Source: Desulfosoma sp. (GTDB lineage Bacteria; Desulfobacterota; Syntrophobacteria; Syntrophobacterales; DSM-9756). Taken from it: DNA of 64,000 nucleotides. The stretch is from assembly GCA_037481875.1 (NCBI GenBank), contig JBBFKY010000011.1, forward strand, positions 56,990 through 120,989. The letters are read 5' to 3'. Each line of letters begins with the position of its first letter. The first letter of the stretch is position 1. The position numbers were made by a program, and so were the translations under genes. Below the pieces are notes generated by a model. It saw only the letters and a list, made by a program, of their open reading frames with translations, did no database searches and was not told the origin of the DNA. Below, piece after piece: positions 1 through 64,000 of this stretch.

Positions 1-64
1 CGCAGAACCGGCACACACGACGGCGTCGAAAAACCCTTCTCCTTCGTTTTCTCTTAACGACCAC
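1..64 (-). CDS. rpsR: 30S ribosomal protein S18 (N-terminal part, cut by window edge)
   Basis: Only the first 21 codons are in the window. They start with GTG at 64-62 and read a very basic sequence, MVVKRKRRRRVF followed by an Arg run and CRFC, which is typical of the start of ribosomal protein S18, a small-subunit protein that binds together with S6. A GGAG Shine-Dalgarno lies 6 bases before the GTG. It follows rpsF on the same strand with a 57-base gap, the normal rpsF-rpsR order. The rest of the gene lies beyond base 1. Confidence 0.85.
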   Translation of the reverse strand, partial: MVVKRKRRRRVFRRRRVCRFC

Positions 65-121
65 TTTGTACTCCTTTTTTCACCAAACCTTCATTATCCG
101 AAACGATCCCAAGACCAATCC

Positions 122-556
122 TTAGTCTTCGTCCTCGCCTTCTTCTTCGTCTTCCTCTTCTTCCTCACTCGAGGCGGCAAACCGAGGCGCTGTTTCATCT
201 TCATCGTCGGCCGGAGGCATCCGCACAGGGCGCTGGCGATCCTTTTCCTTTTCAGGATCAAACGCATCGTCCAGCTTCACCGTGATGAACTTGAGCACCC
301 GTTCATCAATGCGCATGGTGCGTTCCAACTCGGCGATCAGGTCCGGCCCTGAGGCGAATTCCATGAGCACGTAATAGCCGTAGGTTTTCTTTTTGACCGG
401 ATAGGCCAGCTTCTTTTTGCCCCAAGGCGTGTAGGTGAGCACGGTGCCACCTCCCGATTCCACGACCCCGCGAAACTTTTGGGACACGCTTTGGTAGGCG
501 TCTTCGGGAAGATCGGGGTCCACAATGAAAAACGACTCGTACTTGCGCAATGCCAT
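122..556 (-). CDS. rpsF: 30S ribosomal protein S6
   Basis: This is a 144-residue S6, which binds 16S rRNA with S18 in the platform of the small subunit. Residues 1-95 are the conserved ferredoxin-like S6 fold, beginning MALRKYESFFIVDPDL and containing the WGKKKLAYPVKK segment. The C-terminal 45 residues are a charged tail ending in almost pure Glu/Asp, longer than the usual tail of roughly 95-130 residue family members. An AGGAGG-type site precedes the ATG. It is the first gene of the rpsF-rpsR pair. The acidic tail recalls the modified Glu tails of some S6 proteins, but no modifying enzyme is seen here. Confidence 0.97.
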   Translation of the reverse strand: MALRKYESFFIVDPDLPEDAYQSVSQKFRGVVESGGGTVLTYTPWGKKKLAYPVKKKTYGYYVLMEFASGPDLIAELERTMRIDERVLKFITVKLDDAFDPEKEKDRQRPVRMPPADDEDETAPRFAASSEEEEEDEEEGEDED

Positions 557-658
557 GAAGAAAATCCTCCTTTCGGGTTTTCAGCCCCGCCTTTTTGTGC
601 GGAGCAAGGAGTAAGGTGATTGAGAACTGCTTCGAGTACCACAGGGGGCGAAAAGGCG

Positions 659-1039
659 TCAAGGTCTTTGCGTGCCCTTTGGGGGTTGCGCGGCTTCGTT
701 TTTCTGAGAATGAGGGGAGCTGTCTCGTTGAGGGGGAGTGAATCGAACCACAATTTCGTCTTCCCGAATAAGATCCAAATTCTGTCGCAGATACCGTTCC
801 GCGTAAAGGGGATCTTCCTTGAATTTTTGGGTCTGAAGATAGAGCTTTTGCACCTCCTTGCGCAATTGAGTGACCTTTTCCTCCAAAACGGCCACTTGAC
901 GGCGCTTGTTTTGGTAGCCTTGAAGACCCTTTGAAGAGAAAAAAACAGCTCGAAAGAGCAAAAGATCCATGGCCGCCAGAAACACAACCAATGCGATCGT
1001 TCCCCATCGTCCTATCAGTTCATGCCAGTCCCATTTCAT
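659..1039 (-). CDS. septum formation initiator family protein (FtsB/DivIC-like)
   Basis: This 126-residue protein has one membrane segment (about residues 13-34), then a heptad-rich coiled coil (about 40-75) and a DPLYAERYLRQNLDLIRED segment. The last matches the conserved DPxYxExxAREKL block that ends the coiled coil in FtsB/DivIC. Family members are bitopic inner-membrane proteins of the divisome that form a complex with FtsL and FtsQ. The final 25 residues are polar, Pro-rich and unlike the core family. It lies 6 bases after the RACo-like gene and is probably cotranscribed with it. The family call rests on architecture and the short motif. Confidence 0.8.
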   Translation of the reverse strand: MKWDWHELIGRWGTIALVVFLAAMDLLLFRAVFFSSKGLQGYQNKRRQVAVLEEKVTQLRKEVQKLYLQTQKFKEDPLYAERYLRQNLDLIREDEIVVRFTPPQRDSSPHSQKNEAAQPPKGTQRP

Positions 1040-1045
1040 GATCCT

Positions 1046-2644
1046 TTACCCCATGGCTCTTGGATGAATGGACACAGAAGGAAAAAGCTTGGGATCCGTG
1101 TGGGGTAAAAAGGTCGCTCCACGAAATTCGTTCATCAGTTCCAGATTCACGTTGAGTTCCACATAGGTGATGCGCTGGCGCACCGCGTCCATATCGGCGA
1201 GAAGGCTGCGATCCAACAGGGTCATGGCGGCTCCGCGTCCCGCCGTGTTTCCGAGTCCCTGGTAGGTTTCCAGAGGAAGGTCGGGCAACATGCCGATGCG
1301 AATGGCCATTACGGGATCGATATGGCTACCAAAGGTCCCCGCCACGAAAAACCGCCGAATGTCGTGAACACTCAGCCCCACCTTGCGTGTGATGATGTGC
1401 AATATGGTGTACATGGCCGCTTTGGACTTGAGAAGAATGCCGATGTCGATCTCGGAGACCATGAGATCCAGGCCGTCGGCTGTTTCCTGAGCCCATGCCA
1501 CCACGTAAGCAGGTCCGTTTTCGACGCTGACGATTCTTGGGTTTGAAACCTTTGTGTTGATTTTTCCCTGAATCGTGAGGATTCCGGCCATGAACATTTC
1601 GGCCACGAGATCAATAAGACCGGAGCCGCAGAGGCCTCTGGGCTTTTCTTCCCCCAAAACATGGTACGTGAGTTCCAAGCTCTCGGGATCGATACGGACT
1701 TGATCGATGGCTCCAGGCTGCGCCATCATGCCTCGTTCCACCACACCCCCTTCCAAAGCAGGCCCCGCGGCACCGGCGCAGGCCACAAGCCAATCCTTGT
1801 TACCCAGAACCACCTCCGCATTGGTTCCCACGTCCACAAGAAGGCAGATCTCTTCAGTGCGGTGCATGCCACTGGCCAGAATACCCGCGATGAGATCGCC
1901 TCCGAAATAGGACCCCACATTGGGAAACACCACGAGAATTCCCCTAGGATGCATGGCCATCTGCAGGTCCGTTCCATGGAACACGGGAAAGGTGTTGGCC
2001 ACGGGAATGTAGGGTTCCTTACAGAGGCGGGATGGGTCCAGCCCTAAAAAGAAATGGGTCATGGTGGTGTTGCCCGCCACGGTCAGAGCATAGATTTGAG
2101 AAACATGAAATCCATGCTTTTGAGCCAGAAGGGAAAGGGTGTCGTTCAGGGTGGATCGCAAAAGGTGATGCATGAAGGCCAGCTTGTCTGGAGTGGCCGC
2201 GTAGAGGATACGTGTGAGAATGTCTTCTCCGTAAGGGATTTGGGGATTGGGCACAGAAAGCCGGTCCAAAAGTTTTCCTGTGACAAGGTCCACCAGGTAA
2301 AAGGCGATTTGTGTCGTACCCAAATCCACGGCCACGCCGAGAAGAGGGCTGTCGTCGGATCCGGCAAAAAGCTCCGTGAGTTCCCAAGCATCGCCAGTAA
2401 AACTCAAAATGGCCGTCGCGGTAAAATTTCCTTCACGAAAACGGCCGGCGTAGGTTCCCAATTCCTGAGGGGGTATTCGAAGAGGATCGTAGCCCTGTTG
2501 TCGAAGAGCGCGACGCAATCGGTCCAAATCCGCCGTATTGTCCGCCAAGGAAGGCGCCGAAGTGTGGACCACACGGCGCACCACCAAGGGATCCAATCGA
2601 AGCCAGTCGGCTATGATATCTTCGTGCGGCATGGATTCGTGCAT
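1046..2644 (-). CDS. RACo-like ASKHA-domain protein (DUF4445), lacking the [2Fe-2S] domain
   Basis: This 532-residue protein has the linker and actin-like ATPase (ASKHA) part of the reductive activators of corrinoid proteins. The phosphate loop VAVDLGTTQIAF lies near residue 105 and a VAGNTTMTHFFLG block typical of this family follows about 85 residues later. Characterised relatives (RACo, RamA) use ATP to drive reduction of inactive cob(II)alamin in methyl transfer. In those proteins an N-terminal ferredoxin domain or C-terminal clusters deliver the electron. Here the N-terminus begins directly with the linker and shows no plant-type ferredoxin Cys motif. The ATG at 2644 is preferred over an upstream GTG because GAGG sits 6 bases before it. 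Its substrate protein is not in the window. Confidence 0.8.
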   Translation of the reverse strand: MHESMPHEDIIADWLRLDPLVVRRVVHTSAPSLADNTADLDRLRRALRQQGYDPLRIPPQELGTYAGRFREGNFTATAILSFTGDAWELTELFAGSDDSPLLGVAVDLGTTQIAFYLVDLVTGKLLDRLSVPNPQIPYGEDILTRILYAATPDKLAFMHHLLRSTLNDTLSLLAQKHGFHVSQIYALTVAGNTTMTHFFLGLDPSRLCKEPYIPVANTFPVFHGTDLQMAMHPRGILVVFPNVGSYFGGDLIAGILASGMHRTEEICLLVDVGTNAEVVLGNKDWLVACAGAAGPALEGGVVERGMMAQPGAIDQVRIDPESLELTYHVLGEEKPRGLCGSGLIDLVAEMFMAGILTIQGKINTKVSNPRIVSVENGPAYVVAWAQETADGLDLMVSEIDIGILLKSKAAMYTILHIITRKVGLSVHDIRRFFVAGTFGSHIDPVMAIRIGMLPDLPLETYQGLGNTAGRGAAMTLLDRSLLADMDAVRQRITYVELNVNLELMNEFRGATFLPHTDPKLFPSVSIHPRAMG

Positions 2645-2747
2645 GCTCTCCCTCACTGTCCTTTAAATCATGGCCTGATGGAGCAAGGGGCCTTTAAAGC
2701 GTAGAAGTTTTTTCCGCCACGCGTCCTAGCAAAGTCTTCGGTCGTCT

Positions 2748-3536
2748 TCAACGAGGATTTTCCAGCCAGTGAATGGGCCGAAAGCCCATAACATTCACCA
2801 CATACTCCACAAAACCGCATACCAACAGATCCGAAAGGCACAATTTTAAGGCCTTATCCAAAGATTCCAAGGCGTCCATAACGTGAGGGCTGGGTTCCAT
2901 ATTAAACCTTACGGCATGCTCGTTTTGAAAATGATCAGGTCGGCACCAGTGGGGTGGCGATAAACTGAAGTGAATGCGGCATGCCAGAGGGCGATACTTG
3001 TAAAGGCTGCACAAGCCGGCGTCGAGAAAGGGACAGGGGACCTTGAGTCGATGGTATCGATGGAGACGCCCCGCCATGTTCTCTTCCAAGGAAATGGCAG
3101 CGGTATCGGAACAATCCCATCGGCGGATTTCTTCCCATAGCTCCAGGCGTTCCATGCAGCGGCGAAACATGCGATCCAGAATACCGACACTGCAGGCTCC
3201 CTGGTAAAGATACAGGATCTCTACGCCTGTCAGGCCCGAAGGCAACTGTGTGCAACAGTGGCTGCATCCAGGAGCACATGTGACGGTCCATCCTGCTCGG
3301 TGCAAGTGGCTGACGACAAAACGAAGAGACTGATCGTAGACAAGAAAAGCTTTTTCAAAATGCGTGAGAAAAATTTTGGGAAGACTTCTTTGTTTTTCCC
3401 AAAGAGCCGGGACGAGAGCATCCCGAGCCAGGTGAAGCAACGAGGTGACTCGATCCTCGTAATGCCTCAGGGTTTCCTGAACCTCGGCGGAAAGGGCACA
3501 GAATTCCAATGGATTTTGTATGGCTTGACGTTTCAA
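2748..3536 (-). CDS. YkgJ family cysteine cluster protein
   Basis: The 262-residue protein contains CAPGCSHCC (Cys at about 87, 91, 94, 95). About 70 residues later comes a CPFLDAGLCSLYKYRPLACR block. This is the CxxxCxxCC...CPFL...C..Y..RPxxCR signature of the YkgJ/UPF0153 family, presumed to bind zinc or an Fe-S cluster. No biochemical function is firmly established for the family. Its start codon overlaps the stop of the DUF72 gene (ATGA), so the two are translationally coupled. The N-terminal 80 residues are helical with no recognised domain. Confidence 0.82.
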   Translation of the reverse strand: MKRQAIQNPLEFCALSAEVQETLRHYEDRVTSLLHLARDALVPALWEKQRSLPKIFLTHFEKAFLVYDQSLRFVVSHLHRAGWTVTCAPGCSHCCTQLPSGLTGVEILYLYQGACSVGILDRMFRRCMERLELWEEIRRWDCSDTAAISLEENMAGRLHRYHRLKVPCPFLDAGLCSLYKYRPLACRIHFSLSPPHWCRPDHFQNEHAVRFNMEPSPHVMDALESLDKALKLCLSDLLVCGFVEYVVNVMGFRPIHWLENPR

Positions 3537-4567
3537 GGTTTTGCAACGTTAGCGGATTCGAGCACGCCTCGTTCCTGAAGGGTCGATACCAGTCGCCGGG
3601 CCAGTAGCGGAGCGTTGCCGCCGGCACGGTTATTGACAATGATGCACACGGTCTGGTCCGATTCCAGACCCCTTGCCACCAGTTCCGCTGTTTCATGAAA
3701 GAGGCTTGGCTGAATCATGTCTTCCACAAGGTGATCAAAAGGATGAGCGCGAGCATACGCTTGTTCGTAACGCATGCCTCGCGGCGTGAGCCATCGAAGA
3801 ATCACCCAATGGGAGGCGCTGAAAAACCTGCGTCCACTGCGTTGCCACTGATGCAGCAACGAAGGAAGCCAGGTCCAATGGGAAAGCACCTGCCCCACAC
3901 CGTATTCAGCCAAAACATGAAAAACCGGCTTGCAGAGGTAACTTTCTGTTCTCAGCTCCAGATGATACCGAGAATCTTGAGGAACGCTATGAAAAAACCT
4001 TCTCAGCCGATCCGCCAGATCGTTGGGATCCAATCGGTCTGCTTTTCGGTGATATTCCTGCTCAAAAACAAAGGCGGCCAGTCGCTCCCCCAAGAGCTGC
4101 AAGGCCGGCTCGTAAAAGGATCTTTGAAAAAGGTCGGAATTCAGAAAATGCGGGTTTTCCGAACTTTCCCTGCCGGTCCACAGACGATACGCGCAGACCT
4201 TTTGAGGAACCTTAAGGATAACCAGCGCCTGCGAAGGCAAGTGTTCGGCGTATCGAGCCAGGGTGCGATAGCTTTCCGTCGGTTGTCCTTCTGGAGTGAG
4301 CAAAAGGCTGTAGAAGGTAAAATCCAGTTCCAGGACGGAAAAATGGTCGAAGTATTCGCGAACACTGTCCACAGGAAGAACCAGGGACGTGAAATTTTTG
4401 TCGCCGACCTTTTGAGCCTTTTGAATCATGCGGCCTTCATAGAGTGAAGGCGTGTAGATTTGACCGATCCAGCCGCTGTATCGGTCACTGGCTGTGCCGA
4501 GAAGCACTTGAGGATGAAGGTTCCTAAAGACGAAATCGCAAGCCGCCTTGGAAGGATGGGCATGCAT
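3533..4567 (-). CDS. DUF72 domain-containing protein
   Basis: The sequence VLLGTASDRYSGWIGQIYTPSLYEG near the start is the conserved opening of DUF72 (YecE-like) proteins, which adopt a TIM-barrel fold of unknown enzymatic role. Downstream the family pattern holds: a FYSLL strand, LKVPQKVCAYRLW, and a C-terminal IIVNNRAGGNAPLLARRL strand where typical members read YFNNHxxGxAPxNA. At about 344 residues it is longer than many members (240-300). The ATG at 4567 is chosen over a TTG at 4591, but neither has a strong ribosome site. It is the first gene of a two-gene unit with the YkgJ protein. Confidence 0.8.
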   Translation of the reverse strand: MHAHPSKAACDFVFRNLHPQVLLGTASDRYSGWIGQIYTPSLYEGRMIQKAQKVGDKNFTSLVLPVDSVREYFDHFSVLELDFTFYSLLLTPEGQPTESYRTLARYAEHLPSQALVILKVPQKVCAYRLWTGRESSENPHFLNSDLFQRSFYEPALQLLGERLAAFVFEQEYHRKADRLDPNDLADRLRRFFHSVPQDSRYHLELRTESYLCKPVFHVLAEYGVGQVLSHWTWLPSLLHQWQRSGRRFFSASHWVILRWLTPRGMRYEQAYARAHPFDHLVEDMIQPSLFHETAELVARGLESDQTVCIIVNNRAGGNAPLLARRLVSTLQERGVLESANVAKP

Positions 4568-4631
4568 GAGAGTGTCCCGGGGTAGGCCCAAGTATGCCGA
4601 AAATCATGACCTACCCCTTTCTATCCGACGA

Positions 4632-4919
4632 CTATGCCGGTTTTGAACCCTTAGCAGAACGCAAGGAGGCACGCTTTCTTTCCGACCAACGTTTGAGAAA
4701 TCGTCCCAGAGGAGTTTCGGCCATGGAAACGCTCTCGGTTTCCACCTTTAAGGTTCCTTCCGCCTGAAGTGCGATCTGAAGGCATGGGCGTACGTGCGGG
4801 CACTTGAGACAGTGAGCTTGAGGTTCAATGAAGCCGTCCTTGTTGCGGGGACAGACATGAGCCGCGTCCCCGAAACAGGGCGGCTTTTCTGGGTCCGACT
4901 TCACCGGTGTAGCTTCCAT
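4632..4919 (-). CDS. small conserved-looking cysteine protein, function unknown
   Basis: The product is 95 residues. Five cysteines sit in the first half with spacing C-x7-C-x13-C-x2-C-x5-C (Cys15, 23, 37, 40, 46), including an HCLKCPHVRPC segment, which suggests a metal site. The second half is basic (WSERKRASLRSAKG) and lacks Cys. It follows the KH protein gene by only 6 bases in the same direction, so an operon is likely. I do not recognise a named family. The arrangement of metal-binding half and basic tail would suit nucleic-acid contact, but that is inference. Confidence 0.6.
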   Translation of the reverse strand: MEATPVKSDPEKPPCFGDAAHVCPRNKDGFIEPQAHCLKCPHVRPCLQIALQAEGTLKVETESVSMAETPLGRFLKRWSERKRASLRSAKGSKPA

Positions 4920-4925
4920 GATCTT

Positions 4926-5171
4926 CTATTCCAAAATCTCCAACACGGCCCTCTTGCGCAGTTTGGTCGCTGCGGCATTCATGATGGTGCGAATGGCATG
5001 AGCGTTTCGACCCTCTTTTCCAATGATCTTTCCCAAATCTTCTTTTGCCGCCCTTAATTCGATGACCGAAAGCTGATGGCCGTTAATTTCCCGCACTTGG
5101 ACTTTGTCAGGATATTCCGCCAGAGCGCGAGCGATGTATTCCACCAGATTCTTGATTTCACTGTCGCCCAT
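4926..5171 (-). CDS. KH-domain RNA-binding protein (KhpA/YlqC-like)
   Basis: This 81-residue protein consists of a single KH domain. [18 protein letters not shown] is followed by a [14 protein letters not shown] segment carrying the GxxG RNA-contact loop. Length and order match the KhpA/YlqC group, small RNA-binding proteins that work with KhpB/Jag in several bacteria. An in-frame ATG exists at 5219, but the ATG at 5171 has a GGGGGG site at proper distance and gives the normal family N-terminus ([17 protein letters not shown]), so it is taken as the start. It is commonly linked to rpsP-rimM-trmD in other genomes, which is not the case here. Confidence 0.88.
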
Positions 5172-5971
5172 GAAAGTTCCCCCCGCTTCCGTGATCATGG
5201 AATGTGGAATGAACAGCAAACCTTAGGAAAAGAATCTCAGAATCGTCTGTGCAAAAAACTTCGCTTCAGCGGCTTAAACCTTCCCGCCGCTTCATACGTT
5301 GCTGCCTTAGGGGTTTTCTATGAAGGCTGATCATGACGGCTCAATGGATTCTCGACACCGACCGCACTGTAGAGAATCCATAACATCCTGTCAAGGGAAG
5401 AGAAGACAAAAGAAAAGGTGGAAAGGGTGTCCATGGCCTAAGCCTCCCTCGGCTAGGAGCCTGTCCGAGAGCTCGGAATACGAGAGTTTTTTGCCACTTC
5501 AAGGTAGAGGCAAGGCGGCGCTTCGCTCCTCCATGCCTTAAATGGGTTTCTTGCCTGGAAATGCAGAAGTCCCGCGCGCATGATGTGCGTGGTGTCCGGA
5601 ACATGAGCGTGGGTGGAATCGATGTTTCGGGAAAGCCATGGTCTTTATTCTATATCGGCCAAGCCTGAAGGTTTCCGCCGGTACCCCATCTGTGGGAGCG
5701 GACCTGTGTTTCCGCCCCAATGGATTGTTGTGCCTGAAAGGTTTAGGGGCGGACTCATAGGTCCGCCTCTACGTGAGTGACCGACAAGTTATCGTCAGGG
5801 AGCGCGGAAGTCCCGCCCGCGCAAATGGCGGGCCAGAGGCCTGCGCTTCCACAGATTTTGGGGCGTAAGAGCACGGCGCCCCGTGCCCCTAAGTCTTGGA
5901 CCGGAATGGCTCATTCTAAGTTCTTGGACAAGCTCCGAGAAGGCATACCAAGAATTCTTCACAAAGAACGC
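5172..5971. repeat. gene-free repeat-rich intergenic region
   Basis: I see no convincing coding sequence in these 800 bases. The region holds a perfect 10-base inverted repeat (5344-5353 with 5372-5381), a GGAGCCTGTCCGAGA repeat unit (5456-5470), a GCGGAC/GTCCGC palindrome (5747-5768), a GCCCGC/GCGGGC hairpin near 5813-5835, and a copy of a roughly 70-base element on the minus strand (about 5870-5942) that recurs at 25.66 and 47.85 kb. These look like accumulated short dispersed repeats. Confidence 0.7.
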
Positions 5972-6631
5972 TTAAGGTTCGCAGCGGTGCTTGATGTTTA
6001 CCCCTTGAACGATAAAAATGACGCTTTCGGCGATATTGGTGGTCTGATCTGCCACCCTCTCCAAACACCGTGCCGTGATGATGGTTTGCACAGCCCTTTC
6101 AATGCTTCGGCTTTCGTTGACCATAAGATCGATCATACGCCTTAACACCTTGTCGTTAAGCTCATCGGCTTCATCGTCCATTTGGCAGACATCGTAGGCT
6201 CGGGTTACGTTTTCATGGGCGAAAGCACTGATGGCCACCCGCAACATGTCCATGGCCGTGTCCGCCAGGGCATCCAATTCAGGAAGAAAATCAAGTGGCG
6301 GCCTTCGGGCCAGGAATTGAGCCCTTTGCGCGATATTGACCGCCTGATCGGCGATGCGCTCCAGATCAATACTCATGCGCAGGGCTCCAATGATGAACCT
6401 GAGATCCTTGGCCACAGGCTGTTCCAAGGCCAGCAGGGAAAGGCACAGATGGTCAACTTTCATCTCCAGCTGATTCACAATCTGGTCTTCGGCGATGACC
6501 TGGGCGGCGAGCTCTTCATCCCGAGTCTTAAAGGCCTGCAGGGCTTTTTCCATGGCTTTTTCCGTCAGGGTCGCCATTTCAAGGACCGTCATTCTCAGTT
6601 CTTCCATCTGCCGAATAAACCGTGATTTCAT
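5972..6631 (-). CDS. phoU: phosphate signalling complex protein PhoU
   Basis: This 219-residue protein has the two repeated three-helix PhoU modules. The first ends with DLRFIIGALRMSIDLERIADQ and the second carries CLERVADQTTNIAE. These are the duplicated E/DxxxD metal-binding motifs of the family. PhoU links the state of the Pst transporter to PhoR and damps Pho-regulon expression when phosphate is plentiful. It is the last gene of the phoB-phoR-phoU unit, 23 bases after phoR, and faces away from the pst genes. Confidence 0.96.
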   Translation of the reverse strand: MKSRFIRQMEELRMTVLEMATLTEKAMEKALQAFKTRDEELAAQVIAEDQIVNQLEMKVDHLCLSLLALEQPVAKDLRFIIGALRMSIDLERIADQAVNIAQRAQFLARRPPLDFLPELDALADTAMDMLRVAISAFAHENVTRAYDVCQMDDEADELNDKVLRRMIDLMVNESRSIERAVQTIITARCLERVADQTTNIAESVIFIVQGVNIKHRCEP

Positions 6632-6654
6632 AATCTCAACTCCAAAGATTTTTT

Positions 6655-8463
6655 TCAGCCCTCAGGTGTCTCTTTACTCTCGGGTTCCAAGGCCCGGTGT
6701 AATGTGAAGAAAAACGCCGTTCCAATTCCTTTTTCGCGCACCGGGCTTTCCACCCAGATCCGTCCTCCCATGTTCTGCACAAGATGACGGCAGATGGCAA
6801 GCCCGAGCCCCGTGCTTTCCGTAGTGCTTTCCCTTTGTCGGGGTACTCGATAGAAACGTTCAAAGACTCGAGCTTGGTGCTCGAAAGGAATGCCAGGGCC
6901 TTCGTCTTCTACGGCAAAAAGCACAGTGTCCTTTTGTACCTCCGCTCGCACGCGAATGACGGTCTGAGGGTAACTGTAGCGGATGGCATTATCCAAAAGA
7001 TTCTGAAATACCTGCATCAAAGCGTCACGTTCGGCGCGCACCCACAAGCGTTCTTCGGGAAAATGGATCTGAATGTCCATGTTGCGTTTTCGAGATTCCG
7101 GATGACATGTTTCCACGGCTGAAGCCAAGGCAGAGGCAGCGTCTACGGCGCTTTGAGGCACCTGAGGCGGTTGACTTTCCAAGCGGGTCAAGGTCAGCAG
7201 ATCATTGACCATTCGGGTCATGTGGTTGGCTTTACGTAAGATAGTTTCCATAAACATTCTGGTTTCCGCATCTTCAGCGCAGGGACTCTCCAGCAATGTT
7301 TCAGCGTATCCTTTGATGGCGGTCAAAGGCGTTCGCAATTCATGGGAGACATTGGCCACAAAATCACGGCGAATCCTGGCCAAACGTTTCAGCTCCGTAA
7401 TATCATGAAGCACAACCACGGCCCCTTTGGGCATTCCCGGTGAACGTAATGAGACCACATGGACGTCGAAGTATCGGTCCGGTTCCAGAACAATTTCCAT
7501 GCGCTCTGCATGCCTTCCCGCCAGGACGGCATCGCAGGCTTTCTGCAAATCGGCATTGAAAAAAACTTCCAGGGGCTTCAAGCCCAAAGGGGGCTTGGGA
7601 CCGCGATGCATCTGAAGAGCCGCGCGATTGGCACTCTGAATCCGCCCTTCGGCATCCAGAAGAAGAACACCTTCCTGCATGCCTTCGAGAATGGCTTGAA
7701 GCTGACCACGCTGATCTTCCAAGGCTTTCATATGTTCTTCGATCTGGAACGCCGTTTCTTGCAAGGCTTCGCCTAATGCGTCCAGCACAGGATAGCCCGA
7801 AGGCCGAAGGCGATGGCGTTGGAGGCGTCCCAGGGCGCGCACCATGTCCAGCAAAGGCATAAGCGGTTTTTCCATAAGCCGCGAAAGAGCCAAGGCAAGA
7901 AGTCCCGTGCCGACAAAGGAAAATCCCAAAATTATCCAAAGTTGCCTCCTCTGCTGATCCAGAGTGCCTTTGATTTGGGACACGGGCATGGCAATGCGCA
8001 GAATGCCTGAAGGAAGATTGGGAATGTTCGAGACGGGCATGGCCCCGTAGAGAAAGTCTTTGCGGACGGTGTCGCTGCGTCGCATAATGAACCCAAAGCC
8101 GCCTTGTCGAGCGGCCGCCACCTCGGGACGATCCCAGTGATTTTCCATGAATCCCAGTTTGTCATAGGGCACATCACTGTCGGCCACAACACGGCCTCCT
8201 TGTGCAATGTAAGTGATGCGCAGTCCCAAAAGGTTTCCCACCTGAGTACACCAATCGTCCAAATCGCTCAGCCATGGAAACGGGTCATGATTCTTCAGGG
8301 ACCAGATAAGAAAAGTCAGCTCCTGATGGATGCGCTTTTTGGATTCATCCAACAGAACCTGATGCAGCTGACGATGAAAATAGGTCACAGGTGCCAGCAC
8401 ACACACCAGCAGTATGGTCCAGAAGGCGAGTAGCAAACGGGTGCGCACACTTAACGTTTTCAT
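6655..8463 (-). CDS. phoR: phosphate regulon sensor histidine kinase PhoR
   Basis: This 602-residue kinase has a membrane helix at residues 9-30, a periplasmic loop of about 140 residues, a second membrane helix near residue 180, a PAS domain, then HisKA with His374 in the VSHELRTPLTAIKGYAE H-box. The HATPase region follows, with N-box FQNLLDNAIRY and G-boxes VEDEGPGIP and TGLGLAI. It phosphorylates PhoB when phosphate is scarce. The ATG at 8463 overlaps the phoB stop (ATGA), which fixes the start and implies coupling. The periplasmic loop makes it longer than the E. coli protein and more like the Gram-positive/delta type. Confidence 0.95.
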   Translation of the reverse strand: MKTLSVRTRLLLAFWTILLVCVLAPVTYFHRQLHQVLLDESKKRIHQELTFLIWSLKNHDPFPWLSDLDDWCTQVGNLLGLRITYIAQGGRVVADSDVPYDKLGFMENHWDRPEVAAARQGGFGFIMRRSDTVRKDFLYGAMPVSNIPNLPSGILRIAMPVSQIKGTLDQQRRQLWIILGFSFVGTGLLALALSRLMEKPLMPLLDMVRALGRLQRHRLRPSGYPVLDALGEALQETAFQIEEHMKALEDQRGQLQAILEGMQEGVLLLDAEGRIQSANRAALQMHRGPKPPLGLKPLEVFFNADLQKACDAVLAGRHAERMEIVLEPDRYFDVHVVSLRSPGMPKGAVVVLHDITELKRLARIRRDFVANVSHELRTPLTAIKGYAETLLESPCAEDAETRMFMETILRKANHMTRMVNDLLTLTRLESQPPQVPQSAVDAASALASAVETCHPESRKRNMDIQIHFPEERLWVRAERDALMQVFQNLLDNAIRYSYPQTVIRVRAEVQKDTVLFAVEDEGPGIPFEHQARVFERFYRVPRQRESTTESTGLGLAICRHLVQNMGGRIWVESPVREKGIGTAFFFTLHRALEPESKETPEG

Positions 8464-9155
8464 GAACCACTCCGGTCTCGAAACCGGTAGCCCACACCCC
8501 GAATCGTTTCTACAAAACCGGCGTATCCTTCCAGTTTTTGACGAAGCCGGCGAATATGTGTATCCACCGTTCGAGCATAGCCTTCGAAATGATAACCCCA
8601 CACGCGATCTAAAAGCCGATCTCGAGACAAGACGCGGCCCTTATTGGACATCAATTCCAACAGGAGCTTGAATTCCGTGGCCGTCAGGGTCACTTCCTTA
8701 CGATCGATCCACACACGATGCGCCTGAGGGTCCACGACCAATCCTTCCGCAGAAAGCAGATTTTCTCCGGATTCAGCGGGGGAGACACGGCGCATAACCG
8801 CCTGAACCCTAAGGACCAGTTCCCTTGGACTAAACGGCTTGACCACATAATCATCCCCGCCCATTTCCAAACCCAAAATACGGTCGGCTTCTTCGCCTCG
8901 AGCCGTCAAGATGATGATGGGAATGGATGCCGTGTCTTGATGCCGTTTCAGAGCCTTGCAGACTTCGAGACCATCCATGCCTGGAAGCATTAGATCCAGA
9001 ACGATCAAATCGGGCTTTTCTTGTGTGGCTCTCTCCAAACCCGAGACCCCGTCTTCGGCTTTGAGAACCTCATAGTCGGCAGCTTTGAGATGCCAAGCCA
9101 CCAGGTTCAAGATGTCTTTGTCATCCTCGATGATAAGGACCTTTCCTCGTGCCAC
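8460..9155 (-). CDS. phoB: phosphate regulon response regulator PhoB
   Basis: This 231-residue OmpR/PhoB-type regulator has an N-terminal receiver with the acidic pocket EDD (10-12), the phospho-acceptor Asp54 in VLDLMLPG and a Lys in VVKPFSPREL. The C-terminal winged-helix domain ends DTHIRRLRQKLEGYAGFVETIRGVGYRF. A longer reading to 9317 exists, but GTG at 9155 has a GGAGG 5 bases upstream and gives the standard ARGKVLIIEDD start. The upstream region carries a four-repeat Pho-box array on this strand, consistent with autoregulation. Confidence 0.95.
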   Translation of the reverse strand: MARGKVLIIEDDKDILNLVAWHLKAADYEVLKAEDGVSGLERATQEKPDLIVLDLMLPGMDGLEVCKALKRHQDTASIPIIILTARGEEADRILGLEMGGDDYVVKPFSPRELVLRVQAVMRRVSPAESGENLLSAEGLVVDPQAHRVWIDRKEVTLTATEFKLLLELMSNKGRVLSRDRLLDRVWGYHFEGYARTVDTHIRRLRQKLEGYAGFVETIRGVGYRFRDRSGS

Positions 9156-9263
9156 GAACACCTCCGTGACAATGCGTTTCCGAACTCCAAAAACACTCTT
9201 TCCCTTTGGATACCCGATGTTTCCTCTAAAGTCATTGGAACATCGCCATGAAACGTCAATTTT

Positions 9264-9303
9264 GTCACAGTGACGTGATGAATCTGTGACGTTTGTGTGA
9301 CAC
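9264..9303 (-). promoter_or_regulatory. Pho-box array upstream of phoB
   Basis: On the minus strand, four 7-mers resembling the PhoB half-site (GTGTCAC, ACGTCAC, TCATCAC, CTGTGAC) occur with an exact 11-base period. That is the phasing at which PhoB dimers bind one DNA face. The array ends 109 bases before the phoB GTG. PhoB control of its own operon is inferred from this pattern and from known Pho regulons. Confidence 0.75.
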
Positions 9304-9359
9304 AGTTTTTTTCCCATGGAAAGCCTTGAGAATCGTCAGAGCTCCGTTCCTTAAAAGCA

Positions 9360-9399
9360 CTGTAACATGATTGTCACATAGCGGTAACGTCGCGTTCAC
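9360..9399 (+). promoter_or_regulatory. Pho-box array upstream of pstC
   Basis: Four 7-mers, CTGTAAC, TTGTCAC, CGGTAAC and CGTTCAC, start at 9360, 9371, 9382 and 9393, exactly 11 bases apart with 4-base spacers. This is the PhoB site architecture on the strand reading into pstC, about 110 bases before its start. Together with the opposed array 57 bases away it makes a divergent phosphate-controlled promoter region. Confidence 0.8.
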
Positions 9400-9511
9400 A
9401 TGCTCTTCGTAAAGTCCCCGTGACATGAAAAAGGTTGTAGCTCAAAAGCTAAGAGTCAGGGATTCAAAAAACGGCGCTTTGTCAGGGCCCGAATGATCGA
9501 GAAAAGTTGCC

Positions 9512-10897
9512 ATGTCTAGTTTGGTTGTCTTCTGTGTTCTACTTTTGAGTGCTACGGCGTACGCCCTGGGCCGTCGCCGTGCGCTTCGTCTCGTCGGCGG
9601 CGAAACTCATGCCAGACAGCTTGCCTCCAGGCCCCACTACTACGGCGTTTATCTGGCCATGTGGTGCGCTCTCCCCGCTCTGCTGATCTTCTTCCTTTGG
9701 ATCTTGCTGGAACCTGTGCTGCTGGAACAGTGGGTCCTACGTCACCTTCCTGATTCTTACCAAGGGCTTTCTTCGGATCGTTTGAGTCTTGTGCTCAATG
9801 ACATCAGAAATTTGGCCCAGGGGGGCATTGTTTCCGGGCAGGCCGACTCTGCCATTCAGGCGGCCGCGGAGCAGTATAAGAGGCTGCAGACTTTGGCGAG
9901 GACGGCCCTATGGACGGCTGTCCTGACCTTTGCGGGTCTTGGCGTCCAGATGGGGTATAGAAAAATCTCGGTTTCTTTTCGAGCGCGAAACCAAGTGGAA
10001 AAGGTTCTGCGTGTCTTTCTGATCTTGGCGTCTACCATCGCTGTTTTGACCACCGTGGGCATCATTTTTTCTGTTCTTTTTGAAGCCATGAGGTTTTTTC
10101 GTCTGGTGCCGTGGTGGGAATTTCTGTTGGGTCTTAAATGGAGCCCTCAGATGGCGATCCGCGCCGACCAGGTGGGAGCTTCCGGGGCTTTCGGCATGAT
10201 CCCCGTCTTTACGGGAACCCTTCTCATTGCCGCCATTGCCATGGCCGTTGCCGTCCCTTTAGGGCTTCTTTCGGCTGTTTACCTCAGTGAATACGCCCCG
10301 AAAAAGGCGCGCGCCATTGTCAAGCCCATTTTGGAAATTTTGGCGGGGATTCCCACCGTGGTTTATGGCTTTTTCGCCGCCTTAACCGTTGGGCCTTCCA
10401 TTCGGCGAGTCGGCGAAAGTCTAGGGCTTTCGGTGGCGTCGGAAAGTGCTCTGGCAGCGGGCTTGGTCATGGGGATCATGATTGTTCCTTTTATCTCCTC
10501 CTTGTCCGACGATGTGATCACAGCTGTCCCCAATGATCTTCGTGACGGGTCATTAGCTCTGGGGGCCACCCGTTCTGAAACCGTCAAGAAAGTGGTTCTT
10601 CCGGCGGCTTTGCCGGGCATTGTGGGAGGTGTGTTGCTGGGAATGTCCCGCGCCGTCGGCGAAACGATGATCGTCGTCATGGCGGCGGGCTTAGCCGCCA
10701 ACCTGACCCTGAACCCTCTTTCGGCCGTGACGACGGTGACCGTGCAGATTGTCACCTTGCTTGTGGGGGATCAGGAATTCGACAGTCCCAAGACGCTGGC
10801 AGCCTTTGCCTTGGGCTTGGTTCTTTTTGTGGTGACCTTAATCCTCAACATCATCGCCTTGTACGTGGTTCGTAAGTATCGGGAGCAATATGAATAA
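9512..10897 (+). CDS. pstC: phosphate ABC transporter permease PstC
   Basis: The protein is 461 residues. The C-terminal half is the MetI-like permease: GTLLIAAIAMAVAVPLGLLSAVYLSEYAP, a GIPTVVYGFFAAL helix and the EAA-type loop DGSLALGATRSETVKKVVLPAALPGIVGG that docks on PstB. The N-terminal 200 residues hold extra membrane helices and a soluble loop, so the protein is longer than E. coli PstC (319). This enlarged form occurs with the equally enlarged PstA next to it. The start has only a weak ribosome site. The stop overlaps the pstA start by 8 bases. Confidence 0.93.
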   Translation: MSSLVVFCVLLLSATAYALGRRRALRLVGGETHARQLASRPHYYGVYLAMWCALPALLIFFLWILLEPVLLEQWVLRHLPDSYQGLSSDRLSLVLNDIRNLAQGGIVSGQADSAIQAAAEQYKRLQTLARTALWTAVLTFAGLGVQMGYRKISVSFRARNQVEKVLRVFLILASTIAVLTTVGIIFSVLFEAMRFFRLVPWWEFLLGLKWSPQMAIRADQVGASGAFGMIPVFTGTLLIAAIAMAVAVPLGLLSAVYLSEYAPKKARAIVKPILEILAGIPTVVYGFFAALTVGPSIRRVGESLGLSVASESALAAGLVMGIMIVPFISSLSDDVITAVPNDLRDGSLALGATRSETVKKVVLPAALPGIVGGVLLGMSRAVGETMIVVMAAGLAANLTLNPLSAVTTVTVQIVTLLVGDQEFDSPKTLAAFALGLVLFVVTLILNIIALYVVRKYREQYE

Positions 10898-12194
10898 ACA
10901 AGTGACGTTGCCTTCTTCTGAATCCGTTTCGACCTCGTCTCGAACGGTAAAAATGGTGCAGGCCGGTCTGGCCAAACGTTACCGAGCGGAAAAAAGGTTT
11001 CGAACACTGGGGGCGGCCGCGGTGCTCTGTGCCTTAGCCTTTTTGGCTTTTATGTTTCTGGACATCCTTTCCAAGGGGTATACGGCCTTTCAGCGAACAG
11101 TTGTCTTGTTGGACATCTATGTGGACCCTGACGAGGTGCACGTGGGGAATCTGGATCGTGCCGATTACCAAGGTTTGGTGAAAAGGAGTCTTGAAAAGCT
11201 CTTTCCTGAAGTCGAAGGCAGGCAGCAAAAAAGGGAGCTCTTTAGCCTGGTCAGTACCGGAGCCGGAACGGTGGTGCGAGAAAAGGTCCTGGAAGACACA
11301 TCGGTTATCGGCAAGACTCTTTCCCTCTGGGTTCCGGCCTCGGCGGATGTGGACATGGTGGTCAAGGGTCATGTGGATCGCCGACTTCCGGAATCGGAAC
11401 GACGCCTGGGAGACCGAAGCCTTCAGTGGCTTCAGGTCCTGGAATCTCAAGGGCGTGTGGCGAAACATTGGAATATGGCGTTTTTTACTTCAGGAGATTC
11501 TCGAGAACCGGAACTGGCGGGTATTTTAGGAGCCACAGCGGGATCCTTTTACACCCTTTTGGTCACTTTGGCCCTGTCCTTTCCCATCGGCGTGGCGGCA
11601 GCCGTTTATTTGGAAGAATTTGCGCCTAAAAACCGCTGGACGGACATCCTCGAGGTCAACATCAACAACCTGGCGGCCGTCCCTTCCATTGTCTTTGGAC
11701 TTCTCGGCCTCGCCGTTTTTCTCTCCTTTTTCGGTCTCCCACGATCTTCTCCCTTGGTGGGTGGCCTTGTGCTGACCCTTATGACCTTACCGACCATTAT
11801 CATTGCCGGGCGAGCTTCTCTTCAGGCCGTGCCTCCATCCATTCGGGATGCGGCTTTGAGTGTCGGGGCTTCGCCCATGCAAGCCGTCTTTCACCATGTG
11901 TTGCCTTTGGCTCTTCCAGGCATGCTCACGGGAACCATCATCGGCATGGCGAGAGCTCTAGGGGAAACCGCGCCTTTGCTCATGGTGGGAATGGTTGCTT
12001 TTGTTGTGGATATTCCTCGAAGATTCACCGACCCAGCCACCGTCCTTCCTGTCCAAATCTATCTGTGGGCGGACAGTGCCGAACGTGCCTTTGTCGAAAG
12101 GACCTCGGCTGCCATCTTGGTGCTGCTGGCGTTCCTGATCGTCATGAATGCGACGGCGGTCTATTTGAGGAACCGATTTGAACGGCGTTGGTGA
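10890..12194 (+). CDS. pstA: phosphate ABC transporter permease PstA
   Basis: This 434-residue permease has one N-terminal membrane helix (about 47-67), a periplasmic domain of about 140 residues, then the conserved PstA core: GSFYTLLVTLALSFPIGVAAAVYLEEFAP, NNLAAVPSIVFGLLGLAVF and the EAA loop RDAALSVGASPMQAVFHHVLPLALPGMLTG. It forms the transmembrane channel with PstC. The large periplasmic insertion is absent from E. coli PstA (296 residues). It overlaps pstC and is followed by pstS after 111 bases, all on one strand under the Pho-box promoter. Confidence 0.93.
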   Translation: MNKQVTLPSSESVSTSSRTVKMVQAGLAKRYRAEKRFRTLGAAAVLCALAFLAFMFLDILSKGYTAFQRTVVLLDIYVDPDEVHVGNLDRADYQGLVKRSLEKLFPEVEGRQQKRELFSLVSTGAGTVVREKVLEDTSVIGKTLSLWVPASADVDMVVKGHVDRRLPESERRLGDRSLQWLQVLESQGRVAKHWNMAFFTSGDSREPELAGILGATAGSFYTLLVTLALSFPIGVAAAVYLEEFAPKNRWTDILEVNINNLAAVPSIVFGLLGLAVFLSFFGLPRSSPLVGGLVLTLMTLPTIIIAGRASLQAVPPSIRDAALSVGASPMQAVFHHVLPLALPGMLTGTIIGMARALGETAPLLMVGMVAFVVDIPRRFTDPATVLPVQIYLWADSAERAFVERTSAAILVLLAFLIVMNATAVYLRNRFERRW

Positions 12195-12305
12195 ACAAAG
12201 AAAGGAGGTGTCTTTTTATCGGATGGCAAACATCTCAGGGACATGAAAGAAACGAGCGTCTGTGAAAGAAATCAACTTAACAAAAATTTCAAGGAGAGTC
12301 GCACC

Positions 12306-13355
12306 ATGAAACGTTTATTTTGCTCAGTCGTCGCCCTTTCAATGCTTTTTGTATTTCAGACGCCCTCGAGTGCTCAAGCTCGGGATTATATCTTCATCGT
12401 GGGATCGTCCACCGTTTATCCTTTTTCCACAACAGTGGCAGAAAAGTTTGGAAAGGCTTATGGATTCAAGACGCCCAAGGTGGAATCCACGGGAACCGGC
12501 GGTGGTTTTAAGCTCTTTTGCGCAGGGGTTGGGGTGGAACACCCCGATATCAGCAACGCATCCCGGGCCATTAAAAAGTCAGAATTGGAAACATGTGCCC
12601 AAAATGGAGTGAAGGAAATCGTTGAGGTCAAGATCGGTTATGACGGCATTGTTTTGGCCAATAGCAAGAAAGCTCCGGTGATGAAGCTGTCTCGAAAGGA
12701 CATCTTTTTGGCCTTGGCAGCCGAAATTCCAGATCCCAAAGGCGGAGGCGCCATGGTGAAAAACCCGCACAAGACCTGGAAAGACGTGAATCCTTCCCTG
12801 CCGGACAAGAAGATTGAGGTCCTTGGACCTCCTCCTACCTCTGGAACTCGAGACGCTTTCCTAGAATTGGCCATGGAAGAAGGAGCGTCCGAGATCGAAT
12901 CCATGAAAGCCTTGAAGAAAACCGATGAAAAAGCTTTCAGAAAGGCTGTGCACAGCCTTCGAGAAGATGGTGCCTGGATTGATGCCGGGGAAAACGACAA
13001 CCTTATCGTCCAAAAGCTTTTATCTAACCCGGATGCGGTCGGTGTTTTCGGGTTCAGTTTCCTGGATCAGAACACGGACAAGATTCAAGGAGCCGAAGTA
13101 GACGGTGTAGCTCCTACTTTTGAAACCATCTCCGCCCAAAAATACACCCTCTCAAGGCCCCTCTTCTTCTATGTCAAGAAAGCTCATGTGGGCAGCATTC
13201 CCGGCATTAAAGAATTTGTTCAGGAATTCACCGATGACAAAGCTTGGGGACCCCAAGGGTACTTGGCCGACAAAGGCTTGATTCCACTTCCGGAAAGTGA
13301 AAGGGCTTCCATGAGGGAAGCGGCCCGTGCGATGAAACCCTTGGCCATGCAATGA
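12306..13355 (+). CDS. pstS: periplasmic phosphate-binding protein PstS
   Basis: The protein is 349 residues. It starts at an ATG with AAGGAG upstream and a clear signal peptide (MKRLFCSVVALSMLFVF...SSAQA, cleavage near residue 24). The mature part opens RDYIFIVGSSTVYPFS, the phosphate-binding GSSTVxP loop. Later come GTGGGFKLF and PPPTSGTRDAF, both conserved in PstS. It captures phosphate in the periplasm for PstCAB. A longer in-frame reading to 12243 has no ribosome site and would bury the signal peptide. The order pstC-pstA-pstS-pstB, with the binding protein third, differs from E. coli pstSCAB. Confidence 0.94.
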   Translation: MKRLFCSVVALSMLFVFQTPSSAQARDYIFIVGSSTVYPFSTTVAEKFGKAYGFKTPKVESTGTGGGFKLFCAGVGVEHPDISNASRAIKKSELETCAQNGVKEIVEVKIGYDGIVLANSKKAPVMKLSRKDIFLALAAEIPDPKGGGAMVKNPHKTWKDVNPSLPDKKIEVLGPPPTSGTRDAFLELAMEEGASEIESMKALKKTDEKAFRKAVHSLREDGAWIDAGENDNLIVQKLLSNPDAVGVFGFSFLDQNTDKIQGAEVDGVAPTFETISAQKYTLSRPLFFYVKKAHVGSIPGIKEFVQEFTDDKAWGPQGYLADKGLIPLPESERASMREAARAMKPLAMQ

Positions 13356-13385
13356 TCCTTTAAATTTTCCAGGTAAACCGAGTGA

Positions 13386-13417
13386 GTGCAAGGGTCGTGG
13401 CTTTTCGGCCCTTGCAC
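13386..13417 (+). terminator. hairpin between pstS and pstB
   Basis: A 12-base inverted repeat (13386-13397 with 13406-13417, one G-T pair) encloses an 8-base loop 30 bases after the pstS stop. No uridine run follows directly, so it is more likely an mRNA-stabilising or partial-termination hairpin that raises PstS over PstB than a full terminator. It also covers a GTG that could otherwise be read as an upstream pstB start. Confidence 0.55.
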
Positions 13418-13445
13418 GCGGCTTTCATCCTTGTTGGAATATGCT

Positions 13446-14357
13446 ATGGAAACGGTCATGGATGCTTTTGTGAATACGAAAAGTTTCAAGATTTTGAAGG
13501 ACCCGAGGCAGGGGGATCATGTGGTGGCCGGAGATGATGATAAGAAGGAAAAAGAGCCTCTAAAGCCTTCCACAGCTACGGTGGGAGATATCCATGTGGC
13601 TGATCCTCGCATGACGTGCCGCCATGTGAACGTCTTCTACGGGGAAAAGAGAGCCATTCGGGATGTTTCCATAGACATCGGCCGAAACGAGGTGCTGGCC
13701 ATGATCGGTCCTTCTGGATGCGGCAAGTCCACGTTTCTTCGATGCCTGAACCGCATGAACGACACCATCGAAGGGTGCCGTGTCACAGGGACGATTACCC
13801 TGGATGGGCAGGACATTTACGATCCGGCCTTGGACGTGGTCCTTCTGCGCGCTCAGGTGGGTATGGTTTTTCAAAAGCCGAACCCCTTTCCCAAGTCCAT
13901 CTACGACAATGTGGCGTACGGTCCCAAAATTCATGGCCTGGCCCAAAGTCGGGAAGAACTGGATGAAATTGTAGAAACATCCCTTCGCAAAGCCGGCTTG
14001 TGGGAAGAAGTCAAAGATCGACTGCATCAGTCGGGAACCAGCCTTTCGGGAGGGCAACAACAGAGGCTGTGCATTGCCCGGGCCATTGCGGTGAATCCCG
14101 AAGTGATTTTAATGGATGAGCCTTGCTCGGCTTTGGATCCCATTGCTACGGGACGCATTGAAGACCTGATGCACGAGCTGCGCGCCCAGTACAGCATCGT
14201 CATTGTGACTCACTCCATGCAGCAGGCGGCTCGAGTGTCCCAACGGACGGCCTTTTTTCATATGGGGGATCTGATTGAAGTAGGACCCACGGACCGCATC
14301 TTTACGCGACCTTGCCACAAACTGACAGAAGATTACATCACGGGGCGCTTTGGCTAG
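13446..14357 (+). CDS. pstB: phosphate ABC transporter ATP-binding protein PstB
   Basis: This is the ATPase of the Pst importer. It has Walker [11 protein letters not shown]-loop [20 protein letters not shown], signature LSGGQQQR, Walker [14 protein letters not shown] and H-loop [14 protein letters not shown]. Those segments and the ending [10 protein letters not shown] are diagnostic for PstB. The N-terminus carries about 50 extra residues rich in Lys/Glu before the family start ([14 protein letters not shown]). The ATG at 13446 is taken, but 13458 is possible and no strong ribosome site is seen. The last 20 bases overlap the 3' end of the opposing livF. Confidence 0.94.
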
Positions 14358-15099
14358 TTTCTTGAGAGTTGCCGAAAAGAATCTGAATCACATGGTGGTG
14401 GCGCAAAATTTCCGGACCCGGACCCGTCAAGGTTACGGATCCATCTTCAATAAGGAAAGCCACGTCGGCTACACGTAAAATGCGACGGACGTGCTGCCCG
14501 GCGATGAGCAAGGTCAGACCGCTTTTTCGCAATTTTTGAAAGGCGCTGCAGAAACGCCGCACCACCTTTGGGCTCAGCCCCAGAAAAGGATCGTCCAAGA
14601 GCAAGAGTCGAGCCCCGGCCATAAGGCCTCGGCCAAGCACGACCATGCGTTTTTCTCCACCGCTTAAAGCTCCGGCCCTCTGACGTTTTTTTTCCTCCAG
14701 TTCCGGAAAAAGACAAAACACCAATCGAAGTTTTTCGTCCAAACGTCGGCGATGCAGATACCCCCCCACCTCCAAATTTTCCAGCACGGACATTTCCGCA
14801 AAAACACTCATGCCTTCCGGAACATAAACAAGACCTAGGGCGACGATGTCGGCTACGTCCAAGGTTTCGATTCGTTTTCCATCGTAGACGATCTCGCCGA
14901 GAACAGGTCGAATGATCCCGGCCACACACTTTAAAATAGTCGTTTTTCCTGCTCCGTTAGGTCCGACCATGGCGACGATTTGCTGAGACCACACACTGAA
15001 GGAGACATCCTGAAGCACCGGTGTGGATCCGATCCAGGCACTTAGGTTCTGCACCTGAAGTAAAGGTGTTCTCTTTTCTTCGGCCGACATACCCATCAC
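14338..15099 (-). CDS. livF: branched-chain amino acid type ABC transporter ATP-binding protein (LivF-like)
   Basis: This 253-residue ABC ATPase has Walker [11 protein letters not shown], signature ALSGGEKRM, Walker [15 protein letters not shown] and H-loop [21 protein letters not shown]. This pattern and size belong to LivF, one of two ATPases of the LivFGHMK importer class. The start is a GTG whose GTGA overlaps the livG stop. The 3' end runs 20 bases into pstB on the other strand, with no terminator hairpin between the convergent operons. The transported substrate cannot be read from sequence; HAAT-family importers also take up urea, amides and short acids. Confidence 0.9.
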
Positions 15100-15845
15100 G
15101 CCTCTTCGGGTGCTTCCCGTTCGCCCAGATAGGCCGATAGAACTTCCGGATGGTGGAGCACTTCGTGGGGAGAACCTTCAACGATTTTTTCCCCTTGATC
15201 CAAGGCTACCAAGCGATCCGAGACTCGGGCCGTAAGGTTCAAGAAATGATCCACCAGGACAATGGTCATGCCGCGTTCACGCAAGGAAAGAACCAGTTGA
15301 GCCGCCTGATTGACGGCATAAGGGCTGAGTCCTGCAGCAATTTCATCCAAAAGAAGCAAGGAAGGGCGGGTGGCCAAGGCACGAGCCACTTCCAGGCGCC
15401 GCTGTTCGGAAAGGGTCAGTTCCTTTCCAAGCGTGTGTCTTTTTTCTTCCAACCCCACCAAACAAAGCCATTCCAGCGCCGCATCTCGGTCCGAAACGGG
15501 AGGCTCGCTTTTCGCAAAGCCCTTTCCGAACCACATGGCGATAAGCACGTTCTCTTCCGCGGTCATTTCCGGAAAGGGACGCGCAATTTGAAACGTCCGG
15601 GCAATGCCGGCTTGACACACACGATAAGGAGCCCATCCGGTGATGGGCCGTCCCATGAAGATCACATCGCCCGAAGAAGCTTGCACCAGGCCGCAGACCA
15701 CGTTGAAGAGGGTTGTTTTTCCTGCTCCGTTTGGGCCGATGAGGCTGACGATTTCGCCTTCATGCACGGCAAAGCTGACATCCTTTAAAACGGTGCGCGT
15801 GCCGAAACGCACCACCAGGTGATGGATTTCCAGAACACGTTTCAT
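15096..15845 (-). CDS. livG: branched-chain amino acid type ABC transporter ATP-binding protein (LivG-like)
   Basis: This 249-residue ATPase has Walker [18 protein letters not shown], the LivG-type GITRTFQ-like block AGIARTFQIARPFPEMTAEENV, signature LTLSEQRRLEVARAL, Walker B LLLLDEIAAGLSP and H-loop LVDHFLNL. The ATG at 15845 overlaps the livM stop (ATGA). A longer open frame to 16148 is only the shadow of livM. It is partner to LivF in the second half of the operon. Confidence 0.92.
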   Translation of the reverse strand: MKRVLEIHHLVVRFGTRTVLKDVSFAVHEGEIVSLIGPNGAGKTTLFNVVCGLVQASSGDVIFMGRPITGWAPYRVCQAGIARTFQIARPFPEMTAEENVLIAMWFGKGFAKSEPPVSDRDAALEWLCLVGLEEKRHTLGKELTLSEQRRLEVARALATRPSLLLLDEIAAGLSPYAVNQAAQLVLSLRERGMTIVLVDHFLNLTARVSDRLVALDQGEKIVEGSPHEVLHHPEVLSAYLGEREAPEEA

Positions 15846-16792
15846 CGGCTCCACGATCCCAAACCCTTTGGAAAGAAAAGCACGGCAGCGACTATCACCA
15901 GGCCGTAAATCGCCGCATGGCCCGCGGGCAGGACGGGATGCAAAACGAACTGGTCCAGTGGGTAAAGAAAAAGGGCGCCGAGGACAGGGCCATACCAGCG
16001 AAAACGGCCTCCGAGAATGGAAAGCACTAGGGGCAAAGCTGAGAAGTGGGCACTGAAAACAAGGGCCGGCTCCACAAACCCATGCAGATGCGCGTAAAGA
16101 CCGCCGCACAAGCCTGTGAGAACGGCGCTGAGAGTCATGGCGGTCCAACGCAGACGATGCACGGGAACTCCAAGGACTCCTGCCGCCTGTTCATCTTCTC
16201 GAATCGCTCGCAAGGCCCAGCCCCAACGGGAATGGATGGCCTTGTGATGAAGCCAGGTTCCGGCGAGAAGCACGCCTAAGAGGGCGTAGTACTGCGCCCT
16301 CATATTGGCGCCCAGGTCCAAGGTGCTTCCTGCCAATCGAATCGCAGGTAAAGGCGCAATACCTACCAGGCCCATGGACCCGAAAGTGATCGATTCCCAA
16401 TTGTCCGCGATAACTTTGGGGATTTCTACGGAAGCCAGGGTCACAAGGGCGAAAGTGGCACCACGCAGGTTTCGAAAAACAGCCGCGCACAGAGCGCCGT
16501 AAATCCCGGCGCTCAAGGCGGCTGCCGAAAGAGTCCAGACAAGGTTGGAATGTCCGTAATGATCCATGAGGGCCACACCGTAGGCACCGAGCCCAAAATA
16601 GGCGGCGTGGCCCAAAGAAATAAGGCCGGTTAAAGCCGTTAGGTTCCAGGCCATGGACATGACGGCATAAAGAAAAGCCAGGCTCAAAACGCGGCAGACA
16701 AGGGTTTCGTGCGGCGTGATAGCAGGCCACACTGCCAGCACCAAAACAACGGCCCAAAAGAGAATGAAGGAAGGAAAGAGCGTTCTTTTCAC
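15842..16792 (-). CDS. livM: branched-chain amino acid type ABC transporter permease (LivM-like)
   Basis: This 316-residue membrane protein has 8-10 hydrophobic helices. It contains the LivM signature NLTALTGLISLGHAAYFGLGAYGVAL and the cytoplasmic loop SRWGWALRAIREDEQAAGVLGVPVHRLRWTAM that contacts the ATPases. The start is a GTG at 16792 that overlaps the livH stop (GTGA). The open frame continues upstream to 17242, but that part is a livH shadow with none of the composition of a membrane protein. Confidence 0.9.
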   Translation of the reverse strand: MKRTLFPSFILFWAVVLVLAVWPAITPHETLVCRVLSLAFLYAVMSMAWNLTALTGLISLGHAAYFGLGAYGVALMDHYGHSNLVWTLSAAALSAGIYGALCAAVFRNLRGATFALVTLASVEIPKVIADNWESITFGSMGLVGIAPLPAIRLAGSTLDLGANMRAQYYALLGVLLAGTWLHHKAIHSRWGWALRAIREDEQAAGVLGVPVHRLRWTAMTLSAVLTGLCGGLYAHLHGFVEPALVFSAHFSALPLVLSILGGRFRWYGPVLGALFLYPLDQFVLHPVLPAGHAAIYGLVIVAAVLFFPKGLGSWSR

Positions 16793-17661
16793 AATTCCGG
16801 GGCCGACCTTTTCCCCACCAGCAGTCCGTGAGGTTTCCACAACAGCAAAACGATGAGAATCAGAGCACTGACCAATTCGCGCCAGTTCGTCCCCAAAACC
16901 AGCGAAGCCCCTGATTCTAAAGCCGCCAGGACACAGGCTCCAAGTAGAAGACTTCGCACATGCCCGACACCGGCAAAAATGGTGATCACAATGGCGATGA
17001 GGGTCGCTTCCATGCCTCCGGCCGGATGCAGATAGGCCAAGCGTCCAAAGATCGGCCCGGCAAGGCCGATGAGCAGACCTCCGATGGCAAAAGCCACCTT
17101 TTTCATGCGGCGCACATGAATTCCTGCCAGCATGGCCGCTTCCCGCTCTTGAATGGTGGCTCGCAAAGCCTTGCCCAAATAAGTCCGATGCAACATCAAA
17201 AAGACGCCGGCTGTGGCTGCGGAAGACAGCACAAAACTCCAAAGGTGCGTGGACGTGACCGTGGTGCCGGGAAAAGGCGAAAAAACGGTGTCTTCAAAAG
17301 AAGGGATCAAGCGGTAGTCGGCACTGAAGAGAAACAGCATAATGTTCTGGGCAATGAGGGCGATGCCGAAGGTCATGACCAGAGAATTCAATTCATAAGG
17401 TTCCCCTACCTTGTTCAGCACCTGATGTATGCCGATGAGCACCAGGCTGAGACACAGCATGCAGACGGGAAGGGTCATCCAAAAGGCCCAGCCGAACCCC
17501 TTCATCAGGCCATAGGCAATATAGCCGCTTAAAACAATCAATTCTCCATGGGCGAGATTAAAGGCGTGGGTGACACCAAAGATCAGGGAAAACCCTAAAG
17601 CCGTCAAAGTGTAAAAGAAACCGAGTGATAAAACTCCGATCAAGAATTGCACCCACATCAT
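16789..17661 (-). CDS. livH: branched-chain amino acid type ABC transporter permease (LivH-like)
   Basis: This 290-residue permease opens FLIGVLSLGFFYTLTALGFSLIFGVTHAFNLAHGELIVLSGY, which contains the LivH motif (GxxN.AHGE). The coupling loop LRATIQEREAAMLAGIHVRRMKKVAFAIGG follows in mid-protein. It pairs with LivM to form the channel. It is the first membrane gene after the binding-protein gene, from which a 160-base repeat-containing spacer separates it. Confidence 0.92.
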   Translation of the reverse strand: MMWVQFLIGVLSLGFFYTLTALGFSLIFGVTHAFNLAHGELIVLSGYIAYGLMKGFGWAFWMTLPVCMLCLSLVLIGIHQVLNKVGEPYELNSLVMTFGIALIAQNIMLFLFSADYRLIPSFEDTVFSPFPGTTVTSTHLWSFVLSSAATAGVFLMLHRTYLGKALRATIQEREAAMLAGIHVRRMKKVAFAIGGLLIGLAGPIFGRLAYLHPAGGMEATLIAIVITIFAGVGHVRSLLLGACVLAALESGASLVLGTNWRELVSALILIVLLLWKPHGLLVGKRSAPEL

Positions 17662-17821
17662 CTCTGCCTATCGTGTATAAGGCCGGCCACTCGGGAGCTC
17701 GCTCCTCAGGGACGAAAGGAACTCTTTTCCTGGAAAGGCGTGCCTTTGGCCCGCCATGGATGCGGGCGGGACGCCCGCTCTTTTGGGAGACCAATGCCTT
17801 TCCTCATTGTCGGACAGACCT
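17662..17821. repeat. repeat-bearing spacer between livK and livH
   Basis: The spacer carries a GCGGGC/GCCCGC hairpin near 17761-17778 and, on the minus strand, a GAGGTCTGTCCGACAA unit (17807-17822) directly against the stop codon of the binding-protein gene. Both motifs recur in other spacers of this window. The hairpin could cut transcription between binding protein and permeases. Confidence 0.55.
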
Positions 17822-19027
17822 CTAACGCACCGGCATTGTCATAGGAATCCAGGAACCTTGAGCGCGTTGTGCCGGATATATGGGCACAAGGCGCCCGTTT
17901 TGAATTTGGATGACGAGCTGCTGATAATGCAGGGGATCCCCCTTGTAGTCAAACTGCACGCGACCCATGGGCAATGTGATGTCGGTGTTTCTCAGCGCTT
18001 CCGCAATATGAGGGCCGTTCAAAGGAAGGCCGCGAGCCGACACGGCCTGCATGGCCTCAAGAAGCACTCGAGCCGAAGTGTAGCCGTGCATGACGGTGGA
18101 GGTGGGATCCCGGCCGTATCGCTTTCTAAATTTTTCCGTAAAGCGCTTGGATTCCTCTTCCGTTCCCGTAAGTGGAAAATCCGGCAGCCAAGCGCTCAGT
18201 CCCAAAAGGTGTTCGGCTGCCGGCCCCATCTGTTCGATGAACTCCGGGTACGCCACGCCCCAAGGGCCGATGTAAGCGGTCAGAGGAACGTTTTGTTCCC
18301 GAATCTGGCGCACTAGGATCAAATGGTCGGCAAAAAAGGCGGCACTGACAAGAACGTCCGCTTGCAGGGAGCGCATTTTGAGAAGAAATGGGGAAAAATC
18401 GGGGGTTCCAGGACGAAACTTTTCCACCAAGACCAGCTCTAAGCTTGAACCTCGTAGGCACTGAAAGAGGGTTTGAGAAAACTCCGTAGCTCCTGGCGTC
18501 GCGGCATGGAGAATCGCCACCCTTTTACCTGGCAAGACTTCGGGCAGGAATCGACATAAAGGTTCCGTGATTCCGTCCAAATGGGAGATGCGAAAGAAGA
18601 AGGGATTTTTGCCGCGAACGGTGAGGTCTTTTTGAAGGCTTGCCGAAGCGACGTATGGCACCTGAGCCTTGGAAGCCAGCTGACTGATAGGACCGACCAG
18701 AGAATCCACATAGCCACCCGTCAGAGCCGTTACCTTTTCCCGATAGATCAGATCCTGAACCTGATTGATGGCCGTTTCCGGATGACTTTGGTCGTCTCTG
18801 GAAAGCAACTGAACAGGACGTCCTTTGATCCCTCCGCTTTCGTTGATTTCTTGCACAGCGGATTCAATGCCGCTAAGGATTTCCTGACCGTGATTGCCAA
18901 GTTTTCCCGTAAGCGGGTTCACGGCTCCAAGGCGCACGGCATCCTGAGAAGACCAAACGGCTTGGACGGCCGTGAGCCCCACCATCCATGAAAACACACA
19001 CACAAAGACCAGCCGTGCACACCACAT
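17822..19027 (-). CDS. ABC transporter substrate-binding protein (LivK/type I periplasmic binding fold)
   Basis: The product is 401 residues with an N-terminal signal peptide (about 1-24, ending TAVQA). The mature part reads VRLGAVNPLTGKLGNHGQEILSG, then KGRPVQLLSRDDQSHPETA and a VTALTGGYVDSLVGPISQLASKAQVPYVASASL segment. This is the order seen in leucine/amide-binding proteins of the LivK family. It delivers ligand to LivHMFG encoded just downstream. The ligand is not predictable: residues around the first binding strand differ from the classical Leu/Ile/Val set. Confidence 0.88.
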   Translation of the reverse strand: MWCARLVFVCVFSWMVGLTAVQAVWSSQDAVRLGAVNPLTGKLGNHGQEILSGIESAVQEINESGGIKGRPVQLLSRDDQSHPETAINQVQDLIYREKVTALTGGYVDSLVGPISQLASKAQVPYVASASLQKDLTVRGKNPFFFRISHLDGITEPLCRFLPEVLPGKRVAILHAATPGATEFSQTLFQCLRGSSLELVLVEKFRPGTPDFSPFLLKMRSLQADVLVSAAFFADHLILVRQIREQNVPLTAYIGPWGVAYPEFIEQMGPAAEHLLGLSAWLPDFPLTGTEEESKRFTEKFRKRYGRDPTSTVMHGYTSARVLLEAMQAVSARGLPLNGPHIAEALRNTDITLPMGRVQFDYKGDPLHYQQLVIQIQNGRLVPIYPAQRAQGSWIPMTMPVR

Positions 19028-19146
19028 GGCCCCTCCTCCCTCCTGAATGCTTCAAGCAGCCTTGACGCTATGTTTTGCGCGCGAACCCGCATGTCCACCA
19101 TATGCCATGGGACCGGAAGGGGCAAGATGGTTATGTGTTGTTGATT

Positions 19147-19992
19147 TCAATCCGCCACTTCAAGCACATAGCCGACCGGGGCGAAAGCGAAACGGGATCC
19201 AAATTCCGCCGCAAGTCTGGCGATAGGCTCCTGTCCGGTACAGTGACTGACCGCTAGAATCTGAACATCAAATCTTTTAAGGGCTTCAATGGTCTTGTCC
19301 AACTGGTCCATGGGCGAAAAGCCCAAATGGGTACCCCCAAGAACCGCATAGATGCGGCTTTCCCCCGTTTGGCTTGTCAAATGATCCAAAATGTTGATCA
19401 AACCCGCATGGGCACAGCCGAGAAGGACCACCAGCCCTTTGGGGGTTTTGAGCGCCATGGAATAATCGTCGCGAAACGGATCCGATGTCCAGCCGCCGTT
19501 GGCGCGAATGACAAACTTGGGATCTCCGGTTTCAAAATCGGTCTGTCGAGGGACCTGTCCGGACACAAAGACGTTGGGAGCGATTTCCGCAAAGGATTCC
19601 ACCCACTGAAATTGAGCGCCTCGTGTCGTCAGATAGGCTTCTTTCCAGGGCAATCCAATGGAGACAGGTTTTTCCACAGGACCTACCGGCATGTAGCGGA
19701 ACCTTTCCAAGAGCACGTCCGGATGAGCCACCACGGGACAGGGCCCTCGCACTCCAAGAAAGGCCAGCATACCTCCCGTGTGGTCAAAATGGCCGTGGCT
19801 GAGCACCAGCTTGTCCACCTTGGAAAGATCCTTTTTGAGGCGAAGGGAATTTTGGATCAAACCGAACCCTTGGCCTGTGTCAAAGAGCAGCGTCGCTTCG
19901 GGGCTTTCCACGTAGGCCGCAAAGCCGTGTTCTCCAATAAGCCCCGGCACGGGAACGGTGTTTTCACACAGCACGGTGACTCGATATCCCAT
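19147..19992 (-). CDS. MBL-fold metallo-hydrolase
   Basis: This 281-residue metallo-beta-lactamase fold protein has the metal motif SHGHFDHTGG after LLFDTGQGFGLIQNSLRL. A conserved GCAHAGLINILDHL lies near the end, a pattern of the group annotated as dihydropterin-RFA-P synthase-like hydrolases. Substrate is unknown. The ATG at 19992 is used because AAGGAGT precedes it at good distance, although the frame is open to 20040. It follows the acyl-CoA ligase, from which a strong hairpin separates it. Confidence 0.85.
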   Translation of the reverse strand: MGYRVTVLCENTVPVPGLIGEHGFAAYVESPEATLLFDTGQGFGLIQNSLRLKKDLSKVDKLVLSHGHFDHTGGMLAFLGVRGPCPVVAHPDVLLERFRYMPVGPVEKPVSIGLPWKEAYLTTRGAQFQWVESFAEIAPNVFVSGQVPRQTDFETGDPKFVIRANGGWTSDPFRDDYSMALKTPKGLVVLLGCAHAGLINILDHLTSQTGESRIYAVLGGTHLGFSPMDQLDKTIEALKRFDVQILAVSHCTGQEPIARLAAEFGSRFAFAPVGYVLEVAD

Positions 19993-20064
19993 GGCCCACT
20001 CCTTTCCTGCCTTGAAAGCCCGCCCTTGAATGGTTTGCATTGCTTAATAATATAGCTCAAATGA

Positions 20065-20095
20065 ATGAGGCGGCACAGAGCCCATGCCGCCTCAT
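20065..20095 (-). terminator. strong hairpin downstream of the CoA ligase gene
   Basis: A perfect 11-base stem (20065-20075 with 20085-20095) around a 9-base loop lies 26 bases beyond the ligase stop, in the direction of its transcription. The following minus-strand bases are T-rich but not a clean T run (TCATTTGAGC). It is a probable terminator, or a stabiliser of the ligase mRNA end. Confidence 0.6.
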
Positions 20096-20120
20096 CGGTT
20101 CTTGAAACCTTCTCGGTTTC

Positions 20121-21761
20121 TTATTTCCTCAACATGCGCCTGAGAAGTTTTCCGGTGGGCGTTCTCGGCAAGCTGTCCACATATTCCACCAGACGTGGCA
20201 GCTTGTAGACGGCAATGTGCTGCTTAAGGAATTCCTTAAGTTCCTCAAAGAACGCGTCCCCACCTTCATAGCCGGGTTTAAGAACGATAAACGCCTTGGT
20301 CACCTGGCCTTTTTCCGGATCGGGCACACCGATGACACCACAATCCGCCACAGCCGGATGCTTAAGGATGGCTTCTTCCACTTCGGCAGGGCCGATGCGG
20401 TAGCCGGAACTCTTGATCATGTCGTCTTCACGGGACACGAAGAAGATATTACCGTCTTCGCGCATGTACACCGCATCACCCATCTGGTTCCAGCCGTTCT
20501 TCACACCCTTTTGCTGGGATTTGAGAAGGCGTTCGCCGTCCACATAAGGCTTCCAGTACAAAGTGCCCGAGGGTCCTTTGATGATCATGCTGCCCACTTC
20601 ATTGGGCTTGCAATCGTTCCAGTCGGCATCCACAACGCGCACGAGGACACCGGGAAGAGCTTTCCCGATGGAATTGGGTACAGGTTCGGGGTTCAGTGTG
20701 TTGGATGTGAGCAGATGAAGCATTTCGGTACCGCCGAGACCTTCCCAGATGGGCTGACCCGTGAGCTTCGTCCATCCTTCCAAGGTTTCGGCGCCCAAAG
20801 CATCGCCGCCGGAAGTGCACAGCCGAACGCTGCTGAAGTCGTATTTCTTGAAGTCCGGGAACTTCATCAAAGCTCGGTAAGCCGTAGGAAGCCCCGTGAG
20901 CACGGTGATCTTGTGCTTTTCGATAAGCTCCATCATGTCGGCTGGAGCGAATTTAGGCAGAAGCGAAATACCGGCGCCGCCTTCAAAGGGAATCAGCGTG
21001 AAGGTCCCAAAGCCGGCGGCAAAGGAAACCGGAGCCGCTCCACCCAGAATATCTCCCGGCTTCAAATTGTATACGTATTTATTGACCAGACGGGATTCAA
21101 TAATCACCGGCCGAACGAAATGCACGCAGCCCTTGGGCATGCCTGTAGTGCCTGAAGTGTAAAGAATGACTCCAATGTCATCGGCTTTGAGCATGGTCGC
21201 TTCCAGCTCAGGCGATCCCTGCTGAAGCATTTCTTCATAGACCAGATTCCCCTGAGCCTTCACCTCATCGGGATTCCCGCCGATGACAATGACTTTTGTG
21301 CCATAGTCAAAATCCGGCTTGGCCTCCTCCACAGGGCCCATGAGTGGCGCGTTGACCACAAAATACTTCATCTCCGCATTGTTGACCACAAAGGCCACTT
21401 CCTCCTTGGACCACAAGGGTGAGGTGGGAATGGGAATGGCCCCGATCTTTTCAATGGCAAAGATGGTCACAAGGGCCTGAGGGGAATTGACCAGGCGAAT
21501 ACCGACGCGGTCCTGAGGTTCAACGCCGGCAGCCTTCAAGGCGTTGCCGAACTTGTTAACCATCTGTTGAAGCTGGGCGTAAGTGATCGACTTATCCATG
21601 AACTTGATGGCAATGTTGTCTCCCCGCCCCTCTCGTACATGCCTGTCCAGCAGATAGTCGGCAAGATTCAGCTCCATGGGAGTGTCGGCAAATTCTTCCG
21701 GCACGATGTATTCGGGCCATGTGTCTTTTGGGGGGAGATAATCTTCCGGGATCTTCGCCAT
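20121..21761 (-). CDS. AMP-forming acyl/aryl-CoA ligase
   Basis: This 546-residue ANL-superfamily enzyme has the P-loop YTSGTTGMPKGC (about residue 205), the WEGLGGTE adenine motif, DDMIKSSGYRIGPAEVEEAI hinge and the C-terminal RTPTGKLLRR with the catalytic Lys. It activates a carboxylate with ATP and CoA via an acyl-adenylate. Overall pattern is closest to benzoate/2-aminobenzoate and medium-chain acyl-CoA ligases, which suits a syntroph or sulfate reducer using organic acids, but the acid is not identified. The second ATG (21761), 7 bases after GGAGG, is preferred to the one 6 bases earlier. Confidence 0.9.
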   Translation of the reverse strand: MAKIPEDYLPPKDTWPEYIVPEEFADTPMELNLADYLLDRHVREGRGDNIAIKFMDKSITYAQLQQMVNKFGNALKAAGVEPQDRVGIRLVNSPQALVTIFAIEKIGAIPIPTSPLWSKEEVAFVVNNAEMKYFVVNAPLMGPVEEAKPDFDYGTKVIVIGGNPDEVKAQGNLVYEEMLQQGSPELEATMLKADDIGVILYTSGTTGMPKGCVHFVRPVIIESRLVNKYVYNLKPGDILGGAAPVSFAAGFGTFTLIPFEGGAGISLLPKFAPADMMELIEKHKITVLTGLPTAYRALMKFPDFKKYDFSSVRLCTSGGDALGAETLEGWTKLTGQPIWEGLGGTEMLHLLTSNTLNPEPVPNSIGKALPGVLVRVVDADWNDCKPNEVGSMIIKGPSGTLYWKPYVDGERLLKSQQKGVKNGWNQMGDAVYMREDGNIFFVSREDDMIKSSGYRIGPAEVEEAILKHPAVADCGVIGVPDPEKGQVTKAFIVLKPGYEGGDAFFEELKEFLKQHIAVYKLPRLVEYVDSLPRTPTGKLLRRMLRK

Positions 21762-21763
21762 GC

Positions 21764-21883
21764 TCATTCCTCCTTGACCTGCTCGTTGGACATGGATGCC
21801 CGCAGCGCTTCATCGCCGGGCATCAAGTCATCGTTCCTGAAACATGGATTCGCGTTACGCATCACCTCCTTTAACGAAGCCAT
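21764..21883 (-). CDS. possible short coupled ORF before the CoA ligase
   Basis: A 39-codon frame (or 32 codons from the ATG at 21862, which sits right after a near-perfect AAAGGAGGTG) ends in a TGA that overlaps the first ligase ATG. The peptide is polar, SMSNEQVKEE at its end. No homology is recognised. It may be a leader peptide or chance; the overlapping stop and strong Shine-Dalgarno are the only support. Confidence 0.3.
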   Translation of the reverse strand: MASLKEVMRNANPCFRNDDLMPGDEALRASMSNEQVKEE

Positions 21884-22118
21884 CTGATTGCTGAGCGTGA
21901 AAAAACCTGACCGCCACATACTGGTGGAGAGTTCCTGAAACAGCGATATTGGAAACGGCGGTAGAACCCTGAAGAGAAGGAGCGTGAAGAGGGAGGGATC
22001 AGGAGACTGAGGAGATATCCGCGTGAAATCCGCCACACCCTTTTGGGTTCATGGCTTAACCGTGGTGCTTCAGATTGTGGGTTTTACCTGCCTTGAGTGT
22101 CCTTGGGCAGACTTGGAG
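21884..22118. other. spacer upstream of CoA ligase
   Basis: With the short ORF this forms a 357-base gap between the ligase and the CBS-ACT gene. I see no further coding sequence, clear terminator or promoter here beyond purine-rich stretches near 21975-22015. Confidence 0.4.
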
Positions 22119-22727
22119 TCACATCTCTGCCGAAACCACTTCGATGCCTTCCTCCTTCAAGGATCCGAGAATGGGTTCCATGGAACACTTCTTGAGGCGA
22201 AAGGAATAGACGGCCTCGTGGGCCTCCGTGGGCTTTACATGACAGACACTAATAATTTCAGCCCCTTTGTCCTGAAGCAATCGCGTTACACTGTCCAAGG
22301 ACTGTTGAGGACTCACCAGCCTCACATCCAGCCTGCTTGAACTTTGCATTAATCCAAGCATGGAAATGAAAGCCGATAACATATCCACAACCGTGATGAC
22401 CCCGACAAGCTTTTGACCATCTACGACAGGCAAACCGCCGATGCGGTTCTCCAGAGCCAATTGTGCGGCCCTTTCCAGGGAATCCTCCGCGCTGACCGTA
22501 ATGGGTCTTCGGACCATGACATCTTCCACGGAAAGCTCTTCCAGCATGGAAGCAATGAGCACACTGCGCAGATCCGCATCGGTCACCCAGCCCACCAAGG
22601 TGCCGTTCGCCTCCACCACGGGAAGATGACGAATGGAATGGCGTTTCATAAGCTTGAGCGCATCCTGAATGGACGCCTCTTTGGTGGTGGTTACCACTTT
22701 TGTGGTCATCCAATGGCGAACGATCAT
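22119..22727 (-). CDS. CBS-domain and ACT-domain protein (AcuB-like)
   Basis: This 202-residue protein has two CBS motifs: MIVRHWMTTKVVTTTKEASIQDALKLMKRHSIRHLPVV from residue 1, and a second starting VEDVMVRRPITVSAEDSLERAA near residue 75. A C-terminal ACT-like segment follows (about 130-202, LDVRLVSPQQSLDSVTRLL). CBS pairs bind adenosyl ligands and ACT domains bind amino acids, so a ligand-sensing role is likely. The architecture matches AcuB-type proteins but no acetoin genes are near. The ATG at 22727 replaces an upstream extension to 22823 that has no ribosome site. Confidence 0.85.
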   Translation of the reverse strand: MIVRHWMTTKVVTTTKEASIQDALKLMKRHSIRHLPVVEANGTLVGWVTDADLRSVLIASMLEELSVEDVMVRRPITVSAEDSLERAAQLALENRIGGLPVVDGQKLVGVITVVDMLSAFISMLGLMQSSSRLDVRLVSPQQSLDSVTRLLQDKGAEIISVCHVKPTEAHEAVYSFRLKKCSMEPILGSLKEEGIEVVSAEM

Positions 22728-22898
22728 TGCCGGAACCTGCCGATCGGTACGAGACGACGTGCTGATCAATGTATTGTACGCTGCGGTGGCGGGCATACCC
22801 CAACCGAGGGCCCCTTCGCACAAAAGCCTAAGAAAACTGCCTCAGGATTGCAAGAGAAAAATCGTACATGGTTGGCAAGGAGTCCAAAAGTCCGTGCG

Positions 22899-22926
22899 TT
22901 GACTTGAGACACTCTTCCGCTATACT
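22899..22926 (+). promoter_or_regulatory. sigma-70 type promoter for pyrG
   Basis: TTGACT (22899-22904) and TATACT (22921-22926) are spaced by 16 bases. The predicted start of transcription, near 22933, almost coincides with the GTG at 22935. This argues that translation of pyrG begins further on, at TTG 22995. Confidence 0.7.
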
Positions 22927-22994
22927 GGCTTTCGGTGCGAAAAGAACATCTTGACCGGGACGATCCGTTGTCAAAAAGAGAAAGGATCAAGGTT

Positions 22995-24665
22995 TTGAGA
23001 GACCCCAAGTACATCTTTATTACCGGAGGAGTTTTATCCTCCCTGGGCAAGGGGCTGGCGGCCGCTTCCATCGGCGCGCTTATGGAAAGCCGAGGTCTTC
23101 GTGTCACGTTGCAGAAGTTGGACCCTTACATCAACGTGGATCCCGGCACCATGAATCCCTTTCAGCACGGCGAAGTGTACGTCACCGACGACGGGGCCGA
23201 AACAGACCTGGATTTGGGTCATTATGAGCGCTTCACCCATGCGCGCATGACCAAGCGCAACAACTACACCTCAGGCAGCATCTACTACAGTGTGATCACC
23301 AAGGAACGACGAGGGGAGTACTTGGGCGGAACCGTTCAGGTGATTCCGCATGTGACAGACGAAATCAAGGCATGTATTCGCCAGGTGGCCGATGGGGTGG
23401 ATCTGGTCATCGTGGAAATCGGTGGAACCGTTGGGGATATTGAAAGTTTGCCTTTTTTGGAAGCCATTCGCCAATTTCGCATTGATGTGGGCCGGGAAAA
23501 CGCTCTCTACATTCATGTAACCTTGGTCCCTTACGTGAAGGCTGCGGGTGAAGTGAAAACCAAACCCACGCAGCACAGTGTCAAGGAACTGCGGGGCATC
23601 GGTATTCAGCCGGATATTTTGTTGTGTCGCACAGAATTTCCCCTTTCTAAAGAAATCAAGGCCAAGATCGGCCATTTTTGTAATGTGGAACCGGACGCCG
23701 TCATTACCGCTAAAGATGTGGAATGCATTTATGAGGTGCCCTTATGCTTTCACGAGGAAGGGCTTGATGAAAAGATTCTCAAAAAACTCAATATTTGGAC
23801 TCGAGCTCCTCAACTGGACGACTGGAGGGATCTCATTCGGCGCATGAAAAACCCGTCTCGAGAAGTGACCATCGCCATTGTGGGGAAATACATTGATCTG
23901 CGAGAATCCTACAAGAGCCTCAATGAGGCTTTGGCGCATGGTGGGGCGGCCAATGATGCCCGTGTGCACCTGCAGTACGTGGATTCAGAAAACGTGGAAC
24001 GAACAGGCGGGGAGGCTTTATTGCAGCAGGCTGACGGTATCTTGGTGCCCGGAGGCTTTGGAATGCGAGGGATCGAAGGAAAGATCAAGGCGATTCATTA
24101 TGCTCGGGAACACAGGGTGCCCTTCTTTGGAATCTGTCTTGGCATGCAGATGGCCGTGGTGGAGTTTGCTCGGCATGTGGCGGGCTTGGAAGGGGCGCAC
24201 AGCATGGAAATCGACAAACACACGCCGCACCCTGTCATCTTTCTTATGCGGGAATGGTTCGACTACAAGAACAATCGGCTGGTTCATCGGAACGAAGACT
24301 CCGATTTGGGAGGCACCATGCGGCTCGGGGCCTATCCGTGCCTCTTGGAGCCGGGCAGTTTTGCTTATGAAGCCTACCGAAAGGTGGAAATCTCGGAAAG
24401 ACATCGGCACCGCTACGAGTTCAACAATGAGTATCGGGAGATTTTAGGCAACGCCGGTTTGCGTTTTACGGGGTTGTCGCCGGACCGGAACTTGGTTGAA
24501 ATTATCGAGCTGCCGGATCACCCGTGGTTTTTGGGTTGTCAATTTCACCCGGAATTCAAATCCAGACCCATGGATCCTCATCCGTTGTTCAAGGCGTTTG
24601 TGAAAAAGGCTTTGGAGTTTTCGGAAGAGAAAAAGAGTGAAGCGAGCGAAACGGCTGTTCCGTGA
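22995..24665 (+). CDS. pyrG: CTP synthase
   Basis: This enzyme of about 556 residues makes CTP from UTP, ATP and glutamine. The synthetase domain opens [21 protein letters not shown] and carries [31 protein letters not shown]. The glutamine amidotransferase domain has the nucleophile Cys381 in GICLGMQM and a His/Glu pair in CQFHPEFKS. The TTG at 22995 with AAGGA 8 bases upstream gives the usual short N-terminus (MRDPKYIF). GTG 22935 would add 20 residues but lies at the inferred transcription start. It heads the run into kdsA. Confidence 0.95.
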
Positions 24666-24698
24666 GCGGGTTTGCGGCCGCAAGGAGAGTGATTCCCC

Positions 24699-25571
24699 GT
24701 GCATGATTCCGTGTCTCCCATTTGGATTCAAGGGCAGCCCTTTGGTAAAGAGCGACTCTTCGTCATAGCGGGACCATGCGTCTTGGAAAGCGAAGGTCTG
24801 GCTGTGCGTGTGGCTGCCACCATGGCCCGTATCTGCCGTGAATTGGACATTCCCTATATTTTCAAGAGCTCCTATGACAAGGCAAATCGCACCTCCATTG
24901 AATCCTATCGCGGCCCCGGACTCGTGGAAGGCCTTAGGATTCTTCATCAAGTGCGGTCTCAGGTGGGAGTGCCTGTGATCACGGACGTGCATGCCGTGGA
25001 TGAAGCCGCTTCGGCGGCCCAAGTGGTTGATGTGTTGCAGATTCCTGCTTTCCTGGCTCGACAGACGGACTTGGTGGTGGCGGCGGCCAAGACGGGAAAA
25101 CCTATCAATCTCAAAAAAGCCCAATTTCTAGCCCCTTGGGACATGTTTCAGGTGGTTCGAAAGGCGGAAAGTGCGGGAAATCGCCAGATTTTTATTACGG
25201 AACGAGGCACCTGCTTTGGCTACAACACCTTGGTGGTGGATATGCGTTCGGTAAGCCTTCTCAGCCGTTCGCCCTACCCCCTTGTTTTTGACGCCACCCA
25301 TAGTGTGCAAATCCCCGGAGGCCAAGGGACTGCCTCCGGGGGAGAACGCCGTTTTGTGGAAAGTTTGGCTCGAGCGGCTGTGGCGGCAGGCGCGGACGGC
25401 ATCTTCATGGAAGTCCATGAGGATCCGGACAGGGCGCTTTGTGACGGTCCCAATTCCGTTCCCCTGAATGAGGTCTTTGCCATTTTGAAGGCGCTCAAGG
25501 ACGTGTACGAAACCACTCGAAGGCATCCTTTTCGGCTTCAAGATGCGCCTCTTTTTGCACAGAGGCCGTGA
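24699..25571 (+). CDS. kdsA: 3-deoxy-8-phosphooctulonate synthase
   Basis: This 290-residue aldolase condenses PEP with arabinose 5-phosphate to Kdo-8-phosphate for lipopolysaccharide. Diagnostic stretches are VIAGPCVLES, FKSSYDKANRTS, GLRILHQVRSQVGVPVITDVHA and RGTCFGYNTLVVDMRS. The Cys in AGPC is the metal-ligand position of metal-dependent KdsA enzymes. The start is GTG with AAGGAG 11 bases before. The pyrG-kdsA order is common in Proteobacteria. Confidence 0.96.
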   Translation: MHDSVSPIWIQGQPFGKERLFVIAGPCVLESEGLAVRVAATMARICRELDIPYIFKSSYDKANRTSIESYRGPGLVEGLRILHQVRSQVGVPVITDVHAVDEAASAAQVVDVLQIPAFLARQTDLVVAAAKTGKPINLKKAQFLAPWDMFQVVRKAESAGNRQIFITERGTCFGYNTLVVDMRSVSLLSRSPYPLVFDATHSVQIPGGQGTASGGERRFVESLARAAVAAGADGIFMEVHEDPDRALCDGPNSVPLNEVFAILKALKDVYETTRRHPFRLQDAPLFAQRP

Positions 25572-25925
25572 AAGTTCCAAAGACGCTTGAAGATGCCCTG
25601 TGGCCGATGGAAAAACTTGGAAGGGGCACCCTTTGGCACTGATGGTTCTAGGTGTCTGCACGAAAAACTGGAATGAGCCGTTCCAGGCCATGATGCAGGG
25701 GCGCGCCGCGCCGTTCCTCTACGTCTCAAACCCTTTGTTCTGTTGGGAGCGCGGGCGACTCGCCTGCAAAATGAGCGGGCCGCAAGCCCGTGACCCCAAG
25801 AAAAGATGGAGTGCCAGGCTTGAAGGGACGACGCCTCGGCCCTACCTGGAAATGCCGTGAAACACCTTGGTGTTGCGAGTACTCGAAGATGCTTTCAAGT
25901 GAACCAGCCGGTGAGGGACACGATC
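25572..25925. repeat. repeat-bearing spacer between kdsA and kdsC
   Basis: No gene is seen in these 354 bases. The spacer contains a diverged copy of the roughly 70-base dispersed element (about 25665-25735, plus strand, core GAATGAGCCGTTCC) and two GC-rich hairpins of the GCGGGC/GCCCGC type at 25748-25795. Normally kdsA and kdsC are close, so the repeats have probably opened up the operon. Confidence 0.6.
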
Positions 25926-26465
25926 GTGAATGAAGAACTCAAAAATCGAATTCTTGCCGTGCGCTTGGTGATCTTTGATGTGGACGGCGTGCTTACCGAC
26001 GGCGGGATTACCATCCATGATGATGGGTCCGAATCCAAAACTTTTGACGTGAAAGACGGGCATGGCATGAAACTGCTTCAGCGCGCAGGTCTTCAGATCG
26101 CGCTGATTTCCGGACGTTATTGCGCCGCCGTGGAACACAGGGCCAAAGGGCTGGGGATTGAACACGTGTACCAAGGAATTCATCGCAAATTGGATGCTTA
26201 CGACAAGATCAAAACATCCACCGGCCTGGAAGACCACCGGATAGCTTACGTGGGAGACGATCTTATCGATGTTCCTGTCATGCGCCGTGTGGGTTTGGCG
26301 GTGTGTGTTCAGGACGCCGTGGAGCATGTCAAACCCTTTGCGCATTATGTCACCCAAAGACCAGGGGGGAGAGGGGCGGCGCGGGAAGTCTGCGAGATGA
26401 TTCTCAAAGTGCAAGGCCTTTGGGAAACCGTCACCTCCCGTTATTTCCAAGAAGACCAAAGCTGA
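25926..26465 (+). CDS. kdsC: 3-deoxy-D-manno-octulosonate 8-phosphate phosphatase (KdsC)
   Basis: This 179-residue HAD phosphatase of the cap-less KdsC type has the DxD nucleophile pair Asp18/Asp20 in VIFDVDGVLTDGG, SGR in LISGRYCAAV, and the GDDLIDVPVMRRVG metal loop. It hydrolyses Kdo-8-phosphate made by KdsA. GTG at 25926 follows GAGGGA at proper spacing; the frame is open to 25857 but the extra residues run back into repeat sequence. Its 3' end overlaps the opposing FAD reductase gene by 35 bases. Confidence 0.93.
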   Translation: MNEELKNRILAVRLVIFDVDGVLTDGGITIHDDGSESKTFDVKDGHGMKLLQRAGLQIALISGRYCAAVEHRAKGLGIEHVYQGIHRKLDAYDKIKTSTGLEDHRIAYVGDDLIDVPVMRRVGLAVCVQDAVEHVKPFAHYVTQRPGGRGAAREVCEMILKVQGLWETVTSRYFQEDQS

Positions 26466-27579
26466 ACCGCTTGAGCAAAAAGTGCTTGTAGGTGGTTTCG
26501 CCCAAAGGGATTCCTAGAAATTCCTGAGCCCAGAGCCTTTTTCTGGCAAAAAGATGAACAAAAAAACCGGGAAATCGATAAACCCATTTGGCAAAAAAAG
26601 CCGCGTACCGAAGATTGTCCCCCAAGACGCGAAGACACCGGCTACGGTAAACCTGATGCAAGGGGCGTTGCAGCAAGCCTTGAAGCGCATCGGCGATGGT
26701 TTCCGAGGCCAGCTGTCCCGAACGCATGGCGTAGTAAATTCCTTCACCTGAGAAGGCTTCTCCAAAACCGCCCGCGTCTCCGGCGTAAAGGATTCGATGG
26801 GTGCCTAGAACGGAAGCAATGCCGGGACATGGAATGATACTGCCCCGGTAAGAAGCGCTCTCTGAATCTTTGAACTTTCGCAGAAAATCAAGAAAGGCCT
26901 TTCTCGTGGAAAAAGTCCCGGTATGCAAACCTCCGACCCCGATGGAAAAGCCGTCCTGCAGCGGAAAAACCCAGCCGTACCCCATGGGGTAAGCATCGAA
27001 ATAAAATTCCAGAAAATTTTCATTGCGCGAAGAAGGGTGCTTTAGGGACGAAAGCGCTTCCCGTCGAGTCACGGCCTTCCAGCGCTTTCGTTTGCTTGCC
27101 GGGCCTTGAGAACGTCGGTTCAAGACTCCCGAGGCGCCATAAGCCACGATGACATATCGGCTGCGGTAGTGCCCTCGATTGGTCTTCACCGTCACGTAAT
27201 GTTGGGATTCTTCGAGGTCCAGGACTTTTTCACCCATGTGGAGGTCGGCGCCGGCTTCCAGGGCTTTTTCCACCAAAAACGTATCGAAGGTTTCCCGACG
27301 TACCAGCACGGCGATGGGTTGAGATCGTCGAGCCTCCAAAACCCTGGAGCCGTGGTGTGCTCGAATGCCGTAAACATAACTTTCTCGGACGGAAGCCGGC
27401 AAAGGAAAATCCAACGTTTTGACGCCATTCATGGATAGGGCGCCTCCGCAGGGTTTTTCCCGAGGAAATCGCTCTTTGTCAAAACAAAGGGTTGTGAGGC
27501 CACGCTGCGCCGCTTTGCGTGCGGCGCAAGATCCAGCGGGTCCGGCTCCGATAACGACACAGTCCGCAATCATTCTCAT
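26431..27579 (-). CDS. geranylgeranyl reductase family FAD-dependent oxidoreductase
   Basis: This 382-residue flavoprotein has an N-terminal Rossmann motif CVVIGAGPAGSCAARKAAQRG, PCGGALS after the FAD site (the CGG motif of this family), RRETFDTFLV and the second FAD motif ILYAGDAGGFGEAFSGEGIYYAMRSG. Members reduce isoprenoid chains of lipids, quinones or chlorophyll precursors. The substrate here is unknown; menaquinone or polyprenyl lipids are candidates. It interrupts the conserved kdsC-lptC order on the opposite strand, so it was probably inserted there. Confidence 0.88.
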   Translation of the reverse strand: MRMIADCVVIGAGPAGSCAARKAAQRGLTTLCFDKERFPREKPCGGALSMNGVKTLDFPLPASVRESYVYGIRAHHGSRVLEARRSQPIAVLVRRETFDTFLVEKALEAGADLHMGEKVLDLEESQHYVTVKTNRGHYRSRYVIVAYGASGVLNRRSQGPASKRKRWKAVTRREALSSLKHPSSRNENFLEFYFDAYPMGYGWVFPLQDGFSIGVGGLHTGTFSTRKAFLDFLRKFKDSESASYRGSIIPCPGIASVLGTHRILYAGDAGGFGEAFSGEGIYYAMRSGQLASETIADALQGLLQRPLHQVYRSRCLRVLGDNLRYAAFFAKWVYRFPGFFVHLFARKRLWAQEFLGIPLGETTYKHFLLKRFSFGLLGNNGR

Positions 27580-27955
27580 CCCTTTGCAACGTGAAAGATT
27601 CTATGCTGACTTTTCTGGGACAAGCTTTTCATGGAGCATGTCCAAAAATGCATTTTCCCTCGAAGTGCGGGCGTTTCACCGACATCAAGAACAGGCCGAA
27701 GGCGCACGCTTCCAGGAAAAGAAATGGTTTCAGGTTCCTAGAGACTGTCCGAGAACGCACAATGCCCGGCGCGTCGCCCCTGGGTGGAAAAGGCATTCGC
27801 CGCACCGATGATTTTGCATTTTCGGACAAGCTCCTAAAGGCAAAAAACGGGCCTGTCAATGCTTGGCTGTTAGGCATGATTCTTTACAGTGCGAAAGAGC
27901 GCGTGTTAAATAACTTGAGGCATTTGATGGAAGCGGGAAAGGAGCCGGGCGCATC
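27580..27955. repeat. spacer with paired dispersed repeats
   Basis: No gene is supported in these 376 bases. It holds four copies of a GGAGCNTGTCCRARAA unit: minus 27613-27628, plus 27633-27652, plus 27741-27759 and minus 27815-27834. The first two form a tight inverted pair. The last two are oriented as terminal inverted repeats of a segment of about 94 bases, which resembles a small non-autonomous element. Confidence 0.65.
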
Positions 27956-28543
27956 ATGAAGAAAAGTGCCAAGGTGATTCCTTGGCTTTTTATGGCGATG
28001 GCCGTGGTCCTCACGGTTTTTGTCTTCCAGGCTTTTTTCACAGCGCCGAAGGAAAAAAAGACGGAGCAAGCCCCCGTTGCTTCCACCGTGGATGCGGATA
28101 TTCGGTTGACGGACATGGATTACACGGAGGTGCAGGAAGGCAAGCCCAAATGGCGTCTCAAAGCCCAGGAGGCCAAATACTACGAAGGGGAACAAAAGAC
28201 GCTTCTGACGGGGGTGACTTTTACATTGTTTTTGGAAGACCAGCGAGAAGTGCTGCTGGTAAGCGACCATGGGCTTCTTTACGCGGGCCGTAAAGACATC
28301 GAATTGTGGGGAAACGTCACGGCCCGTGTGCCTCAAGGTTATGAAGTCCACTGCGACAAGGTCCTTTATCAACATGGAGCCCAAAACATAGAATCCCGCT
28401 CCCCTGTGCGGCTGACAGGCCCGCAACTGGACCTAGAGGGCCGACAGTGGCACTATGACCTGGCATCGTCAACCGTCCTTGTGGAAGGAAATGTAAAGGC
28501 TTTGGTGCGAGGATTTTTTGGAGCGAGCACTGGAGGATCATGA
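27956..28543 (+). CDS. lptC: LPS export ABC transporter periplasmic protein LptC
   Basis: This 195-residue bitopic protein has a membrane helix at residues 7-26 after MKKSAK and a periplasmic beta-jellyroll of the LptC type. The latter includes ADIRLTDMDYTEVQEGKPKWRLKAQEAKYYEGEQKTLL, a typical LptC block. It passes LPS from LptBFG to LptA. AAGGAG lies 10 bases before the ATG. The stop overlaps the lptA start, so lptC-lptA-lptB are coupled. lptF and lptG are not in the window. Confidence 0.92.
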   Translation: MKKSAKVIPWLFMAMAVVLTVFVFQAFFTAPKEKKTEQAPVASTVDADIRLTDMDYTEVQEGKPKWRLKAQEAKYYEGEQKTLLTGVTFTLFLEDQREVLLVSDHGLLYAGRKDIELWGNVTARVPQGYEVHCDKVLYQHGAQNIESRSPVRLTGPQLDLEGRQWHYDLASSTVLVEGNVKALVRGFFGASTGGS

Positions 28544-29151
28544 AGGAACAAAGACCAACGTCAAGAAAACCCTTGGACTTGAAGCGGATTAAAGATGGGT
28601 TTCGATTCGGCGTCTCGGTGGGCCTTGCTGTATGGCTCCTGGCGCTTGCTACCGGTCTTCTTGCCCAAAGCCAATCCCCCCTACCTTCACGTTCAGGACG
28701 TGAGGCCGCCGCTCCCATTCATATTGCCAGTGATCGTATGACGGCCGATCAGAAGAGTCGCTCGGTGGTTTTTGAAGGCCATGTGACGGTGCAGCAGGGT
28801 GCCATGACCATCACGGCGCAAAAGCTCACTGTTTACGGCGTGGAAAAAGAAAAGGGTTCCACGACAAAATCGGGTACAGTGACAGGGGATCAGATCGATC
28901 GCATTGAAGTCGAGGGCAATGTGGTCATTTCCGAAGGGGATCGAGTCGCCACGGCCCAAAAGGCTGTCTTGTATAATCAAGAGCAAAAGATTGTGCTCAT
29001 GGGGGAACCGGAGCTCGTGCAAGGTAAGGACAGGGTTCAAGGCGACCTCATCACGCTCTACCTGCAAGAGCAAAGAAGTGTGGTGGAAGGCCGATCGGGA
29101 AAGCCCGTTCAGGCGGTCTTTCACCCCAAGGAATCACCACAGAAACCATGA
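28540..29151 (+). CDS. lptA: LPS transport periplasmic protein LptA
   Basis: The product is 203 residues with a signal or anchor helix at about 25-42, followed by an OstA/LptA domain: IHIASDRMTADQKSRSVVFEGHVTVQQGAMTITAQKLTVY and IEVEGNVVISEGDRVATAQKAVLYNQEQK. These repeating strands form the bridge that carries LPS across the periplasm. The N-terminal cytoplasmic stretch before the hydrophobic segment is longer than usual, so a later start is possible. Its ends overlap lptC and lptB by 4 bases each. Confidence 0.92.
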   Translation: MKEQRPTSRKPLDLKRIKDGFRFGVSVGLAVWLLALATGLLAQSQSPLPSRSGREAAAPIHIASDRMTADQKSRSVVFEGHVTVQQGAMTITAQKLTVYGVEKEKGSTTKSGTVTGDQIDRIEVEGNVVISEGDRVATAQKAVLYNQEQKIVLMGEPELVQGKDRVQGDLITLYLQEQRSVVEGRSGKPVQAVFHPKESPQKP

Positions 29152-29882
29152 CGACGGCAGGACGAGTTCTTCGAACGGACAGGTTGGTGAAGCAATATGG
29201 TGGGCGTGTGGTTGTGGATCACGTGACCTTGGAGGTATGCCAAGGTGAGGTGGTGGGGTTGTTGGGCCCTAACGGGGCAGGAAAATCCACGACCTTTTAC
29301 AGTGTTATCGGCATTATTCGACCGGACTCCGGAGCCGTTTATCTGGATGGGGAGGATATCGGACGTGATCCCATGTACCTGAGGGCCCGGAAAGGGATCA
29401 CCTATCTGCCCCAAGAGCCTTCCGTGTTCCGCAAACTGACGGTGGAGGAGAACCTGCTGGCCGTGATGGAAACCCTTAAGATGGGTCGAGAGGAACGCAG
29501 GCAACGTCTGAGAGAGTTGCTGCGGGAACTTCGCATCGACCATCTGGGGCGAAGCCGAGCGGACAGGCTTTCGGGAGGAGAAAGGCGTCGGTTGGAGATC
29601 TGCCGAGCTTTGGTGACACAGCCCAGCTTCATTTTGTTGGACGAACCCTTTGCGGGCATCGATCCCATTGCCGTCGTGGAGATTCAAGGGTTGATACGGT
29701 CCTTAAGAGACCGAGGGATCGGCGTTTTGATTTCCGATCACAATGTGCGAGAGACTCTGAGAGTATGCGATCGAGCTTACATCATGCATGAGGGAAGAAT
29801 ACTCGAACAGGGTCCTCCCCACGTGATCGCGCAAAGCGAACTGGCTCGCAGAACCTACCTCGGGCAAGAATTCAGCCTTTAG
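29148..29882 (+). CDS. lptB: LPS export ABC transporter ATP-binding protein LptB
   Basis: This 244-residue ATPase has Walker A LLGPNGAGKSTTFYSVIGI, the LptB-specific GITYLPQEPSVFRKLTVEENLLA, signature LSGGERRRLEICRALV, Walker B FILLDEPFAGIDPIAV and H-loop ISDHNVRETL. It powers LPS extraction with LptFG. Start overlaps lptA. rpoN follows after 15 bases, the usual neighbour in Proteobacteria. Confidence 0.96.
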   Translation: MTTAGRVLRTDRLVKQYGGRVVVDHVTLEVCQGEVVGLLGPNGAGKSTTFYSVIGIIRPDSGAVYLDGEDIGRDPMYLRARKGITYLPQEPSVFRKLTVEENLLAVMETLKMGREERRQRLRELLRELRIDHLGRSRADRLSGGERRRLEICRALVTQPSFILLDEPFAGIDPIAVVEIQGLIRSLRDRGIGVLISDHNVRETLRVCDRAYIMHEGRILEQGPPHVIAQSELARRTYLGQEFSL

Positions 29883-29897
29883 GAACGGGAAGACGGT

Positions 29898-31349
29898 ATG
29901 GCCTTGGAACTCAAGCAACACATGAAACTTACGCAGCAACTGATTATCACGCCTCAGTTGCAACAAGCCATCAAACTCCTGCAATTGTCTCGATTAGAAC
30001 TGTTGGAGACCATTCAGCAGGAGTTGGAGGTCAACCCGGTTCTGGAGGAGGTGGCGGAAGGCCTGGAAGAGGTTGGGGTCAAGGACGAAGTGGAGCCGGA
30101 GGCGGTTCGGGTTGAGGAGCGCTATGACGAGGTGGAGATCACGGAAAAGGTTCGGGATGATTTCGATTGGGAAAGCTTCCTGGCCGACTACAGCACCTAC
30201 ACGCCGGTGACCAATGAAAGAGACCCTAATCAGGAACAACCTTCCTTTGAGCAGCGATTGACCTCAAAGCCTTCCCTGGAAGACCACCTCATGTGGCAGT
30301 TGTGCCTTTCGGATTTCACTGAAGAAGAACGCGAAATCGCCATACAGATCATCGGAAACCTCAGTTCCGACGGCTACCTTTTGGCCGGCCTCGATGAAAT
30401 CGCCCATCTCACAGGGACCTCGATAGACCGCGTGGAAGCGGTGCTCACAAAGGTTCAGTCCTTTGACCCTCCAGGTGTGGCCGCCCGCACGCTTCAGGAA
30501 TGCCTGCTCATTCAAGCGCGCAGCCTGGATGTGCGCAACAGCTTGGTGGAAACGATCATCGAACAGTATTTGCCTTATTTGGAGAACAAGAACTATCAGG
30601 GATTGATGAAAGTCTTGCGGCGTTCCAAAGAGGAAGTTCAGGCGGCCGTGGAAATTATTATGAGCTTGGATCCCAAGCCGGGTCGAGCGTATAGCGATGA
30701 AGATGTGCATTATGTGAGCCCGGACATCTATGTCATCAAGGTGGACGACGATTTCGTGGTGGTGCTCAATGAAGACGGCATGCCTAAGTTGCGGGTGAAT
30801 CCCTATTACAAGGAAGCCTTGCGCGGGGATTCGGCGATTCCTGACGAGGCCAAGGAATACATTCAAGGCAAACTTCGTTCCGCGGCTTGGTTGATCAAGA
30901 GTATACACCAACGTCAACGCACTTTGTACAAAGTGGCTCAAAGTATTGTCAACTTTCAGAGGGAATTTTTTGAAAAGGGTATTGCCTATCTTAAGCCCAT
31001 GGTTTTAAGGGACGTGGCAGAGGATGTGGGCATGCATGAATCGACTATCAGTAGGGTTACCACCAATAAGTACATGCACACGCCTCAGGGGATTTTTGAG
31101 TTGAAATATTTCTTTAACAGTTCCATAAACAGTGTGGTGGGTGAGGCGGTGGCTTCGGAAAGTGTCAAGGAACGCATCCGTCGATTGATTCGAGACGAAG
31201 ATCCTGCCAATCCCTACAGCGACAAGGACTTGGTGGATCTCTTGAAGAAGGAAAATATTCGCATTGCAAGACGAACGGTGGCCAAATACCGGGAAATGCT
31301 CGGCATTCTTCCTTCACACAAGAGAAAACGCGTGCTCTGGGGCGCGTGA
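29898..31349 (+). CDS. rpoN: RNA polymerase sigma-54 factor
   Basis: This 483-residue sigma-54 has region I beginning MALELKQHMKLTQQLIITPQLQQAIKLLQLSRLEL (Gln/Leu-rich activator-responsive domain), an acidic region II, a core-binding domain, the HTH VAEDVGMHESTISRVTTNKY and the C-terminal RpoN box ARRTVAKYRE that reads the -24 element. All parts are intact. I found no convincing -24/-12 promoter inside the window. It lies between lptB and hpf, the classical arrangement. Confidence 0.97.
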   Translation: MALELKQHMKLTQQLIITPQLQQAIKLLQLSRLELLETIQQELEVNPVLEEVAEGLEEVGVKDEVEPEAVRVEERYDEVEITEKVRDDFDWESFLADYSTYTPVTNERDPNQEQPSFEQRLTSKPSLEDHLMWQLCLSDFTEEEREIAIQIIGNLSSDGYLLAGLDEIAHLTGTSIDRVEAVLTKVQSFDPPGVAARTLQECLLIQARSLDVRNSLVETIIEQYLPYLENKNYQGLMKVLRRSKEEVQAAVEIIMSLDPKPGRAYSDEDVHYVSPDIYVIKVDDDFVVVLNEDGMPKLRVNPYYKEALRGDSAIPDEAKEYIQGKLRSAAWLIKSIHQRQRTLYKVAQSIVNFQREFFEKGIAYLKPMVLRDVAEDVGMHESTISRVTTNKYMHTPQGIFELKYFFNSSINSVVGEAVASESVKERIRRLIRDEDPANPYSDKDLVDLLKKENIRIARRTVAKYREMLGILPSHKRKRVLWGA

Positions 31350-31406
31350 CCCAGCCCTTCCGTTGAGGGCTCAATGTGCACATGAACGGCGATAAGGAGT
31401 AGATCT

Positions 31407-31946
31407 ATGCAGATCAATGTGGCGTTTCGGCACACGGAAACTTCGGACACGTTAAGAAAATACGCCGAAGAAAAGGTTTCCAGAATCAAGAAGTATTTGG
31501 AAGAACCCATTGAAGCCAATGTCGTGCTACAAGTGGAAAAATTTCGACATATTGCCGATGTGACTGTGGAATCCAACGGCCTTCGTATCAATGCCAGAGA
31601 AGAGACGGAAGATATGTACGCCGCCATTGATATGGTGGTGGATAAATTGGAAGGGCAGATCAAAAAACATAAAGAAAAACTTCGAAATCGAAAATCCAAC
31701 GCGGCTGAAAGATCGCAGCGGCTCATGATGAACATTTTGGAATGGCCTTCTGAAGAAGCTTCCGAGCCGCGGGTGGTGACAACGCAGCAAATTTATGCGA
31801 AACCCATGGACGTGGATGAAGCGGTCATGCAGCTCAATTTGTCCAACGGCGATTTTTTGGTGTTCACCAATCGTGCCACCATGAGTGTCAATGTGTTGTA
31901 TCGCCGCAAGGACGGCAATTATGGACTGATCGAGCCTGTGCAATGA
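31407..31946 (+). CDS. hpf: ribosome hibernation-promoting factor, long form
   Basis: The protein is 179 residues. Residues 1-100 are the S30AE domain (MQINVAFRHTETSDTLRKYAEEKVSRIKKYL) that sits in the decoding and A/P sites. Residues 120-179 are the C-terminal dimerisation domain (VDEAVMQLNLSNGDFLVFTNRATMSVNVLYRRKDGNYGLIEP). This is the long HPF that makes 100S dimers by itself. A TAAGGAG lies before the ATG. It belongs to the rpoN-hpf-ptsN run. Confidence 0.95.
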   Translation: MQINVAFRHTETSDTLRKYAEEKVSRIKKYLEEPIEANVVLQVEKFRHIADVTVESNGLRINAREETEDMYAAIDMVVDKLEGQIKKHKEKLRNRKSNAAERSQRLMMNILEWPSEEASEPRVVTTQQIYAKPMDVDEAVMQLNLSNGDFLVFTNRATMSVNVLYRRKDGNYGLIEPVQ

Positions 31947-32019
31947 TCCACAGTGGAGAAGGTTGGAAGAACGGTCCCGGGAAAGGGACACGGCACCAAG
32001 GGAGGATCCCGAAGGGTTG

Positions 32020-32481
32020 ATGAAGATCGCGGATATCTTGCCCAAAGAGGCGATTATCGCCGAACTGGAAGCCAGGACCAAAAGAGAGGTTTTGGAGGAA
32101 CTTACGGACGCACTGTTGCGTCACAAGCCTCAGTTGGATCGACATCGCCTGCTCGAGGTGCTTCTTGAGCGGGAAAAACTGGGGAGCACGGGCATCGGCG
32201 AAGGAATCGCCATCCCTCATGGAAAAATCGAAAACCTGGATCAATTGGTGGTCTCTTTCGGTAAGTCCACGCGAGGGATCGATTTCGAATCCATGGACGG
32301 CAAGCCTGCACATCTTTTCTTTCTTTTGGTGGCGCCGGAAAACTGTGCAGGAACCCATCTTAGAGCCTTGGCAAGGATCGCACGGTTCTTAAAAAGTGCC
32401 ACCGTACGACGCCGTTTGGGTTTGGCGGCTACACAAGAAGAGATCTTCAGCATCATTCAGCAGGAAGACGACGATTTTTAG
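32020..32481 (+). CDS. ptsN: PTS EIIA-Ntr (fructose-type IIA domain)
   Basis: This 153-residue IIA domain of the nitrogen-related PTS has phospho-accepting His67 in GEGIAIPHGKI and the following LVVSFGKSTRGIDFESMDGKPAHLFFLLVAPE block. It acts in regulation, not sugar uptake. The ATG at 32020 lies 7 bases after GAAGGG; an extension to 31963 has no family match. It follows hpf by 73 bases. No EIIBC sugar transporter is encoded nearby. Confidence 0.92.
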   Translation: MKIADILPKEAIIAELEARTKREVLEELTDALLRHKPQLDRHRLLEVLLEREKLGSTGIGEGIAIPHGKIENLDQLVVSFGKSTRGIDFESMDGKPAHLFFLLVAPENCAGTHLRALARIARFLKSATVRRRLGLAATQEEIFSIIQQEDDDF

Positions 32482-32504
32482 GCAGCAAGGGATGGTGGTT
32501 GTGA

Positions 32505-32541
32505 GGGGAGTTGGGGAAGGCTCGACTCCCCCTTTTCTTTC
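32505..32541 (+). terminator. possible terminator after ptsN
   Basis: GGGGAGT (32505-32511) pairs with ACTCCCC (32525-32531) and is followed by a pyrimidine-rich CTTTTCTTTC tail, 24 bases after the ptsN stop. The stem is short (7 base pairs), so it may be partial. It would split rapZ and the following genes from the rpoN transcript. Confidence 0.4.
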
Positions 32542-32721
32542 TCTCGAAGCAAGACTTGGTCGTCACCTCATCTGGCAACACCACGGAGTGTTCTGAGACG
32601 GAGCCGGCTTGGCCGTGGCTTTTTGGTTCAACCCGTGTTGAAATAGCTCACGAGCCCGCGACGGCACATAAGCTCGCCGAGTATCTCGTTCACCGATCAC
32701 AATGGGTAAGGGGAAGGAAGG

Positions 32722-33600
32722 ATGCCGAAAAGGGAAACCCACCTGGTTATCGTCACCGGTCTTTCCGGCTCGGGGAAAAGTACCGCCATCAAGGCTTTTG
32801 AGGACATCGGCTATTTTTGCATTGACAATCTGCCGGTTCCCTTGTTGCCAAACTTTTTGGAACTCTGTGAAAAGGACAAGCCGGACCTCAAAAAGGTGGC
32901 CCTGGGCATCGATATTCGAGGCCGAAGTTTTCTTCGGGACTGTGACCGGCTCTTGGAGGCCGTGGAAGCCTTGGGCTACGCTTTGGAAATTCTCTTTTTT
33001 GAAGCCTCCACCGAAGTGCTTCAAAGGCGTTTCAGCCAAACACGACGCCAGCACCCCATCGGCGATCAAGAGTCTCGTTTGGTGGCCGCCATTCAAAAGG
33101 AACGCGAGGAACTGGGCTTCCTCAGAGCCCGCGCCACGCGCATCATCGATACCAGCGATTTTTCCGTGCATCAATTAAAGGCCTTGATCAATCGAACCTT
33201 TTCTTTGGTCAGTGATCGAGAGAGACTGAGCGTTCAAGTCTTGTCGTTTGGTTTCAAATACGGTTTGCCCATGGAGGCGGAGCTGGTCATGGATGTGCGG
33301 TTTTTGCCCAACCCTTATTTTGTGGATCATTTGCGGCCTTTAAGCGGGTGCGAAGCACCCGTACGGGACTGGGTTTTAAGTCACGGGGAAGCCGTGCAGT
33401 TCTTGGACGAATACACGGCCCTTGTCCTCAAACTGCTCCCTCACTATGTGGCGGAGGGAAAGCGCTATCTCACATTGGCCGTGGGCTGTACGGGCGGAAA
33501 ACACCGATCGGTGGTGATTGCTGAGCGCCTTGCTGACAGGGTTCGTGAAGCAGGTTATTATACCGTGTTATTTCATCGCGACGTCCATTTGGAAAGCTGA
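32722..33600 (+). CDS. rapZ: RNase adapter protein RapZ
   Basis: The product is 292 residues. Walker A is GLSGSGKST (residues 13-21), with IGYFCIDNLPVPLL after it, VALGIDIRGRSFL in mid-protein, and the conserved C-terminal half FGFKYGLPMEAELVMDVRFLPNP and VAVGCTGGKHRSVV. In E. coli RapZ senses glucosamine 6-phosphate and directs sRNA decay; in other bacteria its partners differ. It starts 240 bases after ptsN, a spacer with no other gene that I can support. Confidence 0.95.
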   Translation: MPKRETHLVIVTGLSGSGKSTAIKAFEDIGYFCIDNLPVPLLPNFLELCEKDKPDLKKVALGIDIRGRSFLRDCDRLLEAVEALGYALEILFFEASTEVLQRRFSQTRRQHPIGDQESRLVAAIQKEREELGFLRARATRIIDTSDFSVHQLKALINRTFSLVSDRERLSVQVLSFGFKYGLPMEAELVMDVRFLPNPYFVDHLRPLSGCEAPVRDWVLSHGEAVQFLDEYTALVLKLLPHYVAEGKRYLTLAVGCTGGKHRSVVIAERLADRVREAGYYTVLFHRDVHLES

Positions 33601-33649
33601 ACGTTCTTTGAAGTGGGGGGTGGGCCCGAGGCGAGGAGACAGCACCGAA

Positions 33650-34108
33650 ATGTCGAGAATCGGACTGGTGGTGGCGGCCCATTGCCGTGTGGCTCAGGAA
33701 ATGGTCCAAGCGGCGGAATTGATCTTGGGACCCATGGAAGGGGTATGCGCCGTTTCCATGGATCCGGACACGCCTGTGGAACAGATGGTACAGACCTTGT
33801 CGGCTGTCATCAAGGATGTGGATGTGGGCTACGGGGTCATTGTCCTTACGGACCTCTTCGGCGGCACGCCGTCCAATGTGGCTCTGTCTTTCATGGGACC
33901 TCGCGTGGAAGTGCTCAGTGGTTTCAACCTGCCCATGCTCATCAAATTTGCGGAAATTCGCCACACGCAATCGCTGAGAGAAGCGGCGGCCACCCTTCGA
34001 GATTACGGGCGCCGCCATATTGCTTTGGCCAGCGAAATCTTGTCTTCCAGACCCGAAACCAAGGCACGAGAATCGGATCATGAGCGATCCCCTGCCCATA
34101 GTGATTGA
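33650..34108 (+). CDS. PTS mannose-type EIIA domain protein
   Basis: This 152-residue protein opens SRIGLVVAAHCRVAQEMVQAAELILG. His11 sits at the phosphorylated position of EIIA-Man domains (normally THGxLA). Later VGYGVIVLTDLFGGTPSNVAL matches the family GGTPxN motif. It is a stand-alone regulatory IIA, as often seen after rapZ in deltaproteobacteria. The ATG at 33650 follows GAGGAG; the frame is open back into rapZ. It overlaps the start of rimI by 29 bases. HPr and EI genes, which might be expected here, are absent. Confidence 0.88.
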   Translation: MSRIGLVVAAHCRVAQEMVQAAELILGPMEGVCAVSMDPDTPVEQMVQTLSAVIKDVDVGYGVIVLTDLFGGTPSNVALSFMGPRVEVLSGFNLPMLIKFAEIRHTQSLREAAATLRDYGRRHIALASEILSSRPETKARESDHERSPAHSD

Positions 34109-34607
34109 GCCCATTCGGCCGGAAGATGTTCCGGCTGTGATGGAAATAGAAAGAGCCAGTCATGTGGATCCTTGGCGGGAATCCTTTTTCGTGGAAGAGC
34201 TTGAAAGACCTCAGGCCCTGATGCTGGTGGCCCGTCATGGCGAGGATCCGCGCCGGCTGGTGGGTTACATCTGCGTCTGGCTGATTGCCGATGAAGTGCA
34301 GATCTTCAACCTCGCCGTGGATCCCGCTCTCAGAAGACGCGGCATCGGACGGCGGTTACTTCTGGCGGCCTTGCAGCATGCCTGCCAGAGAAACGCCCGT
34401 GTGGCCCTTCTGGAGGTGCGCCGCAGCAATCATGCAGCCCAGAAACTTTACCAAAGCGTGGGATTTCGACCCTTTGGAACGCGCCCCAATTATTACGAGG
34501 GGCTACGGGAACCGGCGGTGCTCATGGAACTGGAAATGGACCGAGGGTGGAGGGCCCGCTGGCTGAATTCCAAAAGTTTAGCACAGGGAGAGGAGAGGTC
34601 CTGTTAA
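34080..34607 (+). CDS. rimI: ribosomal-protein-alanine N-acetyltransferase (RimI-like)
   Basis: This 175-residue GNAT acetyltransferase has the RimI signature DVPAVMEIERASHVDPWRESFF, acetyl-CoA loop LAVDPALRRRGIGRRLLLAAL and LEVRRSNHAAQKLYQSVGF, ending at NYYEG. RimI acetylates the N-terminus of ribosomal protein S18. The ATG at 34080 lies inside the end of the EIIA gene. The stop overlaps the next start (TAATG), so the downstream giant protein is probably translated by coupling. The 25-residue tail after the GNAT fold is extra. Confidence 0.88.
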   Translation: MSDPLPIVIEPIRPEDVPAVMEIERASHVDPWRESFFVEELERPQALMLVARHGEDPRRLVGYICVWLIADEVQIFNLAVDPALRRRGIGRRLLLAALQHACQRNARVALLEVRRSNHAAQKLYQSVGFRPFGTRPNYYEGLREPAVLMELEMDRGWRARWLNSKSLAQGEERSC

Positions 34608-37600
34608 TGCAAAGGGCACGTGTGCAATCCGAGGCGCTCTTGAAGAACCTCATGGTGACCAATGTGCCGGTGAGGGTGGATCCCGGGCACGAAGTGCTGG
34701 TGGAGGCGGTTCAAGGCTACGCCGGTAAGGAAAAACAAGCCCGGGAGCTCCTAGTGGAGTATCATCATCGGTACCGCAACTGGGCTTACGTGCTCCAGGA
34801 AACCTGGCGGTACGCCACAGGAAACCTTCGTCTGTACCGAGAATTTTCAGAAAGCGCCGCCGTGGTGACTCTCCTGTGTCGCATCTTTCTGCATGCCCTC
34901 TCCGATTCCGAAAACCCCAAAACGCAATCTGCCGCCGCCGATTATCTTCTGGCCCTGTGGTTGAAGGTGCTCGAGGAATCCCCTGAACTGTGCCGGGAAG
35001 ATGCTTCCATGCCTCCGTTTGACGGAGACCGTGATCCTCTGCCGTCGGGAAGGGCTCACGGCGGCATTCTTCGATGGTGTTTGGCAAGACTCCAGGCCAT
35101 GGAGCCATCCGGCTTTCAATGGGTGGTACGGAGTTTTCATCAGCCCAAGAAAGTCCTTCGCCGATGTCTGAGCCTCTGGTCTTTTTCGGCTTCCTTCGTG
35201 GAAGGTCGGAGACTTTTGGATCGATTGCTTACGGAAACACACACTTTTTGGGCGCAACGGGAGGACCCTTTCGCCTGGCTTTCGCGCCAGTTGCAAGATG
35301 AGGTGGACGTGACGGCGTGGCGTCCTTTGTTCTCGCCCCTGCTTCACGCGGACCATGAAAGGGCTCTGCAGCATATTCAGAGCCTTCGGGCCGAAAAGGA
35401 TCCACGACGTGCCGTGGAGCAGTTGTGCGAGCTTGCGGATTTTCGAGACATTGTTCGAGCTTATCAGCAATTGGCGGACAAGGTGGGTCGATATGTGCCC
35501 GTGGAAATATCGGGGCATGTGAGTATGCTCTTGCGGTTGCGGATCATGGAAACCAAGGGGTTGGAGCCTATTCACGAAGAGACGTTGCGGGCCATGAATA
35601 TGGACGTGGGCCGATGGATTCGTGAGGAGTCCCAGGAAATCCTCCGGCCTCGTCTTACTCGGTTCCTTCAGGTGCTTCGAGGATGCTTGAACAATTACCC
35701 GGAAGCGGCGTTACACTGTGTCCGCACCGTTGGTCTGGAAATTCTGGGCACGGATGATAAGGAACTTATCGAATTTTTCCTTCGTCATGTGATCTGGCTC
35801 GGGTTTCAGACCCCCAAACTCAAGGGGGTTTCCCAGTACTGGCAGGTTCAGGTGAATCCGGCACACCTGACCAATATTCGTGTTTGGCTGGATCTCATTC
35901 GCAAAAACCCTCGGCGCACTCGAAGCTTGCTTTCCGCTCTCATCGTGAACCTTTTTCTAGCAGGCATTTATGTGCGCGACACGGATCTGTTTCAAAAGGA
36001 CGTCAGCCTTCTGTTGCATGCTCCTATTGCCCCGGTGTTCAATCTGATCAAGCAGTTGACCAAGCTCTTTCCCGTTTATTTCAATGAAGTGGGCGCGGAA
36101 GGGCTGCTTCGGGCTGTGTCCACGGATGTGGACGAAATCACACAGCGCGCAGACCCACTCATTCATTTTCTGCGCAAACAAAGCCATGTGGAAAGCAATA
36201 ACCTCATCGTCCTTTTTATTGAAGCCATCTTTCACTTTTGGCAGACGCTCGATAAGGAACCACTGAAAAGATTCACACCTCCTGAAGTCTATCGAGACGT
36301 GAGCGGAACAGGGCCCTTTGTGGATGACATGCATCGAATCTTTACAGGGCTTCTTTCCGGCGATGACGGCGTGCATCGTGTGAAGGATCTGCTGGATCTT
36401 TCCGAAGAAGTGGTTCGGTCGAAAATAGAGAAGATTCCCGGAGCGTCCGGTCGGGAAAAGCAGCGCGCTTTTCTCATGATTCGCTTCTACCAGTTGCTTC
36501 ACGAAAAGTATGCCCTGAGCTTCAAAGACATTCAGGTGCATTTACGCCGAGCCGCTCAGTTGGGATTACCGGATCCTCGGCCTTTGGAGCAGGCCCTTCA
36601 AGGTGAGGAGACCATCACCAAGCTGGAAGCCATTTTGGATTACTTGGAAAAGCTCAAGGACATTCTGCTCACCGAACAGGAAATGACCTTCGTGGAGAAT
36701 ATCTACCTCAAGAGACATATCGCTGTGGATATTCCTTCGATGTACGGTTCCTACAGTGAACGCAAGTTCGATGCTCTTGGACTTATGTTTCGCCTGGAAA
36801 ATCTGGCCAATGTGCTTTTTGAAGAAATCATTTTGTCGTTCAATCTAAGTTTCATCACGCGTGCCACATTCTTTCGCATCGGTCGTGTTCTCCCCCTCTT
36901 TATTCGAGCCCTGGCCTTGGATGGCATCACATCCCGGCGACTGGATCGTCAGGAAGAGTTGTTCCAGAGGGCGTTGCAGATTCGAAGATTTTCCCATTCC
37001 CAGTACATGGACATTTTCCGTGGATTTTCCGAAGCCATCAAGCAGCTTATCCAGAGCTTTTACAACGCGGTTCATGAAGACAATCTACGGGTAGTGATTC
37101 GGCAACTGAGCCAATCGGGAGACCTTTTGCCTAGGTACCAACGTCAGGACATGGGGGAAAAGGCGGAAGAACGTGTGCATCGCATCTCGGAGACCTTTTT
37201 ACGCGATCTTGTGGCGCGCACCTTTGGTTTGCAATACTTTGACCATTTTATCAGCAGTATCCTCACCACGCTGGCGACGCAAAGGGAGGAACTATCCACG
37301 GAAAAACTTGATCTACTGCTCAGCTACGATCCCGAAAAGACAATATCACGCATTTATGCACCCGATGATGCCACCTACGATTTAATTCATTTGGGAAACA
37401 AGGGATACAATCTCACTCAACTGCATTCCCTGGGGATTCGTGTGCCGCCTGGATTCATCATCACCACAGAATATTTCCGTTGCCAGGATGTCATTGAAAG
37501 TCTTCAGCAGTCCAAGGAAGACTTCAAAGCTCGAGTCATGGCGCACATTGCGGATTTGGAGCAGCGATCCGGAAGACGATTCGGCGATCCTCAAAATCCC

Positions 37601-38878
37601 TTGTTGTTGTCGGTGCGTAGCGGTTCAGCGGTTTCCATGCCGGGAATGATGAACACGTTCCTCAATGTGGGTATCAATGAGCAGATTGTGGAAGGTCTCA
37701 TTCGGCAAACGGGGCAGCCATGGTTCGCCTGGGACAACTACCGCCGATTTGTCCAGTCCTGGGGCATGTCTTTTGGGCTGGATCGCGATCATTTCGATGC
37801 CATCATGAAGTTTTACAAAAAGAAGTACGGGCGTGAGTTCAAGAGGGAGTTCAGCCCGCAGGAGATGCGGGAGGTGGCTTTGGCTTATCGGAAATACACG
37901 CAGGATTCCAGAATTGAGATAACGGATGACCCGGTCGAGCAGCTCTTTACGGCGATTCGACAAGTCATGGAATCCTGGTTTTTTCCCAAGGCCATCACCT
38001 ATCGAAAGATTATGGGGTTGTCAGAGAACTGGGGCACGGCCGTGACCATTCAAACCATGGTCTATGGCAATTTGGACCTCCAATCGGGATCCGGCGTGAT
38101 GTTCACCCACAACCCTTGGACCTCGGATGAGGAAATCGACCCAAGAGGGGATTTCACCCTTGGGAACCAAGGAGAAGACGTGGTGGGGGGGTTGGTGGAA
38201 ACTTTGCCTCTGTCTGAAAAGCAACGTTTGGCGGCAGGCGAGCGCAAGCAACACTCCCTGGAATCCTTGTTCCCTCGAGTTTTTGAGCGTCTAACGGAAA
38301 TCGCCAAGGAACTCATCTACCGCCAGAAATGGGGACCTCAGGAAATCGAATTCACGTTTCAAGGTTCCGACGGCGACGGGCTCTACATTCTTCAGTCTCG
38401 GAACATGGCACCGCGTACCAGCCGCCGCTATGCATGTTTCAAGGTGACAAACGAGTTGGAAAAAAGTTACCTTGGCCACGGCATCGGGGTGAGTGGAGGG
38501 GCACTGTGCGGTCGTGTGGCTTTTGAAGTCAATGAGATCGTGCGGCTGAAAAAAGATTATCCTGGAGAACCTATCATCTTGATCCGTTCGGACACGGTTC
38601 CCGATGACATTCATGAGATTTCCATTGCCGACGGCCTTTTGACCGGTAAAGGCGGAGCCACGTCCCATGCGGCTATCGTGGCCCATCGTTTGGGCAAGAC
38701 CTGTGTGGTAGGGTGTTCCAAAATGAGGGTCTGGGAACGGGACGGCCGATGCCTGATTGGAGGACGTTTTGTGAGAACCGGGGATGTGATCGGGATTGAC
38801 GGGCGTAGCGGAGCCATCTATGCGGGATTTCACGAAACCACACAGGCCGAAGAAAACGGCACCGCCTGCGCCGAGTGA
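34607..38878 (+). CDS. giant PEP/pyruvate-binding (PPDK-type) ATP-grasp and phosphohistidine-domain protein
   Basis: The protein is 1,423 residues. Residues 1-920 are mostly helical and match nothing I recognise. From about 929 (LGNKGYNLTQLHSLGIRVPPGF) to about 1290 there is a pyruvate-phosphate-dikinase ATP-grasp module, including LSVRSGSAVSMPGMMNTFLNVG near 1003 and GSGVMFTHNP. A swivelling phosphohistidine domain ends the protein, with GGATSHAAIVAHRLGK and His1354. The PEP/pyruvate TIM barrel that completes PPDK and PEP synthase is absent; the chain stops about 70 residues after the His. ATP-dependent phosphorylation of an unknown acceptor is the best guess. Start overlaps the rimI stop. 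Two GAPDH genes follow. Confidence 0.85.
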   Translation: MQRARVQSEALLKNLMVTNVPVRVDPGHEVLVEAVQGYAGKEKQARELLVEYHHRYRNWAYVLQETWRYATGNLRLYREFSESAAVVTLLCRIFLHALSDSENPKTQSAAADYLLALWLKVLEESPELCREDASMPPFDGDRDPLPSGRAHGGILRWCLARLQAMEPSGFQWVVRSFHQPKKVLRRCLSLWSFSASFVEGRRLLDRLLTETHTFWAQREDPFAWLSRQLQDEVDVTAWRPLFSPLLHADHERALQHIQSLRAEKDPRRAVEQLCELADFRDIVRAYQQLADKVGRYVPVEISGHVSMLLRLRIMETKGLEPIHEETLRAMNMDVGRWIREESQEILRPRLTRFLQVLRGCLNNYPEAALHCVRTVGLEILGTDDKELIEFFLRHVIWLGFQTPKLKGVSQYWQVQVNPAHLTNIRVWLDLIRKNPRRTRSLLSALIVNLFLAGIYVRDTDLFQKDVSLLLHAPIAPVFNLIKQLTKLFPVYFNEVGAEGLLRAVSTDVDEITQRADPLIHFLRKQSHVESNNLIVLFIEAIFHFWQTLDKEPLKRFTPPEVYRDVSGTGPFVDDMHRIFTGLLSGDDGVHRVKDLLDLSEEVVRSKIEKIPGASGREKQRAFLMIRFYQLLHEKYALSFKDIQVHLRRAAQLGLPDPRPLEQALQGEETITKLEAILDYLEKLKDILLTEQEMTFVENIYLKRHIAVDIPSMYGSYSERKFDALGLMFRLENLANVLFEEIILSFNLSFITRATFFRIGRVLPLFIRALALDGITSRRLDRQEELFQRALQIRRFSHSQYMDIFRGFSEAIKQLIQSFYNAVHEDNLRVVIRQLSQSGDLLPRYQRQDMGEKAEERVHRISETFLRDLVARTFGLQYFDHFISSILTTLATQREELSTEKLDLLLSYDPEKTISRIYAPDDATYDLIHLGNKGYNLTQLHSLGIRVPPGFIITTEYFRCQDVIESLQQSKEDFKARVMAHIADLEQRSGRRFGDPQNPLLLSVRSGSAVSMPGMMNTFLNVGINEQIVEGLIRQTGQPWFAWDNYRRFVQSWGMSFGLDRDHFDAIMKFYKKKYGREFKREFSPQEMREVALAYRKYTQDSRIEITDDPVEQLFTAIRQVMESWFFPKAITYRKIMGLSENWGTAVTIQTMVYGNLDLQSGSGVMFTHNPWTSDEEIDPRGDFTLGNQGEDVVGGLVETLPLSEKQRLAAGERKQHSLESLFPRVFERLTEIAKELIYRQKWGPQEIEFTFQGSDGDGLYILQSRNMAPRTSRRYACFKVTNELEKSYLGHGIGVSGGALCGRVAFEVNEIVRLKKDYPGEPIILIRSDTVPDDIHEISIADGLLTGKGGATSHAAIVAHRLGKTCVVGCSKMRVWERDGRCLIGGRFVRTGDVIGIDGRSGAIYAGFHETTQAEENGTACAE

Positions 38879-38916
38879 TGGTGTGAAGGTTCGGGATTGA
38901 AGAGGGAGGAGGCTAT

Positions 38917-40242
38917 ATGGGCGAGCAAGAAAAAATGGTCCCTCAGAAGTTGGGTATCAATGGATTGGGTCGCATTGCCAAGCTGACCATCTGGCATCAC
39001 GTAGAAAGACAGTATTTTTCCGAACTGGTGGTCAATATCGGTCGAGAAGTGGGGCGAAGCCTTGAAGATATCGCCATGTTTATTGAAAAGGACTCCACTT
39101 ATGGAAGGCTGCATCATTTCTTGTATGGCTGCCGAGCTTCGCGCGTCATCGAGGAAATCAATGACCAAGAAGGATCCATGCGCATCAATGGCGTAAAGAC
39201 CACTTTTTTGAGAAAGCACAGGAATCCGGCCGATATCGGCTGGAAGGAACATGGCGTGGAAATTGTCGTGGACGCCACGGGAGCTTTTCTGGATCCCACA
39301 GTGCCGGCGGAGGATCCTAAGGGGTCGGTAAGAGGTCATCTGGTGGCGGGAGCCCGCAAGGTGATTGTTTCGGCACCGTTTAAAATCAAGGACAAATCCA
39401 AAGAGATGCCGCCCGATGCGGTCACGACGGTCATGGGCATCAACGATGCGGACTTTGATCCCAAGCGCCATGTGATCGTCTCCCATGCTTCGTGCACCAC
39501 CACATGCCTGGCCTACATGGTCAAGCCCCTTCTGGACTATTTCGGTCCCATGCGCATCCTTTCGGCATCCATGGCCACGGTGCATGCGGCAACCCCTTCC
39601 CAACAGGTGCTGGATCGAGCTCCCAAGGCCAAGGCAGACGACCTGAGAAAGACTCGGTCCGTGTTCAACAACATTATTCTCACCACGACCGGTGCAGCCA
39701 AAGCTTTGGGACTGGTTATTCCGGAAATGAAGGAAATCGGGTTCATCGCCGAATCCGTGCGTGTGCCGGTGACGACAGGATCCTTGATCATTTTGGTGGT
39801 CCTTATTCAAGACGAAAGCATGAAAAATCCCATTAACCGAAACCTTATCAATGACATTTACCGAAAGGCTCAGAGCCACTTTCCCGACGGTTACCTCTTG
39901 TATACGGACGAACAAAACGTTTCTTCGGACATTATCGGTTTGCCTAGAGCGGCCGCCGTCATTGAGGGCCACGAAACACACACCCGCACGGCCGCCGTGC
40001 GCTTCGACCTCAACCACGTGCTCAACGTGTGTGCCGCTTTGTCTTCAGAACAGGGATCGGCTTTTGATGTGGAGCAAGTACTTAAAAAAGCCGATAAAAC
40101 CCTCAATGCTGAACAGCAAGCCAGAATCATTCAGATTCCTGTGACGCAAGCGGTCATTTACGGATGGTATGATAACGAATTGGGAAGCTACACCAATATG
40201 TTGGGGGATCGTACGGTCGGTATTGCCAAGATGCTGCGCTGA
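38917..40242 (+). CDS. glyceraldehyde-3-phosphate dehydrogenase-like protein, long divergent form
   Basis: This 441-residue protein is about 100 residues longer than classical GAPDH. Near the start is the Rossmann motif GINGLGRIAKLTIW. It keeps catalytic Cys193 in SHASCTTTCLAYMVKPLL and the active-site His in ATVHAATPSQQVLDRAP, then LTTTGAAKALGLVIPEMK, DGYLLYTDE-type substrate strands and the final WYDNELGSYTNML. Extra length lies in the N-terminal third and near the end. It is followed 25 bases later by a standard GAPDH. It may have another coenzyme or direction preference; that is inference. Confidence 0.85.
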   Translation: MGEQEKMVPQKLGINGLGRIAKLTIWHHVERQYFSELVVNIGREVGRSLEDIAMFIEKDSTYGRLHHFLYGCRASRVIEEINDQEGSMRINGVKTTFLRKHRNPADIGWKEHGVEIVVDATGAFLDPTVPAEDPKGSVRGHLVAGARKVIVSAPFKIKDKSKEMPPDAVTTVMGINDADFDPKRHVIVSHASCTTTCLAYMVKPLLDYFGPMRILSASMATVHAATPSQQVLDRAPKAKADDLRKTRSVFNNIILTTTGAAKALGLVIPEMKEIGFIAESVRVPVTTGSLIILVVLIQDESMKNPINRNLINDIYRKAQSHFPDGYLLYTDEQNVSSDIIGLPRAAAVIEGHETHTRTAAVRFDLNHVLNVCAALSSEQGSAFDVEQVLKKADKTLNAEQQARIIQIPVTQAVIYGWYDNELGSYTNMLGDRTVGIAKMLR

Positions 40243-40267
40243 TACCTTAGGAAAAAGGAGAAATGAG

Positions 40268-41275
40268 ATGGCTGTCAGGGTTGCTATCAACGGATTTGGT
40301 CGCATCGGTCGCATGGTTTTTCGCGCTATTGTGGAACGCGGCAATCCACTGGAAGTAGCGGCTTTGAACGATTTGGGAAGCCCTGCCGAATTAGCTCATC
40401 TGCTGCGTTACGATTCCGTTCACGGCACATGGCATCGAGACATTTCCTCAGACGATGAAAACATTTATGTGGACGGCAAGGCCTACAAATGCCTCAAGGT
40501 GGGGGACCCCAGCCAAGCCCCATGGCGAGACTTGGGCGTGGACATTGTGTTGGAAACCAGCGGTCGTTTTCGGGACAAGGCCGCTTGTCTGAAGCACATG
40601 GATTCAGGGGCCCGTAAAGTCATCCTGGGGGCTCCCGGCAAGGGCATGGATGCCACCTTTGTCATGGGAGTCAACCATGACCAGTATGATCCCATGAAGC
40701 ATCACATCGTCTCCAATGCTTCCTGTACCACCAATTGTCTGGCGCCTATCATTCGCGTGCTGCACGACCGGTTCGGCGTCGAACACGGTCTCATGACCAC
40801 CATCCATTCTTACACCATGGATCAAAGGCTTTTGGACGCGCTCCACAAGGATCTGCGAAGGGCTCGAGCCGCAGCTCTTTCGATGGTGCCCACCACGACG
40901 GGAGCGGCCACAGCGGTGGCGGAAGTCATCCCGGAACTCAAAGGAAAATTGGACGGCATGGCCATTCGCGTTCCCACGCCCAATGTGTCCATTGTGGATG
41001 TGGTGTGTCGCGTGGAAACGGACACCACGGTGGAAGCCGTCAACCAAGCTCTAAAGGAAGCCGCCGAAGGGCACATGAAGGGCATACTGCGTTACGTGGA
41101 AGAAGAATTGGTCTCGGTGGATTTCAACCATACCACCTACTCGTCGTGCGTGGACGCGCCTCTTACCAAGGTTATCGATAAGCGGATGGTCAAGGTGCTC
41201 AGCTGGTATGACAACGAATATGGGTATTCCAACCGTCTGGTGGACCTGGCTCTGCACATGGGCAAGGACCTGTAA
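40268..41275 (+). CDS. gap: glyceraldehyde-3-phosphate dehydrogenase
   Basis: This 335-residue classical GAPDH has NAD-binding AINGFGRIGRMVFRAI, catalytic Cys153 in SNASCTTNCLAP, His in TTIHSYTMDQRLLD and the C-terminal SWYDNEYGYSNRLVDL. It interconverts glyceraldehyde 3-phosphate and 1,3-bisphosphoglycerate. AAGGAG precedes the ATG. It lies between the divergent paralogue and pgk-tpiA, forming a lower-glycolysis/gluconeogenesis cluster. The open frame upstream to 40169 is inside the previous gene. Confidence 0.96.
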   Translation: MAVRVAINGFGRIGRMVFRAIVERGNPLEVAALNDLGSPAELAHLLRYDSVHGTWHRDISSDDENIYVDGKAYKCLKVGDPSQAPWRDLGVDIVLETSGRFRDKAACLKHMDSGARKVILGAPGKGMDATFVMGVNHDQYDPMKHHIVSNASCTTNCLAPIIRVLHDRFGVEHGLMTTIHSYTMDQRLLDALHKDLRRARAAALSMVPTTTGAATAVAEVIPELKGKLDGMAIRVPTPNVSIVDVVCRVETDTTVEAVNQALKEAAEGHMKGILRYVEEELVSVDFNHTTYSSCVDAPLTKVIDKRMVKVLSWYDNEYGYSNRLVDLALHMGKDL

Positions 41276-41350
41276 AACGAGGGGAATCAAAGGGCGGTTT
41301 CGCTCGATGAAGTTTTTCGAGTGGGTCGAAAAACGCGGGAGGGGCGAACC

Positions 41351-42547
41351 ATGAAAACATTGGATCACGTGGACGTTTCGGGAAAGCGTGTGTTTATCCG
41401 CGTGGATTTTAATGTGCCTTTGGACAAAAAGGACGGCCGAGTTGCCGATGATGCTCGAATCCACGCTATTTTGCCCACCCTGAAAAAAGTGATGGATGCC
41501 GGGGGTAAGGCCGTTTTGGCGTCCCATTTGGGCAGACCCAAGGGTAAAGTGGTGCCGGAGATGAGCTTAGCACCTGTGGCAAGGCATCTTTCGGGCATAT
41601 TGGGCCGAGAAGTTTCTTTGGCTCCCGATTGTGTGGGGCCCGAGGTCCAGGCCATGGTGCGAGATGTGCCTTTTGGAGGAGTTCTCCTTCTTGAAAACCT
41701 AAGGTTCCACCCCGAAGAAGAAAAAAACGATCCGAACTTTTCCAAGGAACTTGCGTCTCTTGCCGATGTGTACGTCAATGACGCTTTTGCCGTCTCTCAT
41801 CGCGCCCATGCTTCCGTGCATGGCATTACCGAATACGTGGCGGTGTGCGCGGCGGGCTATCAGCTGGCCAAGGAAGTGGAATATTTCAAGAAGTCCGTAG
41901 AAACGCCTGAGCGTCCTCTGGCTGTGGTGATAGGGGGCGCCAAGGTTTCCACCAAGATCGGAGTGCTGGAAAACCTTATTCCCAAAGTGGATCTTCTCGT
42001 GATCGGTGGGGCCATGGCCAACACCTTTCTCAAGGCGCAGGGCTACGGCGTGGGAAAATCCATGGTGGAAGAGGAATATGTCGACAAAGCGACGGAACTC
42101 TTGCAACTGGCCAAAGATCGCGGTGTTCGTGTGCTTCTGCCTATGGATGTGGTGGTCGCTCCAGCTTTGGAATCGGGAGCCCAGGCTCAAACCGTGAATT
42201 TAAATGCCGTCCCTGAAGACGCCGCCATCTATGATGTGGGGGAACGCACTCTCGAGACTGTCAAGGAAGCTCTGAAAACATGTGCGACCATCGTTTGGAA
42301 CGGTCCTCTCGGTGCTTTTGAAACTCCGCCTTTTGAAAGGGGAACCTTTGCTCTCGCGGAATTCTTGGGGTCGACCAAGGCCCTGACGGTGATCGGTGGA
42401 GGGGATTCCGCCAGCGCGGTCAAACAGGCTGGTGTGGCTCAGAAAGTCAGTTATGTTTCCACAGGAGGCGGCGCCTTTTTAGAAATGATGGAAGGAAAGA
42501 TCCTGCCTGGTATCGAAGCCTTGGAAGCTTGCATGGGTAAGGAGTAG
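41351..42547 (+). CDS. pgk: phosphoglycerate kinase
   Basis: This 398-residue kinase has the N-terminal substrate-binding block [33 protein letters not shown] and [19 protein letters not shown]. The C-terminal nucleotide domain includes [34 protein letters not shown] and GGGDSASAV. It transfers phosphate from 1,3-bisphosphoglycerate to ADP. The ATG at 41351 has GGGAGG upstream. It continues the gap-pgk-tpiA cluster; tpiA begins 2 bases after its end. Confidence 0.97.
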
Positions 42548-42549
42548 TC

Positions 42550-43332
42550 ATGGGTACGAATGCGCGCCTACCTCTTATGGCGGCCAACTGGAAAATGCAT
42601 TTGAGCGTGGCGGAAGCGGTCTCCTTTGTCGCCAAGCTTCATGAAGCCGTGGGAAGTCCCGAGGATCGCGAGGTGCTCATCGCTCCGCCGTTCACTCATC
42701 TTTGGCCGTTACGGGAAGCCATGAAAGCGGCCGGATTTTCTTTAGCCGCCCAAAACTGCCACTGGGAACCCAAGGGAGCTTTCACCGGCGAAGTGTCTCT
42801 GGGAATGATACTGGAAACGGGATGCCGCTACGTCATTGTGGGACATTCGGAAAGGAGGCACATTTTCGGAGAATCCGATGCCTGGATCGGTTTAAAAACC
42901 GCAGCGGCTCTAGCGCAAGGGGTGGTGCCCATATTGTGTATCGGTGAAAAGATCGAAGAGCGGGAAGCGGGATTAACGGTGGAGGTGCTGCGCCGTCAGT
43001 TGAGCACGGCTCTGGAAAAGGTCCATTTGCAGGCTTCGAGCCGGTTGGTCATAGCCTATGAACCGGTTTGGGCCATCGGCACAGGCAAGACGGCAACACC
43101 CGAACAGGCTCAGGAAGCCCATGCTTTTGTTCGACAATGGCTGGAAGAACGCTTTGACAAAGCGGTTGCAAACGGTATGCGAATATTGTATGGAGGCTCG
43201 GTCAAGCCGGACAATGTGGACCATCTCATGGCTCAGCCCGATATTGACGGGGCCTTGGTTGGAGGAGCGAGCCTGGAGGTGGGTTCCTTTGCCCGAATTG
43301 TTCAATTCACAAGGAGTGTGAGAAGCGGCTGA
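42550..43332 (+). CDS. tpiA: triosephosphate isomerase
   Basis: This 260-residue TIM barrel opens LPLMAANWKMH and has the catalytic His in YVIVGHSERRHIFGE and Glu in IAYEPVWAIGTGKTATPEQAQE. Phosphate is held by YGGSVKPDN and GALVGGASL. It interconverts dihydroxyacetone phosphate and glyceraldehyde 3-phosphate. The stop overlaps the secG start (TGATG), so SecG synthesis is coupled to it, a common tpiA-secG arrangement. Confidence 0.97.
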   Translation: MGTNARLPLMAANWKMHLSVAEAVSFVAKLHEAVGSPEDREVLIAPPFTHLWPLREAMKAAGFSLAAQNCHWEPKGAFTGEVSLGMILETGCRYVIVGHSERRHIFGESDAWIGLKTAAALAQGVVPILCIGEKIEEREAGLTVEVLRRQLSTALEKVHLQASSRLVIAYEPVWAIGTGKTATPEQAQEAHAFVRQWLEERFDKAVANGMRILYGGSVKPDNVDHLMAQPDIDGALVGGASLEVGSFARIVQFTRSVRSG

Positions 43333-43778
43333 TGCAAGCAATCCTGATCACGTTTCATATTTTGGCCTGTCTGGCCCTGATCTTCATCGTGCTGTTGCAG
43401 ACGGGCCGCGGGGCCGAAATCGGTGCCGTCTTTGGGGGAAGTTCCCAGACCCTGTTCGGCAGCACAGGTGGCACAACCTTTCTAGGTAAACTCACGACCT
43501 TGGCAGCGGTCGTTTTTATGATCACCTGTCTGGGCTTGACTTACATGTCCGGTCAGGTGCACACCAAATCCGTCATGGACAAGGCGCCTGTCAAGGAACA
43601 GCCGTTGTTGCCGGAAGCGAAGCCCGTGCAGCCTGCACCGGCCCCCATCACGGTGGAAACGAAACCGGTGACCCCGGAACAGGAAGCCGGGCAGCCGTCG
43701 CCAGGGCCGGTTCCCGAGGCTCCAGGGTCACAACAACCGGCGACCGAATCGGGGACGCAAGGAAAATCCGCTCAATAA
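43332..43778 (+). CDS. secG: preprotein translocase subunit SecG
   Basis: The product is 148 residues with two membrane helices (about 3-22 and 52-72). Between them is the conserved loop QTGRGAEIGAVFGGSSQTLFGSTGGTTFLGKLTT, typical of SecG. It stabilises the SecYE channel. After the second helix the protein carries about 70 residues rich in Pro, Glu and Thr, a low-complexity tail longer than in E. coli SecG (110 residues). It is the last gene of the glycolytic cluster, and a tRNA-Leu follows. Confidence 0.93.
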   Translation: MQAILITFHILACLALIFIVLLQTGRGAEIGAVFGGSSQTLFGSTGGTTFLGKLTTLAAVVFMITCLGLTYMSGQVHTKSVMDKAPVKEQPLLPEAKPVQPAPAPITVETKPVTPEQEAGQPSPGPVPEAPGSQQPATESGTQGKSAQ

Positions 43779-43782
43779 ACTC

Positions 43783-43810
43783 TTGCACCGGTATGAAATT
43801 CGGCTATAAT
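43783..43810 (+). promoter_or_regulatory. sigma-70 promoter of tRNA-Leu
   Basis: TTGCAC (43783-43788) and a perfect TATAAT (43805-43810) are spaced by 16 bases, ending 21 bases before the tRNA 5' end. This is a strong stable-RNA type promoter just after the secG stop. Confidence 0.8.
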
Positions 43811-43831
43811 GGATAGTTGCCATCTTGTAGT

Positions 43832-43917
43832 GCCGAAGTGGTGGAATTTGGTAGACACGCCATCTTGAGGGGGTGGTGGGGAGACCCGTGCCGGTTCGAG
43901 TCCGGCCTTCGGCACCA
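43832..43917 (+). tRNA. tRNA-Leu(GAG)
   Basis: These 86 bases fold as a class II tRNA. The acceptor is GCCGAAG with CTTCGGC and encoded ACCA end. The D arm lies around TGGTGGAATTTGGTAGACAC. The anticodon stem is CCATC/GGTGG with loop TTGAGGG (anticodon GAG). A long variable arm (TGGGGAGACCCGT) and T arm GCCGG-TTCGAGT-CCGGC complete it. The GAG anticodon reads CUC and CUU leucine codons. The CCA is encoded. Confidence 0.95.
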
Positions 43918-43928
43918 TGAAGCCGTTC

Positions 43929-43962
43929 AAGCCGCAATCCAGTCACGGGTTGCGGCTTTTTT
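43929..43962 (+). terminator. Rho-independent terminator after tRNA-Leu
   Basis: AAGCCGCAA (43929-43937) pairs perfectly with TTGCGGCTT (43950-43958) over a 12-base loop and runs into six T residues, 12 bases after the tRNA end. Confidence 0.9.
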
Positions 43963-44292
43963 GTCTGTCCTTTGATGAGCACGCTCGAAAATGGGCCGCT
44001 TCCGTGATTTGCATCCTATGGTCCGCACGCAAATCCCGTTGAAGCGGATCCAAAGGGCTTTCCAAAGATTTTTGGAGCCACTGGCTTGCTCTTCCTCCTT
44101 GCGAAAAAGAGTCGTGCCGGCGTCATGAGGCCGTCTCTTCAAGCCGTCGTTTCAAGGAGCCTTCAAAACACTTGGGGATGGCGGTTGATTCCAGGGTGCG
44201 ATTCCTTCTTGCTTGCCAAAAGAAATATCTGGACTATGCTTCTATCTTCAGCAAAAGCATCCTGTTAGCCATTTTTCACTGAATGGGTCCGT
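43963..44292. other. spacer between tRNA-Leu and the dehydratase-like operon
   Basis: These 330 bases contain only short open frames that look like chance. No hairpin with a T run and no clear promoter hexamer pair was found, although the downstream operon must have a start signal here. Confidence 0.4.
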
Positions 44293-45426
44293 GTGGAAAA
44301 GGAGCGAGCCGCTTTGAGTCGAGGGGAGCTTTTCCGCAATGGATTGGAGTCCAGTTCTACGCGGCCGCCGCTGGGATGGGTCTGCACGTATACCCCCGAA
44401 GAACTTCTGCTGGCTGCCGGATTCACTCCGGTGCGTCTTCCCTGTTCATCATCACACCCTTCTCTGGAAACCCCGCTTCCTGCCAATCTGTGTGGATATG
44501 TTCGCGGACTGCTGGGGACTGCTCTGGGAGGCCTGGGACCTGATCTGGTGGGAGTGGTTTTTGCCATGTCTTGTGACGCCATGAGGCGGCTGGCGGATGC
44601 CTGGTCCTTTTGTTTTCCCAATCATTTCGTTTACCGTTTGGATGTTCCCCGCCGCTGGGATCCAGACGCCGAGGAGTTCTTTTATCAGCAGCTGAGCCGG
44701 CTGCGTGAAGCTCTTGGAGTTTTTGGAGGACATGCCATTTCCGATGCCGATCTGGAAGCGGCCATCGCCTTGGTCAACGAGACCCGACGGCTTCTTCAAG
44801 CTATTTCCTTCATGCGTTTCAAGGCCACGGCCCCGGTGACCGGCGCGCAGGTCCTTGAAATCACCCAAAAGGCCCAGGAAATGGACAAGGAGAGATTCAA
44901 CGAGGAAGCCCGCCGCTTTTTGGAGCTGCACCGCAATGGTTCTTCGTTTTCATGTAAGGCAAACCGGTTTCCTGTTGTTCTCGGCGGTGGCACGCTTGCC
45001 GGAGCCTGCGAGCTGGCGGCCATAGCGGAGGAATGCGGCCTGTTCTTGGCAGCTGCCCATGTGTGTACAGGTTCCCGCGCCTATGAAGGCTTGGTCGAAT
45101 CGGATTCCGAACCCCTGAGAGCTTTGGCCCGCCGATATTTGAAGCGTCCCGGGTGTGCCCGCATGCAGGGAGCGGCGTCTCGAGTCCGGCGTCTCATGGA
45201 CTTGGCTAAGGGATGTGGGGCTGTGGGAGTTGTGTTTCAAAGCCTGAAGTTTTGTGACCCGGTGCAAAGTGATCTGCCTTGGCTCCGCCGAGCTTGTCGA
45301 GAGCACAACCTGCCACTGCTGCAGTTGGAGCGTGACGGCTCGGTGACGGACAGCGGGCAACTGAAAACGAGATTGCAAGCTTTCGCAGAGCTTCTGGCCG
45401 CTCGGCCTGAGGAGCAGAGGTCATGA
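44293..45426 (+). CDS. 2-hydroxyacyl-CoA dehydratase D-component family protein
   Basis: This 377-residue protein resembles the alpha/beta subunits of 2-hydroxyacyl-CoA dehydratases and benzoyl-CoA reductases (HgdA/B, BcrB/C). Shared Cys-bearing segments are WVCTYTPEELLLAAGF, FAMSCDAMRRLAD and VFQSLKFCDP, the three Cys that hold a [4Fe-4S] cluster in this family. Such enzymes act on thioesters or, in the double-cubane proteins, on small molecules, using electrons from an ATP-driven activator. The start is GTG with no strong ribosome site. The stop overlaps the next gene (ATGA), which carries the partner and the activator. Substrate unknown. Confidence 0.85.
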   Translation: MEKERAALSRGELFRNGLESSSTRPPLGWVCTYTPEELLLAAGFTPVRLPCSSSHPSLETPLPANLCGYVRGLLGTALGGLGPDLVGVVFAMSCDAMRRLADAWSFCFPNHFVYRLDVPRRWDPDAEEFFYQQLSRLREALGVFGGHAISDADLEAAIALVNETRRLLQAISFMRFKATAPVTGAQVLEITQKAQEMDKERFNEEARRFLELHRNGSSFSCKANRFPVVLGGGTLAGACELAAIAEECGLFLAAAHVCTGSRAYEGLVESDSEPLRALARRYLKRPGCARMQGAASRVRRLMDLAKGCGAVGVVFQSLKFCDPVQSDLPWLRRACREHNLPLLQLERDGSVTDSGQLKTRLQAFAELLAARPEEQRS

Positions 45427-47471
45427 ATCCTACGTGGCGTCGTCTTCGTGCCCGTATGCTGACCAAAGCCTGGATACTTGAAACCCGCCTGAACAGGTTT
45501 CAAGAACATCCCTTAACCCTGCCTTTTAAAGAAAAAACGGCACGTGTCCTTTTGGATGCCTATGGAAACCGCCGCGTATCCATCCTTTCGGGGTTTCTGG
45601 TTCCGGCTGAATTGTTGCACGCCTACGAGACAGCCCCCATGTTCACTGAAAATCTGGGGGCGATCCTGGCCGGGGCGGGCTATGGAGGCCGCTGCCTGCA
45701 AACGGCGGAAATGCATGGCTACAGCCCGGATGTGTGCTCTTTTCATCGGGCGACTCTGGGAGGCGTTCTGGCCGGGTATCTTCCCCGATTCCAATTGGTG
45801 GTGGCTACTTCCCACGTCTGTGACGGCCAAAGCAAGACCCTGGAAGAAATCGCCAGGTTATTGGAAGCCGAGTTTTTCCTCCTTGACGTGCCTCAGGAAA
45901 ACACGCCCGAAGCCGTGCATTACTTAGCGGAGCAGCTGCGCCGATTGGAAGCTGTTCTTCAAGATCTCACGGGCATGCAGCTGGATGCTGAGCGATGGCG
46001 TAAGATTTTCGCCTGGAGCCATGAGACCAGAGAGATGCAGCTTCGGCTGCAACAGATCCGACGAAGGCGACCTTGTCCCCTTTATGGCCGCGAAGCTTTC
46101 ATCCTCAATTTTCTCACCATGCAATTAATGGGAACCAGGTTTTTGCGGGATGCTTATCGTCGGTTGCTGCACACGTTGGAATCCGGAAAATGGACACCGC
46201 CGGACGGGGAGCGCTTTCGCATCGTTTGGCTCTTAGCTTACCCGTTTTTCAAAGACAGTTTTGTTCCTTTCATGGAAAAGGAACTGGGAATGCGGGCTGT
46301 GGCGGAAGAATTGGGGTTCGTCTTCGAACCTTTTTTGGATGGAGCCGATCCCCATAAAAGCCTGGCCCAAAAGATGCTCTCCAACCCTAACCTTGGCCCC
46401 ATAGAAAACCGAATTCGCCTGGTGGAAAGCCTCGTTAGGGAATATGAACCCGACGGGGTTGTGCACTTTTCGCATTGGGGATGCCGTCAGGGTTGCGGCG
46501 GTGTGAGTATGATCGCCGACGCGCTGGCTCGGCTCGGGGTTCCTTTTTTGGAGCTGCATGGGGACTGTGTAGATGATCGCAACGACGCGCCGGGCGCTGT
46601 TCGAACGCGGCTGGAAGGGTTTGCAGAGGTCATGGGAAAACGCCGCGCTCAGGTATCCGTTAGACCTGTGGACGGTTTTTATTTGGGAATCGATGTGGGA
46701 TCTTTGACCGCAAAGGCCGTCGTCATCAACGGGTCCGGGGAAATCCAGTTTCATAAGGTGATCTATACCGGCGCCAGCTGCAAGAGAGCGGCCCGGCAGC
46801 TTTATGAAATGCTTCTGGAACACGCCGATTTGAAAGGAAAGATTCGTGCCTGTGTTGCCACCGGATATGGTCGATCGGTCATCGATTTTGCAGACGCCAC
46901 GGTTAGTGAAATAAGCTGCCATGCCCGAGGCATGGTGCACCAGATCAAGGAAGTGCGAACCATTATCGACATCGGAGGCCAAGACACCAAGGCCATTTCG
47001 GTGGATGAAGACGGAACCGTGCGTCAATTCTTGATGAACGACAAGTGCGCCGCCGGAACCGGTCGGTTTTTGGAAGTCATGGCCAGAGCCTTGGAAATAG
47101 ATCTTGAGGATCTGGGACCTTTAGCATGCAGGGCACGACGAAGCCTGACCATCTCTTCCACCTGTGCGGTCTTTGCCGAAAGTGAGGTGGTCTCGCTGAT
47201 TGCCGACGATACGCCTCCCGAAGAAATCGCTCGAGGTATCTGCGATAGCATTGCCGCTCGCACGGCCGCCATGGTCGCTCGAGTCGGTAAAAGAGAAAGG
47301 GTTGCCATGAGCGGAGGGGTTGCCAAGAACATCGGCATGGTTCGAGCCTTAGAACGGGCCCTGCAAACCAGTTTGGTGGTGCCGCCCGAACCTCAAATCA
47401 TTGGAGCTCTGGGCGCCGCTTTGCTGGCCCGCGACCGTTGCCTGGGCCTTTCCCTGAACCGGGCGGCATGA
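45423..47471 (+). CDS. fusion of a 2-hydroxyacyl-CoA dehydratase-type subunit with its ATPase activator (HgdB-HgdC type)
   Basis: The product is 682 residues. Residues 1-415 are a second D-component-like subunit, with RVSILSGFLVPAELLHAYE, ATSHVCDGQSKTLEEIA and HWGCRQGCGGVSM carrying the cluster Cys. Residues 418-682 are a complete BadF/BadG/BcrA/HgdC ATPase: YLGIDVGSLTAKAVVI phosphate loop, IDIGGQDTKAI, NDKCAAGTGRFLE and SSTCAVFAESEV (Cys of the dimer-bridging cluster) and MSGGVAKNIGM. In known systems the activator is a separate protein. With the 377-residue gene this gives a full two-subunit reductase plus electron pump in two ORFs. Alternatives are a dehydratase, a benzoyl-CoA-type reductase or a double-cubane reductase. 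Confidence 0.85.
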   Translation: MNPTWRRLRARMLTKAWILETRLNRFQEHPLTLPFKEKTARVLLDAYGNRRVSILSGFLVPAELLHAYETAPMFTENLGAILAGAGYGGRCLQTAEMHGYSPDVCSFHRATLGGVLAGYLPRFQLVVATSHVCDGQSKTLEEIARLLEAEFFLLDVPQENTPEAVHYLAEQLRRLEAVLQDLTGMQLDAERWRKIFAWSHETREMQLRLQQIRRRRPCPLYGREAFILNFLTMQLMGTRFLRDAYRRLLHTLESGKWTPPDGERFRIVWLLAYPFFKDSFVPFMEKELGMRAVAEELGFVFEPFLDGADPHKSLAQKMLSNPNLGPIENRIRLVESLVREYEPDGVVHFSHWGCRQGCGGVSMIADALARLGVPFLELHGDCVDDRNDAPGAVRTRLEGFAEVMGKRRAQVSVRPVDGFYLGIDVGSLTAKAVVINGSGEIQFHKVIYTGASCKRAARQLYEMLLEHADLKGKIRACVATGYGRSVIDFADATVSEISCHARGMVHQIKEVRTIIDIGGQDTKAISVDEDGTVRQFLMNDKCAAGTGRFLEVMARALEIDLEDLGPLACRARRSLTISSTCAVFAESEVVSLIADDTPPEEIARGICDSIAARTAAMVARVGKRERVAMSGGVAKNIGMVRALERALQTSLVVPPEPQIIGALGAALLARDRCLGLSLNRAA

Positions 47472-47963
47472 TGGACGAGCTCCGAGAAAGCACCTGAAAA
47501 CGCTTTCTTTTTGCTGTCCCGCTGCCTTTCCAGGGATGCGCCCTAGAAAGGGAAATTTCGACGAGGTCCATCATGCCTTCTTCAACTGAAAACACCCATA
47601 CGGGCGGCCCCATGTGCCCGCCCATCTAACCCACCCCTGCTTAGGACAGCCTCATAAGTTATGGGCCATGAGGAAACCTTGTAGGGGCGGACCCATGTGT
47701 CCGCCTACGACCACAAATCCGTAGGTGCGGACCCATGGTTTCGCCCCTCCGCACAACCGGGAACGCTTGCACGCTTTGTCCGTAAGCACGCTTTGTTCAG
47801 GCGGCACAGCCGTTTTTCAGGGGAAGATTTGGACAAACTCCAAGGAGCTCGTCCAAGAACCTAGAATGAGCCACTCCAACCCAAGACGTAGGGGCGAGGC
47901 GCCGCCTCGCCCCTACCTTGAAATTGGAAGAGCCCCTAGTATTTCGAGTTCTCGGTCAAATTT
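47472..47963. repeat. repeat-rich intergenic region
   Basis: No gene is seen in these 492 bases. It carries GGGCGG/CCGCCC palindromes (47602-47625), two GCGGACCCATG-type palindromes (47683-47705 and 47725-47748), a tight inverted pair (47829-47842 with 47844-47860) and the best copy of the roughly 70-base dispersed element (47844-47923, ending in a GGGGCGAGGC/GCCTCGCCCC hairpin). Confidence 0.7.
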
Positions 47964-49607
47964 CTACAACCCGCCCCCTGATTCCAATTCCAGGTTGATA
48001 TAGACCCTGCCGGTTTTCGGAGAGAAGATAGTGGGGGCTTTAAGCCGAAAATTGTCCCCGTTCAAAGTGAGGACATCTTTGGAAAAAGGAAAACGGGCCG
48101 TCCAGCCGTTTTCAAGAACTAGCACAGGATTTTCAGGATCCGAGCGATCGATGGACAGGGTCGCTCCATGTTCGGCGGCGACGGTTTCGGCCGACCGAAA
48201 AAGCCGTGCATCCACATCAGCCAAGGTGAATCCCAAAACGGAAGCCGATAGATAGGCCAGGTCTGTGTTTTCCACCGTTCCTGTCGGAACATTCAATCCA
48301 TAGTGATAGAAAAAGAGATCCTCGCCCGTATGCCCTCCCGTGGTCCAGCCGATATTGGCACGACGACTCATGATCGGAGCGATGGCATTGCTGAGGTATT
48401 TTCCTTGATAGTTTTGAATGGAAGCGATCTCTTCCATAGTCAGGTCGTCAATGCCCCAAAATCGGCTGAGAACACTTCGAATATGGGATTCGCTGCGATC
48501 CTTTTCGATCTTTTTGGCGATACCTTCCGCGGTCAATTTGGCCTTCTTAAGAGGGTCGACCACCGATTCAAAAGACATTTTGGAATAGGTACCGGTGGTC
48601 GAGGCATTCCCGATGCTCATGCCGCCATTTCCGTGATCGGAAAACACGAGGACCACTGTGTCACCGTGCTGCTTAGCAAAATCCAAAGCCACCTGAACGG
48701 CTCGATCAAAGGCCAAGAGTTCGGTCACAACACCAACGGGGTCGTTTCCATGAGAGGACCAATCCACTTGGCTGCCTTCCACGAACAGGAAAAAACCTTG
48801 GGGATTCTTGGAAAGGATCTGAATGGCTTTTTCTGTCATTTCGGCCAATGAGGGCTCTTGCGGAGCGAACTCGGCTCGATCCAGATCCCGCTGCATATCT
48901 TTCTGGGCAAAGAGACCCCAGACACGGTCTGCTCGGACGGCAAGCATTTCTTCACGCGTTTCCACAACGGTGACTCCCCGGTCTTTGAGCACTTGTAGCA
49001 GGTTTTCGCCGTCGGTACGTGTACCTCCCTGAGACAACGGGACCAAGAATTGCCTGCCTCCGCCGAAAACAACATCGATGTCTTGGTAAACCTGCTGTTC
49101 AGCGATTTCGTTGTAATGATCACGGTCAGGCCAATGCGCTGAAAAGGCAGCCGGAGTGGCGTGCTGTATGTTGGATGTAACCACGAGGCCTGTGGCTTTT
49201 CCCATGAGTTTGGCCCCTTCCAGGACCGTAGCCACGGGTTTGTATTGAAGTTCGTCGGAAACCGGATCTACACCCGGAATGGTCACCGAGCCGGGAAGAA
49301 CCGAAATGAACTTATCACAGCTCTTGTGTCCAGTGGCAAAGGCGGTGGCCGCCGGAGCTGAATCGGTGACCAGGGAATCCGCTCCGTAGGTTCGAACCAC
49401 ACCTGCATACATACTGTCGACGGCCAGGTTACGTATATCTTTCACCCAGCGAGTCAGCGTGATATGCGAGGCGCCTGTTCCGTCCGGGACCATTACAATA
49501 AGATTTTTGGCCGCATACGCCCCAAAGGGTGTCACGAGCAGATGCACCAACATGGCCGTGGCGGTGATGAATCTTTTTGGGAATTTGTTGAAAATTTGAG
49601 AGTTCAT
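47964..49607 (-). CDS. phoA: alkaline phosphatase (PhoA family)
   Basis: This 547-residue exported phosphomonoesterase has a signal peptide (about 1-32, ending PFGAYA), metal site MVPDGTGASHITL, nucleophile Ser83 in VTDSAPAATAFATGHKS, the IQHATPAAFSAHW block, SQVDWSSHGNDP and VFSDHGNGG, and a TTGGHTGEDLFFYHYG metal His. All catalytic parts are present. It hydrolyses phosphate esters in the periplasm. The ATG at 49607 has AGAAGG and GGAGG upstream; an earlier ATG (49631) is possible. No clear Pho box is visible before it, although the pst/pho regulon lies elsewhere in the window. Confidence 0.93.
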   Translation of the reverse strand: MNSQIFNKFPKRFITATAMLVHLLVTPFGAYAAKNLIVMVPDGTGASHITLTRWVKDIRNLAVDSMYAGVVRTYGADSLVTDSAPAATAFATGHKSCDKFISVLPGSVTIPGVDPVSDELQYKPVATVLEGAKLMGKATGLVVTSNIQHATPAAFSAHWPDRDHYNEIAEQQVYQDIDVVFGGGRQFLVPLSQGGTRTDGENLLQVLKDRGVTVVETREEMLAVRADRVWGLFAQKDMQRDLDRAEFAPQEPSLAEMTEKAIQILSKNPQGFFLFVEGSQVDWSSHGNDPVGVVTELLAFDRAVQVALDFAKQHGDTVVLVFSDHGNGGMSIGNASTTGTYSKMSFESVVDPLKKAKLTAEGIAKKIEKDRSESHIRSVLSRFWGIDDLTMEEIASIQNYQGKYLSNAIAPIMSRRANIGWTTGGHTGEDLFFYHYGLNVPTGTVENTDLAYLSASVLGFTLADVDARLFRSAETVAAEHGATLSIDRSDPENPVLVLENGWTARFPFSKDVLTLNGDNFRLKAPTIFSPKTGRVYINLELESGGGL

Positions 49608-49923
49608 GACCTTCTTTTGTCCTCCTTTCATTGAGATGTGGCCGTTGGACAAAACATTCCTGAATAAGTGGACAGTATGGGGTTGCAGCTTCTACCTGTT
49701 CAACGCAACATTTGGGTGGAGCGGGCATTTTAGCGACACAAAAGCCTTCGTAGATTCCACCTTTGGGGGTTTTGTACCAGATCCACTTTTGACCAGACTC
49801 GACACAAAGTGCTCGTGGGCGGAATGTTGCGATCTGACGTTTGCAATCGACTTGATTGCTGGATAGAGAGTTCAGTTTAGAGGCGACGTCCTTCTCGCTT
49901 TCTGTTTTAGCAAGAGATGCCAT
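49429..49923 (-). CDS. Cys-rich ORF running into phoA, doubtful
   Basis: This frame is 164 codons. The first 85 residues look protein-like, with Cys in VDCKRQ, ALCVESG, EGFCVAK, PPKCCVEQ, TPYCPLIQEC. The remaining part overlaps the start of phoA in another frame by 179 bases and looks like its shadow. The switch coincides with a repeat shared with 54.46 kb (see the repeat entry). I take it as a small Cys-rich gene whose original 3' end may have been replaced. No family is recognised. Confidence 0.35.
   Translation of the reverse strand: MASLAKTESEKDVASKLNSLSSNQVDCKRQIATFRPRALCVESGQKWIWYKTPKGGIYEGFCVAKMPAPPKCCVEQVEAATPYCPLIQECFVQRPHLNERRTKEGHELSNFQQIPKKIHHRHGHVGASARDTLWGVCGQKSYCNGPGRNRRLAYHADSLGERYT
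49619..49662 (+). repeat. direct repeat copy A (AGATGTGGCCGTTGGACAAA core)
   Basis: About 44 bases, TCCTTTCATTGAGATGTGGC and onward, match 54453-54497 with few mismatches, including an identical 22-base core starting AGATGTGGCC. This copy lies just upstream of phoA and overlaps its ribosome-site region. The other copy touches the end of the IS fragment. Confidence 0.7.
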
Positions 49924-49995
49924 GATGCTACTATGTACGTTGCAGGTGCCAGCCAGAGGCTGTATGAAACTTGGTAAGGACGATCCAATAATGTT

Positions 49996-50339
49996 TCAAT
50001 TATCGGTGTAGTCCAGATCCTGAGTCCACCCAGCGCCGGATTGTGTTGAACTAGTAGTGTATGCATCGAAATCACAGATGTCTGAAACCATTTTTCCACC
50101 AAGCATGGCGCATGTAAGATCCAAGGATAATGTGGATACGGCGGGAATGCAAGTTTTGTTGGATTCGTGCCATTCCCAACCTAAAGCGGTACAGGTTTCT
50201 CTGCTTCGAATACTGGATTGTATCTGACTTGTAAATCTTTGGTTAATTATGTTCTGCCATCTTTGTTTTTCGGCTGCCGTGCTTTCCGGCTTGGTCTGCT
50301 GGGCGGATGATAAAACCATCAAGGCGACAATAATAGATT
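49996..50339 (-). pseudogene. small secreted Cys protein, 5' end cut off by the IS1380-like element
   Basis: The frame reads IIVALMVLSSAQQ followed by about 95 residues with four Cys (RETCTAL, NKTCIPA, DLTCAML, SDICDF). The hydrophobic start is the core of a signal peptide, but a stop codon contributed by the IS end precedes it directly. A TTG or ATG inside the hydrophobic stretch is the only remaining start. Joining the bases on both sides of the IS restores a GTG start at 52101 and a basic N-region in frame. It is therefore read as an insertion-disrupted gene. Function unknown. Confidence 0.5.
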
Positions 50340-50457
50340 CTTAATCCGTGAGATTGCGTCTATACATAGAAGTATCATGTCGCATGTATCGTATTGAATG
50401 TCATTTGCTTTTGTACTATAGGGTCTCCTGTCACAATTTCACCCGGCAGGTGCCCTC

Positions 50458-51810
50458 ATGAAAAGAATCGAGATTGAACAATCTTTGAAGGCCTTCTCTA
50501 GCGGGCACTGGGGCCTGCTTCTTGTGGGCCATTTGATCAACCACAGTACGGACCTCTGCCAACGGTTGGAAAAGGAAGTTCCGGGACGGCCGGTGATCTC
50601 TCATGCGGATGTGGTCAAGACGTATGTGGGGCTTTTGTGTATGGGGAAGAGCGACTTTGAAGCCGCCGAGGGGGTTGTCGGCGATGACTGGTTCAAAGAG
50701 GCTCTGGACATCCAAAAGGTCCCATCGCAGGAAACCTTGCGACAGCGCTTCGACAAGCACGTGAGAGTTTTCGAACGTCTTGCCTGCGCCGCTAGCGTTC
50801 AACTGCTTGAGAAGACCCAGGTTCCCGTAACGGCTCTTTCCACAGGGGATGTGGCTTTGGACCTGGATGTTTTTTGCCTGGACAATTCCGACACAAAGAA
50901 AGAAGGGGTGTCGCGGACGTACCAGAACTATGAGGGATACGCGCCGATTGCGGCCTATCTCGGCCAGGAGGGATGGTGTCTGGGCATAGAGCTTCGCCCG
51001 GGGTCTCAGCATTCCCAGAACGGATTTGTGGGGTTTGTGCGCAAGATGCTGGGGCGTGCTCGTAAGGTTACCCAAAGGCCCCTGCTGGTGCGAACGGACT
51101 CGGCTCACGATGCTCTGGAAACGCTTGTGGAGCTTCGCCGACACCCTAAGGTGAACTTCATCATCCAATGGAATCCACGCGGGGCGGACCGCCTTTCTTG
51201 GCGTGATCGGGCCTTCAGGGAGGGCCGTGTGACGGAGCCCCGGCCCGGCAAGAAAGTAGCGATCCTCAGCACATGGGTGACACGACACTATGGAGGGAAT
51301 AGTTCTCGGTTTCGCCTGATGATCCGGGTCACCGAGAGCATCTCGGATGCCAAGGGGCATAGGCTGATCCAGCCCGATATCACGCTGGAGGGTTGGTGGA
51401 CGTCCCTTTCCATCGATGAGGATCAAGGAATTCGGTTGTATGAAAAGCGGGGTCTGAGTGAGCTGTTTCACGGTGTGATCAAGTCCGATCTGGACTTGGA
51501 GCGATTGCCCTCTGGAAAGTTTGCTCCCAAGGCTTTGGTGTTGACCTTGGGCGGACTGGCTGACAACATCTTGCGCATCCTGGGGCAAAACGCCCTCCTG
51601 GGCCATTTTCGCCCGCTCGAATCGAGCCAAGCGGCGTCGCCTAAAGACCGTGATCCAGGAACTGATCTCTCTGGCAGGGCGCGTCATCCGAAGCGGTCGT
51701 CGGCTGAAGCTCCAATTTGGTCGCTACTGTCCCGCCTTTCAAGCGTTTCGGAGCGCCTTTCTCAGATTTTGCCCAGGGTAAGGCAAAAGGCAGTCGCTGC
51801 AAGTTCATGA
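50458..51810 (+). pseudogene. IS1380-family transposase with a C-terminal frameshift
   Basis: The frame is 450 codons. Residues 1-380 match the IS1380 DDE transposase style: AFSSGHWGLLLVGHLINHS, ALSTGDVALDLDVFCLDNSDT with first-strand acidic residues, RTDSAHDALETL and NFIIQWNPRG. After about 51590 the frame turns into low-quality sequence. The +1 frame from 51602 to the TAA at 51778-51780 instead reads RRRLKTVIQELISLAGRVIR followed by SGRRLKLQFGRYCPAF, the expected conserved family end. So a single-base indel near 51585-51625 has shifted the last 55 residues. It may be inactive, or the base call may be wrong. Confidence 0.82.
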
Positions 51811-51884
51811 CTTCATGACTCAATGCCTTAATGACTCAATGTCTCATTTTTCACCTGGGTAAGGCAAAAGGGAGTCATTGCAAG
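51776..51884 (+). repeat. imperfect 28-base direct repeat at the transposase 3' end
   Basis: GGGTAAGGCAAAAGGCAGTC and the next 8 bases at 51776-51803 recur at 51857-51884 with four changes. Between them ATGACTCAATG occurs twice. The first copy contains the original transposase stop codon, so the tail seems to have been duplicated. Confidence 0.7.
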
Positions 51885-52085
51885 AGCCTGGATCTACTTT
51901 ATGTTCACGTTGAACGGGGGCGAGGTATGCCCGAAAACAGCTCAATGATCCCAGTCATGACCCCTTTTCTGCCACTGGAGAATCGATAATTCGAGCAATT
52001 GGCTGAAACAGGGCATTGTCGACGGCTCAAAACGCGGTCATCATGCCCACAGCTCAGTTCGCTCCACCACACCTCACGGATTCAG

Positions 52086-52247
52086 GTTTGATTTTTGGCA
52101 CGTAGCCTGTTGTTTTCCATTTTCCATTTTCCCAATAGAACAGGGGAAAAGAACGCCCTTGATTTTGGGTTTCCCAAAACGCGCCCAGGCCGCCCATGGA
52201 CGCGGGAATTCCACGGACGGCCTGGATTTTCCGCATGTCTGCGGGAA
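52086..52247. other. spacer between the IS right end and the GC-rich secreted gene
   Basis: It contains the putative lost start of the IS-disrupted gene (GTG at 52101, minus strand) and an ATTTTCC-rich stretch. An imperfect inverted repeat around 52185-52235 (GGCCGCCCATGGACGCG, ACGGACGGCC) could terminate the upstream minus-strand gene. Confidence 0.4.
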
Positions 52248-53735
52248 TCAGAAAAGGATCTGTCCGTCCACGAAGCGGACCCCCCCAACCCACCACCGGT
52301 CGGCATGGTTTCCGTGGGGGCCGAGCCAGTCGGACCAGTTGTCCAGGTTCCCGTAGTGGAGCGCGGGGAACTCCAGGAAGCCATCATACCCCCCGGACCA
52401 TTCGCGCCTTGAACCCATGAAAAACACGGGAACGCATTCCTTCGGCTCCACGGGAACGGCCGACGTCACGCGGTAGAAGAAACTCCCTCCCATGACCGTC
52501 TCAAAGGGATCCAGCTCGATCACGGCCTGCACGTCATACCACAGGGCCGTCTCCTCCGGCGTCGCCATCGGTGAGGAAAAATCCGGCATCGCCACCGTCA
52601 TGTGGAGAACCGGCTGGTCGAATCCCGGCATCTGGCCGTAGTCGATGTAGGTCCGGCACGCGTCGCCCACGTAGGCCGCCCGCAGCTCGAACAGGGGCCT
52701 GGCCTTCTCCCCGACGCACTGCGCATCCCAGGCGTTGCACCCCGCAAGCCTCGCCGCGGCGGAAAAGGTGATCGCTTTTGCATCCGTCACCTGATACAGA
52801 TATTTCAGATCCCCCGTGAAACCGCCCAGCAGCGCGGCGGTCAGATGATACAGGAAGGCTCCGTCCACCCACGGCTGGCTGAACACCATCCCCACGGACT
52901 TCCCCGTCGGCTCGTGGTAGAAGCCGAAGGCGAGCACATGTTCCTTGGTGTTGCTATGGCCCGGCTCGGAGGAAATCCACGACGTCCTGTAGGCGAAGCT
53001 TCCCTGAGGCAGGTGGTTCTCGTCGGGTATCGAGATCCCGAACCTCTCCATGGCGAACCGGTTGATCTCTTCCCACCGGGGCGGAACGATCCAGACCTCC
53101 ACGTTCGCCTGGCCGGGATCGTCAACAAGCACCGCCGTCCCCAGATAGGACTGGACGTTGTAGTACGCCACCAGCTCCTTCACGTGGTCCATCGCCTGGC
53201 CGAACACCCGGCGCCTCGTCGCCTCGTCCACGACCGCCCCGACATGGATGCGGTACTCGTCCCGGAAAAGCCGGTAGTCCCCGTAAAGCTCCGGCCAGGG
53301 CCTGCGCCCGTCGCCGTAGACCAGCAGCTCGTTCCTGTGGCCATACACGAATCCAAAGTCGAGATGCGTGATGTAGGGGACACATATCCCGGGCACCGAC
53401 ATCTTGTAGTTCGGGTCTATCCCGCTCCGGCAGTAGGGATCCGGATTGTTGACCGGATGATACGGCCTGTTGGGGTAGGGAGTGACAATTTCTGTTATGA
53501 TGCTGCGATCCTGGTTTGCGATAAACTCGTAATACTCACCAGCCTCATCCGTGGACAGGCCAGCATCTTTAGCCACCTTGTAAATGTATCGCGCTGGAAT
53601 CCACTTCTTCCCCGACGGCGAGTCAAGGATGGGATAGTCGTAGATCGACTGCGGCAGGCCCTCCCACTTCCCCATGGCCGGCTGTGACACCGCGACCGAC
53701 AACAACACCACCAGCGTCCAGAACAGTTTTCTCAT
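52248..53735 (-). CDS. secreted protein of unknown function, GC-rich
   Basis: This 495-residue protein has a signal peptide at 1-22 (MRKLFWTLVVLLSVAVSQPAMG) and GGGAGGA before the ATG at 53735; the frame is open to 53801. The mature part is rich in Tyr, Trp and Pro (YPNRPYHPVNNPDPYCRSGIDPNY, GDGRRPWPELYGDYRLFRDEY) and has Cys in likely disulfide pairs. It ends WWVGGVRFVDGQILF. No catalytic motif or membrane segment is evident and I do not recognise a family. Third-position GC is clearly higher than in its neighbours and it lies between two IS copies, so recent transfer is likely. Extracytoplasmic location is the only firm prediction. Confidence 0.75.
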   Translation of the reverse strand: MRKLFWTLVVLLSVAVSQPAMGKWEGLPQSIYDYPILDSPSGKKWIPARYIYKVAKDAGLSTDEAGEYYEFIANQDRSIITEIVTPYPNRPYHPVNNPDPYCRSGIDPNYKMSVPGICVPYITHLDFGFVYGHRNELLVYGDGRRPWPELYGDYRLFRDEYRIHVGAVVDEATRRRVFGQAMDHVKELVAYYNVQSYLGTAVLVDDPGQANVEVWIVPPRWEEINRFAMERFGISIPDENHLPQGSFAYRTSWISSEPGHSNTKEHVLAFGFYHEPTGKSVGMVFSQPWVDGAFLYHLTAALLGGFTGDLKYLYQVTDAKAITFSAAARLAGCNAWDAQCVGEKARPLFELRAAYVGDACRTYIDYGQMPGFDQPVLHMTVAMPDFSSPMATPEETALWYDVQAVIELDPFETVMGGSFFYRVTSAVPVEPKECVPVFFMGSRREWSGGYDGFLEFPALHYGNLDNWSDWLGPHGNHADRWWVGGVRFVDGQILF

Positions 53736-54022
53736 GGTTGTGTCCTCCCTGGAAAAAGTTGCTTGCCAAATCCACGCTGTGCCGGAGAATTTCCGTGACA
53801 TCTCCCTCTAAGGGGTGGGACTTCCTCCGGTGTTGCGGAAATTCCGCGCATAGGACGTTTTTCCATCTCCTGATTTCGGCACGACAGCCCGAAGCGTCCT
53901 GTTCTCGTGTTCCGTCGCCGGACGCCAGCGGACCGAGACGAAAATACAGAAAACAGTGCGACGCATTCCGTCATTCTCCCAGTTTTGGTTCCGCGTTTTG
54001 AATGTGCGGCCAGGCCGCCCAC
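53736..54022. other. spacer upstream of the GC-rich gene
   Basis: It should hold the promoter of the secreted gene. A perfect palindrome GCGGAAATTCCGC lies near 53844-53856 and could be an operator. I see no further gene before the IS fragment begins at 54023. Confidence 0.35.
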
Positions 54023-54334
54023 AACTCTCGCGTGTTTGTCGAAGCGCTGTCGCAGGGTTTCCTGAGAAGGGACCTTTTGGATGTCCAGAGCCTCTTTGAA
54101 CCAGTCATCGCCGACAACCCCCTCGGCGGCTTCAAAGTCGCTCTTCCCCATACACAAAAGCCCCACATACGTCTTGACCACATCCGCATGAGAGATCACC
54201 GGCCGTCCCGGAACTTCCTTTTCCAACCGTTGGCAGAGGTCCGTACTGTGGTTGATCAAATGGCCCACAAGAAGCAGGCCCCAGTGCCCGCTAGAGAAGG
54301 CCTTCAAAGATTGTTCAATCTCGATTCTTTTCAT
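54023..54334 (-). pseudogene. transposase fragment (N-terminal about 104 codons)
   Basis: The reading MKRIEIEQSLKAFSSGHWGL to about ETLRQRFDKHARV is the same as the N-terminus of the 50458 transposase with one change in the last codons. After that the frame continues into unrelated sequence down to 53732. The DDE catalytic core is lost, so it cannot be active. Confidence 0.85.
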
Positions 54335-54452
54335 GAGGGCACCTGCCGGGTGAAATTGTGACAGGAGACCCTATAGTACAAAAGCAAATGAAATTCAATA
54401 CGATACATCCGGCATGATACTTGCGCGTATAGACACAAGCTCACGGATTAAG
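54023..54452 (-). mobile_element. truncated second copy of the IS1380-like element
   Basis: These 430 bases match the left end and first 101 transposase codons of the copy at 50340 almost perfectly at protein level, in inverted orientation. The match runs from the terminus at 54452 (GGATTAAG) to AACTCTCG at 54023. The rest of the element is missing. Confidence 0.85.
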
Positions 54453-54497
54453 GTTCCTTTGATTTAGATGTGGCCGTTGGACAAAACGTTCCAGACA
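54453..54497 (+). repeat. direct repeat copy B (AGATGTGGCCGTTGGACAAA core)
   Basis: This copy starts directly at the outer end of the IS fragment and matches 49619-49662. In minus-strand translation both copies read RFVQRPHLN or the like, but neither lies in a convincing gene, so the conservation is of DNA. Confidence 0.65.
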
Positions 54498-54514
54498 AAC
54501 AGATTCCTTTCTCT

Positions 54515-55351
54515 TCAAGGTCTCCATGGCCGCGAGAAATCTTCTCCCAAGCTTTTGAACGAGTTTAACCCTTGCAAAAAGATTGGTTCCAGAAAAAGAC
54601 GGCCGTGCTGAGGAAGTTCTTTGAAGTGATAGTGGATTCCCTTGTAGGAGAAAGCCAAAGCGTAGGCGTGCAGGTAGGTTCGATCGACATTCTGGAAGCG
54701 GGATTTTGCGTTTGCGTAGAGAGGGTCCCCTAAAATGGGAGACCCCAAGCATTTCATAGCAACGCGCACCTGATGTGTTTTCCCGGTTTCGGGAAACAAG
54801 GCGAAAAGGCGTAGTCCCGGAGCTATGGAGCGGCTGACAAATCGAGTGATGGCGGGTGCCTTTCGTGAAAGAGAGATTTTCCATTGGCCGTTTCGAGTGC
54901 GAGCCATGTCTCCGATGATAACCCCTTGTTTCTTATGAGGTTTACGATCGGAAAGGGCCAGATAGCATTTTCGAATGGTGTGCTCACGAAACAGGGCCGT
55001 CAGTACGCGGGCGGCTTCAGGGTTCTTGGCCAGGAGCCATAAACCCGATGTCACCTTGTCCAGGCGATGCACCGGAATCAAGCCGGTCCAACCGGTCCGT
55101 CGCCGTAGGAGGGTGAGTACTCCATCGTTTTCAGCGTCCCTGGTGACGGCATAATCCGGCGGTTTGTGGACCACCAAAAAATCTTCATGCTCACACACAA
55201 TGGGGACGTGAGGTTCTTCGAGCCTGAGATCACACACGGCTTGCTCCCGTAAGGATAATAGGCAAAGAGTTTGCTCAGGCAATCCTTTTAAGAAACATCC
55301 AAAGAACCATGCCCAATTGGTGACGGTCATCGACTTAGACCGAATCGGCAA
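54515..55351 (-). CDS. RluA-family pseudouridine synthase
   Basis: The protein has up to 278 residues. VPIVCEHEDFLVVHKPPDYAVT is followed by the catalytic motif PVHRLDKVTSGLWLLAKN (the Asp in HRLD attacks the uracil), CYLALSD, RLFALFPETGKTHQVRVAMKCLGSPILGDPLY and HAYALAF. This is a complete RluA core without an S4 domain. The pattern resembles the short TruC/YqcB-type enzymes that modify tRNA, but the target is uncertain. The first 45 residues are not part of the family fold and no good ribosome site marks the start, so the gene may begin later (ATG 55330 or downstream). Confidence 0.88.
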   Translation of the reverse strand: MPIRSKSMTVTNWAWFFGCFLKGLPEQTLCLLSLREQAVCDLRLEEPHVPIVCEHEDFLVVHKPPDYAVTRDAENDGVLTLLRRRTGWTGLIPVHRLDKVTSGLWLLAKNPEAARVLTALFREHTIRKCYLALSDRKPHKKQGVIIGDMARTRNGQWKISLSRKAPAITRFVSRSIAPGLRLFALFPETGKTHQVRVAMKCLGSPILGDPLYANAKSRFQNVDRTYLHAYALAFSYKGIHYHFKELPQHGRLFLEPIFLQGLNSFKSLGEDFSRPWRP

Positions 55352-55477
55352 CTTGAACTCTTTACATATGGCCTATCTTTCCTGTAAATGCAAAAACATG
55401 ATCCACGATAGGGCTGTGCATGGCTTGTTCAAGGTAATTTACGTGTCTTTGACCGGGGCCGTAAAGGGTGAATCGGC

Positions 55478-56887
55478 ATGAAGTCACACGGAAACGCCAC
55501 AGCTCTTCTTGCCACGCTTTTCTGCTTGCTCTTCATCTTTTCAGGAATGGGAACATCCTCGGACCCTTCGGTTTCCCTAACACATGCTGCTGAAACTCCA
55601 GTGGAAGCTCCTGTTGGCAGCTTAGCTCATGCCCTGCAAACGGCTTTGGCTCGACATCCAAAAGCGTCTCTCGCCACCTCGGGAACTCAGGCCGCTACAG
55701 CCGGCTACGAAGCGGCTCGAGCCGGATATTTTCCTAAGATCAGCCTTTCCCACAAAATTCTAAAAAGCAATAATCCTGTCTTTGTTTTCGGTTCCCTTTT
55801 GGAACAGGCGCGCTTTGGTGTTCAGCATTTCGACCCTGCCTTTTTGAACGATCCTGATCCCATGACCAACAGACGCTCCGAAGTTTTTGCCACGATGCCC
55901 GTGTTCGATCAGCTTTACACGGCCACTCGAGTGGCTGAAGGTCAAGGAGCACAAAACAAAGCCCGCCTTTTGGAGGATTGGGTAAAACAGGAAATTTTCC
56001 TAGGGGTTGTTCGAGGCTATTACGGTGTCATTGTGGCTCGGGATCGGGTTCGTGTGGCCGAAGATGCGGTCCGAGAAGCCGAAGCCCAGGTGCGACGTAT
56101 TCAAAGTTTTTACGAAAATGGGCAGGTGGTGCGTTCGGATCTTTTGGCTGCTCAAGTGCAGCAGTTGGAATTTTCTCAACAACTGGTTGACGCTCAAGGC
56201 CGGTACCACACAGCTCAGGAGGCTTTTCAAACGGCCTTAGGGCGTCCTACGCCACCTTACCCTGAACCGATATGCGATATTCCCAGCCTTCTGATGCCAT
56301 TGGATTCACTTGAAAAATATACGGCGGAGGCTCTGGCTCATCGGCCTGATGTGGCTATGGTCCGCGAAGATCTTCAGGTGGCTCAACGGCGGCTTCGAGA
56401 AGCCCGGGCGCGTTTCCTGCCCAGGTTGGACGCTTTCTCTTCCTATGGTGTGAGCGGGCGTGATTGGGAAAGCGGTAGTTCAGATTACACGTTAGGTCTC
56501 AGCCTCAGTTGGGATCTTTACGACGGACGACGCATTCCAGGAATCGCTCAGGCTCGAGCCCTCCTGGCCGGCGCAGAAGCCCAGCTGCAGGAAGCCGAAG
56601 ATCAAGTCCGTCTTCAGGTTGTGGAAGCCTATGAAGGTTTTCTAGGGGCCCGAGAACGCCTGAAAATGTCTCAAAAAGCCGTTGAGCAAGCCAGGGAAGC
56701 CCTTCGGATTGTCAAGGACCGGTACACGGAAGGACTGACGACCATCACGGAAGTTTTAAGGGCCGATACGGCCTATCGCAGGGCTCAGTGGATGGAACTG
56801 GAGGCTCGTTATGATCACGTCATTCGGTATGCCGAGCTTTTGTTCCGCACCGGAAGGCTTCGAGAGACTGCTCCCTTTGAAGGATGA
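55478..56887 (+). CDS. TolC-family outer membrane efflux protein
   Basis: This 469-residue protein has a signal peptide (about 1-38). Two repeated outer-membrane-factor halves follow, each with a long coiled-coil helix: ALARHPKASLATSGTQAATAGYEAARAGYFPKISL, RVAEDAVREAEAQVRRIQSFYENGQVVRSDLL and RIVKDRYTEGLTTITEVLRADTAYRRAQ. It forms the trimeric exit duct. It starts a three-gene operon with the adaptor (6 bases later) and pump, the usual tripartite efflux set. Confidence 0.93.
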   Translation: MKSHGNATALLATLFCLLFIFSGMGTSSDPSVSLTHAAETPVEAPVGSLAHALQTALARHPKASLATSGTQAATAGYEAARAGYFPKISLSHKILKSNNPVFVFGSLLEQARFGVQHFDPAFLNDPDPMTNRRSEVFATMPVFDQLYTATRVAEGQGAQNKARLLEDWVKQEIFLGVVRGYYGVIVARDRVRVAEDAVREAEAQVRRIQSFYENGQVVRSDLLAAQVQQLEFSQQLVDAQGRYHTAQEAFQTALGRPTPPYPEPICDIPSLLMPLDSLEKYTAEALAHRPDVAMVREDLQVAQRRLREARARFLPRLDAFSSYGVSGRDWESGSSDYTLGLSLSWDLYDGRRIPGIAQARALLAGAEAQLQEAEDQVRLQVVEAYEGFLGARERLKMSQKAVEQAREALRIVKDRYTEGLTTITEVLRADTAYRRAQWMELEARYDHVIRYAELLFRTGRLRETAPFEG

Positions 56888-56893
56888 TGGCCC

Positions 56894-58144
56894 ATGAGCG
56901 TGGTTGATCGGCAACGATTATTTACGGCGTTTTCAGGAAAGTTCAAAACCGTGCTGGCTTTCTGGGTGACCTGTGCGGTGATGCTTCCAGCCTGTCAGGA
57001 TAAACCTTCACCCAAGGTTTCCTCTTCCGAACCCGTTCGGCTTTCCGTAATGACAGTAAAGCAGGAAAAAATTCCGAGCACGGTGGAATTATCCGGCACT
57101 GTTCGAGCGGCGCATGTGAGTGTGCTGTCTTCCAAGGTGTTCGGGCGCATTTTATCCATCGAGGCGCGTGAAGGGGATCGTGTTCGTAAGGGACAGGTGC
57201 TGGTTCGCATTGATGATCGAGAAACCAGGGCAGGCGTCGAGCAGGCGCAAGCTTCCCTCCGCCAAGCTCAGTACGCTTTGGAGGAAGCGGAAAAAGCTTT
57301 AAGAATGGCGCAGGCCGAAGCCAAAGCTGCAGAAGCTCGGCGCCAGGTGGCTCAAGCCACCTTTCAAAGGTTTCAGGCCCTGTTGGTTCGGGAATCGGTG
57401 AGCCGTCAGGAATTCGATGAAATTAAAGCTAGGCATGAGTCTGCCGCGGCGGATGCGGAACGTGCCCGCCAAGCGGTTCACGCCATGCAGGCCAAAAGAG
57501 AACAGGCATTTTCGGCGCTTCGCGCCGCCAAAGCCGGTTTGGAAGCCGCGCAGGCCCTTTGGGGATATGCCCAAGTCACAGCCCCTATGGATGCCTTGGT
57601 AACGTTGAAACACGCCGATGTCGGCCATATGGCGACGCCCGGCCTACCCCTGTTAACGGTGGAAGATTTTTCGTCTTATCGTTTAGAAGTTCCAGTTCCT
57701 GAAGAAATCCTTGCCATCGTGCACATCGGGGACATTGTTCCAGTCTTAACGGAACTGTTCCAGGGTCCTGTGCAAGGGACCGTGGTGGAAGTTTTTCCGT
57801 CCGTGGATCCTCAGAGTCGATCCGGAATAGTTAAGATCCAGTTGCCATCGTCATCTACGGAAAATAAATACCCGCCGTGGCGTACGGGTACCTTTGCTCG
57901 AGCCCGCTTTGTGACGGGGATTCGAGAAACCATTCTGGTGCCGATTTCGGCCGTGACGTCACGAGGCCAACTTACGGGAGTTTACGTGGTGGATGACAAT
58001 CAGGTGTGCCGATGGCGTTTGGTTCGAACGGGGCAGACCTTGGAAAACCGAGTGGAAATCCTTTCGGGGTTGCAGGATGGGGAAAGGATCGTGGCTCAGA
58101 TCGTGCCGGAAGTAAAAGACGGTACACGCATCATCGCCGAATGA
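56894..58144 (+). CDS. efflux RND transporter periplasmic adaptor subunit
   Basis: The protein is 416 residues, probably a lipoprotein: membrane segment about 18-33 ending in lipobox MLPAC (Cys34). The lipoyl/biotinyl halves are split by a coiled-coil hairpin of about 120 residues ([23 protein letters not shown] to [21 protein letters not shown]). A beta-barrel and membrane-proximal domain follow. The [25 protein letters not shown] block is typical of the HlyD/AcrA family. It connects the pump with the TolC duct. The pump gene starts 10 bases after it. Confidence 0.93.
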
Positions 58145-58154
58145 GAGTGTCTTC

Positions 58155-61100
58155 ATGACAAGCCTGCATCTAGGACTGGCCGGTCGTGTTGCTAAAGCGT
58201 TCATTGATTCGAAATTGACCCCTTTGGTCATTCTCGCCTCCCTGCTTCTGGGCTTGGGTGCCGTGCTGTTGTTACCTCGTGAAGAGGAACCCCAGATTGT
58301 CGTGCCCATGCTGGATATCTTTGTCTCCATGCCTGGTGCGTCCGCCAAGGAAGTGGAAGAGCGTGTCACCAAGCCTATGGAAAAGCTTTTGTGGGAAATT
58401 CCGGGTGTGGAATACATTTATTCCACGTCCTCTCCCGAACGTTCTTTTGTCATCGTCCGCTTTAAGGTGGGAGAAGACGAAGAAGAGAGCATTGTTCGGC
58501 TCAACCAAAAGATGTTCGCCAATTTCGATCTCATTCCTCCTGGTGCCAGTCCGCCCTTGATCAAGCCTCGGTCTATCGATGATGTGCCCATTTTGGCTCT
58601 AACCTTGTGGAGTGCCGACCTGGATGCCTTCGCGTTGCGACGCCTTGCAGCTCAGCTTCATGACCATGTGAAACAAGTGCCCAATGTGTCCGAAGTCCAT
58701 ATCATCGGAGGACAGCGCCGTCAGATTCGAGTCCTTCCTGATCCAGCCAAGATGGCCGCCCATGGAGTGGCTGCCGATAGGCTTCTCCACAGCCTTGCAG
58801 GTGCCAATCGTTCGCTGGCTTCCGGCCGCATGGTTTCCAACAACAGAGAAATCCTTTTGGACACCGGAGAATTTTTGAGATCGGCGGAGGATGTGGGTTC
58901 TTTGGTGGTGGCCGTTTATGAGGGACGGCCGGTGTTTCTGAGGGATGTGGCCGAGGTCATTGATGGGCCAGAAGAGCCGGCGGATTATGTCTTTTTCGGA
59001 GGTGGTCCGGCTTTTGAGGGTAAGCCTTTTCAGGAACTTTTTCCTGCGGTGACTTTGTCTATTGCCAAGCGGAAAGGGACCAATGCCATCGATGTGGCCC
59101 ACGCTGTCTTGAAAAAAATTGATAGTCTCAAGGGCCGTCTTATTCCCCCAGAAGTGCATGTGACGGTTACGAGGGATTACGGAGAGACCGCAAAGGAAAA
59201 ATCTGATGAACTTCTCTGGCACATGACCATCGCGGTCATTTCCGTCACCCTATTGATTCTTGCAACCCTTGGGGTTCGGGAATCCGGTATTGTGGCTATT
59301 GCCATTCCCGTCACCTTGGCGCTAACGCTGACCGTGTTTTACCTCGGCGGTTATACGCTCAACCGTGTGACCTTGTTTGCCCTGATTTTTTCCATCGGTA
59401 TTTTGGTCGATGACGCTATCGTGGTGGTAGAAAACATCGTGCGCCACTATCGCATGCCGCATAACCGGGGCCGCAATCCCTTGGAGGTGGCCGTGGAAGC
59501 CACAGCTGAAGTGGGCAACCCTACGATCTTGGCCACTTTTGCCGTGATTGCGGCCATTTTACCCATGGCTTTCGTGCGGGGCCTCATGGGGCCTTACATG
59601 CGCCCCATTCCGGTAGGAGCCACGGCGGCCATGCTGTTTTCTCTGGCCGTCGCGTTTGTCGTGACACCCTGGGCCAGTGTGCGCCTGTTACGCCCGGAAG
59701 TGGAAGCCAAGCATGAAGCCGAAGGCTGGACCACGCGTGTGTATCGCCGTGCCATGCGCCCTTTGATTCACGAACCTTTTTGGCGCTATGGTTTCTTGGT
59801 TTTTGTGGTGTTGCTGCTTTTGGGGGCCATGAGCCTGGTGGCTTTCAAGGCCGTGCGGGTCAAGATGCTACCGTTCGACAACAAGAGCGAATTTCAGGTG
59901 GTGATCGACATGCCTGAAGGGAGCACTCTGGAACAGACAGCGGCGGCCACACGTCACATAGCTCAGGTGATTGCCGAAGCCCCAGAAACAACGCACTATC
60001 AGCTTTATATCGGCACAGCGGCTCCTCATAACTTTAACGGGCTGATACGTCACTATTTTTTGCGTCGCGGTCCCAATGTGGCGGACATACAAGTGAACCT
60101 GGTGCCGAAGGGAGACCGAAAGGCTCAAAGCCACGACATCGCCAAAAGGCTGCGGCCTGCCATTCAGGAAGTGGCTCGACTTTACGGAGCCAACGTAAAG
60201 GTTGCAGAAATTCCTCCGGGACCTCCGGTGCTGCAGACTTTGGTAGCGGAAATCTACGGCCCTGACGAAACCGGCCGATTGGCTATAGCCCGACAGGTTA
60301 AGGAAATTTTTGAAAAAACTGAGGGTGTTGTGGATGTGGACTGGTATGTTGAAGACGATCAGTCCAAGTTTGTTCTCACTGTGGACAAGGAAAAAGCCGC
60401 TTTGAACGGAATTTCCACGGCAACCATCGTGGAGACAGTGACGGCTTTGATTCGAGGCCAGGGGATCGGCTTGGCTCACATGCCTGAAGAAAAGGAGGAT
60501 GTGCCCATCTGGGTGCAATTACCCATAGCATTGCGTTCCCGACTGGAGGATGTGCTACGCATCAAAGTGCAGGGCACTGAGGGGCGTTTGGTCCCCTTAT
60601 CGGCGCTGGTTCAGGTTCGGGAAGTTGTTCAAGACAAAAGCATCCATCACAAGAATCTAATGCCGGTGGTTTATGTGACCGGCGATGTGGCGGGTAGAGA
60701 AGAAAGCCCGGTGTATGCGATTCTGAAGATGAACAAGGCTCTCGACAAGCTGGTGGTGCCGGAGGGGTATCGCTTGGAACGTTACGTGGCGACACTTCCC
60801 TTGAGCACGGAACGTTACGCCATGAAGTGGGATGGTGAATGGCACATCACTTATGAGGTGTTTCGGGATTTGGGTTTAGCTTTCGCGGCGGTGTTGGTCT
60901 TGATTTACATTTTGGTGGTGGGTTGGTTTCAATCATTTGTAACGCCTTTGGTGATTATGGCTGCTATTCCTTTTTCATTGGTGGGGATTCTTCCGGCGCA
61001 CGGCCTTTTTGGGATCTTTTTTACGGCCACGTCCATGATTGGTTTTATTGCTGGAGCCGGCATTGTGGTGCGCAATTCTATTATTCTCGTGGATTTTGTG

Positions 61101-61340
61101 GAACTACGCCTCAGGGAAGGCATGCCTTTGGAGGATGCCGTGGTGGATGCCGGAGCGGTCCGGTTTCGCCCCATGGTCCTCACGGCCACCTCCTTAATTG
61201 TGGGCGCTGCTCCTATGCTACTAGACCCTATTTTTCAGGGACTTCCTTTGGCTCTCATGTCCGGCGAAGTGGCTTCCCTTTTACTGTCCCGCGTGGCCGT
61301 TCCCATCCTCTATTTTCTAAGCCGCCGCAGAACGGCTTGA
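58155..61340 (+). CDS. efflux RND transporter permease subunit
   Basis: This 1,061-residue pump has about 12 membrane helices and two large periplasmic loops. Proton-relay Asp419 and Asp420 lie in helix 4 ([16 protein letters not shown]). The AcrB-type opening [33 protein letters not shown] reads like the metal/hydrophobe pumps of the HAE family, and the [15 protein letters not shown] helix near 970 is conserved. The energy source is the proton gradient; the cargo is unknown. No regulator lies next to the operon. Confidence 0.95.
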
Positions 61341-61589
61341 TCTGGATGCCGCATCTGGATCGTTCATGCCTACGAACAGCCTTTCTTTACGAAAGTGCCG
61401 TGAATTAGAAAAAATGCTCCTGCTTAGGGTTGATGGGTTTGGCCGAAAGGTTTCTGGTCCATTTCGCAGAATCTACTGACAAGACCGCCTGCCGATTAGC
61501 CTGGATTTGTCGATTCAAAAATGTTGCCTTGCCCCATAGACCGTTGATGCTTTCTTCCAATACACCCTGACGATAAAAGGGGTTGAAAA
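61341..61589. other. spacer after the RND operon
   Basis: With what follows this makes a 719-base stretch without an intact gene up to 62059. I see no terminator with a T run after the pump stop and no supported ORF before 61590. Confidence 0.4.
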
Positions 61590-61776
61590 GTGAAGAAATC
61601 AATCGTGGTTCTGCTCGCAGCAATGTTTTGATTTGCGTCTCCGGCTTTGGCAGTCAATCGAGGAGAGGTGAAGGCACCTGGCGCGACAACCACTCCTTCT
61701 CATGGTCCCGCATCCAAATCCGGCGATGGCATTCCCGACGGAAGCGGTTTTGAGGTCCCTCTCGGAACGGCAAAGT
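61590..61776 (+). pseudogene. small secreted-peptide ORF with an in-frame TGA in its signal sequence
   Basis: GTG at 61590 with AGGGG before it reads MKKSIVVLLAAMF, then TGA (61629-61631), then FASPALAVNRGEVKAPG and on to a TAA at 61774-61776. Apart from the TGA this is a textbook signal peptide (n-, h-region, ALA cleavage) followed by a mature part of about 41 residues rich in Gly, Ser, Pro and Thr and without Cys. The TGA may be a real nonsense mutation, a base-call error, or read-through. Selenocysteine inside a signal peptide would be unprecedented and is unlikely. Confidence 0.5.
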
Positions 61777-61871
61777 AATCGGAATTTTAAAGAGACAATG
61801 ATGCTTGTCAGTGGTCCCGCCGGGCGACAAAAGGCACCCGGCGCAGACTCTTCCCCAAAAAGCCTGATAGA

Positions 61872-61961
61872 CTACAGAAAGTTTTCCACGGGCACGTACT
61901 CCAGGTCGAAGGCCTCGGCGACTCCGGGATGAGTGACCTTGCCGGCGATCTCGTTGGCGGC
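61872..61961 (-). pseudogene. 3' remnant of an alanine-dehydrogenase-like gene
   Basis: On the minus strand one frame reads SAANEIAGKVTHPGVAEAF followed by DLEYVPVENFL and a TAG stop at 61874-61872. This resembles the C-terminal tail of alanine dehydrogenases (GKVTYxxVAEAxGLxYxPL). Upstream the frame has a stop about 30 codons away and loses resemblance, so only a fragment remains. The surrounding bases are GC-rich like the antiporter gene next to it. Confidence 0.4.
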
Positions 61962-62059
61962 TGAAAGAAACCGGGCCGGGGGGCGCGAACCGTCCCCATA
62001 GCCTTCCGGGTGCCTCGGAACCGCTCAGTCGCAAGGGCGGCCTGACAGACCCCGAGATG

Positions 62060-63550
62060 CTACCAGTCGTAAAGGACCTCCCAGTGCTCCTGGAAGGAGG
62101 GGTCCAACTGGCTGTAGCGGTAGGTCATGGTTTTTCCCGTACCGGGGCCGTTACCGCTTCCTTCTTTCCAGTAGCGGATCAGGATCGCGGGAAGGATGCC
62201 GTGGGGCAGGATGCCGTGGGGCGTGGACGGCACAGCGGGGGCGGGAATCCACGTTTCGCGTTCCTCGATGATCTTCCACACGGTGCCGTAGCGCTTGCTC
62301 CGAACCCGTTCCCCCACCCGGGGAAGTTGCAGCTTTTCCCGCAGGGACTTGAAGGTGTACGGAAAATTTTCGCCGTAATCAAGGATCCGTTCGCCCAGGA
62401 TCATGATGCCGATGGCGCCTAGCGGGGCGGTGAGCAGGATGGACAGGACCGCTACGGCGAGAATCAACTCGCCCGAAGCCACTCCGGCGGTGAGAGGAAC
62501 CGCTCCGATGGCGGCCTGCACAGTGGCCTTCGGGATGTAGGCCACGACGCAAAAGAGCTTTTCCTTCCAGTTGAGAGGGGTTCCCATGAGCGACACCCAG
62601 GTTCCGATGCTCCGAAACACAAGGCCCACGGCGATCACGGCCATGCCGGCAAGCCCCGCCTTCCACGCCACATGGATGTTCACCTGGGCGCCCACTAGCA
62701 CAAAAAGCAACAGTTCGGCGAAGACCCAGAGCTTCTTGAGCTTTTGCGAAATCAGATGGGCGATGGGTTCCGCCTTCTCCAGCATGATGAAGCCGATGGC
62801 CATGACACCGAGGAGGCTTGCCACAGGCACCCAACGTTCTACGGCGGTTTCGAGCCAGGTAAGAAAGATGGAGACGCCCAGGACGATCAGGGTGCGCTTG
62901 GGTGGGCGCCAGTCGTAGCGAGTGAAGAGCTTGTAGAGAAGATACCCGGGGACGACGCCCACCAGGATACCCAGTGTGATGGATATGGGAATCTCCGCCA
63001 GCTTGGCCCAAATGTTCACCTGTCCGCCGCCGTGCATGCCCATAAAGATCGTAAACAACACGATCACAAAGACGTCGTCGACCGAAGACGCTCCCAGAAT
63101 GAGCGTGGGGACGCCCTTCTTGGAGCCGCGGCCCCGATCCATGAAGTCGATCATGAGTGGGACGACAACGGCCGGGGAAACCGCCGCCAGGATAGATCCG
63201 AGGATGGCCGCTTCCAGGGTGGTGATCCCCAGCCACTTAGGAGCCACCCAGATCACCCCGAGGATTTCGAACACGGCGGGCACGGCGCTCATGGTGAGCG
63301 CGGCCCATCCCACCCGGTTGAGCGTGTCCCGATGGAGTTCAAAGCCGGCTCGAAGCAGGATCACGATGAGCGCGATCTTTCGAAAATCCGCGGATACCTG
63401 CATCATTTCCGGGCGCATTAACCCCAACACGTAAGGGCCTGCCAGAATGCCCACAATGAGCATGCCCACCAATCCGGGAAGCTTCATCTTCCGGAAGAGG
63501 TGATCCGCCGCCAGACCAAGAATCACGATGAGAGCCAGACTAACCGCCAT
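62060..63550 (-). CDS. cation:proton antiporter (CPA1, NhaP-like)
   Basis: This 496-residue membrane protein has 12-13 helices, beginning MAVSLALIVILGLAADHLFRKMKLPGLVGMLIVGILAGPYVL. The ion-site region reads AAILGSILAAVSPAVVVPLM, then LILGASSVDDVFVIVLFTIF, with the Asp pair typical of Na+/H+ antiporters. A hydrophilic tail of about 90 residues follows the last helix. It exchanges Na+ or K+ for protons; the ion is not certain. GGAGG lies 7 bases before the ATG. Codons are more GC-rich than average here, suggesting acquisition. The leader contains a terminator hairpin. Confidence 0.9.
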   Translation of the reverse strand: MAVSLALIVILGLAADHLFRKMKLPGLVGMLIVGILAGPYVLGLMRPEMMQVSADFRKIALIVILLRAGFELHRDTLNRVGWAALTMSAVPAVFEILGVIWVAPKWLGITTLEAAILGSILAAVSPAVVVPLMIDFMDRGRGSKKGVPTLILGASSVDDVFVIVLFTIFMGMHGGGQVNIWAKLAEIPISITLGILVGVVPGYLLYKLFTRYDWRPPKRTLIVLGVSIFLTWLETAVERWVPVASLLGVMAIGFIMLEKAEPIAHLISQKLKKLWVFAELLLFVLVGAQVNIHVAWKAGLAGMAVIAVGLVFRSIGTWVSLMGTPLNWKEKLFCVVAYIPKATVQAAIGAVPLTAGVASGELILAVAVLSILLTAPLGAIGIMILGERILDYGENFPYTFKSLREKLQLPRVGERVRSKRYGTVWKIIEERETWIPAPAVPSTPHGILPHGILPAILIRYWKEGSGNGPGTGKTMTYRYSQLDPSFQEHWEVLYDW

Positions 63551-63642
63551 GTTGAATCCTCCGGCGAATAAATGTTGGGGACCTCCACACTTCTGTCTGG
63601 TTTTCCCTGGAGACCGGCGGTTCGTCCCAGGAAACGTTCAGC

Positions 63643-63677
63643 AAAAAAAAGACTTCCACCCTCCTGAGGTAGAAGTC
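63643..63677 (-). terminator. Rho-independent terminator in front of the antiporter gene
   Basis: On the minus strand a 10-base stem with one mismatch (63677-63668 with 63660-63651) and a 7-base loop runs into eight T residues (63650-63643). It lies 93 bases before the antiporter ATG. It either ends transcription from the gene at the window edge or acts as an attenuator in the antiporter leader. Confidence 0.75.
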
Positions 63678-63852
63678 ATCAACCGGCGCCGGTGGTTCAA
63701 GCAGACTTCATTGCCATTCCGATAGCAGTAAAAATCTTCGTAATCACAAAGCGGCTTTTCTGTCAACCAGACAACTAGAATCGGCTCAGCAGATAACCCA
63801 GAAAAGATTGGTTATCGGGAAAGAGACCAACGGCAGGGCGGCTTGGAACGGA
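63678..63852. other. spacer upstream of the terminator
   Basis: Together with 63551-63677 this forms the gap of about 300 bases before the antiporter. It includes a GGCGCCGG palindrome near 63682-63690. No gene is seen. Confidence 0.35.
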
Positions 63853-64000
63853 CTAGTCGCCTCGAGGTTGCGGAAGCCATGGGTATTCGTAATGGGAAAG
63901 TACCCCGCAACGAGCAGCATCTCTGGTTTGCACGGCAAAATTCACGGCATGGGCGAGAGGTTTCTGGATTTGCAGAAGGCGTTCCATCCTGGCAAGCTCG
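63853..64000 (-). CDS. 3' end of an unidentified gene (cut by window edge)
   Basis: The last 148 bases read on the minus strand as 48 residues ending at a TAG (63855-63853), with ELARMERLLQIQKPLAHAVN in the visible part and LSHYEYPWLPQPRGD at the end. Amino acid composition looks like a real protein tail and the downstream terminator fits. No family can be named from so little sequence. Confidence 0.35.
   Translation of the reverse strand, partial: ELARMERLLQIQKPLAHAVNFAVQTRDAARCGVLSHYEYPWLPQPRGD

Follow-up and report, generated by a model that had tools for sequence, protein, structure and literature searches.

A barrel-less, PPDK-like phosphotransferase of Desulfobacterota and Nitrospirota tracks a divergent GAPDH

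The 64,000-nucleotide stretch of Desulfosoma DNA analysed here (the window; all features below lie on its plus strand) encodes a 1,423-residue PPDK-like barrel-less phosphotransferase, which we call PPDKL (34607–38878, stop codon included), and, as the next gene, a divergent GAPDH of 441 residues, GapA1 (38917–40242). In every genome sampled the presence of one matches the presence of the other, an exact tracking that is new, and we judge PPDKL itself to be a new variant within the dikinase family. PPDKL is probably an ATP/His phosphotransferase that is coupled to GapA1 and acts on an acceptor other than pyruvate. The best explanation overall, which we hold tentatively, is a PPDK-derived dikinase with a replaced acceptor module, paired with GapA1.

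Catalytic half of PPDKL

PPDKL was recognised from its ORF together with profile and structure–sequence matches. Its ATG shares one base (TGATG) with the stop codon of a RimI-like GNAT acetyltransferase gene (34080–34607), and the same methionine opens the proteins of its relatives. Pfam finds two families alone in PPDKL, both within the last 500 residues: PPDK_N (residues 929–1198 and a second stretch, E = 4.8e-36) and PEP-utilizers (1321–1402, E = 4.9e-17). The PPDK-type ATP-grasp spans about residues 924–1290 (37376–38476) and conserves K932, R1004, SMPGMM (1010–1015), R1047, E1190/D1191, E1248, Q1263 and R1265; the swivelling phosphohistidine domain, also located by profile and structure–sequence matches, follows at residues 1291–1412 (38477–38842) and carries the invariant catalytic His1354 (codon 38666–38668) in a GG-x-TSHAA motif. 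These conserved positions, H1354 included, correspond to residues that are catalytic in PPDK. The nearest solved structures to the C-terminal 502 residues are PPDKs (1kbl, E = 2.6e-86), with both the ATP-grasp and the His domain aligned, so that the two modules claimed in an earlier note on this DNA are both matched, by Pfam and by the alignment to 1kbl. Among NCBIfam models, PPDK (TIGR01828) ranks first, at 394 bits against a cut-off of 843. In their SMPGMM loop and QGED motif these residues follow PPDK, not PEP synthase, a hint that PPDKL uses Pi.

A Pfam profile search finds no PF02896 match (the PEP/pyruvate TIM barrel) in PPDKL, in agreement with the missing barrel reported earlier. The chain ends 61–75 residues past the His in every relative with the His motif, except those cut by contig ends, and the barrel is absent from all complete members. 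The earlier note had raised a separately encoded PEP-binding partner as an objection; PF02896 barrels in the genome are confined to Enzyme I (EI) and the canonical PPDK, which leaves no barrel partner that stands alone and rules out supply of the missing barrel by a separate gene.

The same genome holds other PPDK_N proteins. One of 994 residues on contig C2 (L050:1582–4566) also has no barrel; PEP-utilizers went undetected in it, its His motif looks degenerate (VTGHEAV), and many genomes of the order have relatives of about this length. Three further PPDK_N proteins (frames of 911, 925 and 782 residues; C1:307104–318416 and C4:45676–46827) have no PF02896 match, which points to several possible barrel-less dikinases in this genome. 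Defence-system models gave no match. In a plasmid search, among the matches listed, the catalytic half alone was matched, and no record covers 80% of the PPDKL query.

N-terminal region and family spread

The earlier note had called the N-terminal ~920 residues unlike any known domain, and this still holds: the region has no match above noise in Pfam, NCBIfam, PHROG or PDB sequences, and weak matches to Apg12, Fis and the like were judged to be chance. An AlphaFold model built with 59 relatives predicts that the region is all-helical (pLDDT 88), and on this model we reject the circularly permuted PEP/pyruvate barrel that had been raised as a second objection. Two parts can be told apart. Residues 1–394 (34607–35788) form a predicted all-alpha, HEAT-like solenoid of low conservation; generic importin/HEAT-type structural matches span about residues 35–480, and a known fold was rejected for the N-terminus, as the importin-type solenoid matches from Foldseek reach a TM score of only about 0.15. 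Residues 395–918 (35789–37360) form a conserved helical module, a putative acceptor domain, delimited by AlphaFold, Foldseek and conservation, in which a single beta-hairpin (695–718) is predicted. Folded alone, this module reaches a pLDDT of 88.2. Foldseek returned nothing for it below an E value of 0.03, a result that does not by itself prove a new fold.

Across 59 sequences, residues 441–540 and 700–740 equal the catalytic domains in conservation, whereas residues 1–390 vary; conservation at this level argues that the N-terminal region is not there by chance. The module is rich in invariant Arg, Lys and His. Its first motif, residues 498–527 (36098–36187; EGLLRAVSTDVDEITQRADPLIHFLRKQSH), includes R502, D509, D516, R523, K524 and H527, and its second, residues 702–722 (36710–36772; KRHIAVDIPSMYGSYSERKFD), includes K702, R703, H704, P710, S711, G714, Y716, E718 and F721. 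From sequence conservation, we read the cationic residues as a putative anion-binding acceptor site. The earlier proposal of a barrel-less ATP/His phosphotransferase whose N-terminus binds the acceptor thus gains support from the conservation of this acceptor-like module.

PPDKL shares with PPDK (TIGR01828; 1kbl) the PPDK-type ATP-grasp, the phosphohistidine domain, the catalytic residues and the domain order, but it lacks the PEP/pyruvate barrel and carries ~920 unrelated N-terminal residues. Rifampicin phosphotransferase (RPH), HpeHI, CreHI and PpsAB likewise join an ATP-grasp and a swivelling His domain to an acceptor domain for something other than pyruvate (PMC4844700, PMC12167813). By analogy with RPH and HpeHI, PPDKL has the architecture of a dikinase whose acceptor domain has been exchanged, but it belongs to the PPDK branch and carries its module at the opposite end of the chain. 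RPH and the two-component small-molecule dikinases have a PEP-synthase-like ATP-grasp, whereas that of PPDKL is PPDK-like; the acceptor domain of RPH (residues 327–754, cross-shaped with an alpha/beta arm) sits between the ATP-grasp and the His domain, whereas the order in PPDKL is N-terminal helical module, ATP-grasp, His. The RPH acceptor domain is not among the Foldseek or VIA matches listed for residues 395–918, and the similarity to 5fbs is confined to the sequence of the His domain.

The family is uniform, with complete members of 1,358–1,461 residues that place the His ~70 residues before the end, and it occurs in Desulfobacterota and Nitrospirota. All complete relatives share the barrel-less domain order, which answers the earlier call to check it in related genomes. 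Named loci include Desulforhabdus, Desulfoferrobacter, Thermodesulfatator, Desulfobulbus, Electrothrix, Thermodesulfovibrionales and a Nitrospinota MAG. In the closed genome G116 (L153:3433–7600), PPDKL is found in two overlapping frames of 651 and 794 residues, and it is likewise split in G326; the split in G116 could reflect either a sequencing error or a real two-part protein. We found no description of the family in the openly readable literature; subscription papers lay outside this search, and an earlier description is possible.

A distant subfamily (L146, L147, L149 and L150, with L148 in genome G336) combines the same putative acceptor module, an ATP-grasp and a His domain in 1,451–1,510 residues at ~30% identity; the L148 member is without the TSH motif. 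At least four of its five sequences retain R502, D509, D516, R523, K524, H527, K702, R703, H704 and IPS 709–711. In a small tree of catalytic halves, with long branches and duplicate rows, the distant subfamily falls together with PPDKL (80/99) and apart from PPDK, weak support for grouping it with PPDKL rather than PPDK. The genomes of this subfamily have no GapA1, so the acceptor motifs alone are not diagnostic of a GAPDH-linked substrate.

GapA1 and its co-occurrence with PPDKL

Among 297 Desulfobacterota genomes, the same 89 carry GapA1 and full-length PPDKL (Fisher p = 3e-76, with the relatedness of the genomes ignored); the only exception is G336, with a weak, different protein. Among 197 Nitrospirota genomes, an identical 22 carry GapA1 and full-length PPDKL. 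GapA1 was also present in 25 of 25 genomes reached from PPDKL loci, cases in which the genes are not adjacent included. In the closed genomes G067 and G230 the two genes are unlinked (310 kb versus 2.73 Mb in G067), so linkage alone does not explain their co-occurrence.

Proximity is common all the same. Of the 57 named loci with enough flank, 46 have a GAPDH gene no more than 1.5 kb from PPDKL, or 47 counting L069, where the gap between the two genes is zero bases. Across the 57 loci, the GapA1 type lies downstream of PPDKL in 34 and a canonical GAPDH upstream in 16, and Thermodesulfatator shows the order gap-PPDKL-gapA1-pgk-tpi. In the window, two very different GAPDH genes stand in tandem, GapA1 and the canonical type-I GapA2 (40268–41275, from a family match), followed by genes for phosphoglycerate kinase (PGK; 41351–42547, an ORF with a PF00162 match at G000:C11:98349–99488) and triose-phosphate isomerase (42550–43332, an ORF named from its sequence).

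GapA1 shares with type-I GAPDHs the GAPDH domains and the catalytic Cys (in S-C-T/S-T) and phosphate-binding Thr and Arg, with the His kept in nearly all members. It differs from them in being ~30% identical to GapA2, in falling below the TIGR01534 cut-off and in family-specific insertions, one of which bears the motif ETHTRT in 30 of 41 GapA1 proteins; none of 28 canonical GAPDHs has this motif. At the NAD-specificity position, all 41 GapA1 proteins have N-x-G-R where all 28 canonical GAPDHs have N-D-L/M. Loss of the Asp at this position favours NADP(H), and the replacement suggests that GapA1 uses NADP(H). Three complete genomes (G081, G116 and G259) lack the canonical enzyme and yielded no type-I GAPDH other than GapA1, so GapA1 probably acts on the triose path.

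Candidate roles for the pair

In the reading that we favour, the N-terminal helical module of PPDKL would stand in place of the PEP/pyruvate barrel of PPDK. His1354 would be phosphorylated by ATP, probably together with Pi, yielding AMP and PPi, and the swivelling domain would pass the phosphate on to an anionic acceptor bound through the invariant Arg, Lys and His of residues ~450–730. We lean towards a small molecule as the acceptor. PPDKL would function as a pair with GapA1, and the GAPDH pairing suggests the kinase-plus-reductase logic of carboxylate activation, in which a kinase forms an acyl phosphate that an enzyme of the GAPDH fold reduces. The first candidate is 3-phosphoglycerate, which could be converted through 1,3-bisphosphoglycerate to glyceraldehyde 3-phosphate, driven by the conversion of ATP to AMP and PPi, or the steps could run in the opposite direction and win back ATP; that 3-phosphoglycerate itself is the acceptor is possible, but we would not bet on it. 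We give similarly limited credence to the wider proposal of an unrecognised two-enzyme step in central carbon metabolism, in which a Pi-dependent dikinase with a new acceptor domain would activate a phosphorylated carboxylate such as 3-phosphoglycerate, spending ATP to AMP and PPi, or recover ATP from it, and an NADP(H)-type GAPDH would take over the acyl phosphate. All 71 high-quality genomes tested keep PGK, which makes a second enzyme forming 1,3-bisphosphoglycerate seem superfluous, much as PPDK seems alongside pyruvate kinase.

The co-occurrence is compatible either with consecutive reactions or with protein–protein regulation, and the main alternative takes the second course. PPDKL could be a regulatory kinase or scaffold whose solenoid binds GapA1 and whose His domain phosphorylates it or switches it in some other way, setting the direction of triose-phosphate flow. 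A HEAT-like solenoid is typical for protein binding, co-occurrence is strict where adjacency is not, and GapA1 has a conserved ETHTRT-bearing insertion that canonical GAPDHs lack. However, the most conserved part of the N-terminal region is the cationic module rather than the solenoid, it resembles a site for a small anion, and it also occurs without GapA1; we regard this regulatory role as rather unlikely.

It is quite improbable that PPDKL still forms or uses PEP through a new pyruvate-binding domain. Its catalytic half is of the PPDK type, and similar proteins go under the name PEP synthase: Dissulfurimicrobium has three GAPDHs and several 'PEP synthases', one of which, LGS26_08520, is numbered between the GAPDHs 08515 and 08525 (PMC8780430). 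From this locus numbering, rather than from its sequence, we infer that LGS26_08520 is a misannotated PPDKL in the same arrangement. Against a PEP dikinase, the Desulfosoma genome already has a canonical, barrel-bearing PPDK, the barrel that defines pyruvate binding has given way to an all-helical module, and PEP synthesis does not account for the strict link to GapA1.

Equally improbable in our view is an energy device in which the PPDKL/GapA1 step runs backwards, with PPDKL regenerating ATP from AMP, an acyl phosphate derived from GapA1 and the PPi that is plentiful from sulfate activation. PPDK chemistry is reversible, and several carriers known by name reduce sulfate or disproportionate sulfur, but the NADP-type signature of GapA1 speaks for biosynthesis.

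Glucan dikinases are related enzymes that also lack the barrel, and PPDKL might phosphorylate glycogen as a bacterial alpha-glucan dikinase, by analogy with plant glucan water dikinase. A gene for a GlgA-like glycogen synthase lies upstream of PPDKL in 11 loci (L101, L125 and nine others), mostly in Desulfobulbales, and an alpha-glucan phosphorylase gene lies nearby in a Nitrospirota locus (L116:5193–7322). This role is very improbable, since glycogen genes adjoin PPDKL in some lineages only, Pfam finds no carbohydrate-binding domain (CBM, starch- or glycogen-binding module) in PPDKL, and the invariant partner is GapA1 rather than a glycogen enzyme.

The window also places PPDKL beside genes of the PTS: a PtsN-like EIIA-Ntr (31963–32481) and RapZ (32722–33600), both from family matches, and a mannose-type EIIA (33653–34108). 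PPDKL has such neighbours in Syntrophobacteria and Thermodesulfatator, but they are absent from the inspected Nitrospirota, Desulfobulbales and Thermodesulfobacteria-type loci, and the arrangement looks like an inherited lptAB-rpoN-hpf-ptsN-rapZ-EIIA-rimI string set beside a gap-PPDKL-gapA1-pgk-tpi string (L096). The earlier note had placed PPDKL where HPr and EI genes might be expected; the locus does lack them, but the genome does not, as the search proposed there turned up an intact HPr–EI pair on contig C2 (L049:8072–8344 and L049:8489–10291). Enzyme I has a phosphohistidine domain distantly related to that of PPDKL (a weak match), but PPDKL has neither its barrel nor its HPr-binding N-terminal domain. 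HPr went undetected in 36 of 80 PPDKL-carrying genomes, among them the closed genomes G081, G116, G147 and G173 and all 22 Nitrospirota tested. That PPDKL phosphorylates the PTS chain (HPr, EIIA) from ATP, replacing or bypassing EI, is therefore scarcely credible in spite of its neighbours here and its related His domain: the missing HPr rules out a conserved PTS role, an HPr–EI pair is already present, the PTS neighbours are limited to certain lineages and the partner that PPDKL tracks is a GAPDH.

Overall, the link to GapA1 points toward an unrecognised step of central carbon metabolism and away from sugar-uptake signalling. Anaerobic and autotrophic bacteria seem to have a large, conserved enzyme family that passes as 'PEP synthase' or 'PEP/pyruvate-binding protein', and its acceptor module would be a new substrate-binding domain in the dikinase superfamily. 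If the pairing reflects a shared step, then the map of lower glycolysis and gluconeogenesis in many sulfate reducers and Nitrospirota misses a reaction and its energy cost.
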